DNA of 59,968 bases from a virus, in the IMG/VR virus record IMGVR_UViG_3300034071_001219, positions 1-59,968 of that record. The stretch is one strand, 5' to 3'. Shown here one piece after another: positions 1-59,968 of this stretch. The notes under the pieces were generated by a model that saw only the letters and a list, made by a program, of their open reading frames with translations, was not told where the DNA came from and searched no databases. Each line of letters opens with the position of its first letter. Position 1 is the stretch's first letter. The translations under genes were made by a program, and so were the position numbers.

Positions 1-1226
1 CCACCAGAACCAGCATCAGTTAATGCTTGCCAATAAAACTCTTGTTCATTTACTCCAACATTCCAATTTCTATTGTTCGTTGCACCATCAGTTTCTGTAA
101 ATCTTATAAGTAGTGTGTTATTTTGTAAATGTAATGATGCAACTGGATTTGTGGTTCCAATACCAATATTACCATCACCTCTAACAACAAAAGGAGTTGC
201 ATCGGGATTAGCAGAATCTTCAACTACCAGAGCATTACCAGAACCAAGTTGATTAATTCTTAATGCATCAGAAGAACTATTGACTGATATGGTTGCAATA
301 CCAGTTGATAAGAAACCTTGAGACTGTAATACACCAAAGACCGTTGCACCATATCCAGTGGTTTCAAATTCTTTTACATTGTCGTGATAGAGTTCTACTG
401 TACCATTCCTTGAGAACGAACCCATAGTTTCGCCTTCAGTGGTCGCAATAACAACTGCAGCACCATTAGTTTCCAATCTTAAATTACCAGCACCAATATC
501 CCTAATGTAAGATTGACCGGATGAATGGTAAATATCCAAAGATGGAGTGTTTCCAAAATATAACCTATCATCATCACCGAAGTAAGCAGAAGTTCCAAAG
601 CTTACGGTTCCAGTGAATGTAGTTACTCCAAGTGTTGAGACACCAGTTGAATTAATATTTGTTAAAGTGGCATTGGTACTATTCAGTCTTGCAATAGTAC
701 CAACACCAGCAACATATAGGTTTGTTGCAGTAATAAATCCGACTGTTGTTATGCCAGAAACGTTTAATTGTTGTGCTGTTAAATTAGTTGTAGAAGCACC
801 ATCTAAAGTGCTTATACCACTTACACTTAATGAAGTAACTGATGCAATACCCCCTATGACACTTGTAGATACTCCTGCTATGGTAGCATAAGTAGCACTT
901 GAAGCATTACCACTAAATGATGATGCTGTTACAACTCCAGTAAATAATCCATCACCAACTACTGATAATTTTGATGTTGGATTTGTGGTTCCTATACCAA
1001 CAAAACCGGAATTAAAATAAGTATTATAGGTGTTCGTTCCTGTTCCTACAGACCAAGGATTAACTACAATAATTGTAGTTGCTATTCCCACACTACTTTG
1101 ATCTTTCTCAATATATAATTTTCCATCAAAAGTATTAACAGCTAATTCACCGAGTTGCAAATTATCTACGGTCGGAATTTTTCCCGCAACTCCGGACCGT
1201 TTAATTTTAATAGTAGGATCTGCCAT
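1..1226 (-). CDS. Tail-fibre-like structural protein (3' end beyond window)
   Basis: An open frame starts at an ATG at 1226 behind a GAGGATTGA ribosome site and runs unbroken off the left edge, so at least 408 codons are seen. The N-terminus (MADPTIKIKRSGVAGKIP) is the type seen on cyanophage tail-fibre and other repetitive structural proteins. The rest is a Gly/Thr/Ser-rich repeat field with recurring GIGTTNP, ATNLYVAG and GVSTL-like units, which suggests a beta-structured fibre shaft. It lies downstream of a late promoter and two small structural-type genes. The exact virion position cannot be read from the sequence. Confidence 0.8.
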   Translation of the reverse strand, partial: MADPTIKIKRSGVAGKIPTVDNLQLGELAVNTFDGKLYIEKDQSSVGIATTIIVVNPWSVGTGTNTYNTYFNSGFVGIGTTNPTSKLSVVGDGLFTGVVTASSFSGNASSATYATIAGVSTSVIGGIASVTSLSVSGISTLDGASTTNLTAQQLNVSGITTVGFITATNLYVAGVGTIARLNSTNATLTNINSTGVSTLGVTTFTGTVSFGTSAYFGDDDRLYFGNTPSLDIYHSSGQSYIRDIGAGNLRLETNGAAVVIATTEGETMGSFSRNGTVELYHDNVKEFETTGYGATVFGVLQSQGFLSTGIATISVNSSSDALRINQLGSGNALVVEDSANPDATPFVVRGDGNIGIGTTNPVASLHLQNNTLLIRFTETDGATNNRNWNVGVNEQEFYWQALTDAGSG

Positions 1227-1282
1227 TCAATCCTCGCATTAGTGGTATATACCCTAGAAACTCTTATATAAGAGTTTTTTAC

Positions 1283-1290
1283 TATTTATC
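1283..1290 (-). promoter_or_regulatory. Late promoter box GATAAATA
   Basis: GATAAATA on the minus strand matches the NATAAATA late-promoter box of T4-like cyanophages, 57 nt upstream of the fibre-like gene. A palindrome (1259-1276, AACTCTTATATAAGAGTT) lies between the box and the gene. Confidence 0.6.
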
Positions 1291-1301
1291 AAATATGCAG
1301 A

Positions 1302-1643
1302 CTAAAAGAATCCACCATCAACATCAATTTTATTATCGAGGTCTATAGCCAACTTATCTTCAAAATCAGTTGGAAGAGTGTAGGTTGTTCTATTTGCATC
1401 AAGAGTTGTAGTTGCTGCGGACAACACCTCATCTGGATTCACATCCTTCCATTTTCCAGAAATGGAATCATATAATAAAACATACTTATCGTAATTATTA
1501 CCACTCAATTCAACATCCGTTAGTTCGTTTAATGATTGTGGCATGAGTTGTGTTATGAGTTGATAATTTATTTTATATTTTTGGGATTGAGGTATTTTTA
1601 CAGAGTAATTATTTCCGGAAGAAAGAGAAACTTTATAAGTCAT
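1302..1643 (-). CDS. Small structural-type protein, 113 aa
   Basis: Not recognised as a named family. It contains an LNELTDVELS / KYVLLYDSISGKW stretch that recurs in cyanophage virion proteins and ends in the DGGFF-type tail common among them. Its start overlaps the preceding gene by 4 nt (ATGA), so the two are translationally coupled and probably expressed with the downstream fibre gene. A tail or baseplate accessory role is an inference from position. Confidence 0.65.
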   Translation of the reverse strand: MTYKVSLSSGNNYSVKIPQSQKYKINYQLITQLMPQSLNELTDVELSGNNYDKYVLLYDSISGKWKDVNPDEVLSAATTTLDANRTTYTLPTDFEDKLAIDLDNKIDVDGGFF

Positions 1644-1975
1644 ACAGATGCACTCTCGTAGACCATTGCAGTTCCTTTAAGAACTGGAGTTTTTTGTTCG
1701 TATAATGTCAATATAACATCAAAATAATTTCTACCTTCACTTAACTGTTCAGTTTGAGTTGATGTCAAACTAAGAGTAATGGTGCCAGTAGAAGATGCAA
1801 TTGTTTTAGAAAATTCTTGATAATTTGTTGATGTAGGATGTTTACGAATTTTAGCATAAGAAGTAGTCAATCCAGAAAGAATAGCAGCAGAACTATCAGG
1901 ATTAAACAGATTAAATGTTGCAGAAAAATCAGTACCCTTATAAATCACCAAATTACTAATTTCAGCAACTGACAT
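1640..1975 (-). CDS. Small structural-type protein, 111 aa
   Basis: A compact, all-beta-looking protein (MSVAEISNLVIYKGTDFSA at the N-terminus) with alternating hydrophobic strands and no cysteines, like the small domains that cap or attach phage fibres. It is first in a late unit: an AATAAATA box lies 22 nt upstream, and its stop overlaps the next gene. Function beyond 'structural' is inferred from neighbours. Confidence 0.65.
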   Translation of the reverse strand: MSVAEISNLVIYKGTDFSATFNLFNPDSSAAILSGLTTSYAKIRKHPTSTNYQEFSKTIASSTGTITLSLTSTQTEQLSEGRNYFDVILTLYEQKTPVLKGTAMVYESASV

Positions 1976-1996
1976 TTTTCTTATTATACTTTCAAT

Positions 1997-2004
1997 TATT
2001 TATT
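1997..2004 (-). promoter_or_regulatory. Late promoter box AATAAATA
   Basis: A NATAAATA match on the minus strand 22 nt before the ATG at 1975. This spacing resembles the other late boxes in the window. Confidence 0.65.
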
Positions 2005-2019
2005 CAAATTGAATGTACC

Positions 2020-2047
2020 ATAAACACTAAATACTCATAGTGTTTAT
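2020..2047 (+). repeat. 10-bp perfect inverted repeat before the plus-strand operon
   Basis: Arms ATAAACACTA (2020-2029) and TAGTGTTTAT (2038-2047) enclose an 8-nt loop. It sits between the divergent minus- and plus-strand units and ends 12 nt before the ATG at 2060. It could be an operator or a 5' UTR hairpin; the sequence alone does not decide. Confidence 0.6.
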
Positions 2048-2059
2048 CACAATAAGAAA

Positions 2060-2521
2060 ATGAAAAGACTTCTATTAGCCTTTTCGTTATTCTTCGTTAC
2101 TCCTGTAAGTGCTGCTGAAATCACATCAAAAATTACTGATTCTGTTCAACTTAGTGTTCAGGGTGCTGCGGTACAATCAACAAGAATTGGAGCATCGTAT
2201 TCTGCTTCTGGAACAAATATCCAATCAACCTCCTTTGGTGGGGTAAATGGTGCTGGAACTTATGATGTTAATACAGCAGGTCAAGCATTCAGTTTCTCAG
2301 AAACTTTCAATGCTGCTGATACACCAGTCACCACTCAGTCGGTCAGTGGTGGAGTTATTGCTTCTCCCAACCTTTATGGGGATAGTGTTACTCAGTTAGC
2401 AGGAGACAAAGGTTCTCTCGCTGGTACATTATCACCTACGGGTGTTCCTACTGTAACTGCTGGTGGTGCTGGTACTACAGCAACCGCACAACGTAGCATT
2501 GAGTTGAGCGTATTCAAATGA
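2060..2521 (+). CDS. Secreted small protein, 153 aa
   Basis: A clear signal peptide (MKRLLLAFSLFFVTPVSAAE, cleavage expected after the AxA-like site near residue 19) is followed by a low-complexity Ser/Thr/Gly/Ala domain without cysteines. First gene of the only plus-strand operon in the window; its stop overlaps the next start (ATGA at 2518). No family recognised. An exported protein made by a phage would act in the periplasm or be carried on the virion; which of these is unknown. Confidence 0.75.
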   Translation: MKRLLLAFSLFFVTPVSAAEITSKITDSVQLSVQGAAVQSTRIGASYSASGTNIQSTSFGGVNGAGTYDVNTAGQAFSFSETFNAADTPVTTQSVSGGVIASPNLYGDSVTQLAGDKGSLAGTLSPTGVPTVTAGGAGTTATAQRSIELSVFK

Positions 2522-2883
2522 GATATATAACTCCCGCGTTGCTTTTAGCAGCGGGAGTCATTTGTACTCCCGTTTATGCTGAACAAGTAGTTCCCAATTT
2601 TACTAGGGGCACTATTAATGCAACAACAGAAACAACTACAAAGATTGTAGAAACTATTCGGCAAGTTGAATATACAACTGGCACATCATACACTGTGACT
2701 GGAACTAATATTAAGATTCCTGACACTCCACAACAAGGAGCAAATTATACTATTATGGATCAAGGTGCTCCCTTCCAGTTTAGTGAGACAATACTAGGCA
2801 CTGGAGTGGCCAAAGAAACATGGATAGACAGAACTACAGAACAACAATCTACTACAAACTCAGTTTCTGTATTTACCCAATAA
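2518..2883 (+). CDS. Secreted small protein, 121 aa
   Basis: Second protein of the plus-strand operon, with its own signal peptide (MRYITPALLLAAGVICTPVYA). The mature part is Thr-rich, has no cysteines, and has the motif GAPFQFSETILG. The preceding gene has a similar QAFSFSETFNA, so the two mature domains look distantly related. ATGA coupling to the gene before it. Function unknown. Confidence 0.75.
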   Translation: MRYITPALLLAAGVICTPVYAEQVVPNFTRGTINATTETTTKIVETIRQVEYTTGTSYTVTGTNIKIPDTPQQGANYTIMDQGAPFQFSETILGTGVAKETWIDRTTEQQSTTNSVSVFTQ

Positions 2884-3419
2884 TAATTCTCTTATTAACT
2901 GCATCAGGTAGGGCACAACAAGCACCAAGTAATACAAATATTGCAGGTCCTTCGGCATCTGCTACTGGCAATGTAACCAACCAGGCAGTTCAAGTATTGC
3001 AAGGTCCTTATGCTATGAATACCTATGGTGGTGGAGTATCTTGTCAAGGTCCAACAATGAGTATATCGCCATTTGTATTGGGAAATATGAATGGTAGTGC
3101 TGACCCAGATGCATTCCAAACACATAATGGTAATGCAGGTATCAGTATGGGATTCAACTTTCCCTTAGATGGAAGTTTAACTGAATTGTGTAAAGAAAGA
3201 GCACGAACAGAAATCAAAAGGCAACAAAGTGAAGTTGAAAAAAGTCGTTTAGATTTTGAACTCGTAAGGGCAAAACTTTGTTTAGAAATGATAAGAAATG
3301 GTGGGTTTTTTCATCCAGAAAGTCCTTATGGAAAAATATGTGCAGATATAGTTGGTCCATCACCTAATGGATACTTAATGACTGGAAATGGTACGGTTGT
3401 TTCTAAAATTAAAAAATAG
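2820..3419 (+). CDS. Secreted protein with C-terminal helix, 199 aa
   Basis: Starts inside the end of the preceding gene (64-nt overlap); no better start codon lies downstream of it before the hydrophobic segment (IIILLLTASGRAQ, residues about 21-33), which looks like a signal peptide. The middle is Gly/Asn-rich with two cysteines (SCQGP and TELCKERAR), followed by a charged helical stretch and a C-terminal Cys pair. Ends at the base of a perfect hairpin that precedes the homing endonuclease. No family recognised. Confidence 0.65.
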   Translation: MDRQNYRTTIYYKLSFCIYPIIILLLTASGRAQQAPSNTNIAGPSASATGNVTNQAVQVLQGPYAMNTYGGGVSCQGPTMSISPFVLGNMNGSADPDAFQTHNGNAGISMGFNFPLDGSLTELCKERARTEIKRQQSEVEKSRLDFELVRAKLCLEMIRNGGFFHPESPYGKICADIVGPSPNGYLMTGNGTVVSKIKK

Positions 3420-3476
3420 GTTGGATTTTGAACTTCCAATTTTTTATAAATAATAGTAGAAGTTCAAAATCCAACC
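3419..3476 (+). promoter_or_regulatory. Hairpin with internal late promoter controlling the endonuclease start
   Basis: A perfect 18-bp inverted repeat (3419-3436 and 3459-3476) with a 22-nt loop that contains TATAAATA at 3445-3452 on the plus strand. The right arm ends 2 nt before the ATG at 3479, so read-through RNA would bury the start region. A late transcript starting about 6 nt after TATAAATA (near 3458) would lack the left arm and leave it open. T4 homing endonuclease genes are known to be controlled this way. Confidence 0.8.
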
Positions 3477-3478
3477 AT

Positions 3479-4096
3479 ATGGGAAAAATATATTTAATTA
3501 CAAATACAATTAACAATAAAGTATATGTTGGGCAAACAAAACATTCAATAGAATATAGATTTAAAGAGCATCAGCATCCAAGTAAAAAAACTGCAATAAC
3601 ACAAGCAATTCAAAAATACGGCAAAGAAAACTTTACCGTAGAACTTTTGGAAGAATGCAATATCCACAATCTTGATGAAAGAGAAACGTTTTATATTGAA
3701 AAATACAACTCATATAAAGAAGGATACAACAATACCATAGGTGGAGGAAGTCAATATATTGCACATACACCAGAAGTAAAACAAAAATTAAGTATTTCAG
3801 CAAAAGGAAAACTTGCTGGAGATAAAAATCCAGCAAAAAGACCAGAGGTGAGGAAAAAAATTAGTGATGCACAGAAAAAACGAGTTGAAAATGGAGAATG
3901 GAAAAGTCCGACAGAAGGCGGGCATACTGAAGAAGCACTAGAAAAACTGAGGGCAAATCAACCAGATAGAAGTGGTAAAAATAACTCTAGATATGGAGTG
4001 AAAATGAGTGAAGAAACTAAACAAAAAATTAGAGAAAAGCAATTAGCAGCACAAGAAAGAAAACGAAAAAATGGAACCAATACAGCAAATAAATAA
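3479..4096 (+). CDS. GIY-YIG homing endonuclease (Seg-like)
   Basis: Free-standing homing endonuclease. The N-terminus carries the GIY-YIG module (KIYLITN... YVGQT, with RFKEH and the later E of the family). The C-terminal half has two NUMOD3-type DNA-binding repeats (KLAGDKNPAKRPEVRKKIS and NSRYGVKMSEETKQKIRE). A frame continues to 3428, but the ATG at 3479 is chosen because the domain begins there and a hairpin abuts it. It splits an otherwise coupled operon and its 3' end overlaps the next gene by 26 nt, consistent with insertion. Confidence 0.85.
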   Translation: MGKIYLITNTINNKVYVGQTKHSIEYRFKEHQHPSKKTAITQAIQKYGKENFTVELLEECNIHNLDERETFYIEKYNSYKEGYNNTIGGGSQYIAHTPEVKQKLSISAKGKLAGDKNPAKRPEVRKKISDAQKKRVENGEWKSPTEGGHTEEALEKLRANQPDRSGKNNSRYGVKMSEETKQKIREKQLAAQERKRKNGTNTANK

Positions 4097-4934
4097 TGCC
4101 AACGGAATTGCCAATATAAAGAACAATGCCAACCAAATACCAAAAGTTGGTATTAATGGTCCTAATGTTATTTCAACAATAGAACCACCAGTACTTCGTA
4201 GTGTAGAGGTTCCAGTTGTTCGTGGAATGGCACTTCCAGTATTTGAAATGCCAGATACTTCAATCAAATATCCAATCATTAATGTTCCAACACAAGCAGA
4301 GTTTGATGCTGCCGTAAAAGCAGAACGTGAAAAGCAACAACAAGAAGAAAAACCAAAGGAGAGGGGATTGCCCGATACCTCCCCACCTCAACTGCCTCAG
4401 GTTGCTCAAACCCCCCCTCATCAAGTGACTGTTGCCGAGATACCAGCAGACAAACCAACTACCCCAACCTTTACTGTCGGTGGAATCAATATTAATTTAC
4501 CTGACCCTTCTCTTGTTGCTACGGCTGGTGCTGTCGCAGTAGTGACCACTGCTGCGACAATAGCATCTACAACAGCTCTCAATGCTCTCAAAAATGCAGC
4601 AGAACCATTAATCAAAGAAGCAACAAAAAATAAATTTAAAATTAAAATCAAACAAGTCAAACCTGTTCTACATTACGTTCTAGCAGAAGGTGGCCACGTA
4701 GATGTTTTTGAATATTCCGCAGAAGGAACTCGTTTAGTAGAACAAGTAACTAATGTAGAACAATACATTCGTGACCAAGTTGAAATCAATACTCTCTATG
4801 AAATTGATAATAAAATTATTATCGATGATGTAATAAAAGATAAGTTTACAAAAGAAGGCAAAGAAAGATTTAAGTCTCTCTTTGCCCCTGCTAAAAAAAT
4901 TGCTAAAAAATTATCTGCTAAGTTCTCAATCTGA
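4071..4934 (+). CDS. Unknown 287-aa protein with central hydrophobic segment
   Basis: Not recognised. The N-terminal 100 residues are Pro/Val/Asn-rich, then comes a charged EREKQQQEEKPKER stretch and Pro-rich linker, a single Ala/Thr-rich hydrophobic segment (about residues 145-170) and a Lys-rich C-terminal domain with KIKIKQVKP and ending KKLSAKFSI. The layout suggests a membrane-associated protein. Last gene of the plus-strand operon; its ATG lies inside the endonuclease gene. It converges on minus-strand genes. Confidence 0.65.
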   Translation: MEPIQQINNANGIANIKNNANQIPKVGINGPNVISTIEPPVLRSVEVPVVRGMALPVFEMPDTSIKYPIINVPTQAEFDAAVKAEREKQQQEEKPKERGLPDTSPPQLPQVAQTPPHQVTVAEIPADKPTTPTFTVGGININLPDPSLVATAGAVAVVTTAATIASTTALNALKNAAEPLIKEATKNKFKIKIKQVKPVLHYVLAEGGHVDVFEYSAEGTRLVEQVTNVEQYIRDQVEINTLYEIDNKIIIDDVIKDKFTKEGKERFKSLFAPAKKIAKKLSAKFSI

Positions 4935-5063
4935 AGTAAATTTAGAAATAATCCACACAACAACCATTGCTGGTAATTGAACTAAAAGATTATAAAGTAT
5001 TTCGAGAAAAATATTATCTTTTTCCCTTTTTTCTTCTTTATCTTTTGCTGGTGCTTGTGTCAT
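4926..5063 (-). CDS. Small membrane protein, 45 aa
   Basis: Starts MTQAPAKDKEEKREKD, a charged head followed by one transmembrane helix (LYNLLVQLPAMVVVWIIS). It overlaps the preceding minus-strand gene by 26 nt and the convergent plus-strand gene by 9 nt. Compact overlap and clean amphipathic design favour a real gene; family unknown. Confidence 0.55.
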   Translation of the reverse strand: MTQAPAKDKEEKREKDNIFLEILYNLLVQLPAMVVVWIISKFTSD

Positions 5064-5271
5064 TATGTAACACCTTAAACAAATCTTTACTATTTAACAA
5101 AGTAGTACCAAACTGTAACGATTTTTTACGTCCCCTTTTTGCAGGTCTCCTCACAAAACGAATAACTTCTGGTGGTTGTCGCTTGGGAATAGGTCTTCTA
5201 TTCTCAAGCATTATGCCGTCATTAGTCAATAATCTTAAGACGATTAAGAAATCAAGAATCGCTAGTTTCAT
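5038..5271 (-). CDS. Small basic protein, 77 aa
   Basis: A hydrophobic N-terminal stretch (MKLAILDFLIVLRLL) precedes a strongly basic region (PKRQPPEVIRFVRRPAKRGRKK). It overlaps the end of the upstream gene by 20 nt in the same operon of small membrane proteins. Could be a signal-anchored DNA- or envelope-binding protein; not recognised. Confidence 0.5.
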   Translation of the reverse strand: MKLAILDFLIVLRLLTNDGIMLENRRPIPKRQPPEVIRFVRRPAKRGRKKSLQFGTTLLNSKDLFKVLHNDTSTSKR

Positions 5272-5467
5272 TTTTCTTCTTTAGTTTGAAAGCAGCATCA
5301 CCTAGAAAAGAACCAACAGCAAGTATAAGAACTTTAGAATAAGAATCTCTACTAGCATTATCAAGTTCTACTTGTCCTTCTGTACGAATCGCAACAGATT
5401 CTACAGCAGAAATCATAAGTGCTGCCCAAATAATAATAAACAATCTAACAATATTAAAGTAAATCAT
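5252..5467 (-). CDS. Small membrane protein, 71 aa
   Basis: One N-terminal transmembrane helix (residues 3-25, IVRLFIIIWAALMISAV), then a polar domain with a second weakly hydrophobic segment (VLILAVGSFLGDAAF). Coupled to the thermonuclease gene by a 4-nt ATGA overlap. Unknown function. Confidence 0.65.
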   Translation of the reverse strand: MIYFNIVRLFIIIWAALMISAVESVAIRTEGQVELDNASRDSYSKVLILAVGSFLGDAAFKLKKKNETSDS

Positions 5468-5874
5468 TTATTTCTGATTTGTTTGAGAACATCAAAGTTT
5501 TTATCTTTTGTTCCCCCGTCATATGCGAGAGCATAACCTTCGCTAATCATTTGGTTATTCAATGAAGTTTCTTGTCCATTAATAAACAAATGTCCAATAA
5601 TACGTCCATACTTCTCTGTACTATCTGGAAGTTCTGTCTTGATGATAATATCTTTAGCACCTTCAAGTTTTTTCTTCAACCATTCTTTTGATTCAAGACC
5701 CATTGCCTTCTCTTTGAGGTCGGTTGTTCTACTTTCCGGAGTATCAACCCCAGCAAGACGAATTCTTTTTTCCAATGCAATATCAAATCCTAAGTCTATT
5801 GACGCATCAATAGTATCACCATCTACTACTCTTCCTACAGACTTAATTCTGTAAATATATGGGTCTTTATCCAT
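5464..5874 (-). CDS. Thermonuclease (SNase-like nuclease)
   Basis: Staphylococcal-nuclease fold enzyme that would hydrolyse DNA/RNA with Ca2+. Visible family motifs: VVDGDTID (residues 16-23), RIRLAGVDTPES with the catalytic Arg-Asp region, and EKYGRIIGHLF with the second catalytic Arg. Full length for the core domain (136 aa) but no signal peptide, so it is probably cytoplasmic. Start abuts the gene before it (5874). In a cyanophage it may help degrade host DNA for nucleotide recycling; that role is inferred. Confidence 0.85.
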   Translation of the reverse strand: MDKDPYIYRIKSVGRVVDGDTIDASIDLGFDIALEKRIRLAGVDTPESRTTDLKEKAMGLESKEWLKKKLEGAKDIIIKTELPDSTEKYGRIIGHLFINGQETSLNNQMISEGYALAYDGGTKDKNFDVLKQIRNK

Positions 5875-6086
5875 TAGAATGGTAATTTGAATTCTTTGTT
5901 ATTTAGTTTGGGAATAGGAAGTTTCTCAAATGCTTTATTAACTTGATTCTCAACAACTTTACCCACAAACTCTTCTGGATTATCAAGAATCTTCTGTGCT
6001 TTCTGATAAGTCACATAAGCACCATAACAAAGTGCTCCACTAATGAGAAGACTTGTTGTTGATAGAATGATTGCTATGTTTTTCAT
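5874..6086 (-). CDS. Membrane-anchored small protein, 70 aa
   Basis: N-terminal transmembrane helix (IAIILSTTSLLISGALCYGAYV) followed by an amphipathic helix with the sequence EEFVGKVVENQVNKAFEKL. Stop and start share position 5874 with the thermonuclease. A phage inner-membrane accessory protein is likely; no family recognised. Confidence 0.6.
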   Translation of the reverse strand: MKNIAIILSTTSLLISGALCYGAYVTYQKAQKILDNPEEFVGKVVENQVNKAFEKLPIPKLNNKEFKLPF

Positions 6087-6189
6087 TTTTCATTTCCTCG
6101 TGTGCTAGTTTTAGTATGTAGTAAATTACATATAAAGTAAAGATAAGACCACAACCTAATATTATAACAACTCCCCACGGAAATTCCAT
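6040..6189 (-). CDS. Small membrane protein, 49 aa
   Basis: MEFPWGVVIILGCGLIF... then TLYVIYYIL: one long hydrophobic helix with a polar His/Asn/Lys tail. Its ATG shares one base with the stop of the HExxH protein gene (TGATG). It overlaps the following gene by 47 nt, so the tail may be shorter in the true product. Confidence 0.5.
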   Translation of the reverse strand: MEFPWGVVIILGCGLIFTLYVIYYILKLAHEEMKNEKHSNHSINNKSSH

Positions 6190-6935
6190 CAATACTTACC
6201 TTCTGTACAATACTCTACTTTTTTATTTGGATAGTATGGATACTTTCCTTCCTGTGGTTTCATATATCCACAACCAATCAACCAATCCATAGTCATTGGT
6301 GTTGGGCGAATTTGATCCCATAAAGGACCTTTTGCACACATCTCTAACTTTTCAGCAGTTACATTTGATTGCTCTTCTGCCCAGTTTGCATCTGCCTCCC
6401 AAGGAACTGCACGACTTTGCATCATTGATTCGTATGTTAGTCTTGTAGTCTTCATAATCCAAGCAGGTATCTCACTATCCTGATGCACTTGTGCCATAAA
6501 TGAAGTTTGCAATCCACCACCCATACAATCCTGAACAACATGCCATCCTTCGTGTCTCAGTGTTCCTAAAAACTCTCTTGGATCTTTAAGAAGAGTTTCA
6601 TTAACAAAGAAACGATTGTAGTTTGGTTTATATAATCCTACTGTTCTTGGAGTAAAATATCTTTCTGGTGCAACATAAACGGGAACATTTACATCATTAA
6701 GAGCAGTAATAATTCTTTTTAGTTCTTCTCTGAATGGATCAAAGTCTGGATTTTTTAAGAATTCAGAATCTACTGAAAATTTTTCTACACCCTCAGTACA
6801 TTCTAGAAGAATCATACAACCCATTGCCTCTGCACTATAAGGTCTTACCGTTGGTTGCTTTGGTGCAAGTGATGAAGCAATTGTTGGAAGAGTTAAGGTT
6901 AAAGATAAACCGATTGCTGTGAAGAATTTTTTCAT
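6189..6935 (-). CDS. Secreted putative metallopeptidase (HEGWH)
   Basis: Signal peptide (MKKFFTAIGLSLTLTLPTIA) followed by a 225-aa domain. LRHEGWHVVQDC (about residues 128-139) fits the HExxH zinc motif, and VPWEADANWAEE downstream supplies a candidate third ligand Glu as in gluzincin-type peptidases. Six or more cysteines suggest disulfides outside the cytoplasm. It sits upstream of small membrane proteins and near the lysis genes, so a role in envelope breakdown or entry is plausible but not shown. Confidence 0.65.
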   Translation of the reverse strand: MKKFFTAIGLSLTLTLPTIASSLAPKQPTVRPYSAEAMGCMILLECTEGVEKFSVDSEFLKNPDFDPFREELKRIITALNDVNVPVYVAPERYFTPRTVGLYKPNYNRFFVNETLLKDPREFLGTLRHEGWHVVQDCMGGGLQTSFMAQVHQDSEIPAWIMKTTRLTYESMMQSRAVPWEADANWAEEQSNVTAEKLEMCAKGPLWDQIRPTPMTMDWLIGCGYMKPQEGKYPYYPNKKVEYCTEGKY

Positions 6936-7132
6936 TCATCCCACCATCCTTCTTGTTTATGAATCCAGACTTTCAAATCTTTTACATACTTTCTCAAGAT
7001 CTGGGCCTGTTCTTCATGCCAAAAATCACCCGTCTCCATATAAAGACGGGTGTGATTATCTATTGCTTTGAGTATTTGATGGATTGGAGCATTCCAACAC
7101 TCCCTTTTTGGAGTATTCCATTCTCTTGGCAT
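6932..7132 (-). CDS. Conserved small cyanophage-type protein, 66 aa
   Basis: Trp-, His- and Glu-rich (MPREWNTPKRECWNAPIHQ at the start, DFWHEEQAQILRKYVKDLK in the middle). ATGA overlap with the HExxH gene. I recognise the style as a recurrent small protein of T4-like cyanophages but know no function. Confidence 0.7.
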   Translation of the reverse strand: MPREWNTPKRECWNAPIHQILKAIDNHTRLYMETGDFWHEEQAQILRKYVKDLKVWIHKQEGWWDE

Positions 7133-7236
7133 GGTACAATTAGTGAGTGTATTTCATTGTAACGAAAATATTCCAACTGACAACTGCCAGGACTAATCTC
7201 AACATAACCAATTATTATAAAAGCAATGAATTCCAT
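7060..7236 (-). CDS. Possible small protein, 58 aa
   Basis: MEFIAFIIIGYVEISPGSCQ gives a hydrophobic N-terminus followed by a QLEYFRYNEIHSLIVPC region. Its ATG overlaps the stop of the Lys-rich gene by one base (TAATG), but it overlaps the following gene by 73 nt. Either its C-terminus or its whole frame is uncertain. Confidence 0.45.
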   Translation of the reverse strand: MEFIAFIIIGYVEISPGSCQLEYFRYNEIHSLIVPCQENGILQKGSVGMLQSIKYSKQ

Positions 7237-7343
7237 TACTTTTTCTTACCACCGTTCTTTGCTTTCTTAGCAGTAGCGTTACCAGAGTTCTGCTTTTTAT
7301 TATTTGTAGAACCCTTCTTACCTTTGTTTGCTGATTTTGCCAT
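7236..7343 (-). CDS. Lys/Asn/Gly-rich 35-aa peptide
   Basis: MAKSANKGKKGSTNNKKQNS...: about a third lysine, no hydrophobic residues to speak of, so probably unstructured and nucleic-acid or membrane-surface binding. Starts by TAATG overlap with the holin-like gene. Too short to assign. Confidence 0.55.
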   Translation of the reverse strand: MAKSANKGKKGSTNNKKQNSGNATAKKAKNGGKKK

Positions 7344-7699
7344 TAGGCTCCTGTGCGGGGTTGAACGAATCCTTCACCATCTTCTACCTTAGTCTCAAGA
7401 GCTTCAACTCTTGATTCAAGAGTTTCTGGTGGTGCTTCAGGGGCAGGTGGTTCTGGCGGAGTTTCTACAAACTCCTCTTTTTTTGGTTCTTCTTTTTTAT
7501 CGTCTTCATCATCACCACCTTTCTTCATTGTATTAATACCAAAAGTAGCAGCAGATGCTGTGAAAACTGTAGCGATAAAAGTTGGGTCCATCTTAGATAG
7601 AGTACCCGCATAACTTGCAGTGAGAAGAGCAGCAGACCAACCCAAGATACATATACGAATTAATTGTCCCATAGCATTTTCGTTTTTCTTAGTAGTCAT
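7343..7699 (-). CDS. Holin-like membrane protein, 118 aa
   Basis: Two hydrophobic helices (about residues 11-31 and 38-57), then an acidic KGGDDEDDKKEEP region, a Pro-rich linker and a short coiled coil (LESRVEALETKVEDGE). It lies 18 nt after the GH24 lysozyme gene. Two helices plus a charged tail beside an endolysin is the usual holin setting, so this is the best holin candidate in the window. No sequence family is recognised. Confidence 0.55.
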   Translation of the reverse strand: MTTKKNENAMGQLIRICILGWSAALLTASYAGTLSKMDPTFIATVFTASAATFGINTMKKGGDDEDDKKEEPKKEEFVETPPEPPAPEAPPETLESRVEALETKVEDGEGFVQPRTGA

Positions 7700-7717
7700 T
7701 TTCCTTTGTGAATAGGG

Positions 7718-8389
7718 TTAACCTTTTTTCCAAGATTCACCTTCTGCTTTTCTTCTACGAGCAAGTCCTGCTTCTACATTGGAACCAGGATTTCTGTAGA
7801 GATATAAAGCATCGGGAACTAAGTCCCATTCTTTATTCTTCAGTCTCTTAGTGATAGTATTAAAATCACCAGAACCATAGAAACCAGCACCAAGATTATA
7901 AGCAAAAGAAAGTAGAGCACCTCTTTTACCATCAGACATTTCATTCCAGTGTGGAATTTTACGAAGTGCAGGAAGAAACTCTCTCTTACATTGTTCAATC
8001 AAAAGTTCATCTGCTTCTGTTTGAGTGAGAGTATCACCCATATGGAATGCTGAACCATCCTTCTTACGAGTTGAACCCCAACCGATTGTGATTGGAAGTC
8101 CACCAGTGAGAGGGTCGGGATATGCTTTTAAGTGACATCCTTCAAACTCTTTGATTAATTTAAGTCCCATCATAGGCATATCGTCACCACCAACTACAGG
8201 AGCGGCAGCAGATGGTGCTGATGCTGGTGCCGCATTACCCTTTTTTCCTCTATAAATTTCTGCCCAATCAATATTATCTTCCAAATATTTAACTGGAAGA
8301 TTATCTTCCAACCACTGGACTGCTTTTACATGATTGGGATTTTTTTCGTCGTAAAATTTAAAAAAATTGTGTAGATCAATTCTTGCCAT
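7718..8389 (-). CDS. GH24 lysozyme with N-terminal targeting module
   Basis: Endolysin-type muramidase. Residues about 75-220 match T4-lysozyme-like GH24: LIKEFEGCHLKAYPD gives the catalytic Glu and Asp, TIGWGST follows, then LLSFAYNLGAG and LARRRKAEGE. Residues 1-47 (DLHNFFKFYD...AVQWLEDNLP) form a separate module that recurs in the neighbouring cysteine peptidase. An Ala/Pro-rich linker joins them. No signal peptide, so export would need a holin or the protein rides in the virion. Confidence 0.88.
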   Translation of the reverse strand: MARIDLHNFFKFYDEKNPNHVKAVQWLEDNLPVKYLEDNIDWAEIYRGKKGNAAPASAPSAAAPVVGGDDMPMMGLKLIKEFEGCHLKAYPDPLTGGLPITIGWGSTRKKDGSAFHMGDTLTQTEADELLIEQCKREFLPALRKIPHWNEMSDGKRGALLSFAYNLGAGFYGSGDFNTITKRLKNKEWDLVPDALYLYRNPGSNVEAGLARRRKAEGESWKKG

Positions 8390-8516
8390 TTTGTCCTCCG
8401 AAATACTTTTGATACAATTGATTTGCTTCTACATGCTTACCATGATTTGTAAGATCTTTAATACGTTGTAAGATCTTTCTTTTGAAATTAATCGAAAATT
8501 CTTCCCCATCCATCAT
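8376..8516 (-). CDS. Small helical protein, 46 aa
   Basis: MMDGEEFSINFKRKILQRIK... predicts a basic helix (RIKDLTNHGKHVEANQLYQ). GGAGG lies just before the two ATGs. It overlaps the C39-like gene by 29 nt and the lysozyme by 14 nt, closing the gap between them. Plausible but unrecognised. Confidence 0.5.
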   Translation of the reverse strand: MMDGEEFSINFKRKILQRIKDLTNHGKHVEANQLYQKYFGGQNGKN

Positions 8517-9159
8517 TTCCTCCAGGGCACCAGCGATGCTTCAACATTGCTTTAGTGTAAATGGTCTTCTTACCATTTGTTACTGGACCAGTATAGTTGT
8601 CATTACATGAACCATAAGGATCGTTCACAAAATACCCTTTGCCATCCGGTGTCTTACCGATGACTACACACATGTGCCCGCCAGTAGGATTAGATAAAGA
8701 ACCGCGATGAAGGATACCAATAACAACAGGTTTCCCAGCATCAAGACTCTTATCAATATCAGAAAAAGAAAGATTGTAACTAAAATGCGACTTAACCCCA
8801 TAAGCTGCCAAAACTTTTGTCTGCACAGCATGGTCAGTCGTATCACCAATCTCAAATACTTTTTTAACGTATTCGTCATCACCTTTGATAGCTCCTGGCT
8901 TAAAGAAAGCAAGGCACATAGCACATGATGAACTGTTACAAGTTCTTTGTGCGTCTCTATAGTTATCTACTTGGTTGAAGTATGGAACATCGAGTACTGC
9001 TGGAGTTGGTGGTTTTGTTCTAAAAATACCAATCCAGTCAGTCTCTGAGTCATCTAAGAATTGAGCAGGTAGGTTATCCTCTAACCATTGAACTGCTGCT
9101 ACATGATTCGAATTACTATCATCATAAAATTTAAAAAAGTTATGAAGATCTAGAGTCAT
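8488..9159 (-). CDS. C39-like cysteine peptidase with shared N-terminal module
   Basis: Residues about 55-223 look like Peptidase_C39_2: TCNSSSCAM gives the catalytic Cys, GGHMCVVIG the His and VNDPYG the Asp. Such domains cleave peptides, including peptidoglycan stems. Residues 1-48 (LDLHNFFKFYDDSNSNHVAA...) match the N-terminal module of the adjacent GH24 lysozyme, so two different wall-active enzymes share a targeting or docking domain. Preceded by a TATAAATA late promoter 26 nt upstream. Confidence 0.8.
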   Translation of the reverse strand: MTLDLHNFFKFYDDSNSNHVAAVQWLEDNLPAQFLDDSETDWIGIFRTKPPTPAVLDVPYFNQVDNYRDAQRTCNSSSCAMCLAFFKPGAIKGDDEYVKKVFEIGDTTDHAVQTKVLAAYGVKSHFSYNLSFSDIDKSLDAGKPVVIGILHRGSLSNPTGGHMCVVIGKTPDGKGYFVNDPYGSCNDNYTGPVTNGKKTIYTKAMLKHRWCPGGNDGWGRIFD

Positions 9160-9184
9160 CTGACACTTTTATAAACACTGAATG

Positions 9185-9192
9185 TATTTATA
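9185..9192 (-). promoter_or_regulatory. Late promoter box TATAAATA
   Basis: Exact T4-type late box 26 nt upstream of the C39-like gene. Its first T is the end of the terminator T-tract of the peroxiredoxin unit. Confidence 0.75.
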
Positions 9193-9218
9193 AAAAAAGC
9201 GCCCTTTCGGACGCCTTT
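9192..9218 (-). terminator. Intrinsic terminator after peroxiredoxin
   Basis: GCGTCC-GAAA-GGGCGC hairpin (one G.T pair) followed on the minus strand by TTTTTTT, directly after the peroxiredoxin stop at 9222. Confidence 0.8.
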
Positions 9219-9221
9219 GTT

Positions 9222-9749
9222 TTATACGGTGGCACCCACCTTTACATTTGCTGACACATACTCTAGAACATTTTCCGGAGTAGTTTGCTCATAAGGGTCG
9301 GTGTCGGCATTGTCCCGTCTCCCCTCTTCAACGAATAGTTTTTCGATGATTCCGTTATCCACGACCGCAGCATAACGCCAAGAGCGATCGCCGAAACCAA
9401 GGTTAGACTTATTGACAAGCATTCCCATAGAACGTGTGAAATAAGCATTGCCGTCTGGAATGAGTTTTACTTTCTCAATGTTCTGGTCCTGTGCCCAGGC
9501 ATTCATCACAAACCCATCATTAACAGAGATGCAGTAAATATTGTCGATGCCAAGACTAATAAAGTCATCGTATCTCTCTTCGAATCCAGGTAACTGATAG
9601 GCACTGCAAGTAGGAGTGAAAGCACCAGGCAGGCTAAAAATGACCACACGCTTTCCATTGAAGAGTTCTGATGTTGTACGATTTACAAACTCACCATTCT
9701 CACGAAATTGAAATTGGACTTCGGGAATAGTATAACCTTCACTACGCAT
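9222..9749 (-). CDS. Peroxiredoxin (Prx5/AhpE-like)
   Basis: Thiol peroxidase that would reduce peroxides in the infected cell. PGAFTPTCSAYQLPGF holds the peroxidatic Cys in the P-x3-T-x2-C signature of the Prx5 group; SVNDGFVMNAWAQD and the RSW region complete the fold. The ATG at 9749 is chosen because GGAGG sits 6 nt before it; a longer frame would overlap the hli gene. It ends a unit with hli and ferredoxin, fitting protection of photosynthesis during infection. Confidence 0.88.
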   Translation of the reverse strand: MRSEGYTIPEVQFQFRENGEFVNRTTSELFNGKRVVIFSLPGAFTPTCSAYQLPGFEERYDDFISLGIDNIYCISVNDGFVMNAWAQDQNIEKVKLIPDGNAYFTRSMGMLVNKSNLGFGDRSWRYAAVVDNGIIEKLFVEEGRRDNADTDPYEQTTPENVLEYVSANVKVGATV

Positions 9750-9762
9750 TTTAACCTCCATT

Positions 9763-9866
9763 TCACCAAATACCAGGAATAATTTGGCCCGTAAATGCAT
9801 ACGAACCCATTGCGGCAACAATGCCAATCATTGCTGCCCAACCATTAATACGTTCTGCTCTTTCGT

Positions 9867-9870
<4 letters not shown>
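9763..9870 (-). CDS. hli: High-light-inducible protein, short (35 aa)
   Basis: A chlorophyll a/b-binding-like single helix: NERAERINGWAAMIGIVAAM followed by GSYAFTGQIIPG. The E-x2-NG-x-x-AM-x-G core and the TGQ end are diagnostic. Only the helix is present, so it is shorter than most phage Hli proteins. ATGA overlap with the gene upstream. Hlips associate with photosystem assembly and dissipate excess excitation. Confidence 0.88.
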
Positions 9871-10372
<502 letters not shown>

Positions 10373-10459
10373 TTAATAAGTTTCTGAAAGTTGATTAACT
10401 GAGTGTGCCAGTAAAACAAAAAAGGCGACACTAGTTATTGTAAAGATAATTGAAGTCAT
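10373..10459 (-). CDS. Possible 28-aa membrane peptide
   Basis: MTSIIFTITSVAFFVLLAHS then VNQLSETY: a single hydrophobic helix of photosystem-small-subunit size between hli and petF. However a TTGACA/TACAAT promoter overlaps its first codons, so the frame may be fortuitous. Confidence 0.35.
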   Translation of the reverse strand: MTSIIFTITSVAFFVLLAHSVNQLSETY

Positions 10460-10465
10460 TGTCAA
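10437..10465 (-). promoter_or_regulatory. Sigma70-type promoter upstream of petF
   Basis: TTGACA (10460-10465), 17-bp spacer, TACAAT (10437-10442), about 70 nt before the petF ATG. Confidence 0.6.
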
Positions 10466-10472
10466 TCAAATG

Positions 10473-10682
10473 TCAGAGGATTCCGAAAAAGAAGTTGCCA
10501 GTGAGAGCATAAGAAAGAGCCCCAGCAACAATACCGACCATAGCCCAGCGTCCATTCATTTTCTCCGCTTTCTCAGCATAGGGTTCAATACCATAACGTT
10601 CAAGATCTTCCTTCGTCATATACATCGAAGGTTCTTTTGCCCACATATTCATTTGTCCACGATCATTAGTTGTTACAGTCAT
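10473..10682 (-). CDS. hli: High-light-inducible protein, 69 aa
   Basis: The C-terminal half is a classic Hlip helix: AEKMNGRWAMVGIVAGALSY followed by ALTGNFFFGIL, with the NGR-x-AM-x-G core. The N-terminal 35 residues (MWAKEPSMYMTKEDLERYG) are a polar extension typical of cyanophage Hlips. Preceded by a strong sigma70-type promoter embedded in the pstS terminator. Confidence 0.93.
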   Translation of the reverse strand: MTVTTNDRGQMNMWAKEPSMYMTKEDLERYGIEPYAEKAEKMNGRWAMVGIVAGALSYALTGNFFFGIL

Positions 10683-10711
10683 TTTTTCGTTTTATTACGA
10701 ATTGTTACACA

Positions 10712-10740
10712 ATTATATAGGAAAAATAAAGGGGTGTCAA
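10712..10740 (-). promoter_or_regulatory. Consensus sigma70 promoter for hli, overlapping the pstS terminator
   Basis: TTGACA (10735-10740), exactly 17 bp, TATAAT (10712-10717). The -35 box lies in the loop and right arm of the terminator hairpin. Confidence 0.8.
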
Positions 10741-10747
10741 GCACCCC
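10716..10747 (-). terminator. Intrinsic terminator after pstS
   Basis: GGGGTG-CTTGA-CACCCC hairpin followed by TTTATTTTT on the minus strand, 10 nt after the pstS stop. Confidence 0.8.
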
Positions 10748-10757
10748 ATGTTATGAT

Positions 10758-11723
10758 TTACTTACCGATGCGATTTACAGCAATACGTGCTTTGTTCAAA
10801 ACACTTCCAGCAAGAGGAACATAACCCAAATCATCAGCAATCATCTGTGCCTTTCCACTCAGAGCGTAATTAAGTGCTGATTGAATATCACCAGTTTTGG
10901 TGCCATTACCAGTCTTATATGCAAGAACCCAAGTCAGAGTGGAGATAGGATAAGCACCAGCACCAGAGGGATTGGGATCTTCCCCAGCAAGATTTGTATC
11001 CAGTTTAATGGAATTCAGAGCAGCAGCGCCAGACTTGGCAGAAGGGAGAACAAAATTACCTGCCTTATTCTTGATTGCAGCAGCCTGGAGTTTATTTACT
11101 TTTACAAATCCAGTATTTACATAACCAATAGAACCAGGAGTGTTACGAATGGTTCCTGCAACACCTTCATTACCTTTACCACCAACACCAACTGGCCAAG
11201 AAACAGACTTACCAACAGACTTCCAAGCAGCATCAAATGCGTTTAGAGAGTTGGTAAACGCAAAAGTAGTACCAGAACCATCAGAACGATGAACAACCCG
11301 AATAGGACCATTACCACAGTTAGGGAGTTGTTTCCAATCCTTAATCTCACCTTGGAAAATATCAACCACTTGCTTCTGAGTCAGTTTCAGAGAGCATCCA
11401 GGTTTGTTATATGCAACAGCAATCGTTCCACCCACCATAGGAATTTGAACGACACCACGCTTCACTTGCTTTGCTTCTGATGCTTTGATGGGTTCATCAC
11501 TTGCTGCGAAGTCAACTGTACCCGCAATGAATTGACGAACACCAGCACCAGAACCAACGGACTGATAATTAACCCTACTCCCAGAAGTTCGTGCATAATC
11601 TTGGAACCATCGTTGATAAATCGGTGCAGGGAAGGTAGCACCTGCACCATTCAAAGTCGTTCCTGCAAACACAGCAGTAGGAGCAGCAAGAAGACCAATA
11701 GCAATAAAGTTTTTGAGTTTCAT
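10758..11723 (-). CDS. pstS: Phosphate-binding periplasmic protein PstS
   Basis: Substrate-binding protein of the high-affinity phosphate ABC transporter. The ATG at 11723 starts a signal peptide (MKLKNFIAIGLLAAPTAVFA); the mature protein opens with TTLNGAGATFPAPIYQRW and has the phosphate-loop motifs SVGSGAGVRQF, DFAASDEPI and HRSDGSGTTFAF. Full length (321 aa). A longer frame to 11777 lacks signal-peptide form and would run into the promoter. Pho-box-like repeats upstream suggest control by host PhoB. Confidence 0.96.
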   Translation of the reverse strand: MKLKNFIAIGLLAAPTAVFAGTTLNGAGATFPAPIYQRWFQDYARTSGSRVNYQSVGSGAGVRQFIAGTVDFAASDEPIKASEAKQVKRGVVQIPMVGGTIAVAYNKPGCSLKLTQKQVVDIFQGEIKDWKQLPNCGNGPIRVVHRSDGSGTTFAFTNSLNAFDAAWKSVGKSVSWPVGVGGKGNEGVAGTIRNTPGSIGYVNTGFVKVNKLQAAAIKNKAGNFVLPSAKSGAAALNSIKLDTNLAGEDPNPSGAGAYPISTLTWVLAYKTGNGTKTGDIQSALNYALSGKAQMIADDLGYVPLAGSVLNKARIAVNRIGK

Positions 11724-11747
11724 AAAAAGTGAATAACTTCGCAAGTA

Positions 11748-11792
11748 ATAATACCGAAACAGAACCTTAAAGTCCACTAAGGTTTGGTTAAG
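11748..11792 (-). promoter_or_regulatory. Pho-box-like repeats and -10 of pstS
   Basis: CTTAACCA (11785-11792) and CTTAGTGG (11774-11781) are spaced 11 bp, followed at 11 bp by the weaker TTAAGGTT (11763-11770). A TATTAT -10 lies 9 bp further on (11748-11753). Cyanobacterial Pho boxes are tandem CTTAACCT-like octamers at 11-bp steps; there is no good -35, as expected for an activated promoter. Confidence 0.6.
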
Positions 11793-11802
11793 GTTTTGGT
11801 TT

Positions 11803-11831
11803 CATAAAAAAGCACCCCTTTCTGGGGTGCT
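11803..11831 (-). terminator. Intrinsic terminator after the porin gene
   Basis: AGCACCCC-AGAAA-GGGGTGCT type hairpin followed by TTTTTT on the minus strand, 25 nt downstream of the porin stop. Confidence 0.85.
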
Positions 11832-11855
11832 TTCACTCATATCATGAGTTACTTA

Positions 11856-13355
11856 TCAGAACGTAAACTTGGTCTGAATCACACCACCCCAGTTAGAGGC
11901 ATCATCAACCAGACGTTGGTTATCACTAGCATAGAAGATTGCAGGAGTGATGCTGATGTTATCCGACACCTGATACTTGTAGAAGATCTCAAGCATAGTT
12001 GCCTTTTCAAGATCAGATCCTGTAGGAGCTTGACCAATAGCAACACCAGCAGAGTTGCCCTTAGCAAATACATCTGCCCACTGAAGACCTGTGAACCATG
12101 AATCACTATTGGTAGCATCACTTTGCGTACCGCTTACAGTATTCCAACCATAGGCAGCAGAGATTGAAGGAACCCAACCTGTCTGCTTAGGTTGCCAGTA
12201 AGCATTGATGGCATAACCATTGGAGGTTTGACCAGGAACCAGAGTACCAGAAGCACCATTCAGACCATTATAGGTACGAACACGAGTGCCTTCAGTGCCA
12301 TAACGATAACCAAAGGCAATACCGTAGTTAGTACCACGATAACCAATCTGTGCCAGAGTATTCAGAGCACCAGATTCGTCGAATTCACCTTTGGAAGAAT
12401 CCGAACCGTTCTGTGCAACATAGTTTACACCAGCAACCAGACCTTGCTTACCTTTTTGCTTCCACATAGCACCGAAACCAGCACCAGTTGCCTTGTTATA
12501 AACACCAGGAGCACCAGCAACAGCAAAGAAGTCAAGAATGTCCGACTTATAAGCAGAAGGAACCCATGCCATTTCAGTGTTACGAACCTTAGCACCAGCA
12601 GTTAGAGTAGTGGTGTTGTTGAAGGCAGGGAACTGATAGTACAGACGATCAAGAACTACGTTATCACCATTAGTACTTGAGAAGTTATCTGCCTTATCAA
12701 GTTTGAAGAGTGAAGAAGAACTGCCGAATGGATCAGAACTGAAGTTAGAAGAACGAAGACGAGTACGGAGTAGATCCTTACCAGTAAACGAAGTATCAAA
12801 GTTCAGACGAACATCATAGTTAAAAGCAGTTCGTGTGACATCATCAGTTGTAGCAGCGGTGCCACTACCTGCCTTAGTGCGATAATCGTCCACTCCACCC
12901 AGAACGAAGGTTGCTTCACCTTTCAGTTTGGTGGTGGTAGAGAACTGAGTTGCTTCAAGTTGACCAACCTTGGCTTCCAGTTTATCAACACGACCACGAA
13001 TAACAGCAAGTTCTTCACGGAACTCGGTAGAAAGACGCTGAAGTTCATCAGTCACTTCGGTTACACGGTCAAGGCAAGCATTCAGAAGTGCTGCCGCCTC
13101 AAAACGAGTCATTGATTTAGCACCACCGTAGGTGCCATTAGGGTAACCAGCAACGCAACCATAACGCTCTACAAGGTTGCTAAGTGCCTGATATGCCCAA
13201 TCAGAAGGTTGGATATCAGAGAGTTGAGTTACACTTGTTGCCTGCTCAGAGGAGTATTGATTTACTGCTGCCATATTAAGGTCTGCAGCATTCGCTGCAA
13301 CAGGAGCAATCATTCCCAAAGCAACGGGTGCAAGCATCAGTTGTTTGATTTTCAT
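11856..13355 (-). CDS. SLH-domain outer-membrane porin (cyanobacterial OprB-like)
   Basis: Host-type outer-membrane porin, 499 aa. Signal peptide (MKIKQLMLAPVALGMIAPVAANA), then an SLH domain at about residues 48-95 (SDWAYQALSNLVERYGCVAG ... MTRFEAAALLNACLDR), a coiled coil (ELQRLSTEFREELAVIRGRV) and a beta-barrel region ending in the canonical C-terminal Phe (TKFTF). It lies beside pstS and has a similar TTAA-repeat promoter, so phosphate uptake through the outer membrane is the likely job. Acquired from a cyanobacterium, judging by domain order. Confidence 0.9.
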   Translation of the reverse strand: MKIKQLMLAPVALGMIAPVAANAADLNMAAVNQYSSEQATSVTQLSDIQPSDWAYQALSNLVERYGCVAGYPNGTYGGAKSMTRFEAAALLNACLDRVTEVTDELQRLSTEFREELAVIRGRVDKLEAKVGQLEATQFSTTTKLKGEATFVLGGVDDYRTKAGSGTAATTDDVTRTAFNYDVRLNFDTSFTGKDLLRTRLRSSNFSSDPFGSSSSLFKLDKADNFSSTNGDNVVLDRLYYQFPAFNNTTTLTAGAKVRNTEMAWVPSAYKSDILDFFAVAGAPGVYNKATGAGFGAMWKQKGKQGLVAGVNYVAQNGSDSSKGEFDESGALNTLAQIGYRGTNYGIAFGYRYGTEGTRVRTYNGLNGASGTLVPGQTSNGYAINAYWQPKQTGWVPSISAAYGWNTVSGTQSDATNSDSWFTGLQWADVFAKGNSAGVAIGQAPTGSDLEKATMLEIFYKYQVSDNISITPAIFYASDNQRLVDDASNWGGVIQTKFTF

Positions 13356-13370
13356 AAAAGTTTTTTATGT

Positions 13371-13414
13371 ACTATAGGACAAAAAATGTTAAGAATTGCA
13401 ACTGAATTCTTAAG
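13371..13414 (-). promoter_or_regulatory. Candidate Pho-box promoter of the porin
   Basis: CTTAACAT (13386-13393) and CTTAAGAA (13407-13414) lie 21 bp apart, and a TATAGT -10 (13371-13376) follows 9 bp after the proximal repeat, the same spacing as at pstS. The repeats are fewer and the register is off by one, so confidence is moderate. Confidence 0.4.
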
Positions 13415-13423
13415 TACTTATTT

Positions 13424-13452
13424 AGTATAAGGGGATTTTGAAATATTGTCAA
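13424..13452 (-). promoter_or_regulatory. Sigma70-type promoter upstream of the porin
   Basis: TTGACA (13447-13452), 17-bp spacer, TATACT (13424-13429); the -35 overlaps the stop of the GT25 gene. Confidence 0.65.
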
Positions 13453-14282
13453 GAGGGTGGTTGCTCAGCTCTGGGAATGGGTCCATTTGCATCAAAACCT
13501 GGAGGCAAACCAAACTCATATGGATGCCAGTTCATAAGTTGATCTAATCCGCCTTCAAGATCATAACTGTCTCTTTCCCAAAAATTAACAATACCATTGT
13601 AACTATCCCTATGGAAAATATCAATATGTTCAGGATGAATAGCAGATCCAAGATCCAAACGATATACGAAGATTGGGAAACAATAAGATTTTCCAGTGTT
13701 TAAAATCAGATCTTCAGATACTGCTCTGGGATTAACTCCATTATCAAGTTTATACTTATCATTTGGTTTGATATGATTCTTATAAATCTTTTCCGCATGA
13801 TGTCGGGTGATTATATATGCAGCAGCAGAAAAATCATTAATGAATCTAGGATGAAGATTAATATAGATTGTCGCTGGATTGATAGTCGTTAGTTGTACCG
13901 TATCATAGTCATACGGCAACTTAGCATACATATCTGACCAAGAAAACTGCCAATACTTAGCAGTATCGAACAAAATATCATCTTCGAGAATTAGAATCTC
14001 TGAATAGTCAGTCTCTTCAAGAAAATACCTAATACATTTGAGATGAGAAAGGCAACAACCAATCTCATTCATACTCATGTTATCAGGTATCTTACCTTTA
14101 AGAAGATCTGTTACATCACCATCTCTACCATCAACACCAGAAATTCTAGTATGATTCTCAATCTGCCAATAAGAAAACTGAGTCTCCATATGCTGACGAC
14201 GGTGTTCATCAGCATCCAAATTCATCCAAAGAATAGGAGGAAGATTGGCAAGTTTATATGCGGATTTATTCTTGTCCATCAT
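13449..14282 (-). CDS. Glycosyltransferase family 25 (LPS biosynthesis type)
   Basis: GT25 motifs in order: PILWMNLDADEHRR near the N-terminus, RISGVDGRDG, MNEIGCCLSHLKCI and the metal-binding ILILEDDI. Such enzymes add galactose or glucose to lipooligosaccharide. Either of two adjacent ATGs (14282/14279) fits; a longer frame to 14300 exists. It is the last gene of the 19-kb glycan module and overlaps the GT11 gene before it. Confidence 0.82.
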   Translation of the reverse strand: MMDKNKSAYKLANLPPILWMNLDADEHRRQHMETQFSYWQIENHTRISGVDGRDGDVTDLLKGKIPDNMSMNEIGCCLSHLKCIRYFLEETDYSEILILEDDILFDTAKYWQFSWSDMYAKLPYDYDTVQLTTINPATIYINLHPRFINDFSAAAYIITRHHAEKIYKNHIKPNDKYKLDNGVNPRAVSEDLILNTGKSYCFPIFVYRLDLGSAIHPEHIDIFHRDSYNGIVNFWERDSYDLEGGLDQLMNWHPYEFGLPPGFDANGPIPRAEQPPS

Positions 14283-15090
14283 TAATACGGATCCATTCAT
14301 CGGGTATCAAATCTTTAGTATTTAAATCTTTAGTATATCCTGTTTTTCCAAACCATTGGGCAGGAGCAATCACCTTCTTATTTTTATTGGAAGATAACCA
14401 AGCGCCCCACCAAGAGAATGAAGAGTTGGCAATAATAAAATCATTACACAAAGACATCAGACAAAGATCAACTCTATTGTCAGTATTTTCGGAAATCAAG
14501 AACCTGTCATTAGAAAATAGTTCTTGTTGATTGCACCACTCAGGATCATCAGAAAAAACTACTACATTTCTATCTTCATCAAAGTGTTTCAATGCTGCCT
14601 CATAATACTCAAGAGGTAGGTTGAAATGATTCTCACTATTGACCAGGTAATCTGTACGGCGAACGTGAAGTGCAATAGGATTTTCTACAGAAGAAATCAT
14701 TTCTTTACAAGGTCCAAGAATCTCATTCTTGAATGTAAAGTCTTCACGAATCTCTTGTTCAATATGTTTGAAATATTTTTCAGTTTGAAAATATCCTTGC
14801 AAACTTACATGATCGGGGCAAAGAGTAAAGATCTCTTCATCAAACTCATGAAATCTTTCTTTGACTACAGGAGCATGACCATTATTCAAAACACCAATAT
14901 TTACATTTAGATCAAAAGAATCAAATAGTTCGGTTCTAAGTTTATTTCCAATCCCATCATCCACGGCAACCGTGTGATTGGGAATGCAAACATCAGCACC
15001 TACATTTCTAGCAATACCTTTTAGTGAGGCATACTGGAACATCTGATTTGCCAGACGACCCATTCTACCCAATGCATTAAATCCTATCAT
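14266..15090 (-). CDS. GT11 family glycosyltransferase (alpha-1,2-fucosyltransferase-like), copy A
   Basis: GT11 signature throughout: GRMGRLANQMFQYASLKGIA at the N-terminus, GYFQTEKYFKHIE, the HxRRTDY GDP-sugar motif (LHVRRTDYL) and C-terminal CNDFIIANSSFSWWGAWLS. It would transfer L-fucose or a related GDP-sugar. A paralogue lies two genes upstream (15890-16762). ATGA coupling with the gene before it. Confidence 0.88.
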   Translation of the reverse strand: MIGFNALGRMGRLANQMFQYASLKGIARNVGADVCIPNHTVAVDDGIGNKLRTELFDSFDLNVNIGVLNNGHAPVVKERFHEFDEEIFTLCPDHVSLQGYFQTEKYFKHIEQEIREDFTFKNEILGPCKEMISSVENPIALHVRRTDYLVNSENHFNLPLEYYEAALKHFDEDRNVVVFSDDPEWCNQQELFSNDRFLISENTDNRVDLCLMSLCNDFIIANSSFSWWGAWLSSNKNKKVIAPAQWFGKTGYTKDLNTKDLIPDEWIRINDGQE

Positions 15091-15893
15091 ACCAATTGTT
15101 CTCTACGTTTTTTTAGATAGTCTTGTTGTTGATAATACTCTATCAGTTTATCTTTGTCAAATGTCTTTATAGTATTCCAAAGTTGATAGTTATTATTGAA
15201 GTTTGGATTGCTAAACCAAGAGTTATGAGTTCTTGAATGTTCCAGATGATAGACATAGTTCTCAACTCTTTCAATACGATTTCCCAAAACACTCATACGA
15301 TAATAAAACTCATCGTCTTCACAACCCCAAGATATAAAGTTCTCATTCATCATAAATGAATCAATATATTTTTGGCGATTCACAAACTGGGTCCAACCTA
15401 TTGTTGAGTTTGAGATTGCTTTTCTCTTATCTAAGATAGAAGTGTCTAGAGTATTAACAAACTCTTCATAGATATCTGGACTATACTCTGCTCTCCACTG
15501 ATAGATTCCACAACCATAAGGATAGACAACATCTGCTTGATCGTTAATGATTGCTTCATAAGCTTGATGATATGAAGAGATTGGTAAAATACAATCCGCA
15601 TCATAGTTTGCTACAACTTTAGTATTTGAAACAACGATCAGATCATTTAGAACTTTACCTTTACAAAACAAAGGTTCATCAGACTCTTCAAAAAAATAAT
15701 CCAGATTAGAAGTATCAACATACTTCCTAATCTCTGGAATTGCCCTAAACTTAAAAGTTGGATGATGAGAGACTTCCTTGACCAATACTTTAGCAGGGAT
15801 GTGCCTTAGAAGATAAGAGACAGAGGATATAATGTTTCTCAATCTATCTTCAGTCTCTATTCTAGTTGGGATTAGAAAAGTTAAGTCCATCAT
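15087..15893 (-). CDS. GT-A glycosyltransferase, galactosyltransferase-like C-terminus
   Basis: N-terminal GT2-type start (LTFLIPTRIETEDRLRNI) and a DxD-like NYDADC. The C-terminal ISWGCEDDEFYYRM ... YHLEHSRTHN matches the acceptor-binding domain of beta-4-galactosyltransferase-like enzymes. Sits between the two GT11 paralogues with 4-nt overlaps on both sides, so it probably acts on the same glycan. Confidence 0.78.
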   Translation of the reverse strand: MMDLTFLIPTRIETEDRLRNIISSVSYLLRHIPAKVLVKEVSHHPTFKFRAIPEIRKYVDTSNLDYFFEESDEPLFCKGKVLNDLIVVSNTKVVANYDADCILPISSYHQAYEAIINDQADVVYPYGCGIYQWRAEYSPDIYEEFVNTLDTSILDKRKAISNSTIGWTQFVNRQKYIDSFMMNENFISWGCEDDEFYYRMSVLGNRIERVENYVYHLEHSRTHNSWFSNPNFNNNYQLWNTIKTFDKDKLIEYYQQQDYLKKRREQLV

Positions 15894-16762
15894 CTCTGAA
15901 TTTTCTCCTCAGGAATCTGTTCAACAATCCAAGATTCTGGAATCAAGTCCTTAGTGTTATTGAAGGATAGTCTTTCACCAAACCAAGGATTTTGAGCAAT
16001 CACTTTCTTATTGGGATTCTTTTGCAACCAAGCACCCCACCAAGATAGAGAACTATTAGCAATAATAGCATCACTACACATTGACATTAGGCAAAGATCA
16101 TAAAATGGAACAAGAGACTTTTCCATTTGACCTGCACCATTCAGCACTTGCTTAGGATAATAAATCCGGGTTTCAGAAAGGTAGAAACGATCACCCTGAA
16201 ATAGTTTTTGTTCTTTTACCCATTCAAGATCATCGGAACAAATTAATACTGGTTGATTATCTGAGAAGTGTTTTTCAAGAAGGTACTCGTAATGATCAAC
16301 TACAGGCATAGGATACCAATCAGGACGACCTACGTTGTCACCCCTACGAATATGAAGCAAAACAATGTTTCCACCGAATTGTTCCATAAACTCATTACAA
16401 GTTCCGTGAATCTCATCTTTAAACTCAAAATCTTCACGAATAGAATCTCCAATATGTTTAAAGTATTTTTCAGTCTGACGATACCCATCGATGTTTACAT
16501 TATCCGGACAGTTATTAAAGAGTTCTTCATCAAACTCAAATCCAGGTTCATCCAAGGTTGGACCATTCTGAATAAATCCAACATTCTTTACATTCTTAAG
16601 TTTGAATGCATCAAAAAGACCGTAGTTAGCATAAGTTGGTGCATCCTCAGGAGGAATACACCAATCTAGATTATTGTTTGCAGCAATGCCACGAAGTGCT
16701 GCATACTGAAACATTTGGTTTCCCAAACGACCATTTGTTCCGAGCCTGTTATATCCAATCAT
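15890..16762 (-). CDS. GT11 family glycosyltransferase, copy B
   Basis: Second GT11 enzyme: GTNGRLGNQMFQYAALRGIA, GYRQTEKYFKHI, LLHIRRGDN and CSDAIIANSSLSWWGAWLQ. It shares about the whole domain with copy A but has a longer C-terminal part and an HIRRGD in place of HVRRTD, so the acceptor or linkage probably differs. ATGA overlaps with both neighbours. Confidence 0.88.
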   Translation of the reverse strand: MIGYNRLGTNGRLGNQMFQYAALRGIAANNNLDWCIPPEDAPTYANYGLFDAFKLKNVKNVGFIQNGPTLDEPGFEFDEELFNNCPDNVNIDGYRQTEKYFKHIGDSIREDFEFKDEIHGTCNEFMEQFGGNIVLLHIRRGDNVGRPDWYPMPVVDHYEYLLEKHFSDNQPVLICSDDLEWVKEQKLFQGDRFYLSETRIYYPKQVLNGAGQMEKSLVPFYDLCLMSMCSDAIIANSSLSWWGAWLQKNPNKKVIAQNPWFGERLSFNNTKDLIPESWIVEQIPEEKIQR

Positions 16763-17901
16763 AAGTCAATCCAAAATACTTCTTCGTTAGGAATACCAAA
16801 AATCAATCTATCACTATAGAGTCTTTCTAAGTTATCTCTCACTTCAACATCAATAGAATCATAATCAGTCACATAAACCCTATAGTTTTCTCCAACCAAA
16901 TCATAACACAAACGATATTGTTGACTTTCAGTTAGAATATCTGTTCCTGGTTTGTATGTAATATAATGAAAAGCAAAGGGAAGACCTCTAGTATTCTTTT
17001 CAATATAATAATCTTTCAAGAACTTAGCGTGTTCATTATTAAAGTTATCCGTTGTGAGTCCAAGGTTATATTCTAATCCAAGTTTTTTCGCATAAGCAGC
17101 AAAAGAACGATTGTCTCTTGGTAAGCACGGCCCACCAAATCCATATCCATATTTCAAAAACTTATTACCAATTCTAGTGTCATTGCCGATTGCACTCAAT
17201 ACAGAACCAATCTCTCCCCCCAAACCAGACTTGGTTAATACTTCACCCACCATATTAGCATAACTGATCTTAGTTGTAAGATAGCAGTTGATAGCAAGTT
17301 TTACAATTTCAGAAGCAGTCAAAGACATAAAGTTAATCTTTGGTTCTGATACTTGAATCTTGTTATAGATTTCGCTGATTAAAGATTTGGTTTTTTCAGA
17401 GTTCCCTCCAACCAAAACCATATCAGCATATTGAAGATCTCTAACAATTGTTCCCTGAGCAATAAACTCTGGATTGTAAAATACATCTACACCTAAAGCG
17501 TCTAGTTGCTTTTGGAAGTTTTCACAATCTCCAGGATTTGTAGTGCATCCAACGACAAATGTTTTTCCTCGAACAGGTTCATCTAGTTCTTGAATATCAT
17601 TGATGACCTGCCAAACGGCACTCACATCATAACTACCATCTGGCAATGAAGGAGTTGCTACTAGAGTGTAGATAAGATCACACTCACGAATAACCTCTTT
17701 ATTATCAATAGTAGCCTTAAAGTTTACAGCGTCATCCAAAAGGTCAGAAACCTGTGGTTCATTAGTTTTGATGACTCTATCATTCAGACCATTAACATAG
17801 TCTTCACGAACATCAGAAACTAATACTTCGTATCCTGCTTTTTCTAAAAGAAGAGCAAAGCAGATACCAAGTCTGCCTGCTCCGATAACTCCAATCTTCA
17901 T
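16759..17901 (-). CDS. UDP-glucose/GDP-mannose dehydrogenase family
   Basis: NAD-dependent oxidation of a nucleotide sugar to its uronic acid. Rossmann start MKIGVIGAGRLGICFA, TPSLPDGSYD, NPEFIAQGTIVRD, and the catalytic Cys in YGFGGPCLPRD (about residue 260). The C-terminal domain is shorter and less conserved than in UgdH, so the exact substrate is uncertain. Coupled to nadE upstream by a 4-nt overlap; NAD from that enzyme would be its cofactor. Confidence 0.85.
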   Translation of the reverse strand: MKIGVIGAGRLGICFALLLEKAGYEVLVSDVREDYVNGLNDRVIKTNEPQVSDLLDDAVNFKATIDNKEVIRECDLIYTLVATPSLPDGSYDVSAVWQVINDIQELDEPVRGKTFVVGCTTNPGDCENFQKQLDALGVDVFYNPEFIAQGTIVRDLQYADMVLVGGNSEKTKSLISEIYNKIQVSEPKINFMSLTASEIVKLAINCYLTTKISYANMVGEVLTKSGLGGEIGSVLSAIGNDTRIGNKFLKYGYGFGGPCLPRDNRSFAAYAKKLGLEYNLGLTTDNFNNEHAKFLKDYYIEKNTRGLPFAFHYITYKPGTDILTESQQYRLCYDLVGENYRVYVTDYDSIDVEVRDNLERLYSDRLIFGIPNEEVFWIDL

Positions 17902-18671
17902 AGTTTAAATGTAGGAATAGCAACCATTTTATGTTTGTTTTGTTTATGAAACTTTTGGTAGATATTGATCGCAAGAGTTTCTTCTTCAGTTAAGAACAAA
18001 GGATCCTCGTTCAATCCCTTTTCCATTACCCATTCTAGCATTTCATATGATGTACCAATCTGATCTTCATCAGTTCTTCCATCATCCCAAAGACCATCAG
18101 TTGGTTTTGCCTCAACAATTCGCTGGTCAATTCCTAACGACTTGCCAAGTTCCCATACTTCAGTTTTGTAGAGATCTGCAATGGGAGCAATATCAACTCC
18201 ACCATCACCATATTTAGTGTAAAATCCTACACCATAATCCTCAACTTTATTTCCAGTACCCACAACAACACCACCAACGGAAGTTGCAACTTGATAAAGA
18301 GTTACCATACGAAGACGTGATCTACTATTTGCCAAAGCGAGTTCATTAAATCCCAACTCTCTCATAGTAAACTGAAAAGTATCAAAAACTTTTGCGAGAT
18401 CAAACTTGTTTGCTATTACATTTGGAAAGTTTGATTGTAACCATTCCAAATGAGCATCAGATAGAGTTTCCTGTTCCTCTTTTTGGTGGATAGGCATTCC
18501 TAGAACATATGTCGGAAGACCCGTAGATGCGGCAAGAGTTGAAGAAACTGCGGAGTCAATTCCACCAGAGACACCAACCACAAATGCTTTGATGTTATGT
18601 TCAATAACATAGTCACCTAACCACTTAACTATTCTATTTTTTAGATCAACATAATCAACAATACGATTCAT
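17898..18671 (-). CDS. nadE: NAD+ synthetase (ammonia-dependent NadE type)
   Basis: ATP-pyrophosphatase-fold enzyme that amidates deamido-NAD. Visible: P-loop VVGVSGGIDSAVSSTLA, LANSRSRLRMVTLYQVA, GTGNKVEDYGVGFYTKYGDG and DIAPIADLYKTEVWEL. No glutaminase domain. Full-length for the NH3 type. Its place inside a sugar operon is unusual: either it boosts NAD for the dehydrogenase and reductases, or it amidates a sugar acid. The first is simpler. Confidence 0.88.
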   Translation of the reverse strand: MNRIVDYVDLKNRIVKWLGDYVIEHNIKAFVVGVSGGIDSAVSSTLAASTGLPTYVLGMPIHQKEEQETLSDAHLEWLQSNFPNVIANKFDLAKVFDTFQFTMRELGFNELALANSRSRLRMVTLYQVATSVGGVVVGTGNKVEDYGVGFYTKYGDGGVDIAPIADLYKTEVWELGKSLGIDQRIVEAKPTDGLWDDGRTDEDQIGTSYEMLEWVMEKGLNEDPLFLTEEETLAINIYQKFHKQNKHKMVAIPTFKL

Positions 18672-18692
18672 TTTAATACTTGGTTTTTAACT

Positions 18693-18701
18693 ATTATACC
18701 A
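18693..18701 (-). promoter_or_regulatory. Extended -10 promoter before nadE
   Basis: TGGTATAAT (extended -10) in the 34-nt gap between the cupin gene and nadE, the only non-coding gap of this size in this half of the glycan module. Confidence 0.45.
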
Positions 18702-18705
18702 CAAA

Positions 18706-19047
18706 TCAGAGAGTCCTGCCATAATCATCCTCAAGTCTTTTAATATCAGACTCATCACACTTATCGCCCATCTGAACTTCGTAGAATAATATACCCTCAG
18801 CACCTGCTTTCATGCGATGTATTTGCTTTACTTCAATTTTAAACTTATCACCAACATTTACTGGAAAAGAGATTTTATCTAAAGTTATAAATCCACTACC
18901 TTCAACAACTATCCAATGCTCCTCTCTATGATCATGATACTGAAGAGAAAACTGTTGATTTGGATTTACATGGATTTTTTTAAGTTTATAACTTTCCCTT
19001 TCCTCTATGGTTTCAAACCATCCCCAAGGTCTTTTTTCTCTATTCAT
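18706..19047 (-). CDS. Cupin, mannose-6-phosphate isomerase type II-like
   Basis: 113-aa stand-alone cupin matching the C-terminal isomerase domain of bifunctional ManC: NREKRPWGWFETI at the start, LQYHDHREEHWIVVEGSG with the His/Glu metal ligands, and IHRMKAGAEG. It would make mannose-6-phosphate for GDP-mannose, the precursor used by Gmd and the 3,5-epimerase in this module. The ATG at 19047 overlaps the previous stop by 8 nt. Confidence 0.82.
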   Translation of the reverse strand: MNREKRPWGWFETIEERESYKLKKIHVNPNQQFSLQYHDHREEHWIVVEGSGFITLDKISFPVNVGDKFKIEVKQIHRMKAGAEGILFYEVQMGDKCDESDIKRLEDDYGRTL

Positions 19048-19780
19048 TTTCGTAAATCCAGTTAGGGTTCCTATACACAAGATTTATCTCATTGTGATGA
19101 GTCTGCTCCTGATTTGGATGCCTCCTTTGATACATATGAATCTCATTATTGTGACAATACTTGTCAATGATATAGCAAACAGATGTACCAACAGTGTGAA
19201 TTTCTGATGCGTTTTCAAATGCACCTATCCAATCAAAGACATTAAATCCATTTGATTTATCCTGTTGAAGGTTCATGTAGTGAACTTTTTTGTCAGTATT
19301 AACATTGAAGTTATCCGAGTCATCAGGATCAGTACCAAAAGCACGATTGACGATTACATAATCTCCAGTAAGTCCATAAGTTTCAATCAACTTATTTTCT
19401 CTCTCTTTATTTCTGATAATATCAAAAGACTTTCTATAATCGGAAATGGGAACAGAAAGGAAATAATATTTTGCTGCCATCACAGAACACTTTGGAAGAT
19501 ATCGGTCAGCAAAACTTGCAGGAACATAAAGTTCATTTTCAGTTTGGTGAATATTCGCAGTTCCATAATACTGCTTAAGCGGGAAATCATCAGACTCTCT
19601 AACCCAGACAAGATTATCTTTTTTCAGATACTTTACGATCAAGTCATAATAAACATCACCAACAGGATAGTATACAGTGTATTCTTCCCCAATAATAACA
19701 TCAACTAATCGTTGAAGCCACAAAACATCACCCAGTCCCACTGGTTGATAAATCAAACAAGTTTTATTTGTAGTAGTCAT
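19040..19780 (-). CDS. GT-B-like protein of the glycan module, 246 aa
   Basis: Starts with IYQPVGLGDVLWLQRLVDVI, the LGD-phi-phi start seen in heptosyltransferase-like (GT9) folds, and ends with a sugar-nucleotide-like region (GTSVCYIIDKYC). Shorter than a full GT-B. Probably a transferase or a degenerate relative. Confidence 0.55.
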   Translation of the reverse strand: MTTTNKTCLIYQPVGLGDVLWLQRLVDVIIGEEYTVYYPVGDVYYDLIVKYLKKDNLVWVRESDDFPLKQYYGTANIHQTENELYVPASFADRYLPKCSVMAAKYYFLSVPISDYRKSFDIIRNKERENKLIETYGLTGDYVIVNRAFGTDPDDSDNFNVNTDKKVHYMNLQQDKSNGFNVFDWIGAFENASEIHTVGTSVCYIIDKYCHNNEIHMYQRRHPNQEQTHHNEINLVYRNPNWIYENE

Positions 19781-20600
19781 AACAGTCCCTAATACCTTTT
19801 TCTAATCCATCGTATTCAATACAAGTTATACTATTGGCAGATCCACAATATGGATACTCAACATAACTTCCCTGTTTTATAATATTAACCTTATGATCAT
19901 CAAGATTATTAATCATTTCAGCGATTTCACTCAAATAATATTTTTCATTATATACACAGTTAACATCACGAACAAGAGTTTCACTTCCTATCCTCAGAAA
20001 ATAACTGATAATCTTATACAAATCATTTGCATAGATGAAATCTATTTTTCTATCTTTGAATATTCGAATATCTTTCCCATTAATATAGTTGTTAATATTA
20101 GTATTGAAGAACCTGCTAGATTCTTCATAAGGACCAAAACACCCAAAGATACGAAGGTTGATACCTTTCGGATTATCTAAAACCCTCTTAGCAATACAAT
20201 ACTTGGAGAATCCATATTTGTCCGCTGGAATAATCTGACCGAAGTTTTCTGGAGATGGTTCTTCTACTGGGGATGGACGACCATAAGATGCCCCACTATC
20301 TAGATTAATAAACAAAGTAGTCTTATCAATATGCCTAAAAAGATTTTCGAACATATTCATATTAGTATAGAACACGGACGATCCATCTTCAATTTCTCTA
20401 CGACCACCTATTATTGCACCATGAATAATAGCATCATATTTCTGGTTTTTAAATAAGGAATCAACTTCACTGGTTACTTCCAACCTAACTTGGTGAGATC
20501 TTGGTCTAACAATCTCCCATCCCTCCTGCTCTAAAAGAGGAACAATCTGGCGACCAATAAAACCATTGCCGCCAGTAAAAAGAATTTTACCCTTTTTCAT
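19764..20600 (-). CDS. NAD-dependent epimerase/dehydratase (extended SDR)
   Basis: Extended short-chain dehydrogenase: KILFTGGNGFIGRQI (GxxGxxG), LDSGASYG, and the YGFSK catalytic YxxxK. 278 aa from the ATG at 20600; the longer frame begins with GTG. Similar to dTDP/GDP-sugar reductases and epimerases. Directly downstream of E1-type dehydrase, TPP enzyme and PanB, it could reduce the 4-keto group of the resulting deoxysugar. Confidence 0.8.
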   Translation of the reverse strand: MKKGKILFTGGNGFIGRQIVPLLEQEGWEIVRPRSHQVRLEVTSEVDSLFKNQKYDAIIHGAIIGGRREIEDGSSVFYTNMNMFENLFRHIDKTTLFINLDSGASYGRPSPVEEPSPENFGQIIPADKYGFSKYCIAKRVLDNPKGINLRIFGCFGPYEESSRFFNTNINNYINGKDIRIFKDRKIDFIYANDLYKIISYFLRIGSETLVRDVNCVYNEKYYLSEIAEMINNLDDHKVNIIKQGSYVEYPYCGSANSITCIEYDGLEKGIRDCYDYYK

Positions 20601-21453
20601 ACTTCCAACTAGAATCACTTAACAACTTTTCAAGTTCTTCATCTTTAATTTCATAGAAGTTTTCTTCAGCAGGAAACTTCAAATCACGAACTTCATTTAC
20701 ATAATCAGTTAGAGCAGATTGGATAAGTTGACCCGCCTCACAATAACGTTTGACAAACTTAGATTTAAACTCCCAGAAGAGTCCGATTAAATCGTGCATA
20801 ATCACAAGTTGTCCATCAACCTTATCACCAGCACCAATACCATAAACAGGAATATCAAGATTTTCTGCAATCATAGCAGCAGATTCTCTAGGCATTGCTT
20901 CCAGAAGAAGAAATGAGCATCCAGCATCTTGAAGTCTCAGTGCTTGATCAAGAATAACTTTTGCTTGATCTGCCGTTTTACCCTGAACTTTATAACCACC
21001 AAGTTTTGCCCTTGTATGTGGGGTCAATCCAAGATGACTCATTACCATAATGCCAGCACTACAAATCGCTTTTACACGATCAACCATACACCCCTCAACC
21101 TTAACTGCATCCATTCCTGCTTGAATGAAAGCACCCGCATTAGTGATTGCATCCTCATTAGAGATTTGATACGACATATAAGGAAGATCTCCAACAGTAA
21201 ATGCACGATTTACTCCACGGGATACTGCTCTTGCTGAACGAAGCATATCATCCATTGTTACTGGAATAGTAGTCGAATACCCCAAGGTTGTCATCCCTAG
21301 GGAATCACCAACAAGAATCCAATCTACTCCAGCATTGTCTGCCATAAGTGCCTGTGGATAATCATATGCGGTGACTCCAACAGTTTTTACTTTGTTTTGT
21401 TTTTGCTTTTGCAACTTAAGAATAGTTACTTTATCTTTATTATCAGCTGGCAT
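20587..21453 (-). CDS. panB: Ketopantoate hydroxymethyltransferase (PanB)
   Basis: Full-length PanB (288 aa): YDYPQALMADNAGVDWILVGD, VGDLPYMSYQ, AVKVEGC, HLGLTPH and LLLEAMP keep the metal-binding Asp pair, the catalytic Glu and the Lys of E. coli PanB. PanB transfers a hydroxymethyl from methylene-THF to alpha-ketoisovalerate. In a phage sugar operon next to an acetolactate-synthase-like enzyme, it may act on a keto-compound for glycan decoration rather than on pantothenate; this is inferred from context. Confidence 0.9.
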   Translation of the reverse strand: MPADNKDKVTILKLQKQKQNKVKTVGVTAYDYPQALMADNAGVDWILVGDSLGMTTLGYSTTIPVTMDDMLRSARAVSRGVNRAFTVGDLPYMSYQISNEDAITNAGAFIQAGMDAVKVEGCMVDRVKAICSAGIMVMSHLGLTPHTRAKLGGYKVQGKTADQAKVILDQALRLQDAGCSFLLLEAMPRESAAMIAENLDIPVYGIGAGDKVDGQLVIMHDLIGLFWEFKSKFVKRYCEAGQLIQSALTDYVNEVRDLKFPAEENFYEIKDEELEKLLSDSSWKYEKG

Positions 21454-21454
21454 A

Positions 21455-23155
21455 TCAATCTAGGGGGGTTACAATCATGTTAGCATAAAATTCCTCTCTA
21501 GACAAGAAAGGATACATATCTTCCAATGGTTTAGCAGTAACTGTACCATCTTCATTCTTTTTACCCATAAGAGTAGGAACAACTTCCTGCCACTTCTGAC
21601 ACATCACTTCAACTATCACTGGAGAATCAAATTTAAAAATCATCTTCATCGCATCATCGAACTGTTGATACTTTTCAATCCGCATATAAGGGATCTTATA
21701 TGCATGTGAAATATCTGCAAGGTCTGGGAACGAAATACCACTATCACTATCCGTTCCAATCTCTCTACCCTCAAAGAACTTTTTCTGAGTAGTTCTAATA
21801 GACAAATACCCATCATTATTCCACACAAAAAGTTTGATAGGTAGTTTATGATGAATGATAGTCTGAAGTTCTTGAATGTTCATTTGAAGAGAACCATCAC
21901 CAGTAACTCCAATTACAGATTTAGCACCTGCAAAAGACGCCCCAATACAAGCAGGAATTGTGAATCCCATTTCTGCTTGGGCACTTGTAGTTACATAGCG
22001 ATCATCACCTTTAATACCAACTGCTTGAGAACAAACATAATAGGCAGATCCAGCATCAGAAATAACAACACTACCTTCAGGTTTGTGTTGATTCAGTTTG
22101 CTCATAAAGTCATAAAGATTAATACCATCTTTATCAGATTCATAAGGAGGAGTGATTGTCCACCTTTTCCTCCAGTCTAAACATTTTTCTTGCCATTCGG
22201 AAGATTCGGAAGAAATACAATAAGAATCAAAGAACTCTCTGAGATCCATATGAATAAACTTATCAATCTTAATAGTATTCTTCGAATGCTCATCAGCATC
22301 AATATCAACTACAACTACCTTTGCACCTCTAGCAAACTGACTATAGTTATATCCAGTAACAGGAACTGGGAGACGACATCCAAGGACCAAAAGAAGATCG
22401 CAGTTTTGCATTGCGAAGTTTCCTGCTCTAGTTCCTTTGATCCCAACTCTTCCAACAAAGTAAGCATCATCAGACTCAATCAAGTCAACTGCATTGAAAG
22501 AAGTGACAACAGGAATCTTGGACTCATGAACATAATTCCTAAACTCCTGCTTAGAGATTCCTGCGCAGTTAATGCCATTGCCCGCAAGAATCAAAGGTCT
22601 TTTTGCAGACTTAACTTCTTCAACAAGATCAAAAAGATTCATTGACGCTCCTTGAAGATCCATTGGAACATCAATCCAAACAGGACCAGGACGACCTGTT
22701 GTTGCTTGTTTGATTGCTTCTTGGACTACACTTTCAACCTCATCAACACTCTCAATAATCTTAGAAAACTTAGTGATTGGTTTTACAATCTCAACAATGT
22801 TCGCTTCTTGAACTCCAAGATTACGAACTCCTTTCGGAGAAATCTGATTGAGATTCACATTGCCAGAGATAAAAATCACAGGAACACTGTCTTGCCAAGC
22901 ATCCAGAAGACCCGTGATTGTATTAGTACCACCACATCCGGTGGTAGGGCATACAGCAGCAACACTACCTGTATATTTTGCATAAGCAACTGCTGCCATA
23001 GCAGATGCTTGTTCGTGATGATTACAAACTGCTTTAATTCTTGGATGAGAAGCAATCGCATCATTCAAAAACATCGCACCACCACCAGTTACAGTGAAAA
23101 TGTGATGAGCACCTGCCTTATAAACTTGATCGATAATGTAATCTACTACTCTCAT
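21455..23155 (-). CDS. TPP-dependent enzyme, acetolactate synthase/YerE-like
   Basis: Three-domain ThDP enzyme, 566 aa. The PYR-domain glutamate is in VCNHHEQASAMAAVAY; the central domain is FAD/NAD-like (PLILAGNGINCAG); the PP domain has VIGVTGDGSLQMN ... WNNDGYLS (the GDG-Nx-NN motif). Relatives include acetolactate synthase and YerE, which adds a two-carbon unit to a 3,6-dideoxy-4-ketosugar. The E1-type dehydrase immediately upstream (4-nt overlap) favours the YerE-like role. Confidence 0.85.
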   Translation of the reverse strand: MRVVDYIIDQVYKAGAHHIFTVTGGGAMFLNDAIASHPRIKAVCNHHEQASAMAAVAYAKYTGSVAAVCPTTGCGGTNTITGLLDAWQDSVPVIFISGNVNLNQISPKGVRNLGVQEANIVEIVKPITKFSKIIESVDEVESVVQEAIKQATTGRPGPVWIDVPMDLQGASMNLFDLVEEVKSAKRPLILAGNGINCAGISKQEFRNYVHESKIPVVTSFNAVDLIESDDAYFVGRVGIKGTRAGNFAMQNCDLLLVLGCRLPVPVTGYNYSQFARGAKVVVVDIDADEHSKNTIKIDKFIHMDLREFFDSYCISSESSEWQEKCLDWRKRWTITPPYESDKDGINLYDFMSKLNQHKPEGSVVISDAGSAYYVCSQAVGIKGDDRYVTTSAQAEMGFTIPACIGASFAGAKSVIGVTGDGSLQMNIQELQTIIHHKLPIKLFVWNNDGYLSIRTTQKKFFEGREIGTDSDSGISFPDLADISHAYKIPYMRIEKYQQFDDAMKMIFKFDSPVIVEVMCQKWQEVVPTLMGKKNEDGTVTAKPLEDMYPFLSREEFYANMIVTPLD

Positions 23156-24459
23156 TTTTCAAAAGTCGAAGTAATGGAACCAATATATTCAATCATTTGA
23201 TCAGTAATAGTTGGCGAACATCCAACGAAGAAAACAAGATCAAGAACCTTACAAGCATTTGGATAGTTCTTGTAGTAATCAAGGTGACTATAACCAGGAT
23301 GCATAAGAATATTACCAGCAAAATAGTTTCTAGTTTGAATCTTATTTGATTCAAGATGTTGAGTCAGTTTATTCTTAGTTTCTTTAGAATCACAGACAAT
23401 CGGAACACCAAACCAACTAGTCTCTGCCCGAGAAAGTTCGTTAATACTACGAACTCCAGGAATCTTCTCAAAGTGTTCTTGAATTTTTACTTTGTTCAAT
23501 CTGCGGAGGTAATGAATCTCTTCAAACTTTTCAATCTGAACTGACCCCAGAGCACCTTGAAAATCCATCGGTTTGAGATTATATCCCATTTCACTATAGA
23601 CATATTTGTGGTCAATGATGCCATCATATTTTTCAATCCACTTATCAAATCTCTTACCACAAACGCCACAAGAGAGAAGATTCTGAGCGCCTACACAATA
23701 ACAATCACGACCCCACCAAGCAAGACTGCGAGCAATGTTAATAAGTTCTTCATCATCACTAGAAACCATTCCACCTTCACCAGTGCAAATATGATGCGCT
23801 GGATAGAAAGAACAAGATGCCGCAATAGAATAATCAGTTAGATATTGATCGTTCCACTTACTACCAAGAGAATCGCAGTTATCCGAGATCAGATAGATTT
23901 TATTCCTTTCGCAGATATCAATAACTTGATCAAGGTTATATGGATTTCCAAGAACAGGAGAAGAAATAATACCACGAGTACGAGTAGTAATCTTATCCTC
24001 AATCTCATTAATATCCCAGTTGAGATCTGAGAAATCAATGTCAACAAATACGGGTTTTAAACCAGTCTGAACAATAGGTGCGATCGTAGTTGGAAACCCC
24101 ACGCAAGAAACAATAATTTCGTCGCCATCTTGCCAACCAAACCTTTTCTTTAGAGCAGACATCATAATCAGGTTAGCAGAACTACCTGAGTTGACCATCA
24201 AAGAGTGTTTTTTGTTGAACTTTTTTGAGAACGTATTTTCAAACTTACGCACTTCCTCACCTGAAGCAAGCCACTTACCTGCAAGAAAAGACTTAAGAAT
24301 CACACCAATCTCTTCATTAGTCCAGAAAGGACCAGAATAATAAACAGGAGATTCTCCAGGAACAAACTCCCCACTGTTAGCAAGATATGGAAAAAGATCT
24401 TCTTCAGTTGATGTAATGTTTTGAAGAAAATCTTGGATTAAAGTATTGATGTTGCTCAT
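23152..24459 (-). CDS. E1-type [2Fe-2S] sugar 3-dehydrase (DdhC/RfbH-like)
   Basis: PMP-dependent CDP-4-keto-6-deoxyglucose 3-dehydrase relative, 435 aa. The fold-type-I Lys is replaced by His in FYPAHHICTGEGGM, as in E1. Cysteines follow C-x57-C-x1-C-x8-C (SDNC..., then DCYC and SC), close to the C-x57-C-x-C-x7-C [2Fe-2S] motif of E1. It would need an electron donor (an E3 reductase or ferredoxin). CDP-glucose genes are not in the window. Confidence 0.85.
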   Translation of the reverse strand: MSNINTLIQDFLQNITSTEEDLFPYLANSGEFVPGESPVYYSGPFWTNEEIGVILKSFLAGKWLASGEEVRKFENTFSKKFNKKHSLMVNSGSSANLIMMSALKKRFGWQDGDEIIVSCVGFPTTIAPIVQTGLKPVFVDIDFSDLNWDINEIEDKITTRTRGIISSPVLGNPYNLDQVIDICERNKIYLISDNCDSLGSKWNDQYLTDYSIAASCSFYPAHHICTGEGGMVSSDDEELINIARSLAWWGRDCYCVGAQNLLSCGVCGKRFDKWIEKYDGIIDHKYVYSEMGYNLKPMDFQGALGSVQIEKFEEIHYLRRLNKVKIQEHFEKIPGVRSINELSRAETSWFGVPIVCDSKETKNKLTQHLESNKIQTRNYFAGNILMHPGYSHLDYYKNYPNACKVLDLVFFVGCSPTITDQMIEYIGSITSTFEK

Positions 24460-24461
24460 AG

Positions 24462-25313
24462 TTATTTTGTGATTTGATCAATGTAATCTAGTGCCTCTTG
24501 GCTTACAGCAGTTCTAAACCATTTACGGAGACCTCCGTTGGTTTTATTCACTTCTGCTGCCAAAGATCCACCAGCTTGATGTAGTACTTTAACTACCATT
24601 CTATCACCATTTACAGGATCGTCAAGACATAACTGACCATCTTGCACATACAAATTTCTCCAACTATCCCAATGAGTTTCATCTCCCCAAGTGTTACATA
24701 CCCCATAGGAAAGACCAGTTCCCATTAGATCAATAACCTTTGCCGAATATTTTCCACAGTGAAATAGTTGATTCAAAGTGTCTTGTTCATCCCCAAGTCC
24801 GTGAAAATAAGGATCAACTTCAGTCTTGATTCTATATGCTTCTTTGTTTAGATTGTGCCAGTCACACCAAAACTCTTTATTGTTTGAAGCAATCAAACCA
24901 GCATTAATAAACTGTTGTACTGGAATAGGACTACCATTACCAAATGGAGGTAAATGTGCAATCGTGATTCCTTGATGGGAACTTGCTTTACCCAATGAGT
25001 TATTGTTTCTTACTCCAATAATATCTTCATCACTTTCAAATAACTCAGTCAGTGGTCCAGTAACAACGGAGTCTCCATCAATATGAACCACCATATCATA
25101 GTCTTCAATGAATGGTATACAAGTTGGTGCCATCATCCAAACAGGTTGAAGCCAAGGATCAGTTACCTTTGCTTCATCTGTCATCTTAGAATCAAAAATA
25201 AAAAAGTCAATGTCTGGATGAAAGTGTTTAAAAGATTTAACCAGATCTTGAACTCCGATCAAATCAACATAATCATCAGTACACCAAGTGGATACTGCAA
25301 TTCTCTTAGACAT
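24462..25313 (-). CDS. GT-A glycosyltransferase (GT8-like)
   Basis: N-terminal AVSTWCTDDYV and the metal motif VVHIDGDSVVTGPL, then LGDEQDTLNQL and a C-terminal KVLHQAGG like the HxxG of GT8 enzymes. 283 aa. Family assignment is by motif only. Two-nt gaps on either side place it in the operon. Confidence 0.7.
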   Translation of the reverse strand: MSKRIAVSTWCTDDYVDLIGVQDLVKSFKHFHPDIDFFIFDSKMTDEAKVTDPWLQPVWMMAPTCIPFIEDYDMVVHIDGDSVVTGPLTELFESDEDIIGVRNNNSLGKASSHQGITIAHLPPFGNGSPIPVQQFINAGLIASNNKEFWCDWHNLNKEAYRIKTEVDPYFHGLGDEQDTLNQLFHCGKYSAKVIDLMGTGLSYGVCNTWGDETHWDSWRNLYVQDGQLCLDDPVNGDRMVVKVLHQAGGSLAAEVNKTNGGLRKWFRTAVSQEALDYIDQITK

Positions 25314-25315
25314 AA

Positions 25316-25687
25316 TCAGTTATATTTGGGAAGGATCTTTTGCTCTTTTACCTGACTATTAGTGAGTTGATTGATCTCGTTCTTTACATAGAATCTCTGA
25401 TCATTGTTATGATAAACATCCCTTGCAAGTTGGATAAAGGTTTCATCAAAAACTTTATTCTTTTCACAGTTACGAATATTATCCTCAACATCCCAAATAG
25501 TTTTATTCACATCCCTAAGAGAATCAATCAGATTTTGAGGAACATTCAGTTCTTCAACAATAGGAGTGAGATAGTTCAGTTCATATTCAATGTTTTTGAG
25601 TTTCTCCTCACTATCACACTTTTCTTTTTTGATTTCAAGAATCGTCATTTTATCTACGATTTCACCAACAGATACTTCAATCCTCAT
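25316..25687 (-). CDS. DUF6165-like helical protein, 123 aa
   Basis: MRIEVSVGEIVDKMTILEIK then a Glu/Lys/Asn-rich helical body. Proteins of this form accompany glycosyltransferases in surface-polysaccharide clusters; no enzymatic motif is visible. Perhaps an adaptor or chain-length accessory. Confidence 0.7.
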   Translation of the reverse strand: MRIEVSVGEIVDKMTILEIKKEKCDSEEKLKNIEYELNYLTPIVEELNVPQNLIDSLRDVNKTIWDVEDNIRNCEKNKVFDETFIQLARDVYHNNDQRFYVKNEINQLTNSQVKEQKILPKYN

Positions 25688-25699
25688 TTTTCCTCCTAA

Positions 25700-26476
25700 T
25701 CATTTCCATTTATTGAAGGGATATGTATCCCAATTTTTTGCTAGATATTCCTCACCGAAAAGTTTGGTTCCAACATTTCCATCTTTGAATGGTGGCAGTT
25801 CTCTACCTCTCCTAACAAATAGAGAATCTCCCCACATTTCTCTTTGATATGAAGAAGACATTTCCCTAAGTTCAAAACCCCTTTCATCCAACCATTGCAC
25901 AATCTCTTCGTGCGATACGCCAGATTTATGCCTATCATCAAGTGTTGTTTCCAAATCAACAACATTGATATGATCAAGATATTTTTCAAATCCAATCAAG
26001 ACATCAAGTTCTGCACCCTCAACATCAATATTCAAGAAGTCATACTCATTCATATCAATGCCATTTTCTTCAATCACAGTTGCAAGAGTCTTAGTCTTAA
26101 CTTTGATTGAGTTCACTTTATTCCATTCAGGAAGTCCTTGATAAAAACTTGAACCATGCTCAGCAAAGTAAAAGTTTTTGACACAGTTATCTTCACGATA
26201 AACAAACTCATTAAAGATTTGAAATCCCCATTTATCAGCAACTGGTTTTGCCATATTCTGATAGATGTTTGGATTTGCTTCTACACCTACAACTTTATTA
26301 CCAAAAAGTTTAGTATAGCATCCATATTCGATAAAGTCCCAAAGACCAACGTGAATCACACCTTTGGGTTGAACATTAATTCTTTCAAAGATTCCAGTGT
26401 ATTCTGCTGTGGGATTATCCCAAACCGCATATCCCGTCTCTTTATTCCAAGAAGCATAAGGACCTAACATACTCAT
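25700..26476 (-). CDS. FkbM-type methyltransferase
   Basis: SAM-dependent O-methyltransferase family. Motif I region GVIHVGLWDFIEYGCY and VVGVEANP, the FkbM hallmark YDFLNIDVEGAELDVLIGFE, and C-terminal FVRRGRELP. It would methylate a sugar hydroxyl of the glycan. ATGA overlap with the GT10-like gene upstream. Confidence 0.85.
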   Translation of the reverse strand: MSMLGPYASWNKETGYAVWDNPTAEYTGIFERINVQPKGVIHVGLWDFIEYGCYTKLFGNKVVGVEANPNIYQNMAKPVADKWGFQIFNEFVYREDNCVKNFYFAEHGSSFYQGLPEWNKVNSIKVKTKTLATVIEENGIDMNEYDFLNIDVEGAELDVLIGFEKYLDHINVVDLETTLDDRHKSGVSHEEIVQWLDERGFELREMSSSYQREMWGDSLFVRRGRELPPFKDGNVGTKLFGEEYLAKNWDTYPFNKWK

Positions 26477-27276
26477 GAGAAATACCTCCCATAGATATAA
26501 TCTTCTAAAATTTCCATTTCCTTTGCCTTTTCAAGATTTTCTTTTATGGCATCCATCTTACTATAATAGATTTCATCCGATACCTCAAACTCTTCAGTAA
26601 GATCAATGATTCCATCTTTATTAAAGTAATCACCAATATCAGGAGCACCCAGATAAACAGGAATAGTGCCCGTGGCAAAACAATCTAGAAGTTTTTCCGT
26701 AAAGTAAGTTCCATATTGTCCATTCTCAATGGCAACAGAGAACATATAATCACAGAGACCTTCTTCCTTATTTGCGATTTCTTTAAATCCCCTTCCATAC
26801 ATATCAACTTGCCCCCACAGTCTTTCTACCCATTCAAGGCGAAGTTTATGACCTTCACACATAGTCTTGTTAGATGAGATCATAGAAATCATCTTTGTTT
26901 TATCATAGATTTTTGGATCTTGAATCCAAAATCCTTGAGCAGGACACCACTTAAACTTTGGATCAATGGCAAGAAGATCTTGATTGTGGGTAAAGATTGC
27001 ATCAAAAGTTTCAAGATATTTTTCAGGAAACATCCTCACAGAATCTACGATCTGCGGAGTGATGTATTTGGACTCAAGTAACCAACCATATTTTGGTCCA
27101 GGAATGTCGTCTATTTCAGCTTGTCCTAAAGTACTGTCAATATAAAAAGTTGCCTCTCCACTACCGTCCTTGACCCATTCAATATATTTTGACTCTTTCC
27201 CGTGAACAGAGTATCCTTTATTTCCGTTCGTAAGATGAGTAAATGTATTTCCTACAAGATTAAACTTCGTTTTCAT
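26473..27276 (-). CDS. GT10-like fucosyltransferase
   Basis: The C-terminal half carries the alpha-1,3-fucosyltransferase fold signature: SVAIENGQYGTYFTEKLLD, CFATGTIPVYLGAPDIGDYF. The N-terminal half is short and divergent. It would use GDP-fucose or another GDP-6-deoxysugar made by Gmd. Overlaps both neighbours by 4 nt. Confidence 0.82.
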   Translation of the reverse strand: MKTKFNLVGNTFTHLTNGNKGYSVHGKESKYIEWVKDGSGEATFYIDSTLGQAEIDDIPGPKYGWLLESKYITPQIVDSVRMFPEKYLETFDAIFTHNQDLLAIDPKFKWCPAQGFWIQDPKIYDKTKMISMISSNKTMCEGHKLRLEWVERLWGQVDMYGRGFKEIANKEEGLCDYMFSVAIENGQYGTYFTEKLLDCFATGTIPVYLGAPDIGDYFNKDGIIDLTEEFEVSDEIYYSKMDAIKENLEKAKEMEILEDYIYGRYFS

Positions 27277-28202
27277 GGTACAATCAAATCTAATTGTTTA
27301 ATATCAAACTTTGATAACTTAATATCTATAAGATTTTTTGTAAAGGGTCCTTCGCCAAGTTTGCAATACTCATAAAGTGCTCTTGTCGGATCTGGCATAT
27401 TAGGATCTTCATAATCAATAAAGAGCATAAGTTTTAAACAACTAAGATACTTAAACAAATCAAAGATACCAGAACACTGACCAATAATAATAAGGTTCTG
27501 ATGTCTCACAACATAATCTAAAAGATCTTGCAGTTCATACTTGTCTAGTGGTTCAGTTCCTTCAAATGTCTTTTGATTCTTGAAGACATTTGTTTTCTTT
27601 GTCATATTAACGATTACTTTGTATCCCTTCTCCTTCATCTTGGATACAATGTTTTCCCAAAAAGAATCATTGAGTTGATAACTATCACCTCGTTCTGGAA
27701 AAAGAATACAAGTTTTTTCTTCAATATCCTTTGTAGCATTTAGATCATACTCATAAATCTTCTGAAGAATACCAGTATTATGAATATTGTTCAGATGGTC
27801 CCAATCCTTAAAAGGCATATGAGCAACTTTCAACTTGCCATATGTATGTGCATTCTGCACGATTTGTGGATCTTGTGGATAAAATCCATTGCAAGACATT
27901 AAGACTTCTTCTTGATCAATTGGATATCCTTTATAAACCTGGAAATCATCTGGATAAATGACAATCTCCTCACACTTATGAGGAGAAGGAACATAGTTAT
28001 CGAGAATAAACTTGATTCCATTATAGATTCGCTTTTGGCACAGAATCTTATATGGAACAGGAGACCTTGACTCCAAGAATAGAGTTGCAGCAGTTGCGTC
28101 CCCCATTCCCCAACACATTAAGTACCAGTTTTCATTTTGGAAGATCGACTTATCAAGATTCAAAGTTTCTTCAAAGGTTATTTCTCTTACAATCACTGAC
28201 AT
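27273..28202 (-). CDS. Probable GT-B glycosyltransferase, 309 aa
   Basis: Not assignable to a family. GDATAATLFLESRSPVPYKI near the N-terminus and a C-terminal LIIIGQCSGIFDLFKYLSC patch resemble the donor-binding half of heptosyltransferase-like enzymes. Overlaps both neighbours, so it is part of the glycan operon. Confidence 0.55.
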   Translation of the reverse strand: MSVIVREITFEETLNLDKSIFQNENWYLMCWGMGDATAATLFLESRSPVPYKILCQKRIYNGIKFILDNYVPSPHKCEEIVIYPDDFQVYKGYPIDQEEVLMSCNGFYPQDPQIVQNAHTYGKLKVAHMPFKDWDHLNNIHNTGILQKIYEYDLNATKDIEEKTCILFPERGDSYQLNDSFWENIVSKMKEKGYKVIVNMTKKTNVFKNQKTFEGTEPLDKYELQDLLDYVVRHQNLIIIGQCSGIFDLFKYLSCLKLMLFIDYEDPNMPDPTRALYEYCKLGEGPFTKNLIDIKLSKFDIKQLDLIVP

Positions 28203-29083
28203 AAAATATTCTCCAAAATGCCAAAACTTTCCTGTGTTGTATGACTATGAATGTTTGTTGCTTTATAAAGTTTTTTATTAAACCAAATTTCTAAATCTGG
28301 TTTATGAGTATTATCCTGTGTTTGAGTAATCAAGATTTTATTCTCATCCTCAACATTATCATTATGCATTGAAGAAGCAACCGCTGCACCACTAAATCTA
28401 CCAACTATTATATCACAAAAAATACTTAAATACGAGTTGTGTAATATGTCCGAAGGATATTTTCCAAAAACATCTGGGGTATAAAAAATATTTTTATTGG
28501 TAACTTCCTTCGACTCTTTATTAGTATAATAAAAGTCCCAATCTTTATTTTGGTTTGATAGTTTAAGTATTCTATCCAACCAATCTTCATTATCAGTCTG
28601 TCCAGATTTACCTTTATGGTTCAGAAATAAAACTTTCTTTCTACCATTATCCTTTAGGGATTTGATTTTGTTTACAGATTCTTTATCAAGGATGGATTCA
28701 TAATCAAAGTTAATACCCAAGTTATCAGGAACTATAATATCAAACCCATGTTTCCTAAAAATAAAATTCCAGGCACGTCTATGAACAAAGAAAGTGTCCT
28801 CTAGACCTGGAAAAGTTTGATCGGTTTCTGTGTGGGGAATGATTAACTCCGAATATTCCATGTTACATAACCAAGTTGGGATATTAAGATCGCCACATAG
28901 TTCATCAGTAGAAATAAGTCCAGGGACTGTTTTCATGAAAATCTCAGGAAAAACAGTCCCATCAGACCCATAGATGTACTGATAATATTCGTGCTCTGGG
29001 TATTTCTCAACCAGAAGATTGATAAATGGAGCAGCGAATAAAAAGTCACCCAAATGCGCTTCAGTGTAAAAGCAGATCTTCAT
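28193..29083 (-). CDS. GT9-like glycosyltransferase, 296 aa
   Basis: N-terminal CFYTEAHLGDFLFAAPFINL is the LGD start of ADP-heptose-type transferases, and CDIIVGRFSGAAVAS is the matching donor-side motif. Related in layout to the gene just downstream and to 19040-19780. Confidence 0.62.
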   Translation of the reverse strand: MKICFYTEAHLGDFLFAAPFINLLVEKYPEHEYYQYIYGSDGTVFPEIFMKTVPGLISTDELCGDLNIPTWLCNMEYSELIIPHTETDQTFPGLEDTFFVHRRAWNFIFRKHGFDIIVPDNLGINFDYESILDKESVNKIKSLKDNGRKKVLFLNHKGKSGQTDNEDWLDRILKLSNQNKDWDFYYTNKESKEVTNKNIFYTPDVFGKYPSDILHNSYLSIFCDIIVGRFSGAAVASSMHNDNVEDENKILITQTQDNTHKPDLEIWFNKKLYKATNIHSHTTQESFGILENILCQ

Positions 29084-29085
29084 AC

Positions 29086-30153
29086 TCAGACAGGATGATG
29101 CATAGGAGCATCTTTATAAACTTGAGCATTAATCCACTCATACGTTCTACGAATGCCTTCCTCAAGAGTCATTGTATAATCCCAACCCAGTTTTTCACGA
29201 ATCAAATCGTTATTTGAGTTACGACCACGAACACCAAGAGGACCATCAATATGATTCTTCTCTACATTTTTACCGGATACTTTTGCTGCAGTATCTGCAA
29301 GTTGATTGATTGTAACCATTTCCTCAGAACCAATATTCACTGGACCCTCAAAATCAGATTTCATCAAACGACGAGTTGCTTCAATACACTCCTCAATAAA
29401 CAAGAAGGAACGTGTTTGCTCTCCGTCACCCCAAACATCAATTGTTCCACCACTAGGAGAAAGTTCTGCGACCTTGCGACACATAGCAGCAGGAGATTTT
29501 TCTTTACCACCAGTCCAAGTTCCTTCTGGACCAAAGATATTATGGTAGCGAGCAATCCTTACAGGAATGCCATAGTTACGACTGTAGGAGAGGTACAGAC
29601 GCTCCGAGAACAGTTTCTCCCAACCATACTCAGAGTCGGGTCCTGCAGGATATGCATCAGACTCTTTCAGACCAGGATTGTTCACATCCATCTGTGCATA
29701 CTCGGGGTACATGCAAGCAGAAGATGAATAGAAGATTTTAGTTTTGCTTTCTCCAGTAAAATCATTCAGTTTTCTGACAGAATCCAAAATGTTCAAATTA
29801 ATCAGAGCAGAGTTGTGCATCACATCTGCATCATGATCACCAGTAAAGATATATCCAGCACCACCCATATCGGCAGCAAACTGATAAATCTCATCAAAGG
29901 TTTCAATATACCGAGAAGGTACAAAGTGGTAGTAGTTGCCAGAGTATCCTTTAAACTGAACAACTTTTTCTACAAAAATTTGATCAGTTAGATCACCACG
30001 AATAAACTCATTCGCAGATGAGTTAGAGAATTCGGGATACTTGAGATCAACTCCACGAACCCAGTATCCTTCTTCACGAAGTCTCCTTACCATATAACTT
30101 CCAATAAATCCGCCAGCACCACAAACAAGTGCTGTTTTTTGTTTTTCGCCCAT
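29086..30153 (-). CDS. GDP-mannose 3,5-epimerase-like SDR
   Basis: Extended SDR whose sequence closely tracks plant GME: ALVCGAGGFIGSYMVRRLR, QFAADMGGAGYIF, YSSSACMYPEYAQ, YGWEKLFSE (YxxxK), ARYHNIFGPEGTW, MWGDGEQTRSF-like and GVRGRNSNNDLIREKLGW. GME converts GDP-D-mannose to GDP-L-galactose or GDP-L-gulose. The ATG at 30153 follows AAGGAG; the longer frame starts with TTG. Confidence 0.88.
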   Translation of the reverse strand: MGEKQKTALVCGAGGFIGSYMVRRLREEGYWVRGVDLKYPEFSNSSANEFIRGDLTDQIFVEKVVQFKGYSGNYYHFVPSRYIETFDEIYQFAADMGGAGYIFTGDHDADVMHNSALINLNILDSVRKLNDFTGESKTKIFYSSSACMYPEYAQMDVNNPGLKESDAYPAGPDSEYGWEKLFSERLYLSYSRNYGIPVRIARYHNIFGPEGTWTGGKEKSPAAMCRKVAELSPSGGTIDVWGDGEQTRSFLFIEECIEATRRLMKSDFEGPVNIGSEEMVTINQLADTAAKVSGKNVEKNHIDGPLGVRGRNSNNDLIREKLGWDYTMTLEEGIRRTYEWINAQVYKDAPMHHPV

Positions 30154-30192
30154 TCGCAAACTCCTTATTTTGATTAAATTTTATTTTATAGT

Positions 30193-31356
30193 TTAGATAT
30201 TGTCAAGTATATCAGATAATACTTTCATTTGCTGTGATGTTACGAAGTGATTATTCCCAACATATACGCCACTAGTATGTAAAGTCTCCACATTCAGACT
30301 TTCTTTTTGAGTGCAAACTTCATACTTTTTAAAGGCAGGATGCCTTAGAAGGTTTCCACTCACGATTGGTCTATGTTCAATCTCCCTAGAATCAAAGATT
30401 TCTTTCAGTTTATTCATATTATTTGAATCTTTGCAAATGATTGGGAAACAAAAACTACTATTTCCCTGCTTATATTCTGGAGTATAAAACTTGTGAGAGT
30501 TGCGAGCAATAGAAAGACAAAAATCTTTATAGTTTCTTCTACGGATTTCAATCATACCATCAAGTCTCTTTAACTGAGACAACCCCAGAACAGCACAGAC
30601 TTCATGATTTCTAAAGTTATATCCATCAGTCATAAACAGAAACTGTTTTGAAATATCAGGATTTTCCTTTATATACTGTTGGAATCTTTCGGGACTAGAT
30701 TCTCTTGCCATTCCATGACTGCGCTTCATTCGCATCAGTTCATACAGATCTTTATTATTTGTACAAACCATACCACCTTCAATCGTGGTCATGTGATGTC
30801 CGAAGTAGAAACTAAAAGTAGAACCTAAAGAATCTTTTCCTCTACGCACACCTTCATTATTTTCCACACCATGAGACTCGCAAATATCTTCAAGAATAAG
30901 GGCATTTGGAAATAACTGCTTATACTTTTCAACATTTGCTGAAATACCAAGGAGATGAGTGATGAAGATTGCTTTTACATCTGGATGCTTTTTTGCAATA
31001 TACTGAAGATCATCTTCATCAAAACTAAAATTGCGAAGATTGACATCGCAGAAAATAGGAGTAAGTCCAGCCTGAATAACTGGAGCAACATTCGTAACCC
31101 AAGTACAGGCAGGAACGATAACCTTATCACCATCTTGCAGGTTATAGAGTTCTTTAACTGAAGAAATCAGAAGGGAGTTTGCAGTACTACCAGAGGAAAC
31201 ATAAAGTGAATAATCACAACCCAACCAGTTCGACCATTCCTTCTCAAATTCTCTCACTTTTGGTCCGTTTGTTAAACGACTTGTAAAGAGAACAAACTTT
31301 GCCATTTTTAAACGATCGGCAAGAGTGATCGTATCTTTCATTAGTGGCCAATACAT
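30193..31356 (-). CDS. ColD-type PLP dehydrase (DegT fold with active-site His)
   Basis: DegT/DnrJ/EryC1 fold, 387 aa, but the internal aldimine Lys is His in SFYFGHHMTTIEGGM, the hallmark of GDP-4-keto-6-deoxymannose 3-dehydratase ColD. No Fe-S cysteine cluster, unlike the E1-type gene in the same operon. With Gmd encoded just upstream, it would make a GDP-3,6-dideoxy-4-ketosugar (colitose pathway). A start with GGAGG 7 nt before it. Confidence 0.82.
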   Translation of the reverse strand: MYWPLMKDTITLADRLKMAKFVLFTSRLTNGPKVREFEKEWSNWLGCDYSLYVSSGSTANSLLISSVKELYNLQDGDKVIVPACTWVTNVAPVIQAGLTPIFCDVNLRNFSFDEDDLQYIAKKHPDVKAIFITHLLGISANVEKYKQLFPNALILEDICESHGVENNEGVRRGKDSLGSTFSFYFGHHMTTIEGGMVCTNNKDLYELMRMKRSHGMARESSPERFQQYIKENPDISKQFLFMTDGYNFRNHEVCAVLGLSQLKRLDGMIEIRRRNYKDFCLSIARNSHKFYTPEYKQGNSSFCFPIICKDSNNMNKLKEIFDSREIEHRPIVSGNLLRHPAFKKYEVCTQKESLNVETLHTSGVYVGNNHFVTSQQMKVLSDILDNI

Positions 31357-31372
31357 ATCTTATTCCTCCGTA

Positions 31373-32380
31373 TCAAAACCGCAACTCATTCAAGCACATA
31401 TCTCGCACAAGTTCATCAAAACTAATCTTTGGTTCCCATCCCAGTTTTTCTCTTGCTTTTGACGAATCACCAATCAATGTATCAACTTCAGATGGACGGA
31501 AATACTTTTCACTGACTCGGATTACAACTTTGTCACTTACAGTATCAATACCAACCTCATCAAGACCTTCACCTTCCCAACGAATATCCATACCAAAGTA
31601 AGGAGCACACTTTTCAACAAACTCACGAACAGAATGCTGCTCTTCAGTTGCAATCACATAATCATCAGGTTCATCTTGTTGAAGCATTAACCACATAGCA
31701 TCAACGAAGTCTTTTGCATGTCCCCAATCACGTTTTGCATTTAGATTGCCCAGTTGAACACAATCAAGAAGACCTGATTTGACCTTGGAAAGTCCGATCA
31801 CAACTTTACGGGTTACAAAAGTTTCACCACGACGGGGAGACTCGTGATTGAAAAGAATCCCAGAACTTGCATGAATACCCATCGATTCACGATAGTTTTT
31901 AGTAATCCAATGCCCATAGAGTTTTGCTACACCATAAGGAGAGCGTGGATAGAATTGAGTCGTTTCCCTTTGAGGAATTTCTTGGACCAATCCAAACATT
32001 TCCGAAGTCGATGCTTGATAGAAACGGACATCATTCTCCATTCCAAGAATACAAAGACTGTGCAAAATCCTTACTGTACCAAGTGCATCAACTTCAGCAG
32101 TGTATGCAGGCATCTGAAAGGAAACTTTTACATGACTTTGCGCAGCAAGATTATAGATCTCAGTTGGTTTAACATCACTAATAACGTGAAGAATATTAGT
32201 TGAATCGGTTAAGTCGGCATGATGTAAAATAACATCAGAGGACAAATGATCAATTCTGGTATTATTGATCGTGGAACTCCTTCGTATAGTTCCATGAACT
32301 TCATAACCTTTGGATAAAAGAAGTTCTGCAAGATATGATCCATCTTGTCCAGTAATTCCAGTAATAAGTGCTCTTTTCAT
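31373..32380 (-). CDS. gmd: GDP-mannose 4,6-dehydratase
   Basis: Converts GDP-D-mannose to GDP-4-keto-6-deoxymannose. [53 protein letters not shown] (YxxxK) and [17 protein letters not shown] are all diagnostic. 335 aa from the ATG at 32380 (a TTG precedes it in frame). First gene of the glycan module, behind a terminator with a promoter built into it. Confidence 0.95.
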
Positions 32381-32399
32381 ACGCAAAATATTTTTCTAT

Positions 32400-32436
32400 A
32401 TTATACAAAAAAAGAGGAGTTTATGCAACTCCTCTT
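32400..32436 (-). promoter_or_regulatory. Terminator hairpin with embedded promoter upstream of gmd
   Basis: Hairpin arms 32412-32421 and 32427-32436 (AAGAGGAGTT/AACTCCTCTT) followed by TTTTTTT on the minus strand. TTGCAT in the loop (32423-32428), a 17-bp spacer and TATAAT (32400-32405) make a promoter reading into gmd. So upstream transcripts end here and the glycan operon starts afresh. Confidence 0.7.
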
Positions 32437-32443
32437 ATGTAAC

Positions 32444-32539
32444 TCAGGCTCGCCACCAATTCTTTGACTGGAAATTGGAAACCAGGCGGGAGAGAGTCCC
32501 ATCCGCACCACTTGCTCTTAGGAGAAGCAAGAAACTCAT
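32444..32539 (-). CDS. Possible 31-aa peptide before gmd
   Basis: MSFLLLLRASGADGTLSRLV then SNFQSKNWWRA. The frame is open further upstream (KWWSQYDPI) without a start codon, so this could be the tail of a degraded gene. No ribosome site. The 32381-32570 interval holds nothing else but the hairpin. Confidence 0.3.
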   Translation of the reverse strand: MSFLLLLRASGADGTLSRLVSNFQSKNWWRA

Positions 32540-32570
32540 AATAGGGTCATATTGACTCCACCACTTAGTT

Positions 32571-32798
32571 TTAAGAAACTAAGAAAAGTTGGGATAGTTT
32601 TGATATCTCGGAAATACCAAAGAATGCTATCAGAAATAACACATCCCAAAGTTTAAGTTTGATTGCAAAAGGAATACCGAGCAGACCTCCAATAAACTTT
32701 ATAATCAAACCATTTTTAAAATCTCCCCATAACATGATTTGGTAACCAAGTAAGAGGAGAAAGTTCCCGATGTATCTCAGGAGACTTGTTTTAGACAT
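32571..32798 (-). CDS. Small membrane protein, 75 aa
   Basis: Very hydrophobic, with two or three helices (YIGNFLLLLGYQIMLWG, IIKFIGGLLGIPFAI, WDVLFLIAFFGISEI). Not recognised. It ends the run of small genes ahead of the gmd terminator. Confidence 0.6.
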   Translation of the reverse strand: MSKTSLLRYIGNFLLLLGYQIMLWGDFKNGLIIKFIGGLLGIPFAIKLKLWDVLFLIAFFGISEISKLSQLFLVS

Positions 32799-32845
32799 TA
32801 GGGGTTTGCTCCCGACCAGTGCTGTTATAGACCATCCGTGTCTAT

Positions 32846-33097
32846 TTACTCATCATCGTCTTTTACATAGCAAGGAACTCGATCTGGATCTAACCAACAT
32901 GTATAATCATAATCTTCCATGGCAGTCATCAACTGCATTTCATTATCACAAAGATACATATCACGATATCTTCCAGTATATGAGTCTACCTTTTGAATGC
33001 GATAATCAGGTTTTCCATTGATTTCTAAAATCCCAACTTGAACATAACGATAGGGAAACCGTTCCATAAGAACGGTTGGTTTCCTGATTACTTTCAT
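32846..33097 (-). CDS. Conserved small acidic protein, 83 aa
   Basis: Begins MKVIRKPTVLMERFPYRYVQ and ends DPDRVPCYVKDDDE. ATGA overlap with the preceding gene. Looks cytosolic; function unknown. Confidence 0.65.
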   Translation of the reverse strand: MKVIRKPTVLMERFPYRYVQVGILEINGKPDYRIQKVDSYTGRYRDMYLCDNEMQLMTAMEDYDYTCWLDPDRVPCYVKDDDE

Positions 33098-33312
33098 CCC
33101 GCTACTTCAACTGATTCAAGATCTGCAAGAACATATTCCATAAGCATTTCATAGTCATCTAGAGGATCACCAGAGAATACTACACCTTCGTTTTCATAGT
33201 ACCGACGAACCTTTTTGTAGAGTTTCGGATTCTTCACATCAAGGTAGAACTCGCCGTTTGCCGCACCACGAAGGGTTTGAACGTCTTTCTTGAATTTTGC
33301 TGTAAGAGTCAT
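33094..33312 (-). CDS. Conserved small protein, 72 aa
   Basis: MTLTAKFKKDVQTLRGAANG start; the ATG at 33312 is chosen because a longer frame would read through a tRNA gene and its promoter. Mixed charged composition, acidic C-terminus. A TTGACT/TATAAT promoter lies 23 nt upstream. Confidence 0.72.
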   Translation of the reverse strand: MTLTAKFKKDVQTLRGAANGEFYLDVKNPKLYKKVRRYYENEGVVFSGDPLDDYEMLMEYVLADLESVEVAG

Positions 33313-33334
33313 TGTTTTGAATGTTGACCTTAGT

Positions 33335-33363
33335 ATTATAAGGGTTTGACTTAAAGAAGTCAA
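33335..33363 (-). promoter_or_regulatory. Sigma70-type promoter between tRNA-Met and the small-gene pair
   Basis: TTGACT (33358-33363), 17-bp spacer, TATAAT (33335-33340). Confidence 0.7.
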
Positions 33364-33389
33364 GATGGACCGGTGCCAATCTGTCCCAG

Positions 33390-33463
33390 TGCTCGTTGTG
33401 GGGAACGATCCCACCTATGCCGATTTATGAGATCGGTGCATTCACCAGATTGCTAAACGAGCA
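33390..33463 (-). tRNA. tRNA-Met(CAT) or Ile2(CAT), unusual T-loop
   Basis: Acceptor TGCTCGT/ACGAGCA, anticodon stem CCGAT/ATCGG with loop CTCATAA. The T-loop is ATCGTTC, not TTCRANY: 54 and 58 look swapped (A54, T58). CAT could be elongator Met or lysidine-modified Ile. Confidence 0.75.
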
Positions 33464-33467
33464 AGGT

Positions 33468-33554
33468 ACGAGTGGGTGGATTCGAACCACCTCAAAGCCG
33501 CTAATCTGGCGGAAAGAGTTTATAAGACTCCTCTGACTACCAAGTCTCACTCGC
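33468..33554 (-). tRNA. Type II tRNA, Leu-like body with apparent anticodon TAT
   Basis: Acceptor GCGAGTG/CACTCGT (one G.T), long variable arm CCGC-CAGATTA-GCGG, discriminator A, normal TTCGAAT T-loop. The only 5-bp anticodon stem (GGAGT/ACTCT) gives loop CTTATAA, anticodon TAT. A Leu(TAA) tRNA would have CTTAAAA. See findings. Confidence 0.7.
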
Positions 33555-33568
33555 ATAAATCCAGATCT

Positions 33569-33597
33569 ATTGTAGCGGATCTGGGGCGCTCTGTCAA
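33569..33597 (-). promoter_or_regulatory. Sigma70-type promoter for the Met/type II tRNA pair
   Basis: TTGACA (33592-33597), 17-bp spacer, TACAAT (33569-33574), 15 nt before the tRNA 5' end. Confidence 0.7.
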
Positions 33598-33824
33598 CTA
33601 CCTTCTTCGTGATCGGTGTGTATTCGTATTATATCATCGCTCACACCAAAATCTTCAAAGACCTGTACTACTTCTCTATATGGTACAATGACTGCGTTAC
33701 CATGCTCACTCGTTATGACAAACGATTCACCATTTTCAACTCTTCCTATCAGAGTATCAAAATCTGCTTGAAATTCTTCGACTGTAAATTTTTGGAGATC
33801 TGAAAGTTCTGAATACATTTTCAT
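33594..33824 (-). CDS. Phd/YefM-like antitoxin fold protein, 76 aa
   Basis: TVEEFQADFDTLIGRVENGE followed by SFVITSEHGNAVIVPYREV matches the N-terminal DNA-binding beta-alpha fold of Phd/YefM antitoxins. The C-terminal toxin-binding tail is acidic and short. No toxin gene is adjacent: its downstream neighbour is a tRNA promoter. It could be a repressor, or it could neutralise a host toxin during infection. Confidence 0.7.
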   Translation of the reverse strand: MKMYSELSDLQKFTVEEFQADFDTLIGRVENGESFVITSEHGNAVIVPYREVVQVFEDFGVSDDIIRIHTDHEEGS

Positions 33825-33842
33825 AAAGTTACGTTTTATGAT

Positions 33843-33917
33843 CGGAGTATTCGGATTTGAACCGAAATTATTCCTGCTCCCAAAGCAGGTGCCATGACCA
33901 AGTTAGGCGATACTCCG
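33843..33917 (-). tRNA. tRNA-Pro(TGG)
   Basis: Acceptor CGGAGTA/TACTCCG, anticodon stem CCTGC/GCAGG, loop TTTGGGA. Directly abuts the small ORF at 33918. Confidence 0.92.
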
Positions 33918-34034
33918 TTATTTTGTTTTATGTATAAACATAATACCAGCAAAAGGAACGATTGTCAACCCACACCCGCATAAGAAAATAAAGAATGGAC
34001 TTGCTGCGAGTGCTTCAACGAGATGAAAAATCAT
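33918..34034 (-). CDS. Small membrane protein, 38 aa
   Basis: MIFHLVEALAASPFFIFLCG then CGLTIVPFAGIM: one transmembrane helix. ATGA overlap with the gene before it. A promoter (TTGACA/TATTAT) for the tRNA lies within its 3' half. Confidence 0.6.
   Translation of the reverse strand: MIFHLVEALAASPFFIFLCGCGLTIVPFAGIMFIHKTK
33940..33968 (-). promoter_or_regulatory. Sigma70-type promoter for tRNA-Pro
   Basis: TTGACA (33963-33968), 17-bp spacer, TATTAT (33940-33945), 23 nt upstream of the tRNA. Confidence 0.65.
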
Positions 34035-34258
34035 CTTCCCCTCCAGTTCTTGTATTCATAATACATGTATTGATCCACCGCGTCAAGCCCCGATAAAGGG
34101 GCATCAACTTCCCAGTATGACCACTCAATACAAAACTGTTTAATATGTATATCACTAGCAGTGGTCCTTACTCCATACATTCTTGAAAATGCAGATAAAG
34201 CAAAATGATATCTTTGTCTAATGTGCGGTTCCATTTCCTTTATAGTCTTCGGAATCAT
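34031..34258 (-). CDS. Small protein, paralogue of 35371-35577, 75 aa
   Basis: Start at 34258 has GAGGAGG 6 nt before it. Core RYHFALSAFSRMYGVRTT ... FCIEWSYWEV ... LDAVDQYMYYEYKNW. The gene on the other side of gnd has the same pattern (HFIMSSFARIYGV, FALEWCDEN, LNKVDAYFRKEFESW), so the two are paralogues. Unknown function. Confidence 0.7.
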   Translation of the reverse strand: MIPKTIKEMEPHIRQRYHFALSAFSRMYGVRTTASDIHIKQFCIEWSYWEVDAPLSGLDAVDQYMYYEYKNWRGR

Positions 34259-34337
34259 AGTATCCTCCTCGTGTTCCGAAATACAGTGTAGACAGTACAA
34301 AAGGAATAGCAACAAAAATAAGTGCTTTACCTAACAT
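34218..34337 (-). CDS. Small membrane protein, 39 aa
   Basis: MLGKALIFVAIPFVLSTLYF then GTRGGYYDSEDYKG: one helix and a polar tail. Starts 11 nt inside the gnd 3' end and overlaps the next gene by 41 nt, whose ribosome site it contains. Confidence 0.6.
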   Translation of the reverse strand: MLGKALIFVAIPFVLSTLYFGTRGGYYDSEDYKGNGTAH

Positions 34338-35370
34338 GATGTCCACCGAACATGTAACGCATTCCGTTCAGGATTTTTGCTCCGAACGATCCGAGATTGC
34401 GTGAGTTAAATCTTTCAAATAAGGCAGTAGTAATAACAGGAGCGGGAACCCCCAGATCCACAGCGGCAGAAACAGTCCAACGACCCTCACCGCTGTCGGA
34501 TACGCCTCCAGAGAACTGTTTAAGCTGACCATCCCTGCGTAGCACATCAGCAGTAAGGTCAAGTAACCAGCTGCCAACCACGCTACCACGACGCCATAAC
34601 TCAGCAACTTCAGCAACATCAATATCATAACAATAGGATTCTGGGTCTGCCATAGGGGCAACTTCTGCATCCCCTTCTCTGACATACTGAGCACCTGCAT
34701 TAGCGTTCTTGATGATGTTAAATCCTTCTGCGTATGCCTGCATAATACCATACTCAATACCATTATGCACCATCTTTACAAAATGCCCAGCACCTGGACC
34801 ACCACAATGTAACCAACCATATTCAGCAGAAGTTATGTCTGAGACAAATTGAGTCCTGGGGGCAGCATCAATTCCTGGGGAGAGGGCATTAAAAATACGC
34901 GAACAAGTGGAGACTGCAGTATCTCCGCCACCAACCATAAGACAGTATCCACGATCCAAACCATAAACACCACCGCTAGTGCCACAATCAATATATTGGA
35001 TGCCAAGTTTTGCCAGGCGTTCTGCCCTTTTCCGACTGTCTTTAAAATTGCTATTGCCATGATCAATAATAATATCTCCTTCGTCACAATATCGTAGTAA
35101 CTCATCAATTGTCTCCTCTACTGTTTCTGCAGGCACAACCATCATGAAGATGCCTGGACCATATTTGTCTGATACTCCACTTTGAGTATGTTTTACTACT
35201 TGAGCAAGGCTTTGTATAGAAGTTGTAACACCGTTAACATATCCGTTTTCGTATGCTTCTTGTGCTTTTTCATAGTTCCTACGATAACCCCAAACTTCTA
35301 TTCCTACCTTCATCATACGACGGGACATACCTTCACCCATTCTACCCAATCCAATTAATCCTACTTTCAT
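34327..35370 (-). CDS. gnd: 6-phosphogluconate dehydrogenase, short (decarboxylating) type
   Basis: Oxidises 6-phosphogluconate to ribulose-5-phosphate, making NADPH. KVGLIGLGRMGEGMSRRMM (Rossmann), IDCGTSGGVYGLDRGYCLMV, the catalytic Lys in GAGHFVKMVHNGIEYGIMQ. At 347 aa it is the short form lacking part of the C-terminal helical domain. Cyanophages carry gnd, zwf, talC and cp12 to switch the host to the pentose phosphate pathway; zwf and cp12 are not in this window. Confidence 0.94.
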   Translation of the reverse strand: MKVGLIGLGRMGEGMSRRMMKVGIEVWGYRRNYEKAQEAYENGYVNGVTTSIQSLAQVVKHTQSGVSDKYGPGIFMMVVPAETVEETIDELLRYCDEGDIIIDHGNSNFKDSRKRAERLAKLGIQYIDCGTSGGVYGLDRGYCLMVGGGDTAVSTCSRIFNALSPGIDAAPRTQFVSDITSAEYGWLHCGGPGAGHFVKMVHNGIEYGIMQAYAEGFNIIKNANAGAQYVREGDAEVAPMADPESYCYDIDVAEVAELWRRGSVVGSWLLDLTADVLRRDGQLKQFSGGVSDSGEGRWTVSAAVDLGVPAPVITTALFERFNSRNLGSFGAKILNGMRYMFGGHHVR

Positions 35371-35577
35371 TTAATTCTCCCAGGATTCAAATTCTTTTCT
35401 AAAATAAGCATCTACTTTATTTAAACTATCCAAATGGATATTACACACATAATTATTTTCATCACACCATTCTAGCGCAAATGAATGCATTCTTTCATCA
35501 GATTTTACTCTAGGAACTCCATAAATTCTAGCAAAAGAAGACATTATAAAATGCCAACACTGATGTTCAGATTTCAT
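35371..35577 (-). CDS. Small protein, paralogue of 34031-34258, 68 aa
   Basis: MKSEHQCWHFIMSSFARIYG, FALEWCDEN and LNKVDAYFRKEFESWEN mirror the protein encoded just after gnd. ATGA overlap with talC; its stop abuts the gnd ATG. Unknown function. Confidence 0.7.
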   Translation of the reverse strand: MKSEHQCWHFIMSSFARIYGVPRVKSDERMHSFALEWCDENNYVCNIHLDSLNKVDAYFRKEFESWEN

Positions 35578-36233
35578 TTCTGATTTTTAATAACCTCTTC
35601 CCAATCTTTCTGAAAGAGTTCCAAACCCTTATCAGTCATAATGTTCTTATACATTGCCCAGAATACCACTGGGGGAATTGTAACAACATCAGCACCGCAA
35701 AGAGCCGATTGCTCCACTTGTCTTACATCACGAAGAGATGCTGCAAGAATTTGTGTAGATGTTCCTGAGTAATCAAATGCCTTACGAATGTTTTTGATAA
35801 GTTCAATTCCATCTACAGAATTATCCATCCAACGCCCAACGAATGGTGAGATAAATGTTGCTCCTGCTTTGGATACAAGAAGTGCCTGAGCGACTGAGAA
35901 CACAAGAGTTACATTAACTTGAATTCCTCTATCAGTTAGAAACTTACATACTTTAAGTCCTTCTACGGTACAAGGAACTTTAATTGTAACTGCTGGTGCA
36001 ATTGTATAAAATTGTTGTGCTTGTGAAAGCATTTCTTCGGCAGTATCTGCAACAACTTCTGCAGAAATACTTTCTAGTTTTGAAAAAGAATTTGTTATTT
36101 CTTCAATAACTTCATGAAGTTGTCTACCACTTTTAAGAATTAAAGTGGGATTTGTAGTAACTCCATCTAATAGTCCAGTCTCATACGCTGGTTTGATAAA
36201 TGAAACATCAGCAGTATCTAAAAAAATCTTCAT
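35574..36233 (-). CDS. talC: Transaldolase, TalC/fructose-6-P aldolase type
   Basis: MKIFLDTADVSFIKPAYETG and GVTTNPTL begin the barrel; the Schiff-base Lys is in VTIKVPCTVEGL; VNVTLVFSVAQALL and FISPFVGRW follow. 219 aa, the compact TalC form widely carried by cyanophages. AGGAGAT precedes the ATG. Together with gnd it supports pentose formation for nucleotide synthesis. Confidence 0.95.
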   Translation of the reverse strand: MKIFLDTADVSFIKPAYETGLLDGVTTNPTLILKSGRQLHEVIEEITNSFSKLESISAEVVADTAEEMLSQAQQFYTIAPAVTIKVPCTVEGLKVCKFLTDRGIQVNVTLVFSVAQALLVSKAGATFISPFVGRWMDNSVDGIELIKNIRKAFDYSGTSTQILAASLRDVRQVEQSALCGADVVTIPPVVFWAMYKNIMTDKGLELFQKDWEEVIKNQK

Positions 36234-36243
36234 ATACTATCTC

Positions 36244-36333
36244 CTATTGTGGATAAGCGTTATTTAATGCCAAAATAACAAAAAGACCAATAATTCCAAA
36301 AATAGTCATTGCCGAAAATATTGTGTTACTCAT
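36244..36333 (-). CDS. Small membrane peptide, 29 aa
   Basis: MSNTIFSAMTIFGIIGLFVI then LALNNAYPQ, a single helix. Start overlaps the stop of the acidic gene (ATGAGTAA). Position in a tightly packed operon supports it. Confidence 0.55.
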   Translation of the reverse strand: MSNTIFSAMTIFGIIGLFVILALNNAYPQ

Positions 36334-36439
36334 CCTCTTCGTCCTCATAAGTTGAAGGTTCTTCAAATAACTCATCTATCTTTTGTTGTAAAACTCTTCT
36401 TTGAAGTTCTTGTAAATCTTTTTCTGTAATTGTCCCCAT
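36326..36439 (-). CDS. Small acidic helical protein, 37 aa
   Basis: MGTITEKDLQELQRRVLQQK then an acidic tail (YEDEEDE). TAATG overlap with the gene before it. Confidence 0.55.
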   Translation of the reverse strand: MGTITEKDLQELQRRVLQQKIDELFEEPSTYEDEEDE

Positions 36440-36642
36440 TAGTTTAAAGTAATTTTAAGAAATGGAAGTAAAGGTGGAATAACACCAATCAACCTTAAAA
36501 GTCCTTCAGCAAATAAAGCAAGAACCACCCAACCGACGCACATGCTAATGATAGAAGCATTACGGTTGTGTCGTCGTATAGCAGCATCAATCATCTCCTG
36601 AACTTCTGAGCGTGTAATAAATTCTTCTTGTTCGTGCATCAT
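36439..36642 (-). CDS. Small membrane protein, 67 aa
   Basis: Helical charged head (EEFITRSEVQEMIDAAIRRH) and two hydrophobic segments (IISMCVGWVVLALFAEGL and LLRLIGVIPPLLPFL). ATGA overlap upstream. Unknown. Confidence 0.65.
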   Translation of the reverse strand: MMHEQEEFITRSEVQEMIDAAIRRHNRNASIISMCVGWVVLALFAEGLLRLIGVIPPLLPFLKITLN

Positions 36643-36788
36643 TTCTCATCTCCAAGAAACTTTGCAAGAGGATCTTTCTTAGTCTTCACAATTTCAACTG
36701 CTCTCTTATAGAACATATTGTCTGTATTACCAGAAGATTCAAAAGTTACCTTAATCTTCACCCAATTCTCATAGGTGTGTTGGTCCAT
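36639..36788 (-). CDS. Conserved small protein, 49 aa
   Basis: MDQHTYENWVKIKVTFESSG then KRAVEIVKTKKDPLAKFL. First gene of the small-gene/talC/gnd unit. A TTGACT/TATTAT pair with a 16-bp spacer lies shortly upstream, between 36816 and 36843. Confidence 0.7.
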   Translation of the reverse strand: MDQHTYENWVKIKVTFESSGNTDNMFYKRAVEIVKTKKDPLAKFLGDEK

Positions 36789-36902
36789 AAATTTGTTCTT
36801 GGGACATTATTATATAATAATCACAGACATTCTACAGTCAACATTTTGTGTTCATATCGTAACACTGTTGAAGGAATTGTTAAATTTGTAACTTATCTTA
36901 AC

Positions 36903-36988
36903 GGAAGGTGGGAGAGTCGAACTCCCAAGGGCTTTAACACCTCAACGCTTTTCAAGAGCGGTTCCGTCGCCAATCGGATTGACCTTCC
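36903..36988 (-). tRNA. tRNA-Ser(TGA)
   Basis: Type II; acceptor GGAAGGT/ACCTTCC, anticodon loop CTTGAAA, long variable arm, T-loop TTCGACT. Confidence 0.92.
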
Positions 36989-36997
36989 AGAAAGTTC

Positions 36998-37255
36998 TTA
37001 ACGAACTTCAAAATCAAGACGCTTAACTTTACGCTGGCGTCGTGCTTCTTGCCAAGCAATATCTTGGGAAGTTAGAACACATTTGCTTTGATTTTGTTTT
37101 AATGAGTTTAACATTACAACTTGAGATAAGTCAAGTGCTGAAATCTTATCTCCACGAATTGTTGTCATATTTGAACAACCACATGTTATTGTTTTTGTTG
37201 GATGCCCTTCAATCTCCCGGTTACAGGAGCGGCACCTGATTTTTAAGTTTTCCAT
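36998..37255 (-). CDS. Zinc-ribbon-like protein, 85 aa
   Basis: LKIRCRSCNREIEGHPTK and TITCGCSN supply a C-x2-C ... C-x-C zinc-ribbon-like set; the C-terminal half is helical and basic (EARRQRKVKRLDF). Located just before tRNA-Ser. Likely a small nucleic-acid-binding phage protein; unnamed. Confidence 0.68.
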   Translation of the reverse strand: MENLKIRCRSCNREIEGHPTKTITCGCSNMTTIRGDKISALDLSQVVMLNSLKQNQSKCVLTSQDIAWQEARRQRKVKRLDFEVR

Positions 37256-37263
37256 AATCTCAA

Positions 37264-37770
37264 CTATTCTTCTATAGTCTCTTGTACTTCTTCAGAGATT
37301 TCTTCTTCCAATTCTTCTTGAACTTTTTTTGAACTTGTATCTGAAAATGAACGGAGCATCCAAATAAATTTGCCGTGAGACTCCATTAAATCTTGAACCA
37401 GATTTGCTGTAGCATACGACTTTTGTTCTTCTGCTTCTTCAGATATTTTGACCATCATATCACAAAAATCAATATTAGACTGAAGAAGGTCAGAAATCAT
37501 ACGTTCAGCATTCGCAGAACTTGATGCTTCTTTAATTTTAGATACTTCAAGAATACGATTTAAACTACTTAAAGGTTTTACGTTCAAGTATCTCATATGC
37601 TCCGAGATCCTATCAAGTTCTTCGAAGATAGTCTCATACTGACCACCAAAAAGAGTATGAAGTTGTTGAAAGTCTTTTCCAACAACATTCCAATGATAGA
37701 CCCAAGTTTTATGAAATAGCACAAAAAGTGATGCCTGAGCATCACTTAAGAGTTTAAACAGTTTTTCCAT
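37264..37770 (-). CDS. dps: Dps-like ferritin-family protein
   Basis: DNA-protection/iron-storage mini-ferritin. LFHKTWVYHWNVVGKDF and LHTLFGGQYETIFEELDR hold the Dps ferroxidase pattern (H-x-x-W, then D near E); LMESHGKFIWMLRSF follows, then a Glu-rich tail. 168 aa from the ATG at 37770. A late box lies 17 nt upstream, so expression is probably late. Confidence 0.85.
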   Translation of the reverse strand: MEKLFKLLSDAQASLFVLFHKTWVYHWNVVGKDFQQLHTLFGGQYETIFEELDRISEHMRYLNVKPLSSLNRILEVSKIKEASSSANAERMISDLLQSNIDFCDMMVKISEEAEEQKSYATANLVQDLMESHGKFIWMLRSFSDTSSKKVQEELEEEISEEVQETIEE

Positions 37771-37786
37771 TATACTCTTTTTCAAG

Positions 37787-37794
37787 TATTTATG
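37787..37794 (-). promoter_or_regulatory. Late promoter box CATAAATA before dps
   Basis: NATAAATA match 17 nt before the ATG at 37770, directly after tRNA-Val in the transcript direction. Confidence 0.6.
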
Positions 37795-37799
37795 CAAGT

Positions 37800-37870
37800 G
37801 GGCAATATCGGATTCGAACCAATGACCGTCTGCGTGTAAAGCAGCTGCGCTACCGCTGCGCCAATCGCCC
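37800..37870 (-). tRNA. tRNA-Val(TAC)
   Basis: Acceptor GGGCGAT/ATTGCCC, loop TTTACAC, T-loop TTCGAAT. Confidence 0.92.
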
Positions 37871-37873
37871 AGG

Positions 37874-37946
37874 CTCCCCCGACAAGATTCGAACTTGTGA
37901 CCTGGAAATTAACAGTTTCTCGCGCTACCGCTGCGCCACAGGGGAA
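37874..37946 (-). tRNA. tRNA-Asn(GTT)
   Basis: Acceptor TTCCCCT/GGGGGAG with G.T ends, loop CTGTTAA, T-loop TTCGAAT; 3 nt from tRNA-Val. Confidence 0.92.
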
Positions 37947-37953
37947 TGTTCTA

Positions 37954-38163
37954 TTACTTAGAACTTACAAAATCATTAATCGTTTCTGCTTGCTTAAGAA
38001 CATCTTGTAGAGTTGGAAACTCTGGATAATCCATCTTCACAGTATTTGCAGAATTTGCATTCCAATAACGAGCAGTATCCATTTCAATACTGAACTGGTC
38101 ATTTAGCATATTATATGCTTGCTTAAAGATTTCAAAACGAAGTTCGTAAGGTGTCATAGTCAT
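37954..38163 (-). CDS. Conserved small cyanophage-type protein, 69 aa
   Basis: MTMTPYELRFEIFKQAYNML then DTARYWNANSANTVKMDYPE, a helical protein of a type recurrent in cyanomyoviruses. Lies within the tRNA array. Function unknown. Confidence 0.72.
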   Translation of the reverse strand: MTMTPYELRFEIFKQAYNMLNDQFSIEMDTARYWNANSANTVKMDYPEFPTLQDVLKQAETINDFVSSK

Positions 38164-38186
38164 AATTCTATTTGTGTGTCTGTGTG

Positions 38187-38206
38187 TTTAAAGAACCCGA
38201 AGGTTC
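38187..38206 (-). terminator. Short hairpin after tRNA-Gly
   Basis: GAACC-TTCG-GGTTC hairpin followed by TTTAAA, just 3' of tRNA-Gly; weak T-tract, so possibly a processing or attenuating signal. Confidence 0.5.
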
Positions 38207-38209
38207 AGA

Positions 38210-38279
38210 GCGGGTAACCGGAATCGAACCGGTGACTCCAACTTGGAAGGATGGCATTTTACCCCTAAACTATACCCGC
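38210..38279 (-). tRNA. tRNA-Gly(TCC)
   Basis: Acceptor GCGGGTA/TACCCGC, loop CTTCCAA, one T-T mismatch in the anticodon stem, T-loop TTCGATT. Confidence 0.9.
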
Positions 38280-38289
38280 TTATAAGACA

Positions 38290-38318
38290 ATCATAAACTA
38301 TTTAAGTTTGATTGTCAA
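38290..38318 (-). promoter_or_regulatory. Sigma70-type promoter for tRNA-Gly
   Basis: TTGACA (38313-38318), 17-bp spacer, TATGAT (38290-38295), 11 nt before the tRNA. Confidence 0.65.
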
Positions 38319-38319
38319 G

Positions 38320-38402
38320 TGTCGATGAAGGGACTTGAACCCCCACGTCCGAAGACACTGGAACCTAAACCCAGCGCGTCTACCAATTCCGCCACATCGA
38401 CA
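38320..38402 (-). tRNA. tRNA-Leu(TAG)
   Basis: Type II; acceptor TGTCGAT/ATCGACA, anticodon loop TTTAGGT, variable arm TGTC-TTCG-GACG, T-loop TTCAAGT. Confidence 0.92.
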
Positions 38403-38405
38403 GTG

Positions 38406-38454
38406 ACCCCTCTGTTTGAGCATCATTCGGCGTCCCGAGATAGGCTTAAGGGGT
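38406..38454 (-). ncRNA. Structured element E1 directly upstream of tRNA-Leu
   Basis: Outer stem ACCCCT/AGGGGT, inner stem AGC/GCT, a small hairpin TCGG-GACG-CCGA and a conserved CAAAC strand. It shares layout and loop sequence with E2 (41049-41086), with compensated stem changes. See findings. Confidence 0.45.
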
Positions 38455-38523
38455 GTTATTGATGGAGTAAGTGTGATATACCTCATAAGGATATAACAGT
38501 GACTTACCCTCTATCACTTTTAT

Positions 38524-38552
38524 ATAGTAACAGACTCTTAAGAGTCTGTCAA
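38524..38552 (-). promoter_or_regulatory. Sigma70-type promoter with a perfect palindrome as spacer
   Basis: TTGACA (38547-38552), 17-bp spacer, TACTAT (38524-38529). The 20-bp palindrome ACAGACTCTTAAGAGTCTGT (38530-38549) fills the spacer; it could be an operator or hairpin. Confidence 0.65.
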
Positions 38553-38554
38553 GC

Positions 38555-38627
38555 GTCCTTTGAGAGATTCGAACTCCCGACACATAGGTTCGTAGCCTAC
38601 TGCTCTGCTCCACTGAGCTAAAAGGAC
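38555..38627 (-). tRNA. tRNA-Arg(ACG)
   Basis: Acceptor GTCCTTT/AAAGGAC, anticodon loop CTACGAA, T-loop TTCGAAT. A34 here is the normal TadA substrate. Confidence 0.92.
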
Positions 38628-38631
38628 AAAT

Positions 38632-38702
38632 TCTGAGGGTAGGATTCGAACCCACGAATGGCGGGACCAAAACCCGCTGCCTTACCACTTGGCGACCTCA
38701 GA
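38632..38702 (-). tRNA. tRNA-Gln(TTG)
   Basis: Acceptor TCTGAGG/CCTCAGA, loop TTTTGGT, T-loop TTCGAAT. Confidence 0.92.
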
Positions 38703-38703
38703 A

Positions 38704-38773
38704 GCCCGATAACAGAATTGAACTGTTCTCTGCAGTTTACTAAACTGCTGCATCACCACAATGCTTATCGGGC
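38704..38773 (-). tRNA. tRNA-Thr(AGT)
   Basis: Acceptor GCCCGAT/ATCGGGC, anticodon stem GCAGT/ACTGC, loop TTAGTAA. Anticodon AGT is unusual for bacteria (see findings). Its 5' end overlaps the last codons of the HNH gene by 9 nt. Confidence 0.85.
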
Positions 38774-39304
38774 GGGATTTGATAATACTCTACCTTTTCT
38801 AAACCCTTCTGGAATATCTTGATTTTTATCTATTCGATAAGAACCTTCTTTTGTTCCATCAGTAATCCACATTTTACCATACATAGAATTTTTTTCTCCT
38901 TGTTGATGTCCTATTCTCTGTAATGTCTTTTTTTTCTTTTCAATAGCATCAGGAGTGCAAGCCAACAATCTTGCATTAGGAGACATTTTTCTCAATAATT
39001 CTATTTGTTTTATTTTGAATTCTGGGTCATTCCACCTTTCCTTAAGAAGTTTACTACTAACATCTTTAGATAATTGGGAGTGGGGTCTATTTCTATTACT
39101 TTCCGCAATAAGTTTGGAAATAATTTCTTTTTTTGGTAAATATTTTACCAACCCCCTCCAAGCCAATTCATCTTCTACTTTACCCCACAATCTCCAATTA
39201 CAATAATGAAACATTGCGTGTTGAGTAATACTCAATTCGATTAAGTTTTCTGCAGAATCAGAACCTCCCATATGTTTTGGTATAATATGATGATGATGTT
39301 TCAT
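38765..39304 (-). CDS. HNH homing endonuclease inserted in the tRNA array
   Basis: MKHHHHIIPKHMGGSDSAEN ... LIELSITQHAMFHY is an HNH motif (HHIIPKHMGG, N, H). The middle has KLLKERWNDPEF and a C-terminal NSMYGKMWITDGT, as in phage Mob-type endonucleases. Lies between tRNA-His and tRNA-Thr and its last residues read into tRNA-Thr. The start is behind a hairpin containing a late promoter. Confidence 0.85.
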   Translation of the reverse strand: MKHHHHIIPKHMGGSDSAENLIELSITQHAMFHYCNWRLWGKVEDELAWRGLVKYLPKKEIISKLIAESNRNRPHSQLSKDVSSKLLKERWNDPEFKIKQIELLRKMSPNARLLACTPDAIEKKKKTLQRIGHQQGEKNSMYGKMWITDGTKEGSYRIDKNQDIPEGFRKGRVLSNPAR

Positions 39305-39312
39305 TTTAAAAA

Positions 39313-39346
39313 TTGAACCCTAATAACATTATTTATTAGAATTCAA
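39313..39346 (-). promoter_or_regulatory. Hairpin with internal late promoter controlling the HNH gene
   Basis: Left arm 39333-39346 (TTGAATTCTAATAA) pairs with right arm 39313-39326 (TTATTAGGGTTCAA) with two G.T pairs and a 6-nt loop; AATAAATA (39330-39337) spans loop and left arm. AGGG, the likely ribosome site for the ATG at 39304, is in the right arm. A late start near 39324 would remove the left arm. Confidence 0.72.
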
Positions 39347-39347
39347 T

Positions 39348-39418
39348 GTGTCGTATGAGAATTGAACTCATCTCCTCTGTTCCACAAACAGATGCCTTAA
39401 CCACTAGGCTAACGACAC
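39348..39418 (-). tRNA. tRNA-His(GTG)
   Basis: Acceptor GTGTCGT/ACGACAC, anticodon stem TCTGT/ACAGA, loop TTGTGGA, T-loop TTCAATT. Confidence 0.92.
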
Positions 39419-39420
39419 AA

Positions 39421-39491
39421 GGCAGTGGGTAGAATTGAACTACCGACATAGAGGGTATGAATCTCTTGTTCTACCACTGAACTACACTGCC
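39421..39491 (-). tRNA. tRNA-Met(CAT)
   Basis: Acceptor GGCAGTG/CACTGCC, loop TTCATAC, one mismatch in the anticodon stem, T-loop TTCAATT. Confidence 0.88.
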
Positions 39492-39579
39492 AAAGTGGAC
39501 GCTGACCTGCTGGTTACTCTTTCTGAAGAGGGAGGCGTCAGTCTTTTATATCCTAGCAAGCACCTTGCTGGAGTCCTAC
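39492..39579 (-). other. Structured spacer in tRNA array
   Basis: Between tRNA-Ser(GCT) and tRNA-Met: hairpin AGCAAG-GTG-CTTGCT, then an outer stem CTGAC/GTCAG around CTCTT-AAGAG. No tRNA fold and no gene seen. Confidence 0.4.
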
Positions 39580-39668
39580 GGAAGTGGTTGGATTCGAACC
39601 AACGGATGCCCTTAAAGAACATCGGCGGATTAGCAATCCACTGCATTAAACCCCTCTGCCACACTTCC
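39580..39668 (-). tRNA. tRNA-Ser(GCT)
   Basis: Type II; acceptor GGAAGTG/CACTTCC, loop TTGCTAA, variable arm, T-loop TTCGAAT. Confidence 0.92.
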
Positions 39669-39670
39669 AA

Positions 39671-39743
39671 TGGAAACAACTGGACTCGAACCAGTGGTCT
39701 TTCGATTATCAGTCGAATGCTTTACCAACTAAGCTATGTTTCC
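39671..39743 (-). tRNA. tRNA-Ile(GAT)
   Basis: Acceptor GGAAACA/TGTTTCC, anticodon stem TTCGA/TCGAA, loop CTGATAA. Confidence 0.93.
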
Positions 39744-39748
39744 ATAGT

Positions 39749-39819
39749 ATTCCTAACGGGATTCGAACCCGTGCTACCACCTTGAAAGGGTGGTGACCTA
39801 ACCGCTAGTCGATAGGAAC
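39749..39819 (-). tRNA. tRNA-Glu(TTC)
   Basis: Acceptor GTTCCTA/TAGGAAT, anticodon stem CCACC/GGTGG, loop CTTTCAA. Confidence 0.92.
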
Positions 39820-39885
39820 ACGCAGAGTAATCTAAAAGAATGTTAGATTACCTGGAATATGAAGTATCCCTAAAGATACTTCAAC
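39820..39885 (-). other. Double-hairpin spacer in tRNA array
   Basis: Between tRNA-Asp and tRNA-Glu: GAAGTATC...GATACTTC and GTAATCTA...TAGATTAC, two stems of 8 bp in tandem. Likely processing or transcript-stabilising hairpins. Confidence 0.5.
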
Positions 39886-39956
39886 GACCCTAACGAGATT
39901 CGAACTCGTGATTCATCTTAGACAGAGAAGTGTGATAACCGCTTCACTATAGGGTC
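39886..39956 (-). tRNA. tRNA-Asp(GTC)
   Basis: Acceptor GACCCTA/TAGGGTC, loop CTGTCTA, T-T mismatch in the anticodon stem, T-loop TTCGAAT. Confidence 0.9.
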
Positions 39957-39961
39957 AAGGT

Positions 39962-40049
39962 GGGAGAGAAGGGAATTGAACCCCTGAGGCTAAAAAACCA
40001 CTCCAGTTTTACAGACTGGTACTACGTTGCCAACAGTAGACACTCTCCC
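39962..40049 (-). tRNA. tRNA-Tyr(GTA)
   Basis: Type II; acceptor GGGAGAG/CTCTCCC, anticodon stem CCAGT/ACTGG, loop CTGTAAA, T-loop TTCAATT. Confidence 0.93.
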
Positions 40050-40052
40050 AGA

Positions 40053-40121
40053 TAGGTTCAATGGAGTTACGGCACTGAGGAGCGTTAAATCTCCCCCAAG
40101 AGTCCGTTTCAAGAGAACCTA
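40053..40121 (-). other. Structured spacer upstream of tRNA-Tyr
   Basis: Closed by TAGGTTC/GAACCTA, with inner ACGG/CCGT and GGAG/CTCC pairings. Similar in design, not sequence, to E1 and E2. Confidence 0.4.
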
Positions 40122-40123
40122 AT

Positions 40124-40202
40124 GAGGCGGGTGGGACTCGAACCCACGGTGTATAATCTCTGGTTAAAAGCCAGGTCCGTTCGCCGCTACGGGAACCACC
40201 CC
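40124..40202 (-). tRNA. tRNA-Lys(TTT)
   Basis: Acceptor GGGGTGG/CCGCCTC (two G.T), loop CTTTTAA, T-stem GTGGG/CCCAC with TTCGAGT. The variable region is about 11 nt, long for a Lys tRNA. Confidence 0.85.
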
Positions 40203-40324
40203 AATAATATGGATAAATATTCAGTTGTCTAGGTTCGGTGTGGTCTCTCTCAACCACCCTTTAAGAATACCACTGTTTGGTCTCTGGGGGGAGATTAGTG
40301 GGCACTTAGGAAACTGTCACAGGC

Positions 40325-40362
40325 AATAAAAAAGGGGAGGAAACTTTTGGTTTCTCTCCCCT
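40325..40362 (-). terminator. Intrinsic terminator after the 31-aa ORF
   Basis: Bulged stem AGGGGAG-(A)-GAAAC / GTTTC-CTCCCCT with loop CAAAA and a following TTTTTT on the minus strand. Confidence 0.75.
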
Positions 40363-40387
40363 GTCTTTTGCTTTTATGGATTACATC

Positions 40388-40483
40388 TTACATATGTCTT
40401 TCCATATTTGCAAACAGGGGAGTTCCCTCAATATGCCAGCGGCAATCAAGAGTACTAATCTGTTTGTTCATTTGAAAAGACAT
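40388..40483 (-). CDS. Small protein, 31 aa
   Basis: MSFQMNKQISTLDCRWHIEG then TPLFANMERHM. Stands alone between a late promoter (22 nt upstream) and a strong terminator, i.e. its own transcription unit. Function unknown. Confidence 0.55.
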   Translation of the reverse strand: MSFQMNKQISTLDCRWHIEGTPLFANMERHM

Positions 40484-40504
40484 TGTTTTCGACCTAAGTG
40501 TGTT

Positions 40505-40512
40505 TATTTATA
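40505..40512 (-). promoter_or_regulatory. Late promoter box TATAAATA
   Basis: Exact late box, 22 nt before the 31-aa ORF. An early-type promoter (40534-40562) lies just upstream, so this unit has both. Confidence 0.7.
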
Positions 40513-40533
40513 AGACTTTTATTTTGTTTTTAT

Positions 40534-40562
40534 ATTGTAGAATAAATTTTGCGATTTGTCAA
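40534..40562 (-). promoter_or_regulatory. Sigma70-type promoter overlapping the end of the HNH gene
   Basis: TTGACA (40557-40562), 17-bp spacer, TACAAT (40534-40539). Confidence 0.7.
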
Positions 40563-40930
40563 GCGTCTAGACCTGCAGTATTAAGTATTTCATGATGAAC
40601 CTCACGATGACAGTTGGCACATACACATATACATTTATCCAATTCTTTAGTGATGGCATCCCAAGAACGAAGTCTTAATTTTTGCCAATCTACATCTTTT
40701 TGATTTGGATCCGTATGGTGAAATTCCAACGCTCCGTAAAATTTATCATAACCACAACGAATACATTTACCTCCTTTGTAGGAGATGGCATCTTTTTTTC
40801 TTTTTATCCACCTATCCATACAATAAGTATTAAAACAGGTACGGCATAAAGATTGAAACCCCTTTCCTTTTTTATACCCAGTTTCTTCATTTAAAGAAAT
40901 TTTGCATTTGGAACAAGTCTGTGATGACAT
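40559..40930 (-). CDS. HNH endonuclease with zinc-finger Cys pairs
   Basis: CSKCKISLNEETGYKKGKGF and CRTCF form zinc knuckles; KCIRCGYDKF ... ALEFHHTDP ... CICVCANCHREVHHE is the HNH nuclease core (H-H, N, H) with structural cysteines. 123 aa. Inserted between tRNA-Arg(TCT) and the tRNA-Lys side of the array. A TATAAATA box lies 28 nt before its ATG. Confidence 0.85.
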   Translation of the reverse strand: MSSQTCSKCKISLNEETGYKKGKGFQSLCRTCFNTYCMDRWIKRKKDAISYKGGKCIRCGYDKFYGALEFHHTDPNQKDVDWQKLRLRSWDAITKELDKCICVCANCHREVHHEILNTAGLDA

Positions 40931-40957
40931 TAATGGATAGAATAAAACTTTCTAATC

Positions 40958-40965
40958 TATTTATA
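40958..40965 (-). promoter_or_regulatory. Late promoter box TATAAATA before the HNH gene
   Basis: Exact late box placed between the 3' end of tRNA-Arg(TCT) and the HNH ATG at 40930. Confidence 0.7.
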
Positions 40966-40970
40966 AAGCA

Positions 40971-41040
40971 GGCAAGGAGGGACTCGAACCCCCAATCGAC
41001 ATCTTAGAAGGATGCTGCATTATCCATTATGCTACTTGCC
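40971..41040 (-). tRNA. tRNA-Arg(TCT)
   Basis: Acceptor GGCAAG/CTTGCC, anticodon stem GCATC/GATGT, loop CTTCTAA, T-loop TTCGAGT. Confidence 0.92.
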
Positions 41041-41048
41041 CATAAGAG

Positions 41049-41086
41049 ACCTCCAGGTTTGTGCATCGTTGAGAGGCATAGGAGGT
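41049..41086 (-). ncRNA. Structured element E2 upstream of tRNA-Arg(TCT)
   Basis: Outer stem ACCTCC/GGAGGT, inner stem TGC/GCA, conserved GATGCACAAAC strand; relative of E1 at 38406-38454. Confidence 0.45.
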
Positions 41087-41129
41087 GAGAGACTTACGCG
41101 AGGTTTGGACCCCCGTTGCTCATATGATT

Positions 41130-41158
41130 ATTGTACTATTCTTTTTTACAGGTGTCAA
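41130..41158 (-). promoter_or_regulatory. Sigma70-type promoter for E2/tRNA-Arg(TCT)
   Basis: TTGACA (41153-41158), 17-bp spacer, TACAAT (41130-41135). Confidence 0.7.
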
Positions 41159-41546
41159 GCCATGGTGAACAGAGTCTCATTTCTCCTCCAAGTTTCTTAC
41201 ACTCTTCAGTATAACACTTAGAAGTATCTAAAGCTTTCTCTATCAACCTGGGCAAAGGTACTCTAGGTGGTTCTGAGTCCCTTGTCAAGCGTTCATAATC
41301 ACGGATTGCTTTATCAACGTCTCTCTTGACCCTCCTATCCACCACACCAGGGTCCTGGAGCAGCACATCATTGATTATGGTCTGAGGGAACAGAGTCCTC
41401 TGAACCTCGTCTAGGAGGTCCCAGAGGCGCTCCTGGGACGCTCCAGTGCATTGGGAGAGGGTTGCTACGATACCACTGAGTATGACGCTTATGAGGATTA
41501 TCTGCTTCTTATCCAGTCTCTTCTTTCCGAAATTAAAATTAAACAT
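41136..41546 (-). CDS. Membrane-anchored protein, 136 aa
   Basis: Basic N-terminus, one transmembrane or signal-anchor helix (KQIILISVILSGIVATLSQC) and a soluble helical domain with four C-terminal cysteines (KCYTEECKKLGG ... CSPWLDTC). Could be a spanin- or lipoprotein-like lysis accessory, since a lysozyme-like gene is near; unproven. ATG directly follows a hairpin and T-tract. Confidence 0.62.
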   Translation of the reverse strand: MFNFNFGKKRLDKKQIILISVILSGIVATLSQCTGASQERLWDLLDEVQRTLFPQTIINDVLLQDPGVVDRRVKRDVDKAIRDYERLTRDSEPPRVPLPRLIEKALDTSKCYTEECKKLGGEMRLCSPWLDTCKKE

Positions 41547-41574
41547 AAAAAAAGAGGAGTAGCAACACTCCTCT
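41547..41574 (-). terminator. Hairpin and T-tract abutting the 41546 start codon
   Basis: AGAGGAGT-GTTGCT-ACTCCTCT followed by TTTTTTT and then ATG. Ends the upstream unit (stop at 41582). Confidence 0.75.
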
Positions 41575-41575
41575 G

Positions 41576-41583
41576 TATTTATT
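41576..41583 (-). promoter_or_regulatory. Late promoter box AATAAATA
   Basis: Overlaps the stop of the upstream gene and lies before the hairpin, 30 nt from the 41546 ATG. Confidence 0.6.
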
Positions 41584-43195
41584 ATGCATAAGCAGGAAGT
41601 CCTCTTTCTTTTCCTGCAGCATTCATTCTTTGTATCATTTCTTTTCTTCTCTTTTCTTTTTCATCCTCAGGAGTTGCAACTGGTTGTGGTGCTGATGCTT
41701 GAGGTGATTTAACTGGTTGAGGAACTGAAGGTTGTGGTGCCTGCTGTTGCGTCTTTTGCGGTGCTGATGATGCTGGTTTTGTCGAAGTTGGTGGAGTGCT
41801 GATATGCGTTCTATGGGCGGTTACAGCGGCATCTAGGTTGCTCTGAGCTGCCGTTACGGCATTGTTTGCTACAGCAAGATTTTGATTATGTCTTTCTGCT
41901 TCTCCTGGATTGTTTTGAAGGAAAAATGCATTCTTTCTTGGAACTGGTTTTCCGTTTGATCCTCGAACAACCATTGCATCAGCAGCATCCTTCTGTGCTG
42001 CTTGAAGAACAGTTTCTGCAGATGCTGATTGTTGCTCAAGTTCTGCTGCTGTTTGAGCATGTTGTTTTTGTGCTGCCACTTGTGCCTGGCGACTAAAAAG
42101 AGAAAATGATGATTGTCTTGTTTTTTGTGCTTGCTTTTCTTTTGGTGCTGCTTGAATATCTCCAGCAACTGCCATCTCCCTTCCTTTTCCTTTACCTGCT
42201 CTTGCTCTTAAACTAACTGATTGTTGTCTGGGATCTCTGAATGATGATTCCTCACCACCAGTAGTCCACATAGATTGTGCCGTTTTACCTTTAGAAAACT
42301 GCCCCTTTCCCTGAAGCATTTCTTGACCAGCAGCACGTTTTACTCCAGGCACTGTTTTTTCTAATCCATCAATATGTGCTTGAACTTGAGTATAAACATC
42401 TTTTTGTCCCTCCGGAGTCATTCCCTTAGTGGATGCCATCAACTCTTTAATCTTATCAAGAGTTTCCTTACTAGAAGAAACAATTTCTTTTTTCTTTTCT
42501 CTAGAATCTACTTTATATTTTGATACCCTTTCCTTATATTCCTGATCAGTTTCTCCTGATTTTTTCTTTGGTTTATTTGCTAATATTGTTTTTAACTGTT
42601 TCTGAGCAGCAACTTCTACACCTCTTTCTAGAGTTGCAGTTGCTTGATCCGCTTGAGCAGATCCAGCTTGAGATCCACGATAATCTTTTCCACTCACACG
42701 ATGATTCTTTCTCGGATCTTCTGGGTCGGAAAAAACATAATCAAATCTTCCTTGACCCTTTACATTTCCTTTCCAGGATGTTTTTGATTGTTCGTGCTCA
42801 CCGCCAGATACTCTACCTAACCATCCCTTTGCCGCAATATTTCCGCCCTTTTTACTCTGAATCATTCCCAAGAATCCAGGAACAGATCTCTCTATCTCTG
42901 AATAATATACTTTCTCGTGCTCCGAAGTTTTTTTCTTTCCAGAAAATCCTTCATCCGAAGCATTTTTAAAATTTAAAGGATGTTTAGGATCACTTTTTAC
43001 TGTTTCCAGTTCTTGTGCAATTATTTGATTTACAGAATCAAAATCTTTTTTGCTGATTAGTTCTCTTACTTCAGGAGAAGATACCAAATGATTGTATAAA
43101 CTTATATTGGCGTGTTCATCACTATACTTGGGATTTCCTCCACGCTTTTCTACAATAAAATATGTCTCAGATATAAACTCTTGAAATGTTTTCAT
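41582..43195 (-). CDS. Probable internal head protein with T4-type capsid-targeting N-terminus
   Basis: MKTFQEFISETYFIVEKRGG closely resembles the T4 IPIII capsid-targeting start (MKTYQEFIAE); ISE fits the prohead-protease site (I/L)-x-E. The remaining 520 residues are Gln/Ala/Lys-rich with an N-terminal domain (residues 20-150) of unknown type and long helical, low-complexity Gln/Pro tail. Likely packaged with DNA and perhaps injected. Late promoter 36 nt upstream. Confidence 0.7.
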   Translation of the reverse strand: MKTFQEFISETYFIVEKRGGNPKYSDEHANISLYNHLVSSPEVRELISKKDFDSVNQIIAQELETVKSDPKHPLNFKNASDEGFSGKKKTSEHEKVYYSEIERSVPGFLGMIQSKKGGNIAAKGWLGRVSGGEHEQSKTSWKGNVKGQGRFDYVFSDPEDPRKNHRVSGKDYRGSQAGSAQADQATATLERGVEVAAQKQLKTILANKPKKKSGETDQEYKERVSKYKVDSREKKKEIVSSSKETLDKIKELMASTKGMTPEGQKDVYTQVQAHIDGLEKTVPGVKRAAGQEMLQGKGQFSKGKTAQSMWTTGGEESSFRDPRQQSVSLRARAGKGKGREMAVAGDIQAAPKEKQAQKTRQSSFSLFSRQAQVAAQKQHAQTAAELEQQSASAETVLQAAQKDAADAMVVRGSNGKPVPRKNAFFLQNNPGEAERHNQNLAVANNAVTAAQSNLDAAVTAHRTHISTPPTSTKPASSAPQKTQQQAPQPSVPQPVKSPQASAPQPVATPEDEKEKRRKEMIQRMNAAGKERGLPAYA

Positions 43196-43205
43196 TCTAC
43201 TAAAA

Positions 43206-43229
43206 AGGGGAGGTCTGCAGCACTCCCCT
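43206..43229 (-). terminator. Hairpin upstream of the internal-head-like gene
   Basis: AGGGGAG/CTCCCCT stem (43206-43212, 43223-43229) and a short TTTTT, ending the lysozyme-like unit or forming a 5' UTR hairpin. Confidence 0.6.
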
Positions 43230-43230
43230 A

Positions 43231-43238
43231 TATTTATT
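43231..43238 (-). promoter_or_regulatory. Late promoter box AATAAATA
   Basis: Late box 36 nt upstream of the 43195 ATG, before the hairpin. Confidence 0.6.
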
Positions 43239-43249
43239 ATTCTATTGTA

Positions 43250-43882
43250 TCAAACTTCTACCGTGATCAGTTTGGAAGCATACTCATGAGCATACGAAGT
43301 GCGGGCACCATGAATGCCCCAACCAATCCAACTATACGCATAGTCCATGTAACGATTGATAGACTTACCGGGAGTTTTCATCCTGTCTTCAATTCGTTTC
43401 CATTGAACCTCAGTCGTTAGATAACCAAGTTGCGTTTGAAGAGATGATGGATTTCCACCAAATCTTCTAGCAAAATCACCCAATCCATAATAACGATCGG
43501 CAGATGTCCATTGGATCAGACCATAACCACGACCGCAGTGATGGTACTGAGTCCTACTACCACCTTCGCAAATATTAGGCACGAACATAGATTCCTGCTT
43601 AATATTGCCCAGGATAGTAGCAAGGGCGTTTCTGTCTTTAATTCCTTGCTCTTGAAAATAATTCAAGGCAAGTGATTCATGTTCTGAACACCCTTTACAA
43701 ATTAGCCTTTTCTCTTTTGGTTTTTCGGGAGCAACCTCTTTGGTCGCTGTCGGTGCTTCAAACTCCTTAATAACAGAAAACGGCACCGGTGGTGTCGTCA
43801 AAGGAGGAAATATCGGCAGTGTTGCCATATTGGTTGTAACCGATGCCAGAAGAGGCAGGGCTACAGTAAAGAATTGTTGCAT
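43250..43882 (-). CDS. Secreted lysozyme-like protein (phage tail-lysozyme type)
   Basis: Signal peptide (MQQFFTVALPLLASVTTNMA), Pro-rich linker, then a catalytic domain: ALNYFQEQGIKDRNALATIL, GNIKQESMFVPNICEGG with the likely catalytic Glu, and GRGYGLIQWTSADRYYGL. This is the soluble/tail lysozyme architecture. The ATG at 43882 is chosen for the signal peptide. A second wall hydrolase in the genome besides the GH24 enzyme. Confidence 0.75.
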   Translation of the reverse strand: MQQFFTVALPLLASVTTNMATLPIFPPLTTPPVPFSVIKEFEAPTATKEVAPEKPKEKRLICKGCSEHESLALNYFQEQGIKDRNALATILGNIKQESMFVPNICEGGSRTQYHHCGRGYGLIQWTSADRYYGLGDFARRFGGNPSSLQTQLGYLTTEVQWKRIEDRMKTPGKSINRYMDYAYSWIGWGIHGARTSYAHEYASKLITVEV

Positions 43883-43982
43883 TAATTTTAATAGAACTCT
43901 ACATCCGTATAGAAAGGGGGTACACCACTCCTCTCGGAGGGCACTTTCCACGGCTCTAATTGTCACTCACTTTCTCATAGCG

Positions 43983-44006
43983 AAAAACCCACTTTTTGAG
44001 TGGGTT
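43983..44006 (-). terminator. Intrinsic terminator
   Basis: AACCCACT-CAAAA-AGTGGGTT hairpin followed by TTTTT, after the 60-aa gene. A consensus promoter lies just upstream of it, so it can also act on that transcript. Confidence 0.75.
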
Positions 44007-44012
44007 ATAAAC

Positions 44013-44041
44013 ATTATAAGTTTTTATTTAGATTTTGTCAA
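44013..44041 (-). promoter_or_regulatory. Perfect-consensus sigma70 promoter
   Basis: TTGACA (44036-44041), 17-bp spacer, TATAAT (44013-44018). It overlaps the 3' end of the 60-aa gene and would start transcription right at the following hairpin. Confidence 0.75.
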
Positions 44042-44220
44042 GAGTCTACTTCTTCAGGGGTTTCTTCTTGTTCTGGTTCAGGTAAGGTAACTCCAATTTG
44101 AGTTAAGTACTCAATAGCTCCTTGAACTTTCCAAAACAGTTCCTTATTTTGTGCAATTTGAGCATCCAATTGACTTCTCTGCTCTAAAAGATTTGCAAGA
44201 TGTTGTTGCTGTTCGGTCAT
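44038..44220 (-). CDS. Small coiled-coil protein, 60 aa
   Basis: MTEQQQHLANLLEQRSQLDA then QIAQNKELFWKVQGAIEYLT: one coiled coil, acidic Pro/Glu tail. ATG at 44220 (a TTG precedes it). Late box 23 nt upstream. Confidence 0.7.
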   Translation of the reverse strand: MTEQQQHLANLLEQRSQLDAQIAQNKELFWKVQGAIEYLTQIGVTLPEPEQEETPEEVDS

Positions 44221-44242
44221 TTTTTTCAATTATTAAAAAATA

Positions 44243-44250
44243 TATTTATC
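44243..44250 (-). promoter_or_regulatory. Late promoter box GATAAATA
   Basis: Late box 23 nt upstream of the 44220 ATG, overlapping the previous stop. Confidence 0.6.
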
Positions 44251-44422
44251 AATCTTCTGGTTCTAGAGACATAATTTCTAGTTCGTCATCTTCAGGTTCA
44301 ATCCACTCATAGAACTCAGCAAGAATTGCGCGAGCATCCTCTTTATTAATATTCATATTTGCAGCACGATCAAGAGACCAAGTTCTCACATGCGATACGA
44401 TATCTTCAGTCGTTGCGTTCAT
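44249..44422 (-). CDS. Conserved small acidic protein, 57 aa
   Basis: MNATTEDIVSHVRTWSLDRA then DARAILAEFYEWIEPEDDEL. The ATG at 44422 follows a TTGACA/TACAAT promoter located inside the endonuclease gene. Recurrent cyanophage-type small protein. Confidence 0.7.
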   Translation of the reverse strand: MNATTEDIVSHVRTWSLDRAANMNINKEDARAILAEFYEWIEPEDDELEIMSLEPED

Positions 44423-44849
44423 AGTAATCTTTTCTGAAATATCTGGAGAGGACATTCGAATTGTAGAATGCTGGTTCTCCATTGTCAAGAGATTCGATGA
44501 GGACATTGTGAACAAAGAGCTGTCTTGTCTCCTCGTAATTTGTTTTGCCCTTTGTTTTATGTAATGATACGATAGTTCTACTAAAATTTTCTCTGCCAAA
44601 TTTGTCAATGTCTTCTTTAAGTTCTGGACAAGACCCATAGTATTTTTTCCAATCTGATTCTGATTTTACTTTACGTTTTTTACCTTTTGGAGTTCTAAAC
44701 TGCCAAAAATACTTCCTACCAATATATTTCCTACTATTAAGATTATTCTGGATAAGATAAACAAAACCAAAATTATCTTGAATACAATCCGAAGTAAAAG
44801 GTTTTCCATTATAAACCCAAGGATTTTCATAGTCAATATCTGTACTCAT
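44406..44849 (-). CDS. GIY-YIG-like endonuclease, 147 aa
   Basis: GFVYLIQNNLNSRKYIGRKY is a GIY-YIG core; KYYGSCPELKEDIDKFGREN and YEETRQLFVHNVL continue the fold with the family's Arg, Asn and Glu. Closest to the phage putative endonucleases often called Seg/Hef-like. Starts 17 nt inside the preceding small gene; a late box lies 27 nt upstream. Confidence 0.75.
   Translation of the reverse strand: MSTDIDYENPWVYNGKPFTSDCIQDNFGFVYLIQNNLNSRKYIGRKYFWQFRTPKGKKRKVKSESDWKKYYGSCPELKEDIDKFGRENFSRTIVSLHKTKGKTNYEETRQLFVHNVLIESLDNGEPAFYNSNVLSRYFRKDYYERND
44460..44488 (-). promoter_or_regulatory. Sigma70-type promoter inside the endonuclease gene
   Basis: TTGACA (44483-44488), 17-bp spacer, TACAAT (44460-44465), serving the 57-aa gene. 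Confidence 0.65.
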
Positions 44850-44994
44850 CAATTATATCAAGGACTTCGTTCAGATATTTATGGGCAAGTCCTTTCATAT
44901 CCATCTCAGGTCTGATATGGTCTTTGTGGAGTTTATTCTTTAATCCCAAAATACGAACTTTCAATTCATCTTTAACTAGTTGATTTTTAGGCAT
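44833..44994 (-). CDS. Conserved small protein, 53 aa
   Basis: MPKNQLVKDELKVRILGLKN then KDHIRPEMDMKGLAHKYLNE: an all-helical protein. Its ATG directly follows a T-tract of an intrinsic terminator. Ends 17 nt into the endonuclease gene. Confidence 0.65.
   Translation of the reverse strand: MPKNQLVKDELKVRILGLKNKLHKDHIRPEMDMKGLAHKYLNEVLDIIDEYRY
44876..44883 (-). promoter_or_regulatory. Late promoter box CATAAATA
   Basis: NATAAATA match 27 nt before the endonuclease ATG at 44849, within the preceding small gene. Confidence 0.5.
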
Positions 44995-45019
44995 AAAAAA
45001 AGGAGGAATAACCTCCTTT
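44995..45019 (-). terminator. Intrinsic terminator abutting the 44994 start codon
   Basis: AAAGGAGG-TTATT-CCTCCTTT hairpin and TTTTTTT, then ATG. Ends the nrdB unit. Confidence 0.8.
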
Positions 45020-45031
45020 ATCTATACGCAA

Positions 45032-45181
45032 CTAGCCATTTACTCCTAACCATTCTTTACAATAGTCATAATCTCCAAACATAAACTCATCACATTCTGC
45101 TGCTTCTTGATAAGCATTTAGAATTGCTTGTTCACACCATTCATCATAGTTGGAATCCTGCAAAAGTATTTTTGGTAACAT
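45032..45181 (-). CDS. Small acidic protein overlapping the end of nrdB, 49 aa
   Basis: MLPKILLQDSNYDEWCEQAI then LNAYQEAAECDEFMFGDYDY. AGGAGG sits 11 nt before the ATG, inside nrdB. Out of frame with nrdB and 38 nt overlapped. Cys- and Asp/Glu-rich; unknown. Confidence 0.6.
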   Translation of the reverse strand: MLPKILLQDSNYDEWCEQAILNAYQEAAECDEFMFGDYDYCKEWLGVNG

Positions 45182-46325
45182 CTTGCTTAATGCCTCCTAC
45201 GACATAACTTTCGACTTCTGTTTCTTGTGGGGCTACTTGAAGTCCTTTGGAGGAAATCCAGTGTTGAGTCCATGGAAGTGGATTATTATTTGCAGAAATA
45301 TCATATTGAGGTTTAAGACCAATTGCCTTTAGTCTACGATTTGCGATCCATTCGACATACTGCTGTAATAGTTTGTCATTAAGTCCGATCATGCTTCCAT
45401 CTTTGAACAGATAATCTGCCCAACGTTTTTCTTCATTTACAGCACGGTCAAACATTGCATATGTCCATTCTTCTTCTTCTTTCATAATTTGTTTCATTTC
45501 CGCATCATCACCATCTTTCCACTTATTCAAAATATTTTGAGTAATTGCTAAATGTTGGTTTTCGTCTCTTGCGATGAGACTAATGATTTTAGCGGATCCT
45601 TCCATAAGCTTAAGTTCACCAAAGGCGAAACTACAAGCAAAACTAACGTAGAAGCGAATACCTTCAAGAATATTAACGTTTGCGACTGCTCTGTACAGTT
45701 TTCGTTTGACATCGTTGATTGTTTCTTTTGCGTATGAGACTCCTTCAAGTCTGTGCATCCAAGTATCAGATACACCATACTGTTGTGCCGATTGAATAAA
45801 GTCATCATAAGACTCTGTAACGCTCTTAGCACGTTCTAGAATGCGGTTGTCGTTAATGATAGTATCAAATACCTCAGAAGGGTCTGAATAGATATTTTTG
45901 ATGATATAGGTATAAGAACGACTATGAATCATTTCCATAAATCCCCACACCTCCATACATGCTTCCAATTCAGGAAGTGAGCAATATGGAAGAAATGCCA
46001 TACCAGGACCACGACCCTGAACACTATCAAGCATAATCTGATACTTCAGATTAGAAGTATAGATATGCTTCTGCTCAGGACGAAGAGTTTGATAATCTCC
46101 ACGATCCTTCTGAAGAGATACCTCTTCAGGTCTCCAGAAATATCCAAGTTGTTGAGTAGTCAGTTTATCGAAGATAGGATATTTGTATGAATCATATCTT
46201 TGAACTCCAAGAGGAGCACCAAAGAACATTGGTTGTTTTTTTCTATCAATATTTTCCGTATTAAAAACCGTCATTCCTTTAACATTTGTTTGTGGTTCTT
46301 CTGTGGAAGATATTTTAAACTGCAT
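45144..46325 (-). CDS. nrdB: Ribonucleotide reductase class Ia beta subunit
   Basis: Di-iron/tyrosyl-radical subunit. PELEACMEVWGFMEMIHSRS and ARDENQHLAITQNIL supply the iron-binding Glu/His sets. The ATG at 46325 has GGAGG 8 nt before it and overlaps the HNH gene by 11 nt. C-terminal AGFQL is the tail that docks on NrdA. Makes dNTPs for phage replication. 393 aa. Confidence 0.93.
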   Translation of the reverse strand: MQFKISSTEEPQTNVKGMTVFNTENIDRKKQPMFFGAPLGVQRYDSYKYPIFDKLTTQQLGYFWRPEEVSLQKDRGDYQTLRPEQKHIYTSNLKYQIMLDSVQGRGPGMAFLPYCSLPELEACMEVWGFMEMIHSRSYTYIIKNIYSDPSEVFDTIINDNRILERAKSVTESYDDFIQSAQQYGVSDTWMHRLEGVSYAKETINDVKRKLYRAVANVNILEGIRFYVSFACSFAFGELKLMEGSAKIISLIARDENQHLAITQNILNKWKDGDDAEMKQIMKEEEEWTYAMFDRAVNEEKRWADYLFKDGSMIGLNDKLLQQYVEWIANRRLKAIGLKPQYDISANNNPLPWTQHWISSKGLQVAPQETEVESYVVGGIKQDVTKNTFAGFQL

Positions 46326-46893
46326 TTTTTGACCTCCAGGTAGTCCATTGTACATCTTCATTTGGTATCCATCCACATTTAAATTTCATTACCATATTTT
46401 GATGAGATGATTTCCACTTTTCATTTAAATTTGATGTAAGTTTATAATAACTTGGTTTTCCCATCTCAATCCATTTTTGATAGTAATAATCTGCCTTTTC
46501 CCAGATTTTTTTACTACTTTCATTTGAAGAAGGTATGTCCCAAGGAGATTTATTTTTATTTGGGTTATTCAGTTTCATATATTCAGAAACTAATTGCCTT
46601 GCTTTTTTTGATTGAGTTTTACATTTCATTCCTTTTGGATGCAATTTTCTATTACCAAAATTACCTTTGGAAAGTAGAACAACTGCATAGTTTAGTCCAG
46701 GATGACTTGGATAAATTTTAGATAATAATCTATGTGCCAATAAATGCTCTCTAAAAGTTAATTTTACCAGATTATCTACATTATCATCCCCACCCAGACA
46801 CTTTGGAACTATGTGGTGCATTTCACCAAGTTCTTCAGAGAAATTTATTTTACGACTTTCAATCAAAGAATTATATATTTTTTTATAATTCAT
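46315..46893 (-). CDS. HNH homing endonuclease between nrdA and nrdB
   Basis: LGEMHHIVPKCLGGDDNVDN ... LTFREHLLAHRLL is an HNH core (HHIVPK, N, H). 192 aa. Sits exactly in the nrdA-nrdB gap, the same place as T4 mobE-type endonucleases. Ends 11 nt into nrdB. No late box lies in the gap; a TGCTATAAT extended -10 (about 46923-46931) may drive it and nrdB. Confidence 0.85.
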   Translation of the reverse strand: MNYKKIYNSLIESRKINFSEELGEMHHIVPKCLGGDDNVDNLVKLTFREHLLAHRLLSKIYPSHPGLNYAVVLLSKGNFGNRKLHPKGMKCKTQSKKARQLVSEYMKLNNPNKNKSPWDIPSSNESSKKIWEKADYYYQKWIEMGKPSYYKLTSNLNEKWKSSHQNMVMKFKCGWIPNEDVQWTTWRSKNAV

Positions 46894-46956
46894 TGTTTTT
46901 AGAAATTGAAATTTTCATCTCTTTGAATTATAGCACACACATAGTATTTACTCCAG

Positions 46957-49254
46957 TCAAATTTTACAACTTTCGCAATCTTCCTCTTCGGCACCAGAAA
47001 GTTCTTGAAGAAGTGATTGAAGATTAGGTTTTTCCTCAACTACTTCATCAGTTTTAATATCATAAGTGTTTTGATAGTATGCTGTTTTCCAACCATAGCG
47101 ATAACAGTTCAAAAAGTCTTGTGCCATCACGGACACTGGAACTTCATTATCATCATAATTTTCTGGATTATAAGACCAGTTTCCACTAATCGCTTGGTCA
47201 AAGAATTTTTGCATCATGGCAACAACATTAATATAACCACGATTAGATTTCATATCCCAAAGAAGAGTATAATTGTTCTTAAGTGTATGATACTGCGGAA
47301 CGATCTGTTTAAGTGGTCCTTTTTTACTTTTCTTAATGGACAGGAATCCACGAGGAGGTTCGATTCCATTTGTTGCGTTTGACACAACGGAACTGCTCTC
47401 CGATGGCATCTGTGCGGACAGTGTTGAGTGCCTGAGACCATGTTCCAAGATAGATGCTCTAAGAGTTTCCCAATCATGCTGCAATGGAATAGAAGAAATT
47501 TCGTCTACATCAGTTTTGTATGTGTCAATAGGAAGAATGCCATCTGCATATTTTGTACGACCAAAGTATTCGCAGTGCCCTTTTTCTTTAGCAAGTTGAT
47601 TAGAAGATTTTAGTAAGTAATATTGAAATGATTCCGAAAGACCATGGACGGCATTCCATGCTTCCTGAGAATCATAATTGTACCCAAGTTTTGCCAAATA
47701 ATGCGCAAGACCAATAAACCCTACACCAAGAGAACGACGTGCCTTGGTGGCGATTTCTGCCGCCACTACGGGATAATTTTGATAGTCAATTAATTCATCC
47801 AAACCACGAACAGAAAGGTCACAAAGTTCCTCAAGTTCTTCATCGGATTTTACTTTACCAACATTAATAGCAGAAAGAATGCAGAGAGCAATTTCACCCA
47901 TTTCATCGTCAATATGCTGAAGTGGGTCAGTAGGTAGAGTAATCTCTTGGCAAAGATTACTCATATTGACTTTATCCTTAAAAGAAGAATGAGAATTGCA
48001 GTGGTCAATATTCATAATGTAAATTCGACCCGTTTCCGCACGTTCTTTAAGAAGGTTAAGGATGAGTTCTTGTGCCCTAACAGTTTTTTTCTTAATGGAC
48101 GAATCTTTCTCATATTGTAAGTAGAGAGCATCAAACTCAGGGAATCCAAAACTATCATAAAGTCCAGGGACATCATGCGGAGAGAAAAGCGTAATCTCAC
48201 CATCTTGAATGAATCTTTCATAAAACAACTTACTAATTTGAATGGAATAATCAAGTTTACGAACACGATTATCTTCAGTTCCTTTGTTATTTTTTAATAC
48301 CAGGATGTCTTCTATCTCTTGGTGCCAGATTGGGAAGTGGACCGTTGCGCTTCCGCCTCGTATGCCATTTTGCGTACAGCAACGGACAGTCGCTTCAAAC
48401 TTTTTGAGAAACGGTACAACGCCAGTGTGCTGGACTTCACCGCCTCTAATTTTACTGTTGATGCCACGGATGCGACCTGCGTTGATACCGATTCCCGCCC
48501 TTTGTGCAACATACCTGCCGATAGCCATATCAGAACTAAAGATGCTATCGAGGGTGTCATCAACATCAACAAGAACACAGCTAGCAAATTGTCGAAGTGG
48601 AGTTCTAACCCCTGCCATGATAGGTGTGGGAATGTTGATTTTGTGTTTTGAGATTGCGTCATAATACCTCTTGACATAAGAGAGTCTTGTTTCTTTTGGA
48701 TACTCTGCAAAGATAGTCAGAGCAATCATCATGTACATAAACTGTGGTGTTTCATATACACCACCGTTACTTCTATCTTGCACAAGGTACTTGTCAACGA
48801 CTTGACGTAGACCTGCATAAGTGAACAAATAGTCACGATCATGATCAATATAAGAATTGACCTTATAAATTTCTTCCTTTGAATACTTGTTGAAAACATC
48901 ACTATCATAGACTTCAGAGTTAACACAATTGTAGATGTGGTCTTCAAAGGAAGGAAGTTCCTTCATTTTTCCATAAAGTTGCTTACGAACCGCAAAAAGA
49001 AGTAAACGGGCAGCAACATATTGATAATTTGGATGATCTAAATCAATCAAATCTGAAGCACTACGAATTAAGATTTCTTGAATTTCGCCAGTAGTGATTC
49101 CATCATAAAATTGAATGCCAGAGGTCATCTCAACTTGACTCGCTGAGACTCCTGCAAGACCCCTACACGCCTCTTCAACCATCAAATGCATCTTGTCTAG
49201 GTCAAGAGATTCAATTCGACCATCACGCTTTTTAACTTTTGTACCGTTGCTCAT
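46957..49254 (-). CDS. nrdA: Ribonucleotide reductase class Ia alpha subunit
   Basis: Catalytic subunit. N-terminal ATP-cone-like start (TKVKKRDGRIESLDLDKMHL), FASCVLVDVDDTLDSIF, SNLCQEITLPTDP, SALMPSESSSVVSNATNG-type active-site loop (AQMPSESSSVVSNATNGIEP), and C-terminal redox Cys pair EEDCESCKI. 765 aa from the ATG at 49254, which overlaps the primase stop (ATGA); the longer frame starts with TTG. Confidence 0.95.
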   Translation of the reverse strand: MSNGTKVKKRDGRIESLDLDKMHLMVEEACRGLAGVSASQVEMTSGIQFYDGITTGEIQEILIRSASDLIDLDHPNYQYVAARLLLFAVRKQLYGKMKELPSFEDHIYNCVNSEVYDSDVFNKYSKEEIYKVNSYIDHDRDYLFTYAGLRQVVDKYLVQDRSNGGVYETPQFMYMMIALTIFAEYPKETRLSYVKRYYDAISKHKINIPTPIMAGVRTPLRQFASCVLVDVDDTLDSIFSSDMAIGRYVAQRAGIGINAGRIRGINSKIRGGEVQHTGVVPFLKKFEATVRCCTQNGIRGGSATVHFPIWHQEIEDILVLKNNKGTEDNRVRKLDYSIQISKLFYERFIQDGEITLFSPHDVPGLYDSFGFPEFDALYLQYEKDSSIKKKTVRAQELILNLLKERAETGRIYIMNIDHCNSHSSFKDKVNMSNLCQEITLPTDPLQHIDDEMGEIALCILSAINVGKVKSDEELEELCDLSVRGLDELIDYQNYPVVAAEIATKARRSLGVGFIGLAHYLAKLGYNYDSQEAWNAVHGLSESFQYYLLKSSNQLAKEKGHCEYFGRTKYADGILPIDTYKTDVDEISSIPLQHDWETLRASILEHGLRHSTLSAQMPSESSSVVSNATNGIEPPRGFLSIKKSKKGPLKQIVPQYHTLKNNYTLLWDMKSNRGYINVVAMMQKFFDQAISGNWSYNPENYDDNEVPVSVMAQDFLNCYRYGWKTAYYQNTYDIKTDEVVEEKPNLQSLLQELSGAEEEDCESCKI

Positions 49255-50219
49255 ATTTTCTTCCAAGTAGTAAATTTAAGTTTTGCTTCTAATCCAGAGT
49301 AAGTATTTAATTCTATCACGGACTGCACATCCAGTCCAGATAGAACCATATCATTAATGTCTTTTTCTTTTATTGTCGAAGGCCAGATGACAACTTTTTG
49401 TCCATTTTCAATAACACGGGAAATTCTTGATAAGATTTCTGAATTACGTGGTTCGTTATCGTATATCCAAACACAATTGCCAATACCCCACTTAGTAATA
49501 TCACCGTCAGCTCCACAAAGAGCAATCGAGTTGCGAATGAAAAATGAATCGAAGGGACCTTCGGTGATGTAGATAATTTCACTTTTTTTGACTTTATCAA
49601 GACCATAGATTTTTGGTGCGTCATCTTCAAGCATTATAGTAATGTATTTAACTTTACTGAGACCAAGTGCTCTTCCTTGAAATCCGACTAGATTATTTTG
49701 ATAGAATAAAGGAATGATAATCCTTGGTTCATCTTTATCTACACTATCGAATGTTGGTCGAAGAGAATTAGTCCACTCTTTAAATTTTTCAGTGTAATAA
49801 TAGTTATCTGGGTTTAATTTTCTACTCTCCAGATACTTTTTTGCATAAAGATTTGATGATGCTTTAGGCAAATCCATCTTCTGTTTAAATTTTGGTGCTT
49901 CAAAATTAAATACAGGGTCTTCTACAGTAAAGTTTTTTCCAGTATGACCCTCTTTAAATTTTTCGAAAGTGTATTGTTTATAAATTATTGGATCAATTTG
50001 CTTTAAAAAATTATTAAATGACATATTAACTCCACAATTATGGCATTTAAAATTTGTATTATTCTTTACTTGATAAAGATATCCTCTTGCTTTGTTTTTA
50101 TTCTTTTGAGAGTCTCCACAAATAGGACAACGAAAATTATAAAGATTATGCTTTACCTTTTTAAACTTTTGAAATCTGGAAGAAACCAAATTGATGTATT
50201 TAACATCAACAAAATCCAT
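49251..50219 (-). CDS. 61: DNA primase, T4 gp61-like
   Basis: Makes RNA primers with the gp41 helicase. N-terminal zinc-finger FRCPICGDSQKNKNKARGYL ... FKCHNCGVNMSF (C-x2-C ... C-x2-C), then a Toprim domain (YITEGPFDSFF with the catalytic Glu, IYDNEPRN with the acidic pair). 322 aa, usual for gp61. Confidence 0.9.
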   Translation of the reverse strand: MDFVDVKYINLVSSRFQKFKKVKHNLYNFRCPICGDSQKNKNKARGYLYQVKNNTNFKCHNCGVNMSFNNFLKQIDPIIYKQYTFEKFKEGHTGKNFTVEDPVFNFEAPKFKQKMDLPKASSNLYAKKYLESRKLNPDNYYYTEKFKEWTNSLRPTFDSVDKDEPRIIIPLFYQNNLVGFQGRALGLSKVKYITIMLEDDAPKIYGLDKVKKSEIIYITEGPFDSFFIRNSIALCGADGDITKWGIGNCVWIYDNEPRNSEILSRISRVIENGQKVVIWPSTIKEKDINDMVLSGLDVQSVIELNTYSGLEAKLKFTTWKKI

Positions 50220-50243
50220 AACAATAAACTGAGGAATCTAATT

Positions 50244-50271
50244 ATTCTACCAGATTACTGTGTCTTGTCAA
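50244..50271 (-). promoter_or_regulatory. Sigma70-type promoter for primase-nrdA
   Basis: TTGACA (50266-50271), 16-bp spacer, TAGAAT (50244-50249), 25 nt before the primase ATG; starts the replication unit. Confidence 0.65.
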
Positions 50272-50275
50272 TACA

Positions 50276-50310
50276 CAAAACGGTTATAAGTCCTGTCCAT
50301 TTTATAACCG
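50276..50310 (-). terminator. Terminator between the virion-gene unit and the primase unit
   Basis: CGGTTATAA/TTATAACCG stem (50281-50289, 50302-50310) followed by TTTTG on the minus strand. The rest of 50311-50389 shows no gene. Confidence 0.6.
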
Positions 50311-50389
50311 AATTTGTGATTTTTTGAAGAGAGTAAATTGACGTTTTGTTTTTAGTTTTCACTGGCATCTTGTGCCAACACTAAGTTAT

Positions 50390-50815
50390 TTATTTTTTTA
50401 TTTGTTCTATTGCACCAAAGTTATGATTTGATGAAAAGAAAGAAATTGTGGGAGGAACAAACTTAAGGAAAATTGCAATAACTGCCAATCCACCCAATAT
50501 TTGCCACCTAAACTTAGAAAGACCTTCTACCTTTTCCTCAACATTATCTATTCTTTCACTTAACTCTTTACTAATATCCTCATGCTGCTGCTTTGACGTT
50601 TCTTTAATATCTTCAATCATTCTAACAATTAGGTTATCGGTTCTATTACACTGCTCAATCTTTTCATTATGAACGGCAAGCATTTGACTGATATTTTGAC
50701 TTGTCTCACCAATTTTTTGAATTGCGGTATCAATCCTTTCCATCATCTGCTCATACACAGACAACCTTTCTTCCAATATTGCTATTTTTGTGTCGGTAGA
50801 TGATGGTTGGAACAT
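50390..50815 (-). CDS. Coiled-coil protein with C-terminal membrane helix, 141 aa
   Basis: A long coiled coil (TKIAILEERLSVYEQMMERI ... IDNVEEKVEGLSKF) then one transmembrane helix (WQILGGLAVIAIFLKFVPP). This is the XhlA/spanin-like layout of phage membrane proteins. It ends the small-gene run after the virion proteins. A lysis-accessory role is possible. Confidence 0.65.
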   Translation of the reverse strand: MFQPSSTDTKIAILEERLSVYEQMMERIDTAIQKIGETSQNISQMLAVHNEKIEQCNRTDNLIVRMIEDIKETSKQQHEDISKELSERIDNVEEKVEGLSKFRWQILGGLAVIAIFLKFVPPTISFFSSNHNFGAIEQIKK

Positions 50816-50816
50816 T

Positions 50817-51023
50817 TTATTTTTTCTGCCAACGTTTACGAGAACCTGGAGGAAGTTTAATTTGTGGACCTTTTCTTTTTTTCAATCCCATAACAGGGTC
50901 AAATCCAGCAACAGGTCCTTTTGAATCCGCAGAACCAGAAAAACCACCTTGGGAACCTGATGCATTTGCAACCATTTCCTCTCTAATGATAGAAATTATC
51001 CAACCAAGTTTTTTAGATTCCAT
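50817..51023 (-). CDS. Small protein, Gly/Lys-rich, 68 aa
   Basis: Helical start MESKKLGWIISIIREEMVAN, then a flexible Gly/Ser region and a basic tail (LKKRKGPQIKLPPGSRKRW). Overlaps the preceding gene by 11 nt. Unknown. Confidence 0.62.
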   Translation of the reverse strand: MESKKLGWIISIIREEMVANASGSQGGFSGSADSKGPVAGFDPVMGLKKRKGPQIKLPPGSRKRWQKK

Positions 51024-51396
51024 TGTAGATTTTATTAAGTTCTGATAAACATTTCAAATCAACTTGTATGTTATGAATGGATGATTTTGGATATTCGGGA
51101 AGTCTATTTAAAAAAATAATAAAACTTTTTAACGATGACCACATCTCCCTCTCTATCTTAAAAAATAACATCGGAGTCGCTGCCTCACCAAATATATTAT
51201 AAAGAATAGTAAAATGATTAAGTAGAAGGTGAGTTTTTAATTCACCTTCTCTTTTATATCTTTTTAACAATCTTTTTATATATTTAAAATGATTCAAATC
51301 CTTCTCAAAGTCTTCTTTAGTAACGGCTTGAGGATTTTCATAATGTTTAATTGCAAATAAAAGAAAGTTATCTTCATTCAATTCATTAAAAATCAT
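51013..51396 (-). CDS. Conserved helical protein, 127 aa
   Basis: MIFNELNEDNFLLFAIKHYE then HLLLNHFTILYNIFGEAATP and WSSLKSFIIFLNRLPE: all-helical, of a type common to many T4-like phages. Lies next to virion genes. No activity visible. Confidence 0.68.
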   Translation of the reverse strand: MIFNELNEDNFLLFAIKHYENPQAVTKEDFEKDLNHFKYIKRLLKRYKREGELKTHLLLNHFTILYNIFGEAATPMLFFKIEREMWSSLKSFIIFLNRLPEYPKSSIHNIQVDLKCLSELNKIYNGI

Positions 51397-51403
51397 AAAT
51401 TAA

Positions 51404-52177
51404 TCAATCTAGTGGATTAGCATCATATAATGGAGTATTTCCCGTTGTAATTCCAGACATTGCAACGAGAACTTCAGTTTTAACTCTCATCTCACCTTCA
51501 CATCCCATATAAGTTGTAACACCAACCCAACCTTGATGTGTTAAAGCAAATCTTGTTCCTTGAGCTGCATCAATTCCAGCATCAGCTACGCCATAAACAG
51601 ACTTTGCGTAACCATTAGAAAGTCTCCTAAAGGTTAGAGTGTCTCCAGTGCTGATTCCAGCACTGATTGTAGAAGCAAGAGAAATTGTAGTTGCTCCAAT
51701 AGTACTAATCACAATACTACTACCACCATTCACTAAAGCATCCCCAACTACTAATCCTGTTGCTCCAGTAGTAGCAACAACTGGAATTATATTTGTACCA
51801 ATTCCAGCATTTGTTGTTGCAGTTCCAACATAAGGAATGGAAACAAAGGTTGCAGCAGCAATATTAGCAGCACTAAATGAATTATCATGAACTGTATACT
51901 TAGGAAGTTCGCTAATATCAAACTGAACTCCAGAAATTGTAGCACCACTTAATCCTGTGGTAGAAGCAATAGAAAGTTGAGTTGTGCTTGCAATTCCCAC
52001 AATAACGGCATCGCCATAAAAAGTTCCAGTTCTGCTGCCAAAACGAATTACATCTCCAGTTGCAGCAGCACCAACTTGACCAAAGGTAGTTCCACTACCA
52101 GTAACAACTAAAGTTGTATAATCTAAAGAAACTGTACCACCAGAACCTTTAGCATCATTATTTCCCCAGAGTGCCAT
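51404..52177 (-). CDS. Virion structural protein, beta-rich, 257 aa
   Basis: MALWGNNDAKGSGGTVSLDY is the start of a recurrent cyanomyovirus virion protein; the rest is repetitive Thr/Gly/Ile beta strands. Late box TATAAATA 34 nt upstream. Likely neck, tail or head decoration, place unknown. Confidence 0.75.
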   Translation of the reverse strand: MALWGNNDAKGSGGTVSLDYTTLVVTGSGTTFGQVGAAATGDVIRFGSRTGTFYGDAVIVGIASTTQLSIASTTGLSGATISGVQFDISELPKYTVHDNSFSAANIAAATFVSIPYVGTATTNAGIGTNIIPVVATTGATGLVVGDALVNGGSSIVISTIGATTISLASTISAGISTGDTLTFRRLSNGYAKSVYGVADAGIDAAQGTRFALTHQGWVGVTTYMGCEGEMRVKTEVLVAMSGITTGNTPLYDANPLD

Positions 52178-52210
52178 GTTCTTTCTTCCGTAAAAAATAT
52201 TTGCTAATTA

Positions 52211-52218
52211 TATTTATA
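52211..52218 (-). promoter_or_regulatory. Late promoter box TATAAATA
   Basis: Exact late box; its first T is the last T of a terminator T-tract. 34 nt from the 52177 ATG. Confidence 0.75.
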
Positions 52219-52250
52219 AAAAAAGGAGACCTTTACTTTTTGTCTCCTTT
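52218..52250 (-). terminator. Intrinsic terminator after the two small membrane genes
   Basis: AAAGGAGAC/GTCTCCTTT stem (52222-52230, 52242-52250) and TTTTTTT, overlapping the end of the 54-aa gene. Confidence 0.8.
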
Positions 52251-52397
52251 AAGTAAAACAACTCTCAAAAAGTTATTTGTAAGATCCAATAATCCATTTT
52301 CTTCAAATCTTTTTGTTTTTGCTAGCCATTCAGATATGGTTAACAATAAACCCAGTATAATGGTTACTCCCCAATTAGTTACAAAGCAAGTAATCAT
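52233..52397 (-). CDS. Small membrane protein, 54 aa
   Basis: MITCFVTNWGVTIILGLLLT, one transmembrane helix, then a charged amphipathic part (EWLAKTKRFEENGLLDLTNN). ATGA overlap with the gene before it. Confidence 0.65.
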   Translation of the reverse strand: MITCFVTNWGVTIILGLLLTISEWLAKTKRFEENGLLDLTNNFLRVVLLKGDKK

Positions 52398-52567
52398 GCT
52401 TGTGGTGTAAAGAGTTTATCTTTAACCAAAGTCAAAACTACATCATCAATACTATTGTCAGTTGATTTTACATACTTTGTCAAAAGTTCAATAACAAGAT
52501 TCTTAACTGCTGGATGTGTCGCAATCGAAATAAGAAGTGGTTTTACCACTGCTACTACTGCAGACAT
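52394..52567 (-). CDS. Small helical protein, 57 aa
   Basis: MSAVVAVVKPLLISIATHPA then VKNLVIELLTKYVKSTDNSI. Hydrophobic N-terminal half, acidic C-terminal half. With the next gene it fills what otherwise looks like a 430-nt gap. Confidence 0.65.
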   Translation of the reverse strand: MSAVVAVVKPLLISIATHPAVKNLVIELLTKYVKSTDNSIDDVVLTLVKDKLFTPQA

Positions 52568-52605
52568 AATGACCCCCGTAAAAGAGTATTCAGATTATTT
52601 AGGAA

Positions 52606-54801
52606 TCAATCAGTTTCTAAAGGAAGTTTTCCTTGTCTCTGAAGATTAAGTTTTTGTTTTTGGAGTTGTTGTTGCCTTTGTTGCACCATTTTCAAATTTG
52701 TATATTTCTGTCTTTCAATTGCAGTATCAAGTGGTTTTTCTTTTGGTTGCGGTTGAGTCTTTGGTTGCAGTTCCATTGCCTGCTCTGCAATTTTCTTTGC
52801 AATCTTTGTGGCAGTTGCATACATCACTTCCTTACCACGACCAGGATATCTCTTTTCAAAATCTGCCGACTTATCTTTCATCGACTTTACAAGTCTTTCC
52901 TTTTCTTTAGTTTCAGCAGAACTTAAAGTTTTTTCAGAAAGTTGAGTTTCTTCTTTAGTAACTGCTGCTTTTAGTTTATCAAGTGTATTCATTCTATAAG
53001 CGTCCTTTCCAGTTTTTTTCTTTATTTGTCTTGATGCTCTTTCTTCACCCTCTTCACGACCAAGAACTCTCATCCTTTCTCTATAAGTAGCAGTTCCTTT
53101 GTCCCATTTTTTATTTAAAACTTCCCTGTCTTTTTCCGCAGCATTTTTATAGGCAAGCATCTTCCTCGTAGAAAGTTCATCAATTTGCTGAACTTGCTCA
53201 CTTCTAATATCAGCAAGCAAACTATCTAACTTTGATTTTTTCTTTTTCTTTGCAGTTGATGCTGCAGCAGGTGCTTTTGCTTTTGGTGCTGCTGCCTTTT
53301 TAGTTGTTGCTTTTGGTGGAGTTGTAGCACTACCCTCCCAAGGATCAGAAGGTTTTTCTACTTTTTTTGTTTCTGGTTTTGATTTTACAGATCCCACTTT
53401 CTCAACACTACCTACACCAGCACCATTATAAGTTTTAGCAGTTCTTACTCCAGATTTTGAATGTACTTTGCTTGGACTTTTTTTATCCATTTTACGAGCA
53501 ATTCCAAGTGCTCCTTTAGCAACTTTTTTAGCACCTTTTGCAACTACATCTCTCAATCCAGACTTTAGAGATGACGCAATTCTTCTTGCCGCAGTAGGTC
53601 TTTCCGATTTTTCAGATCCTTTATATCTTATTCTATGAAGTTCTGATTTCACTGCAGATTTTACTTTTTGCAGTCTATCTTTTTTGATACTGGTATCATG
53701 CCCATAAGTTACTTTTGCTTCATTTATAACAGAAGAAGAAATCTCAATTGATTCCAATAATGCATTTTCAACATTATTCAAATCATATCCCTCATCCAAG
53801 CACTCTTGGAAAAATTCTTCCAGAACTTGCTCTATTAAATTATTGGACAATAAAAAGATTTCAGACTCTGAAAGATTATCAAAAATACAATTAGGATTTT
53901 CAACCTCAATCATCTCAATAAGTTCACCCCCAAGGTTTTCCACTGCTTCAGTAATTGACGGATTAATTACAATTTTATTTTTTACTTCCTTTTCTTTAAT
54001 TTTTTCAGTGCCCGTTTCTTTCTTAGTAATATCACTAACTTCAATTAAATCATTTCTCCAATTAGAAAAACTTTCCTTAGCAATTACTTTACCACGAACT
54101 TTTCTACGATTCTTTAGATATGAATCCGACTTATCTACATCACCATCATTATCAATATCATCATCCTCTTTACCAACAGGATCTAGTGCTTCTTTTACTT
54201 TCTTCCTTTTAAACTTACCAGAAACTTCTCCTTCTTCCCAACCCTTTCCATCTCCATCATCATCCCACCAACGCTTTTCTCTCTTTTCTTCTTCTTTAAT
54301 TCCTCTTTTTTCTCTCATCGCCTTTGCTTTAGCAAGAGTTCTTTCTCTTGCAGCATCACGCTCAGATTGTGAAATATCAATATCGGTTAGAGCACCAACT
54401 CTTTCTGCAGGTTTTCCAGGAACTGCAGATTCTCCCATTGCTTTTTGCTTACGGAGTTTCTTTAGATTCTTAGTTTTATCTGCAGAGTAGTTACTATCAT
54501 CACCCTCAGGGTCTACAGCACTACGATGTCTTGTACTTCTTTCTTGATCATCCAGTTTTGAACGCATTCTCTTTGCTTCATCTGGAGAATATGTTCTACC
54601 ACTGTTATACCATTCTTTACCTTCGTGTCCTCTACCTCTAGCTTCAGCACTTTTCTCTTTTCCAGCAAGACTTCTTCTGCGCTTTTTGAACGCTGCTTTA
54701 TCAAGAGGAGTTTCAATATTTCCTGGTCTTACACCTTCTTCAACAGATGCAACCTGTTCCAGATAAATTCTGGAGATATCATTTATAGGATTTGTAGGCA
54801 T
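52606..54801 (-). CDS. Large charged virion-type protein, 731 aa
   Basis: Starts MPTNPINDISRIYLEQVASV, then a long Lys/Glu/Arg-rich body. It contains DDDGDGKGWEEGE and DDIDNDGDVDKSDSYL, EF-hand-like acidic segments often seen in these proteins, and KKLRKQKAMGE (residues about 119-129), which recurs at the C-terminus of the 325-aa protein (57477-58454). Largely disordered/helical. Probably an internal head or scaffold protein; late box 34 nt upstream. Confidence 0.65.
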   Translation of the reverse strand: MPTNPINDISRIYLEQVASVEEGVRPGNIETPLDKAAFKKRRRSLAGKEKSAEARGRGHEGKEWYNSGRTYSPDEAKRMRSKLDDQERSTRHRSAVDPEGDDSNYSADKTKNLKKLRKQKAMGESAVPGKPAERVGALTDIDISQSERDAARERTLAKAKAMREKRGIKEEEKREKRWWDDDGDGKGWEEGEVSGKFKRKKVKEALDPVGKEDDDIDNDGDVDKSDSYLKNRRKVRGKVIAKESFSNWRNDLIEVSDITKKETGTEKIKEKEVKNKIVINPSITEAVENLGGELIEMIEVENPNCIFDNLSESEIFLLSNNLIEQVLEEFFQECLDEGYDLNNVENALLESIEISSSVINEAKVTYGHDTSIKKDRLQKVKSAVKSELHRIRYKGSEKSERPTAARRIASSLKSGLRDVVAKGAKKVAKGALGIARKMDKKSPSKVHSKSGVRTAKTYNGAGVGSVEKVGSVKSKPETKKVEKPSDPWEGSATTPPKATTKKAAAPKAKAPAAASTAKKKKKSKLDSLLADIRSEQVQQIDELSTRKMLAYKNAAEKDREVLNKKWDKGTATYRERMRVLGREEGEERASRQIKKKTGKDAYRMNTLDKLKAAVTKEETQLSEKTLSSAETKEKERLVKSMKDKSADFEKRYPGRGKEVMYATATKIAKKIAEQAMELQPKTQPQPKEKPLDTAIERQKYTNLKMVQQRQQQLQKQKLNLQRQGKLPLETD

Positions 54802-54814
54802 CTCAATTAAGAAC

Positions 54815-56095
54815 TTACTTAACTTTTCTATACTTATTTATGAAATTCAAGAATGCCTTGCCGCCGTGTTGAAGATTTTCTTTTCCTAAGGTAGACGCAG
54901 GAGTTTGCATAACTGCATACTTAAGATATCCCCTAGTTCCAGCAAGAGTATTTGGTTTTCCGGGAGTTCTATACATTCTATCCATTTTGACTTCAGTATA
55001 TTCCATCAAGTCCTTAATCCAAGACTTAAACATATATCCTTCTTCAGTTACACAGATAAGATGATTAGTTCCCCTACGCATCACTTCGCCAATAAGACCA
55101 GTGTTTAAGTTTTGCACTCTATCACCAATTCTAAAAATTCTTCCTCTTATATAATTCTCGCGAAGATTTTTCATATCATATTTTGGAGCAATCTCCCATA
55201 ATGAAAAACTTTCTTTTTTAACTTTTGCTTTCTTTACACCCATTCCTTGGCGGACTGCATTAAAGAGTGCTTGTGCTTGTCCATCATCAAGTGTCTTTGG
55301 AGTTCCTCTACGGAATGATGCAAAGTCATCATCCATTACCGATTTTCTCATCTTAGATGCAGACATTCCTTCAACACCTTCTGCATCAGCATCACGGACA
55401 CCAGCAGAAATTACACGAATTTGGTCAAAAGTATAAAGGTCTCCATTATACTTTTGTGCAAGATTTTCAAACTCTGCTTGCCTATCAGAACCAACAACGA
55501 TATTTACATCAGTATATCCATCCTTATTTGCAGTGATGAGAACATTGAAAATGGTTTTCATTTCTTCATCATTAATAATACTCTCCTCAAATTCAGGAAA
55601 CATTTTCTTCATATAAGAAACTTTTGTATCGGGATCTAAGGGATTTTTCTTCGGATCCTGAGATCTTGATGGATAAATCTTAATATCTCCACCAGTGGCA
55701 ATTCTCTTTGCCGACTTGAGAAGTTTTTCATGCCCCACTGTTGGTGGATTAAAGCGACCAAATACAACAGTGAGAGGTGGAAGTTCTTCTGCAGGTTGCT
55801 CTTCAGGTGCTTGTCCAGGTGCTGCTTGAGGTTGTGGTGCAGGTGCTTGTGTTGCTTGAGGTTGTTGTGTAGTTGGTGCAGCGCCAGTGGGTTGTCTTCC
55901 TGCTGCAGGTTGTTCTGCACCTTTTGGTTGACGACTATCAATATACTTAAGTTTTCCTTTATCAGTTCTCGCAACAAGTTTACCAGAACGATCTAACCAT
56001 CCACCATGACCGTCTCCAGTATATCCAAGTTTTTTCGCTTGCATTGCTGCTTGCGATTCTTTTGCTTCAGTTAGAAAATTGAGAAAACTTTTCAT
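54815..56095 (-). CDS. Nucleotidyltransferase with capsid-targeting-like N-terminus
   Basis: MKSFLNFLTEAKESQA is CTS-like (LTE|A fits the prohead-protease site). After a Pro/Gln linker comes a HIGH-type nucleotidyltransferase: VVFGRFNPPTVGHEKLLKSA (TxGH), NIVVGSDRQAEF and SASKMRKSVM (the IS/TSxxxR-like motif). The C-terminal 130 residues include a small SH3-like domain (RIGDRVQNLNTGLIGEVMRR). Donor nucleotide unknown (NMNAT- or cytidylyltransferase-like). Confidence 0.78.
   Translation of the reverse strand: MKSFLNFLTEAKESQAAMQAKKLGYTGDGHGGWLDRSGKLVARTDKGKLKYIDSRQPKGAEQPAAGRQPTGAAPTTQQPQATQAPAPQPQAAPGQAPEEQPAEELPPLTVVFGRFNPPTVGHEKLLKSAKRIATGGDIKIYPSRSQDPKKNPLDPDTKVSYMKKMFPEFEESIINDEEMKTIFNVLITANKDGYTDVNIVVGSDRQAEFENLAQKYNGDLYTFDQIRVISAGVRDADAEGVEGMSASKMRKSVMDDDFASFRRGTPKTLDDGQAQALFNAVRQGMGVKKAKVKKESFSLWEIAPKYDMKNLRENYIRGRIFRIGDRVQNLNTGLIGEVMRRGTNHLICVTEEGYMFKSWIKDLMEYTEVKMDRMYRTPGKPNTLAGTRGYLKYAVMQTPASTLGKENLQHGGKAFLNFINKYRKVK
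54835..54842 (-). promoter_or_regulatory. Late promoter box CATAAATA
   Basis: 34 nt upstream of the 54801 ATG. Confidence 0.65.
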
Positions 56096-56115
56096 ATTGC
56101 TTTTTGATATACTTA

Positions 56116-56123
56116 TATTTATT
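56116..56123 (-). promoter_or_regulatory. Late promoter box AATAAATA
   Basis: 21 nt upstream of the 56095 ATG. Confidence 0.65.
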
Positions 56124-56126
56124 TGT

Positions 56127-57302
56127 TTAATATATCTTTAGAAATGGACCATTTGCTGATCCAAACTCTTTTTTTGCACCATAGTACAAAACTCTGCACC
56201 ATTCTTTCATTTTCTTTTTCTTTCCAATCTCAACCCAAGTATTGGCCCATTCCATGGCAATAAGTTTTGAAGAAAATCTTCCAGCAGAACTTCTATCACT
56301 TGTGTTTGTTTCATATATGATTGCATTTTCCAAAACATCCTCAAAAGTATCTCCGATTTTTTTACCATCCTGATATACTGAAACTTCACCAAAATCTACC
56401 ATAGGATTGCTTTTAAGTTTATCATATAAATCTATCCAATATTTTTTATCGGTATCATTCCATTTTCCTACAGCAGGAATATGTGGATGTTTGGTTGCAG
56501 ATGATGGTCTTGTCATTCCAAGATCTGAAAAAAACTTATCCATCGCAACACTGGAAACCTTCCCAAGTTTTGCTCCAGCATCTTTTCCTTTTGGAGTTAA
56601 ATCAGTTTGAACTACATTTCTTGCTTGAGAGTATTGAAAGTTTCTAGATTGTCCATGTATTTGACCACCAGATTCCGTTTTTAAATCAAATCCAAGTTCT
56701 CCAGTATCAAACAAATAATTTTGCTTTTTCCCAAGAGTAAGAGTGCATTTTAAAGAACCAGGAATAAGATCAATATCAACTCTACCTGTTTTATCGCCAC
56801 CCATATTTGCCAATTCAACACTGGCAACTTTTTTGTTCTTTGATATTGCCTTCAGAGAAACCCCAATTAGTATCTTATCTTCTAACGCCTCTTTCATATA
56901 AGTATTCAAAAGAGAAAGATTTGCTTGTTTACTAATTCCATCAATATTTGTAAGTTCCTTTATTGTTCCCTCAATCGTCTTCTTCATATTTTTTTTAACC
57001 ATAACAATATCCATAGGATTCCATCTATCTTTGACGGAAACTCCACAATCTTTTTTAGCTATACCTTCAATATAAGGCATTATTCCAGAATCTCTAGAAT
57101 ATTCATATCCCTTATTAGATCCTAGAAATTTTTTTAAAGCGGATGCTTGTTTTCTATAAGTCTCTTTCCACTCTGCATTATAACCATCATAAACTTTTAA
57201 CATAACTGCATCAGAAGGTTCTTTGCCAGTTTCAATTACAGATTCAAAAAAAACTCTTGAACCATTTTCCTGTTTGGCAGTTTCTGTAGCACTGGTGGCC
57301 AT
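56127..57302 (-). CDS. Conserved unknown protein, 391 aa
   Basis: MATSATETAKQENGSRVFFE start; residues 25-150 are helical with many Lys, residues 170-250 beta-rich (VGVSLKAISKNKKVASVELA; GGQIHGQSRNFQYSQARN), and the end has RFSSKLIAMEWANTWVEIGK. A globular, enzyme-sized protein among virion-type genes. I know similar proteins only as hypothetical. A TCTAAATA sequence lies about 22-29 nt upstream. Confidence 0.68.
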   Translation of the reverse strand: MATSATETAKQENGSRVFFESVIETGKEPSDAVMLKVYDGYNAEWKETYRKQASALKKFLGSNKGYEYSRDSGIMPYIEGIAKKDCGVSVKDRWNPMDIVMVKKNMKKTIEGTIKELTNIDGISKQANLSLLNTYMKEALEDKILIGVSLKAISKNKKVASVELANMGGDKTGRVDIDLIPGSLKCTLTLGKKQNYLFDTGELGFDLKTESGGQIHGQSRNFQYSQARNVVQTDLTPKGKDAGAKLGKVSSVAMDKFFSDLGMTRPSSATKHPHIPAVGKWNDTDKKYWIDLYDKLKSNPMVDFGEVSVYQDGKKIGDTFEDVLENAIIYETNTSDRSSAGRFSSKLIAMEWANTWVEIGKKKKMKEWCRVLYYGAKKEFGSANGPFLKIY

Positions 57303-57334
57303 CGGATAAAATACTCTTTCAAGTATTTAGAAAT

Positions 57335-57407
57335 GGAGAATAGCGGACTCGAACCGCTGACATCCTGCTTGCAAAGCAGGCGCTCTACCAGACTGAGCTA
57401 ATTCCCC
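57335..57407 (-). tRNA. tRNA-Ala(TGC)
   Basis: Acceptor GGGGAAT/ATTCTCC (one G.T), anticodon stem CCTGC/GCAGG, loop TTTGCAA, T-loop TTCGAGT. Isolated from the main array, between two virion-type genes. Confidence 0.94.
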
Positions 57408-57417
57408 GAATATAGAT

Positions 57418-57450
57418 ATTATAAAACCCTCTCAACTAAAAGTCAAGAGG
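57418..57450 (-). promoter_or_regulatory. Terminator hairpin fused to a sigma70-type promoter for tRNA-Ala
   Basis: Hairpin AACCCTCT/AGAGGGTT; TTGACT (57441-57446) lies in its loop side, 17-bp spacer, TATAAT (57418-57423), 11 nt before the tRNA. Confidence 0.75.
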
Positions 57451-57470
57451 GTTAGAGCAACCTTCCGATT

Positions 57471-57478
57471 TATTTATC
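57471..57478 (-). promoter_or_regulatory. Possible late box GATAAATA
   Basis: Overlaps the stop of the 325-aa gene, 64 nt before tRNA-Ala and upstream of the terminator, so its use is doubtful. Confidence 0.4.
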
Positions 57479-58454
57479 AGTCGTGCTCACCCATTGCTTT
57501 TTGCTTACGGAGTTTCTTGGGGTTCTTGGTTACACTACCAGCACCATAGGTTCCACCCTCACCATACTCTACAGCCTTAGCTCTTGCCTCTGCTCTATCA
57601 TCGGCATCCATTTTACCTCTTGGACCCCAAGGTCTAGAAGATTTCTTACCACCAGAAAGACCTCTAGAAAGAGTGTCCTGTCTTCTAGTTTGCTTTTCTG
57701 CTGCCTTTAGTTTTTTGGTTTTCTCACCCCTTTGTGAATACTCACTTGCGGGTTTACGCATTCTATCAATAACAAGTTTACCCATTGCTGTTCTTGCTTT
57801 AGGAGTCTGTCCGTAAGAACCTTCTGCCTCAAGGATTTCTTCAATATCTTCAGAATCTAGTTCATTAGCCATAATCCACTCTGCTTCTTCCAGAGTTTCT
57901 GCATATCCTTCTGCTTGGAGGAACTCAAGAACAATATCAAAGATATCTACTTCCTCATTTGCTGCTCTTCTTTTTCTCACTCCAGCAGCAAGTTTTCTTG
58001 CTCTACCTTCTTTACCAGCAGCAGTCTCGGCTGCTCTCATCGCTTCAGGATTACGATGCTTGTATGCTCTATCACTTGCAGCACCAGTAGCGGCAATTCT
58101 TGCATTAACAACCTTACCTGCAAGACCAGCAGAGATTTCATCAATCTGTTCTACTTCTTCAATCTCAAATTCTTCTTTTTTAGTTCTTAGATTTTTTTCG
58201 TATTCTCTAAACTTTTCTGGATTCTTAACTTGCTTGATTTTCTCTCCAGCATCTAATCTATGGACCATAGATCTTGTGTTGTGACGCTCAAACTTTTCAC
58301 TATCACCCTTTTCAAATGCTTTGTCAGCTTGACGTTCATGATGTTTGGCAGCAACCTTATGGTAGATTTTCTTTATACCTTCTTGCACTTCTTCTTGAGG
58401 AGTATAAACTTCAGAATATGCTTCCATCAAACCGCGTAGTTCTTTGATGTCCAT
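57477..58454 (-). CDS. Virion-type charged protein with CTS-like start, 325 aa
   Basis: MDIKELRGLMEAYSEVYTPQ: LME|A fits the prohead-protease cleavage consensus. Rest is Lys/Glu/Ala/Arg-rich and helical; RKLAAGVRKRRAANEEVDIF and a C-terminal NPKKLRKQKAMGEHD, a motif also present in the 731-aa protein. Probably an internal head or scaffold-associated protein. Late box 24 nt upstream. Confidence 0.65.
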   Translation of the reverse strand: MDIKELRGLMEAYSEVYTPQEEVQEGIKKIYHKVAAKHHERQADKAFEKGDSEKFERHNTRSMVHRLDAGEKIKQVKNPEKFREYEKNLRTKKEEFEIEEVEQIDEISAGLAGKVVNARIAATGAASDRAYKHRNPEAMRAAETAAGKEGRARKLAAGVRKRRAANEEVDIFDIVLEFLQAEGYAETLEEAEWIMANELDSEDIEEILEAEGSYGQTPKARTAMGKLVIDRMRKPASEYSQRGEKTKKLKAAEKQTRRQDTLSRGLSGGKKSSRPWGPRGKMDADDRAEARAKAVEYGEGGTYGAGSVTKNPKKLRKQKAMGEHD

Positions 58455-58477
58455 TTTTTACAATTACTTTTTTAGTT

Positions 58478-58485
58478 ATTTATAA
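58478..58485 (-). promoter_or_regulatory. Late promoter box TATAAATA
   Basis: Exact late box merged with the T-tract of the preceding terminator; 24 nt from the 58454 ATG. Confidence 0.75.
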
Positions 58486-58506
58486 AAAAAAAGACCCCGA
58501 AGGGTC
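58485..58506 (-). terminator. Intrinsic terminator overlapping a stop codon
   Basis: GACCC-TTCG-GGGTC with nine T's; the stem begins within the TGA of the 61-aa gene. Confidence 0.85.
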
Positions 58507-58690
58507 AAATACCAAGAACAGCACCAAGATTGGAATCGATATCTTGAATCACTGAGCGAATATCAGAAACACGAGGAGGAACACTTACTTCATCATAAGT
58601 ATATCCTTTTTGAGCATCAAACAAAACTTGACGAACTGCGGCTGCTGCACGAGCATCCATTTTAATTATCACTTGGGTTTCTTTAGTCAT
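58505..58690 (-). CDS. Conserved small protein, 61 aa
   Basis: MTKETQVIIKMDARAAAAVR then VPPRVSDIRSVIQDIDSNLG. ATGA overlap with mazG. Recurrent small cyanophage protein with no known role. Confidence 0.7.
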   Translation of the reverse strand: MTKETQVIIKMDARAAAAVRQVLFDAQKGYTYDEVSVPPRVSDIRSVIQDIDSNLGAVLGI

Positions 58691-59100
58691 AGGTCTCCTT
58701 CTACACGATTTTCAGAACGATAAACATCAAATGCACCTTCAGGATAACGAGCACTCAATTTCTCATAATTCATTTCAAGAACTTCTTCAAAATTGGTATC
58801 AAGTGCCATACATGCTTGAGCGAGATACCAACAAATATCTCCAAGTTCACGCTTTAGGTGAAAAGTATTTTCCTCATTATAAGGTTTACCTTGTAGGAAA
58901 ATCTTTTTTACAACTTCAGTAAACTCTCCTGCTTCTGCACTCATACCAAGAGCAGCAGTTAGTAGACGTGGAACATCAGCATCATGGGTTGCTTCAAGTT
59001 CAGTCATACGTGCAAGTAGTTGGGCATAATCACTACTTGCAGGACTGGTAGTTTGCCGAACAAATTCAATATATTTGTTTGTATCAATAACTTGTGTCAT
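58687..59100 (-). CDS. mazG: MazG-type NTP pyrophosphohydrolase
   Basis: All-alpha NTP pyrophosphatase. ALGMSAEAGEFTEVVKKIFL and KRELGDICWYLAQACMAL give the E-x2-E and E-x2-D metal motifs. Start at 59100 because the helicase gene ends at 59102 and the frame upstream is inside it. Cyanophage MazG has been proposed to act on ppGpp or dNTPs; its exact substrate is not decided by sequence. Confidence 0.9.
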   Translation of the reverse strand: MTQVIDTNKYIEFVRQTTSPASSDYAQLLARMTELEATHDADVPRLLTAALGMSAEAGEFTEVVKKIFLQGKPYNEENTFHLKRELGDICWYLAQACMALDTNFEEVLEMNYEKLSARYPEGAFDVYRSENRVEGDL

Positions 59101-59101
59101 A

Positions 59102-59968
59102 TTAGAATTTAAATCCTTCAAATAATTTTTTAGGTTTGTTCTCTTCGTGATAATCATACTCCCCTTCCTTGCCGTTGTCAAGGATGTCGTTTTGAGCTGA
59201 CTGTTCACAATCATAAAGTCTCATTTTTGCACGGTCAATACCAACAACAAAACGTTTGAAAATTGTTGGATCATTATAGCGATTCTTAAGTTGTTTTACA
59301 AGAATCTGTCCAAGTCCTTCAAGTTCTTCTGTAGAAATAAGAGCAAACATAAGATCAGCAGTGGCAGGAAGACCAAAACTCTCTGAAGTATCAGTCAGTT
59401 CCACATCAGAAGATCCATAACCAGAACGAGTTGTCTGAGTAGCACTCACAATTGGAACATTAAACTCTACAGCAAGACCACGAAGTTCTTCTGCAATTGA
59501 CTTGACCAATGTATAAGAATTTACATTGCTACCACCTTTAAACCTGGAAGAGGAACAGATATTAAGATAATCGATAAAAATAATATCGGGTCTAAATGAC
59601 TTCTTAAGTGCAAGTTCATTAAGCAATGACTTAAAATGACCTGCATGTGCAGACGCTGTAGGATATTCTTTAATTATAAGTGTTCCTTGAGTTTTTTTAG
59701 CAAGGTTTGTAACCTTGTTTTCAAACATCTGCTTTGGAAGATCTACAATATCTTGAATAGGGACATTTAAAAGATTTGCGTCAATTCTTTCAGCAATGCG
59801 TTCTTCTGCCATTTCCAACGTAATGTACAGAACGTTCCGTCCTTGGAGCAAGACGGAGCTAGCCACATGGCACATGAATAGAGATTTCCCGACACCCGTA
59901 CCAGCAAGAGCGATGTTAAGAGTTTTGTTAGGGAGACCACCTTTCGTGATTTTGTTAAAGTATTCAAG
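59102..59968 (-). CDS. 41: Replicative DNA helicase, T4 gp41/DnaB-like (5' end beyond window)
   Basis: The frame continues to the right edge, so the N-terminus is missing. Walker A is AGTGVGKSLFM close to the edge; Walker B is PDIIFIDYLNIC; the H3/sensor region VPIVSATQTTRSGYGSSDVE and arginine-finger region VKQLKNRYNDP follow. RecA-like core of the hexameric 5'-3' helicase that works with the gp61 primase encoded about 9 kb downstream. Confidence 0.92.
   Translation of the reverse strand, partial: LEYFNKITKGGLPNKTLNIALAGTGVGKSLFMCHVASSVLLQGRNVLYITLEMAEERIAERIDANLLNVPIQDIVDLPKQMFENKVTNLAKKTQGTLIIKEYPTASAHAGHFKSLLNELALKKSFRPDIIFIDYLNICSSSRFKGGSNVNSYTLVKSIAEELRGLAVEFNVPIVSATQTTRSGYGSSDVELTDTSESFGLPATADLMFALISTEELEGLGQILVKQLKNRYNDPTIFKRFVVGIDRAKMRLYDCEQSAQNDILDNGKEGEYDYHEENKPKKLFEGFKF

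Follow-up and report, generated by a model that had tools for sequence, protein, structure and literature searches.

A late promoter within a hairpin upstream of an HNH homing endonuclease gene of a cyanophage tRNA cluster: a probable late-expression switch of the T4 type

The HNH gene and its tRNA neighbours

The window, that is, the whole stretch of 59,968 nucleotides that was analysed, is a cyanophage fragment whose megablast matches were mainly Synechococcus and Prochlorococcus phages, the best one being S-SRM01 (Kyanoviridae). On its minus strand an HNH homing endonuclease gene (38765–39304; 179 aa; phrog_655 match with E 5e-14) is located between two tRNA genes of the same strand, tRNA-His(gtg) upstream (39346–39419) and tRNA-Thr(agt) downstream (38703–38773), and its stop codon falls within tRNA-Thr. 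Seven tRNAs lie 3' of the HNH leader on this strand. An Rfam abiF RNA (RF03085, 50 bits) was also detected in the tRNA cluster, just upstream of tRNA-Arg (41049–41085, minus strand), and a wcaG RNA (RF01761, 102 bits) was present at 32442–32539 of the same strand.

The 572 bp between tRNA-His and tRNA-Thr (38774–39345, minus strand) are occupied by the leader hairpin, the late promoter and the ORF; in the window and in the relative L010 this distance is exactly leader plus ORF. In the relatives L044 and L046 the two tRNA genes are directly adjacent, and this junction without the HNH gene represents a candidate empty allele. Since the insert comprises leader and ORF together and the flanking tRNAs abut in relatives, the leader appears to travel with the gene as one unit, in agreement with the "portable" control design put forward in a preliminary description of this DNA. 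The full-length relatives of the HNH protein that were scanned also adjoin tRNA genes.

The 179-aa protein is modular. Residues 1 to about 67 form the HNH module, with 61% identity to the HNH protein of the psbA-intron locus L038, although the Pfam HNH match of the whole protein (17.8 bits) is below the cut-off of 21.4. Residues 82–174, and no other part of the protein, match the C-terminal region of T4 SegB (BLASTP, 38% identity over 95 aa, E 5e-16); the N-terminus is HNH and not GIY-YIG. T4 SegB is a GIY-YIG enzyme encoded between T4 tRNA genes. Alignment of the relatives L044 and L047 revealed that the HNH part is kept and the C-terminus is different. The HNH protein is a tRNA-cluster counterpart of SegB in which a domain has been swapped. 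The enzyme had been described as an unrelated endonuclease; this holds for its catalytic half (HNH), but not for its C-terminal half, which is homologous to T4 SegB, a protein whose gene has the same kind of leader.

Hairpin and late box upstream of the HNH gene

Directly after tRNA-His, the minus strand reads 5'-TTGAATTCTAATAA-ATAATG-TTATTAGGGTTCAA-TTTTTAAA-ATG. The left (5') arm TTGAATTCTAATAA spans positions 39333–39346, its first base (39346) coinciding with the 3'-terminal base of the called tRNA-His; the ATAATG loop spans 39327–39332, and the right (3') arm TTATTAGGGTTCAA spans 39313–39326 and contains a Shine-Dalgarno (SD)-like AGGG at 39318–39321. The start codon is at 39304–39302. The stem consists of 14 pairs, two of them U.G, with one extra A-U pair at the base. 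One T4-type late box, AATAAATA (NATAAATA), runs from the end of the left arm into the loop (39330–39337); NATAAATA has been reported as the late box of cyanophages (PMC2984593). T4 late boxes are placed at -13 to -6, and an A at -13 is tolerated at nine T4 sites. This placement puts the predicted late transcription start at 39324; the predicted late leader, about 20 nt in length, would then lack the left arm. The 14-bp arms with two G.T pairs and a 6-nt loop, the late box overlapping loop and left arm, the AGGG inside the right arm and a late start at about 39324 that would remove the left arm had all been pointed out in the preliminary description, and each of them was found on the minus strand, the start matching the T4 placement.

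The hairpin RNA has a minimum free energy (MFE) of -13.9 kcal/mol (z -3.2; none of 200 shuffles was as good), whereas the opposite strand folds at -8.8 kcal/mol. An MFE-based count of pairs spanning the transcription start was too permissive, and an ungapped stem score was used instead, limited to hairpins extending across the predicted late start and compared with dinucleotide shuffles of the flanks. With this score the HNH hairpin reached 29, a value attained by 7 of 20,000 shuffles. Only two of the 20 ATAAATA sites in the window scored above 25, namely the HNH leader and a site at 3446 upstream of a GIY-YIG gene. The next-best sites (41582, score 24.5; 9191, score 24.0) have poly-T-flanked or T/A-rich stems. 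The predicted energy required to open the HNH start region was 13.4 kcal/mol in the read-through RNA versus 3.2 kcal/mol in the late RNA, which is predicted to be unstructured.

The SD-like element of this leader, AGGG, is weak and lies 13 nt from the ATG; its relatives mostly have GGGA or GGAG about 7–10 nt from the start. A TTTTT directly follows the right arm. The hairpin is identical in the near relatives L009-L012 and so contributes no covariation of its own; the covariation described below comes from other families.

Other endonuclease genes of the window

The site at 3446 belongs to the first case of this design that had been noticed in the window. Its hairpin (3419–3476, plus strand) has an 18-bp stem formed by 3419–3436 with 3459–3476 and carries the late box ATAAATA in the loop (3446–3452). 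Its stem score of 43 was not reached by any of 20,000 shuffles, and covariation was found in its relatives. Behind it lies a GIY-YIG/NUMOD3 homing endonuclease gene (3479–4096, plus strand; start taken from its translation), with both Pfam domains above cut-off. Two other endonuclease genes gave a different result. The zinc-type HNH gene at 40559–40930 has a late box at 40964 with no hairpin enclosing it, and the phrog_655 homing endonuclease gene at 46315–46893 (minus strand) has neither a late box nor a sequestering hairpin. The latter sits between nrdA and nrdB, where T4-like phages have mobE. The design, suggested earlier as a possible control of homing endonucleases in this phage, is thus present at two of the four endonuclease genes of the window and missing at 40559–40930 and 46315–46893.

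Recurrence in relatives and recovery of T4 controls

In our own tally of the distinct leaders of full-length IMG/VR relatives, which covers those outside the psbA-intron loci L026-L043, 10 of 16 had the late box enclosed in a hairpin that directly adjoins the start, with differing arms. This layout was also seen upstream of HNH_3 genes (L035, L273), zinc-type HNH genes (L210, L044:1262, L076), endonuclease-VII-like genes (L215, L216, L029), genes of the GIY-YIG family and the LAGLIDADG-like genes of L038 and part of L240-L268. The Pfam match of the latter is just under the cut-off and their PHROGs name is HNH. At the L038/L240-L268 loci Rfam detected a PhotoRC-II leader together with group I introns, and on this basis these genes are placed in psbA-like introns. 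The earlier suggestion that endonuclease genes of different families share this design with unrelated arm sequences is therefore borne out by its recurrence in relatives.

In three IMG/VR contigs (L038, L240 and L265) the psbA-like loci have a PhotoRC-II leader and two to four consecutive group I introns, with endonuclease genes in the introns, one of them behind a late-promoter hairpin.

One candidate was rejected. It concerns L026-L043, which are related to the N-terminal HNH module: an apparent late-box hairpin at a distance of 57 nt was excluded and read as an intron P1 helix, since the box overlaps the exon codons ...SLDEWLYK, apparently those of psbA D1, and Rfam group I introns were found in the L038 and L265 loci. 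In these loci TATAAATA lies about 57 nt 5' of the HNH start in an apparent P1 helix at the psbA exon/intron border, and such an occurrence of TATAAATA is a pitfall for motif-based searches.

The same scan recovered the T4 controls I-TevI, I-TevII, 49, e, soc and segB. For T4 segB, the same script placed the late box in the left arm and AGGAG in the right arm, with opening energies of 18.8 versus 5.9 kcal/mol (read-through versus late RNA), in agreement with the published case. The design was also found at genes that do not encode endonucleases, namely T4 e, soc and 49 and the uvsW-like helicase and phrog_4134 genes of cyanophages.

At the uvsW-like helicase genes L206:19656 (S-B43), L184:185 (SynMITS9220M01) and L216:461 (S-SRM01) a hairpin lying next to a late box contains the start codon or directly adjoins it. 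The phrog_4134-type gene is small and of unassigned function (L210:13807, L015:3583 and L017:3571, with the PHROG match run for L210); its start codon is in the right arm of a hairpin that comes after a late box. L015 and L017 carry this gene immediately 3' of the HNH gene.

Enrichment at endonuclease genes

As had been proposed, the pattern was searched for upstream of endonuclease genes in cyanophage genomes, and it was present. In eight genomes, a non-terminator stem scoring at least 20 occurred at 6 of the 20 endonuclease genes that lie behind a late box, compared with 9 of 232 other genes; this is an approximately 10-fold over-representation (Fisher p = 4e-4), to which a single phage, S-SRM01, contributed five of the six endonuclease matches. 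The filter removes stems that are followed by TTTT and would remove the window's own hairpin; the window stood outside this test. The list of endonuclease genes was compiled by motif and by hand, and in its corrected form false GIY-YIG matches (structural and uvsW-like genes) were taken out and four divergent endonuclease genes were brought in. Comparing opening energies of leaders that had been selected for the hairpin is circular, and the unselected version gave a weaker difference: the median gain in start-region accessibility was 3.8 kcal/mol for endonuclease genes and 1.9 kcal/mol for other genes (p = 0.006), calculated while the control list still contained the four divergent endonuclease genes.

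The non-endonuclease matches include uvsW-like helicase and virion genes. This indicates that the design is a feature of late genes in general, over-represented at endonucleases, and neither universal nor exclusive to them. As a homing-endonuclease design, it stands in the sense of over-representation and fails in the sense of exclusivity, given its occurrence at T4 e, soc and 49 and at the cyanophage uvsW-like and phrog_4134 genes.

Covariation and RNA structure

Among the GIY-YIG leaders both sides had changed at 4 of the 18 pairs, and the covariation score was not reached by any of 500 shuffles. The psbA-intron leaders yielded 20 double-changed cells, again with 0 of 500 shuffles reaching the score. 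When all non-Watson-Crick pairs were treated alike in the scoring, 43 endonuclease leaders contained 40 G.U and 13 A.C pairs, compared with 113 and 97 at other late promoters. Both the G.U counts and the covariation shuffles ignore phylogeny and related leaders are not independent, so that the p-values are indicative. The pair counting covered the leaders other than the divergent SegB-type ones (A2), whose MAFFT alignment was too poor. The excess of G.U over A.C, together with the pair changes on both sides, favours a structure in the coding-strand RNA rather than a DNA palindrome.

Proposed late-expression switch

The leader of the HNH gene is likely to be a late-expression switch of the type known for T4 I-TevI and segB and for mobE, here in a cyanophage. 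This reading is built on the sequence itself, the predicted fold and change in accessibility, the recurrence in relatives, the covariation in two families of related design and the insertion as a unit. An early RNA reading through the tRNA cluster would hold both arms, and its folding would hide the ribosome-binding region of the HNH gene and silence its translation. Late polymerase would start inside the hairpin, at about 39324; the resulting leader of about 20 nt would lack the left arm and would not fold, and the endonuclease would be made only late. The late promoter inside the hairpin thus probably turns the HNH gene on. The arrangement in T4 has been reviewed (PMC2988022, PMC3014915). 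Points that speak against a switch include the weak AGGG at 13 nt, the TTTTT after the right arm, the lack of covariation in this hairpin itself and the two endonuclease genes of the window that have no such leader.

ALTERNATIVES

One important question is whether the hairpin serves instead as a weak terminator, or as an element for 3' processing or stability of tRNA-His, overlapping the late box by chance. The hairpin begins at the final base of tRNA-His and is followed by TTTTT, and terminators combined with a late promoter exist in cyanophages, for instance in S-PM2 (L224:7097). However, the HNH stem is AU-rich and absent from the calls of the terminator scan, and a terminator here would cut off the seven downstream tRNAs of the same strand. 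Moreover, in the relatives L013-L017, L044 and L047 the right arm extends into the start codon with no T-run, while the late box and the GGGA of the right arm are mostly kept. We therefore regard this explanation as unlikely.

The inverted repeat might also be a DNA site, such as an operator at which the late promoter is repressed, be it by the endonuclease or by some other protein. I-TevI does bind an operator that overlaps its own late promoter (PMC2988022), and a palindrome across a promoter would suit a dimeric binder. Nevertheless, the arms vary among relatives and pairing is retained through changes on both sides, whereas a binding site would conserve its sequence; the mismatches on the coding strand, in addition, favour G.U over A.C. 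An operator in place of the RNA switch is very improbable. An operator role in addition to the switch is possible, although it would leave the covariation unexplained.

Finally, an AT-rich hairpin might have come to lie next to a frequent AT-rich motif by chance. The genome is long and AT-rich, the window holds 20 copies of ATAAATA, and stems with a score of 20 or more arose in 2% of the shuffled flanks. Chance is nevertheless scarcely credible in view of the 7 and 0 of 20,000 shuffles at the HNH and GIY sites, the recurrence among relatives and the compensatory changes in two families.

Comparison with known systems

Control by a late-promoter hairpin is not new as such: T4 and Aeh1 use it for enzymes of the GIY-YIG and HNH types. 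It has been described for I-TevI, segB and Aeh1 mobE (PMC2988022), the T4 and Aeh1 descriptions dating from 1988 to 2010. The closest counterpart of the HNH leader is T4 segB, which also lies between two tRNA genes of the same strand, has the late box in the left arm of the hairpin and the SD in the right arm, and encodes a protein with a homologous C-terminal part (38% over 95 aa). The two differ in that the catalytic domain of SegB is GIY-YIG and that of the cyanophage protein is HNH, in that the arms are unrelated in sequence, and in that segB has AGGAG close to the ATG whereas the HNH leader has AGGG at 13 nt. The late promoter of I-TevI is likewise placed so that the late RNA cannot fold; unlike the HNH gene, I-TevI is intron-encoded, and it also autorepresses through an operator. 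Aeh1 mobE, like the HNH gene, is a free-standing HNH endonuclease gene that combines a late promoter with a hairpin covering its ribosome-binding site, but it is located between nrdA and nrdB, where the endonuclease gene of the window (46315–46893) has neither. The T4 genes e, soc and 49 show the same control at non-homing late genes; their functions are lysis, capsid and resolvase, and they are not mobile elements.

Among the matches listed, a literature search in open-licence papers found no description of the hairpin/late-promoter design in cyanophages, and the range of hosts and enzymes found here is wider than in the descriptions from that literature. With evidence from covariation, the present analysis places this control, familiar from T-even phages and Aeh1, in cyanophages of marine and freshwater origin as well and at additional kinds of endonuclease. 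We suggest tentatively, with somewhat more doubt than conviction, that mobile endonuclease genes of the T4 superfamily have time and again gained a late-promoter hairpin that silences them, or bring one along as part of the mobile unit, and that the arms of this hairpin are free to vary while pairing and box are kept. Such a hairpin, shared by GIY-YIG, several kinds of HNH, endonuclease-VII-like and LAGLIDADG-like genes in T-evens, cyanophages and psbA introns, might then be generally required if such genes are to reside in early operons without harm. The combination of hairpin and late box also provides a sequence signature for spotting homing endonucleases in unannotated phage genomes.

According to a recent report, SegB of phage T6 promotes the amplification of tRNA genes by which a host defence is neutralised (PMC13096335); in the light of that report, the HNH family may have a comparable function in cyanophages. 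A possible likeness of the hairpin arms to tRNA T-arms (GTTCAA) looked suggestive.
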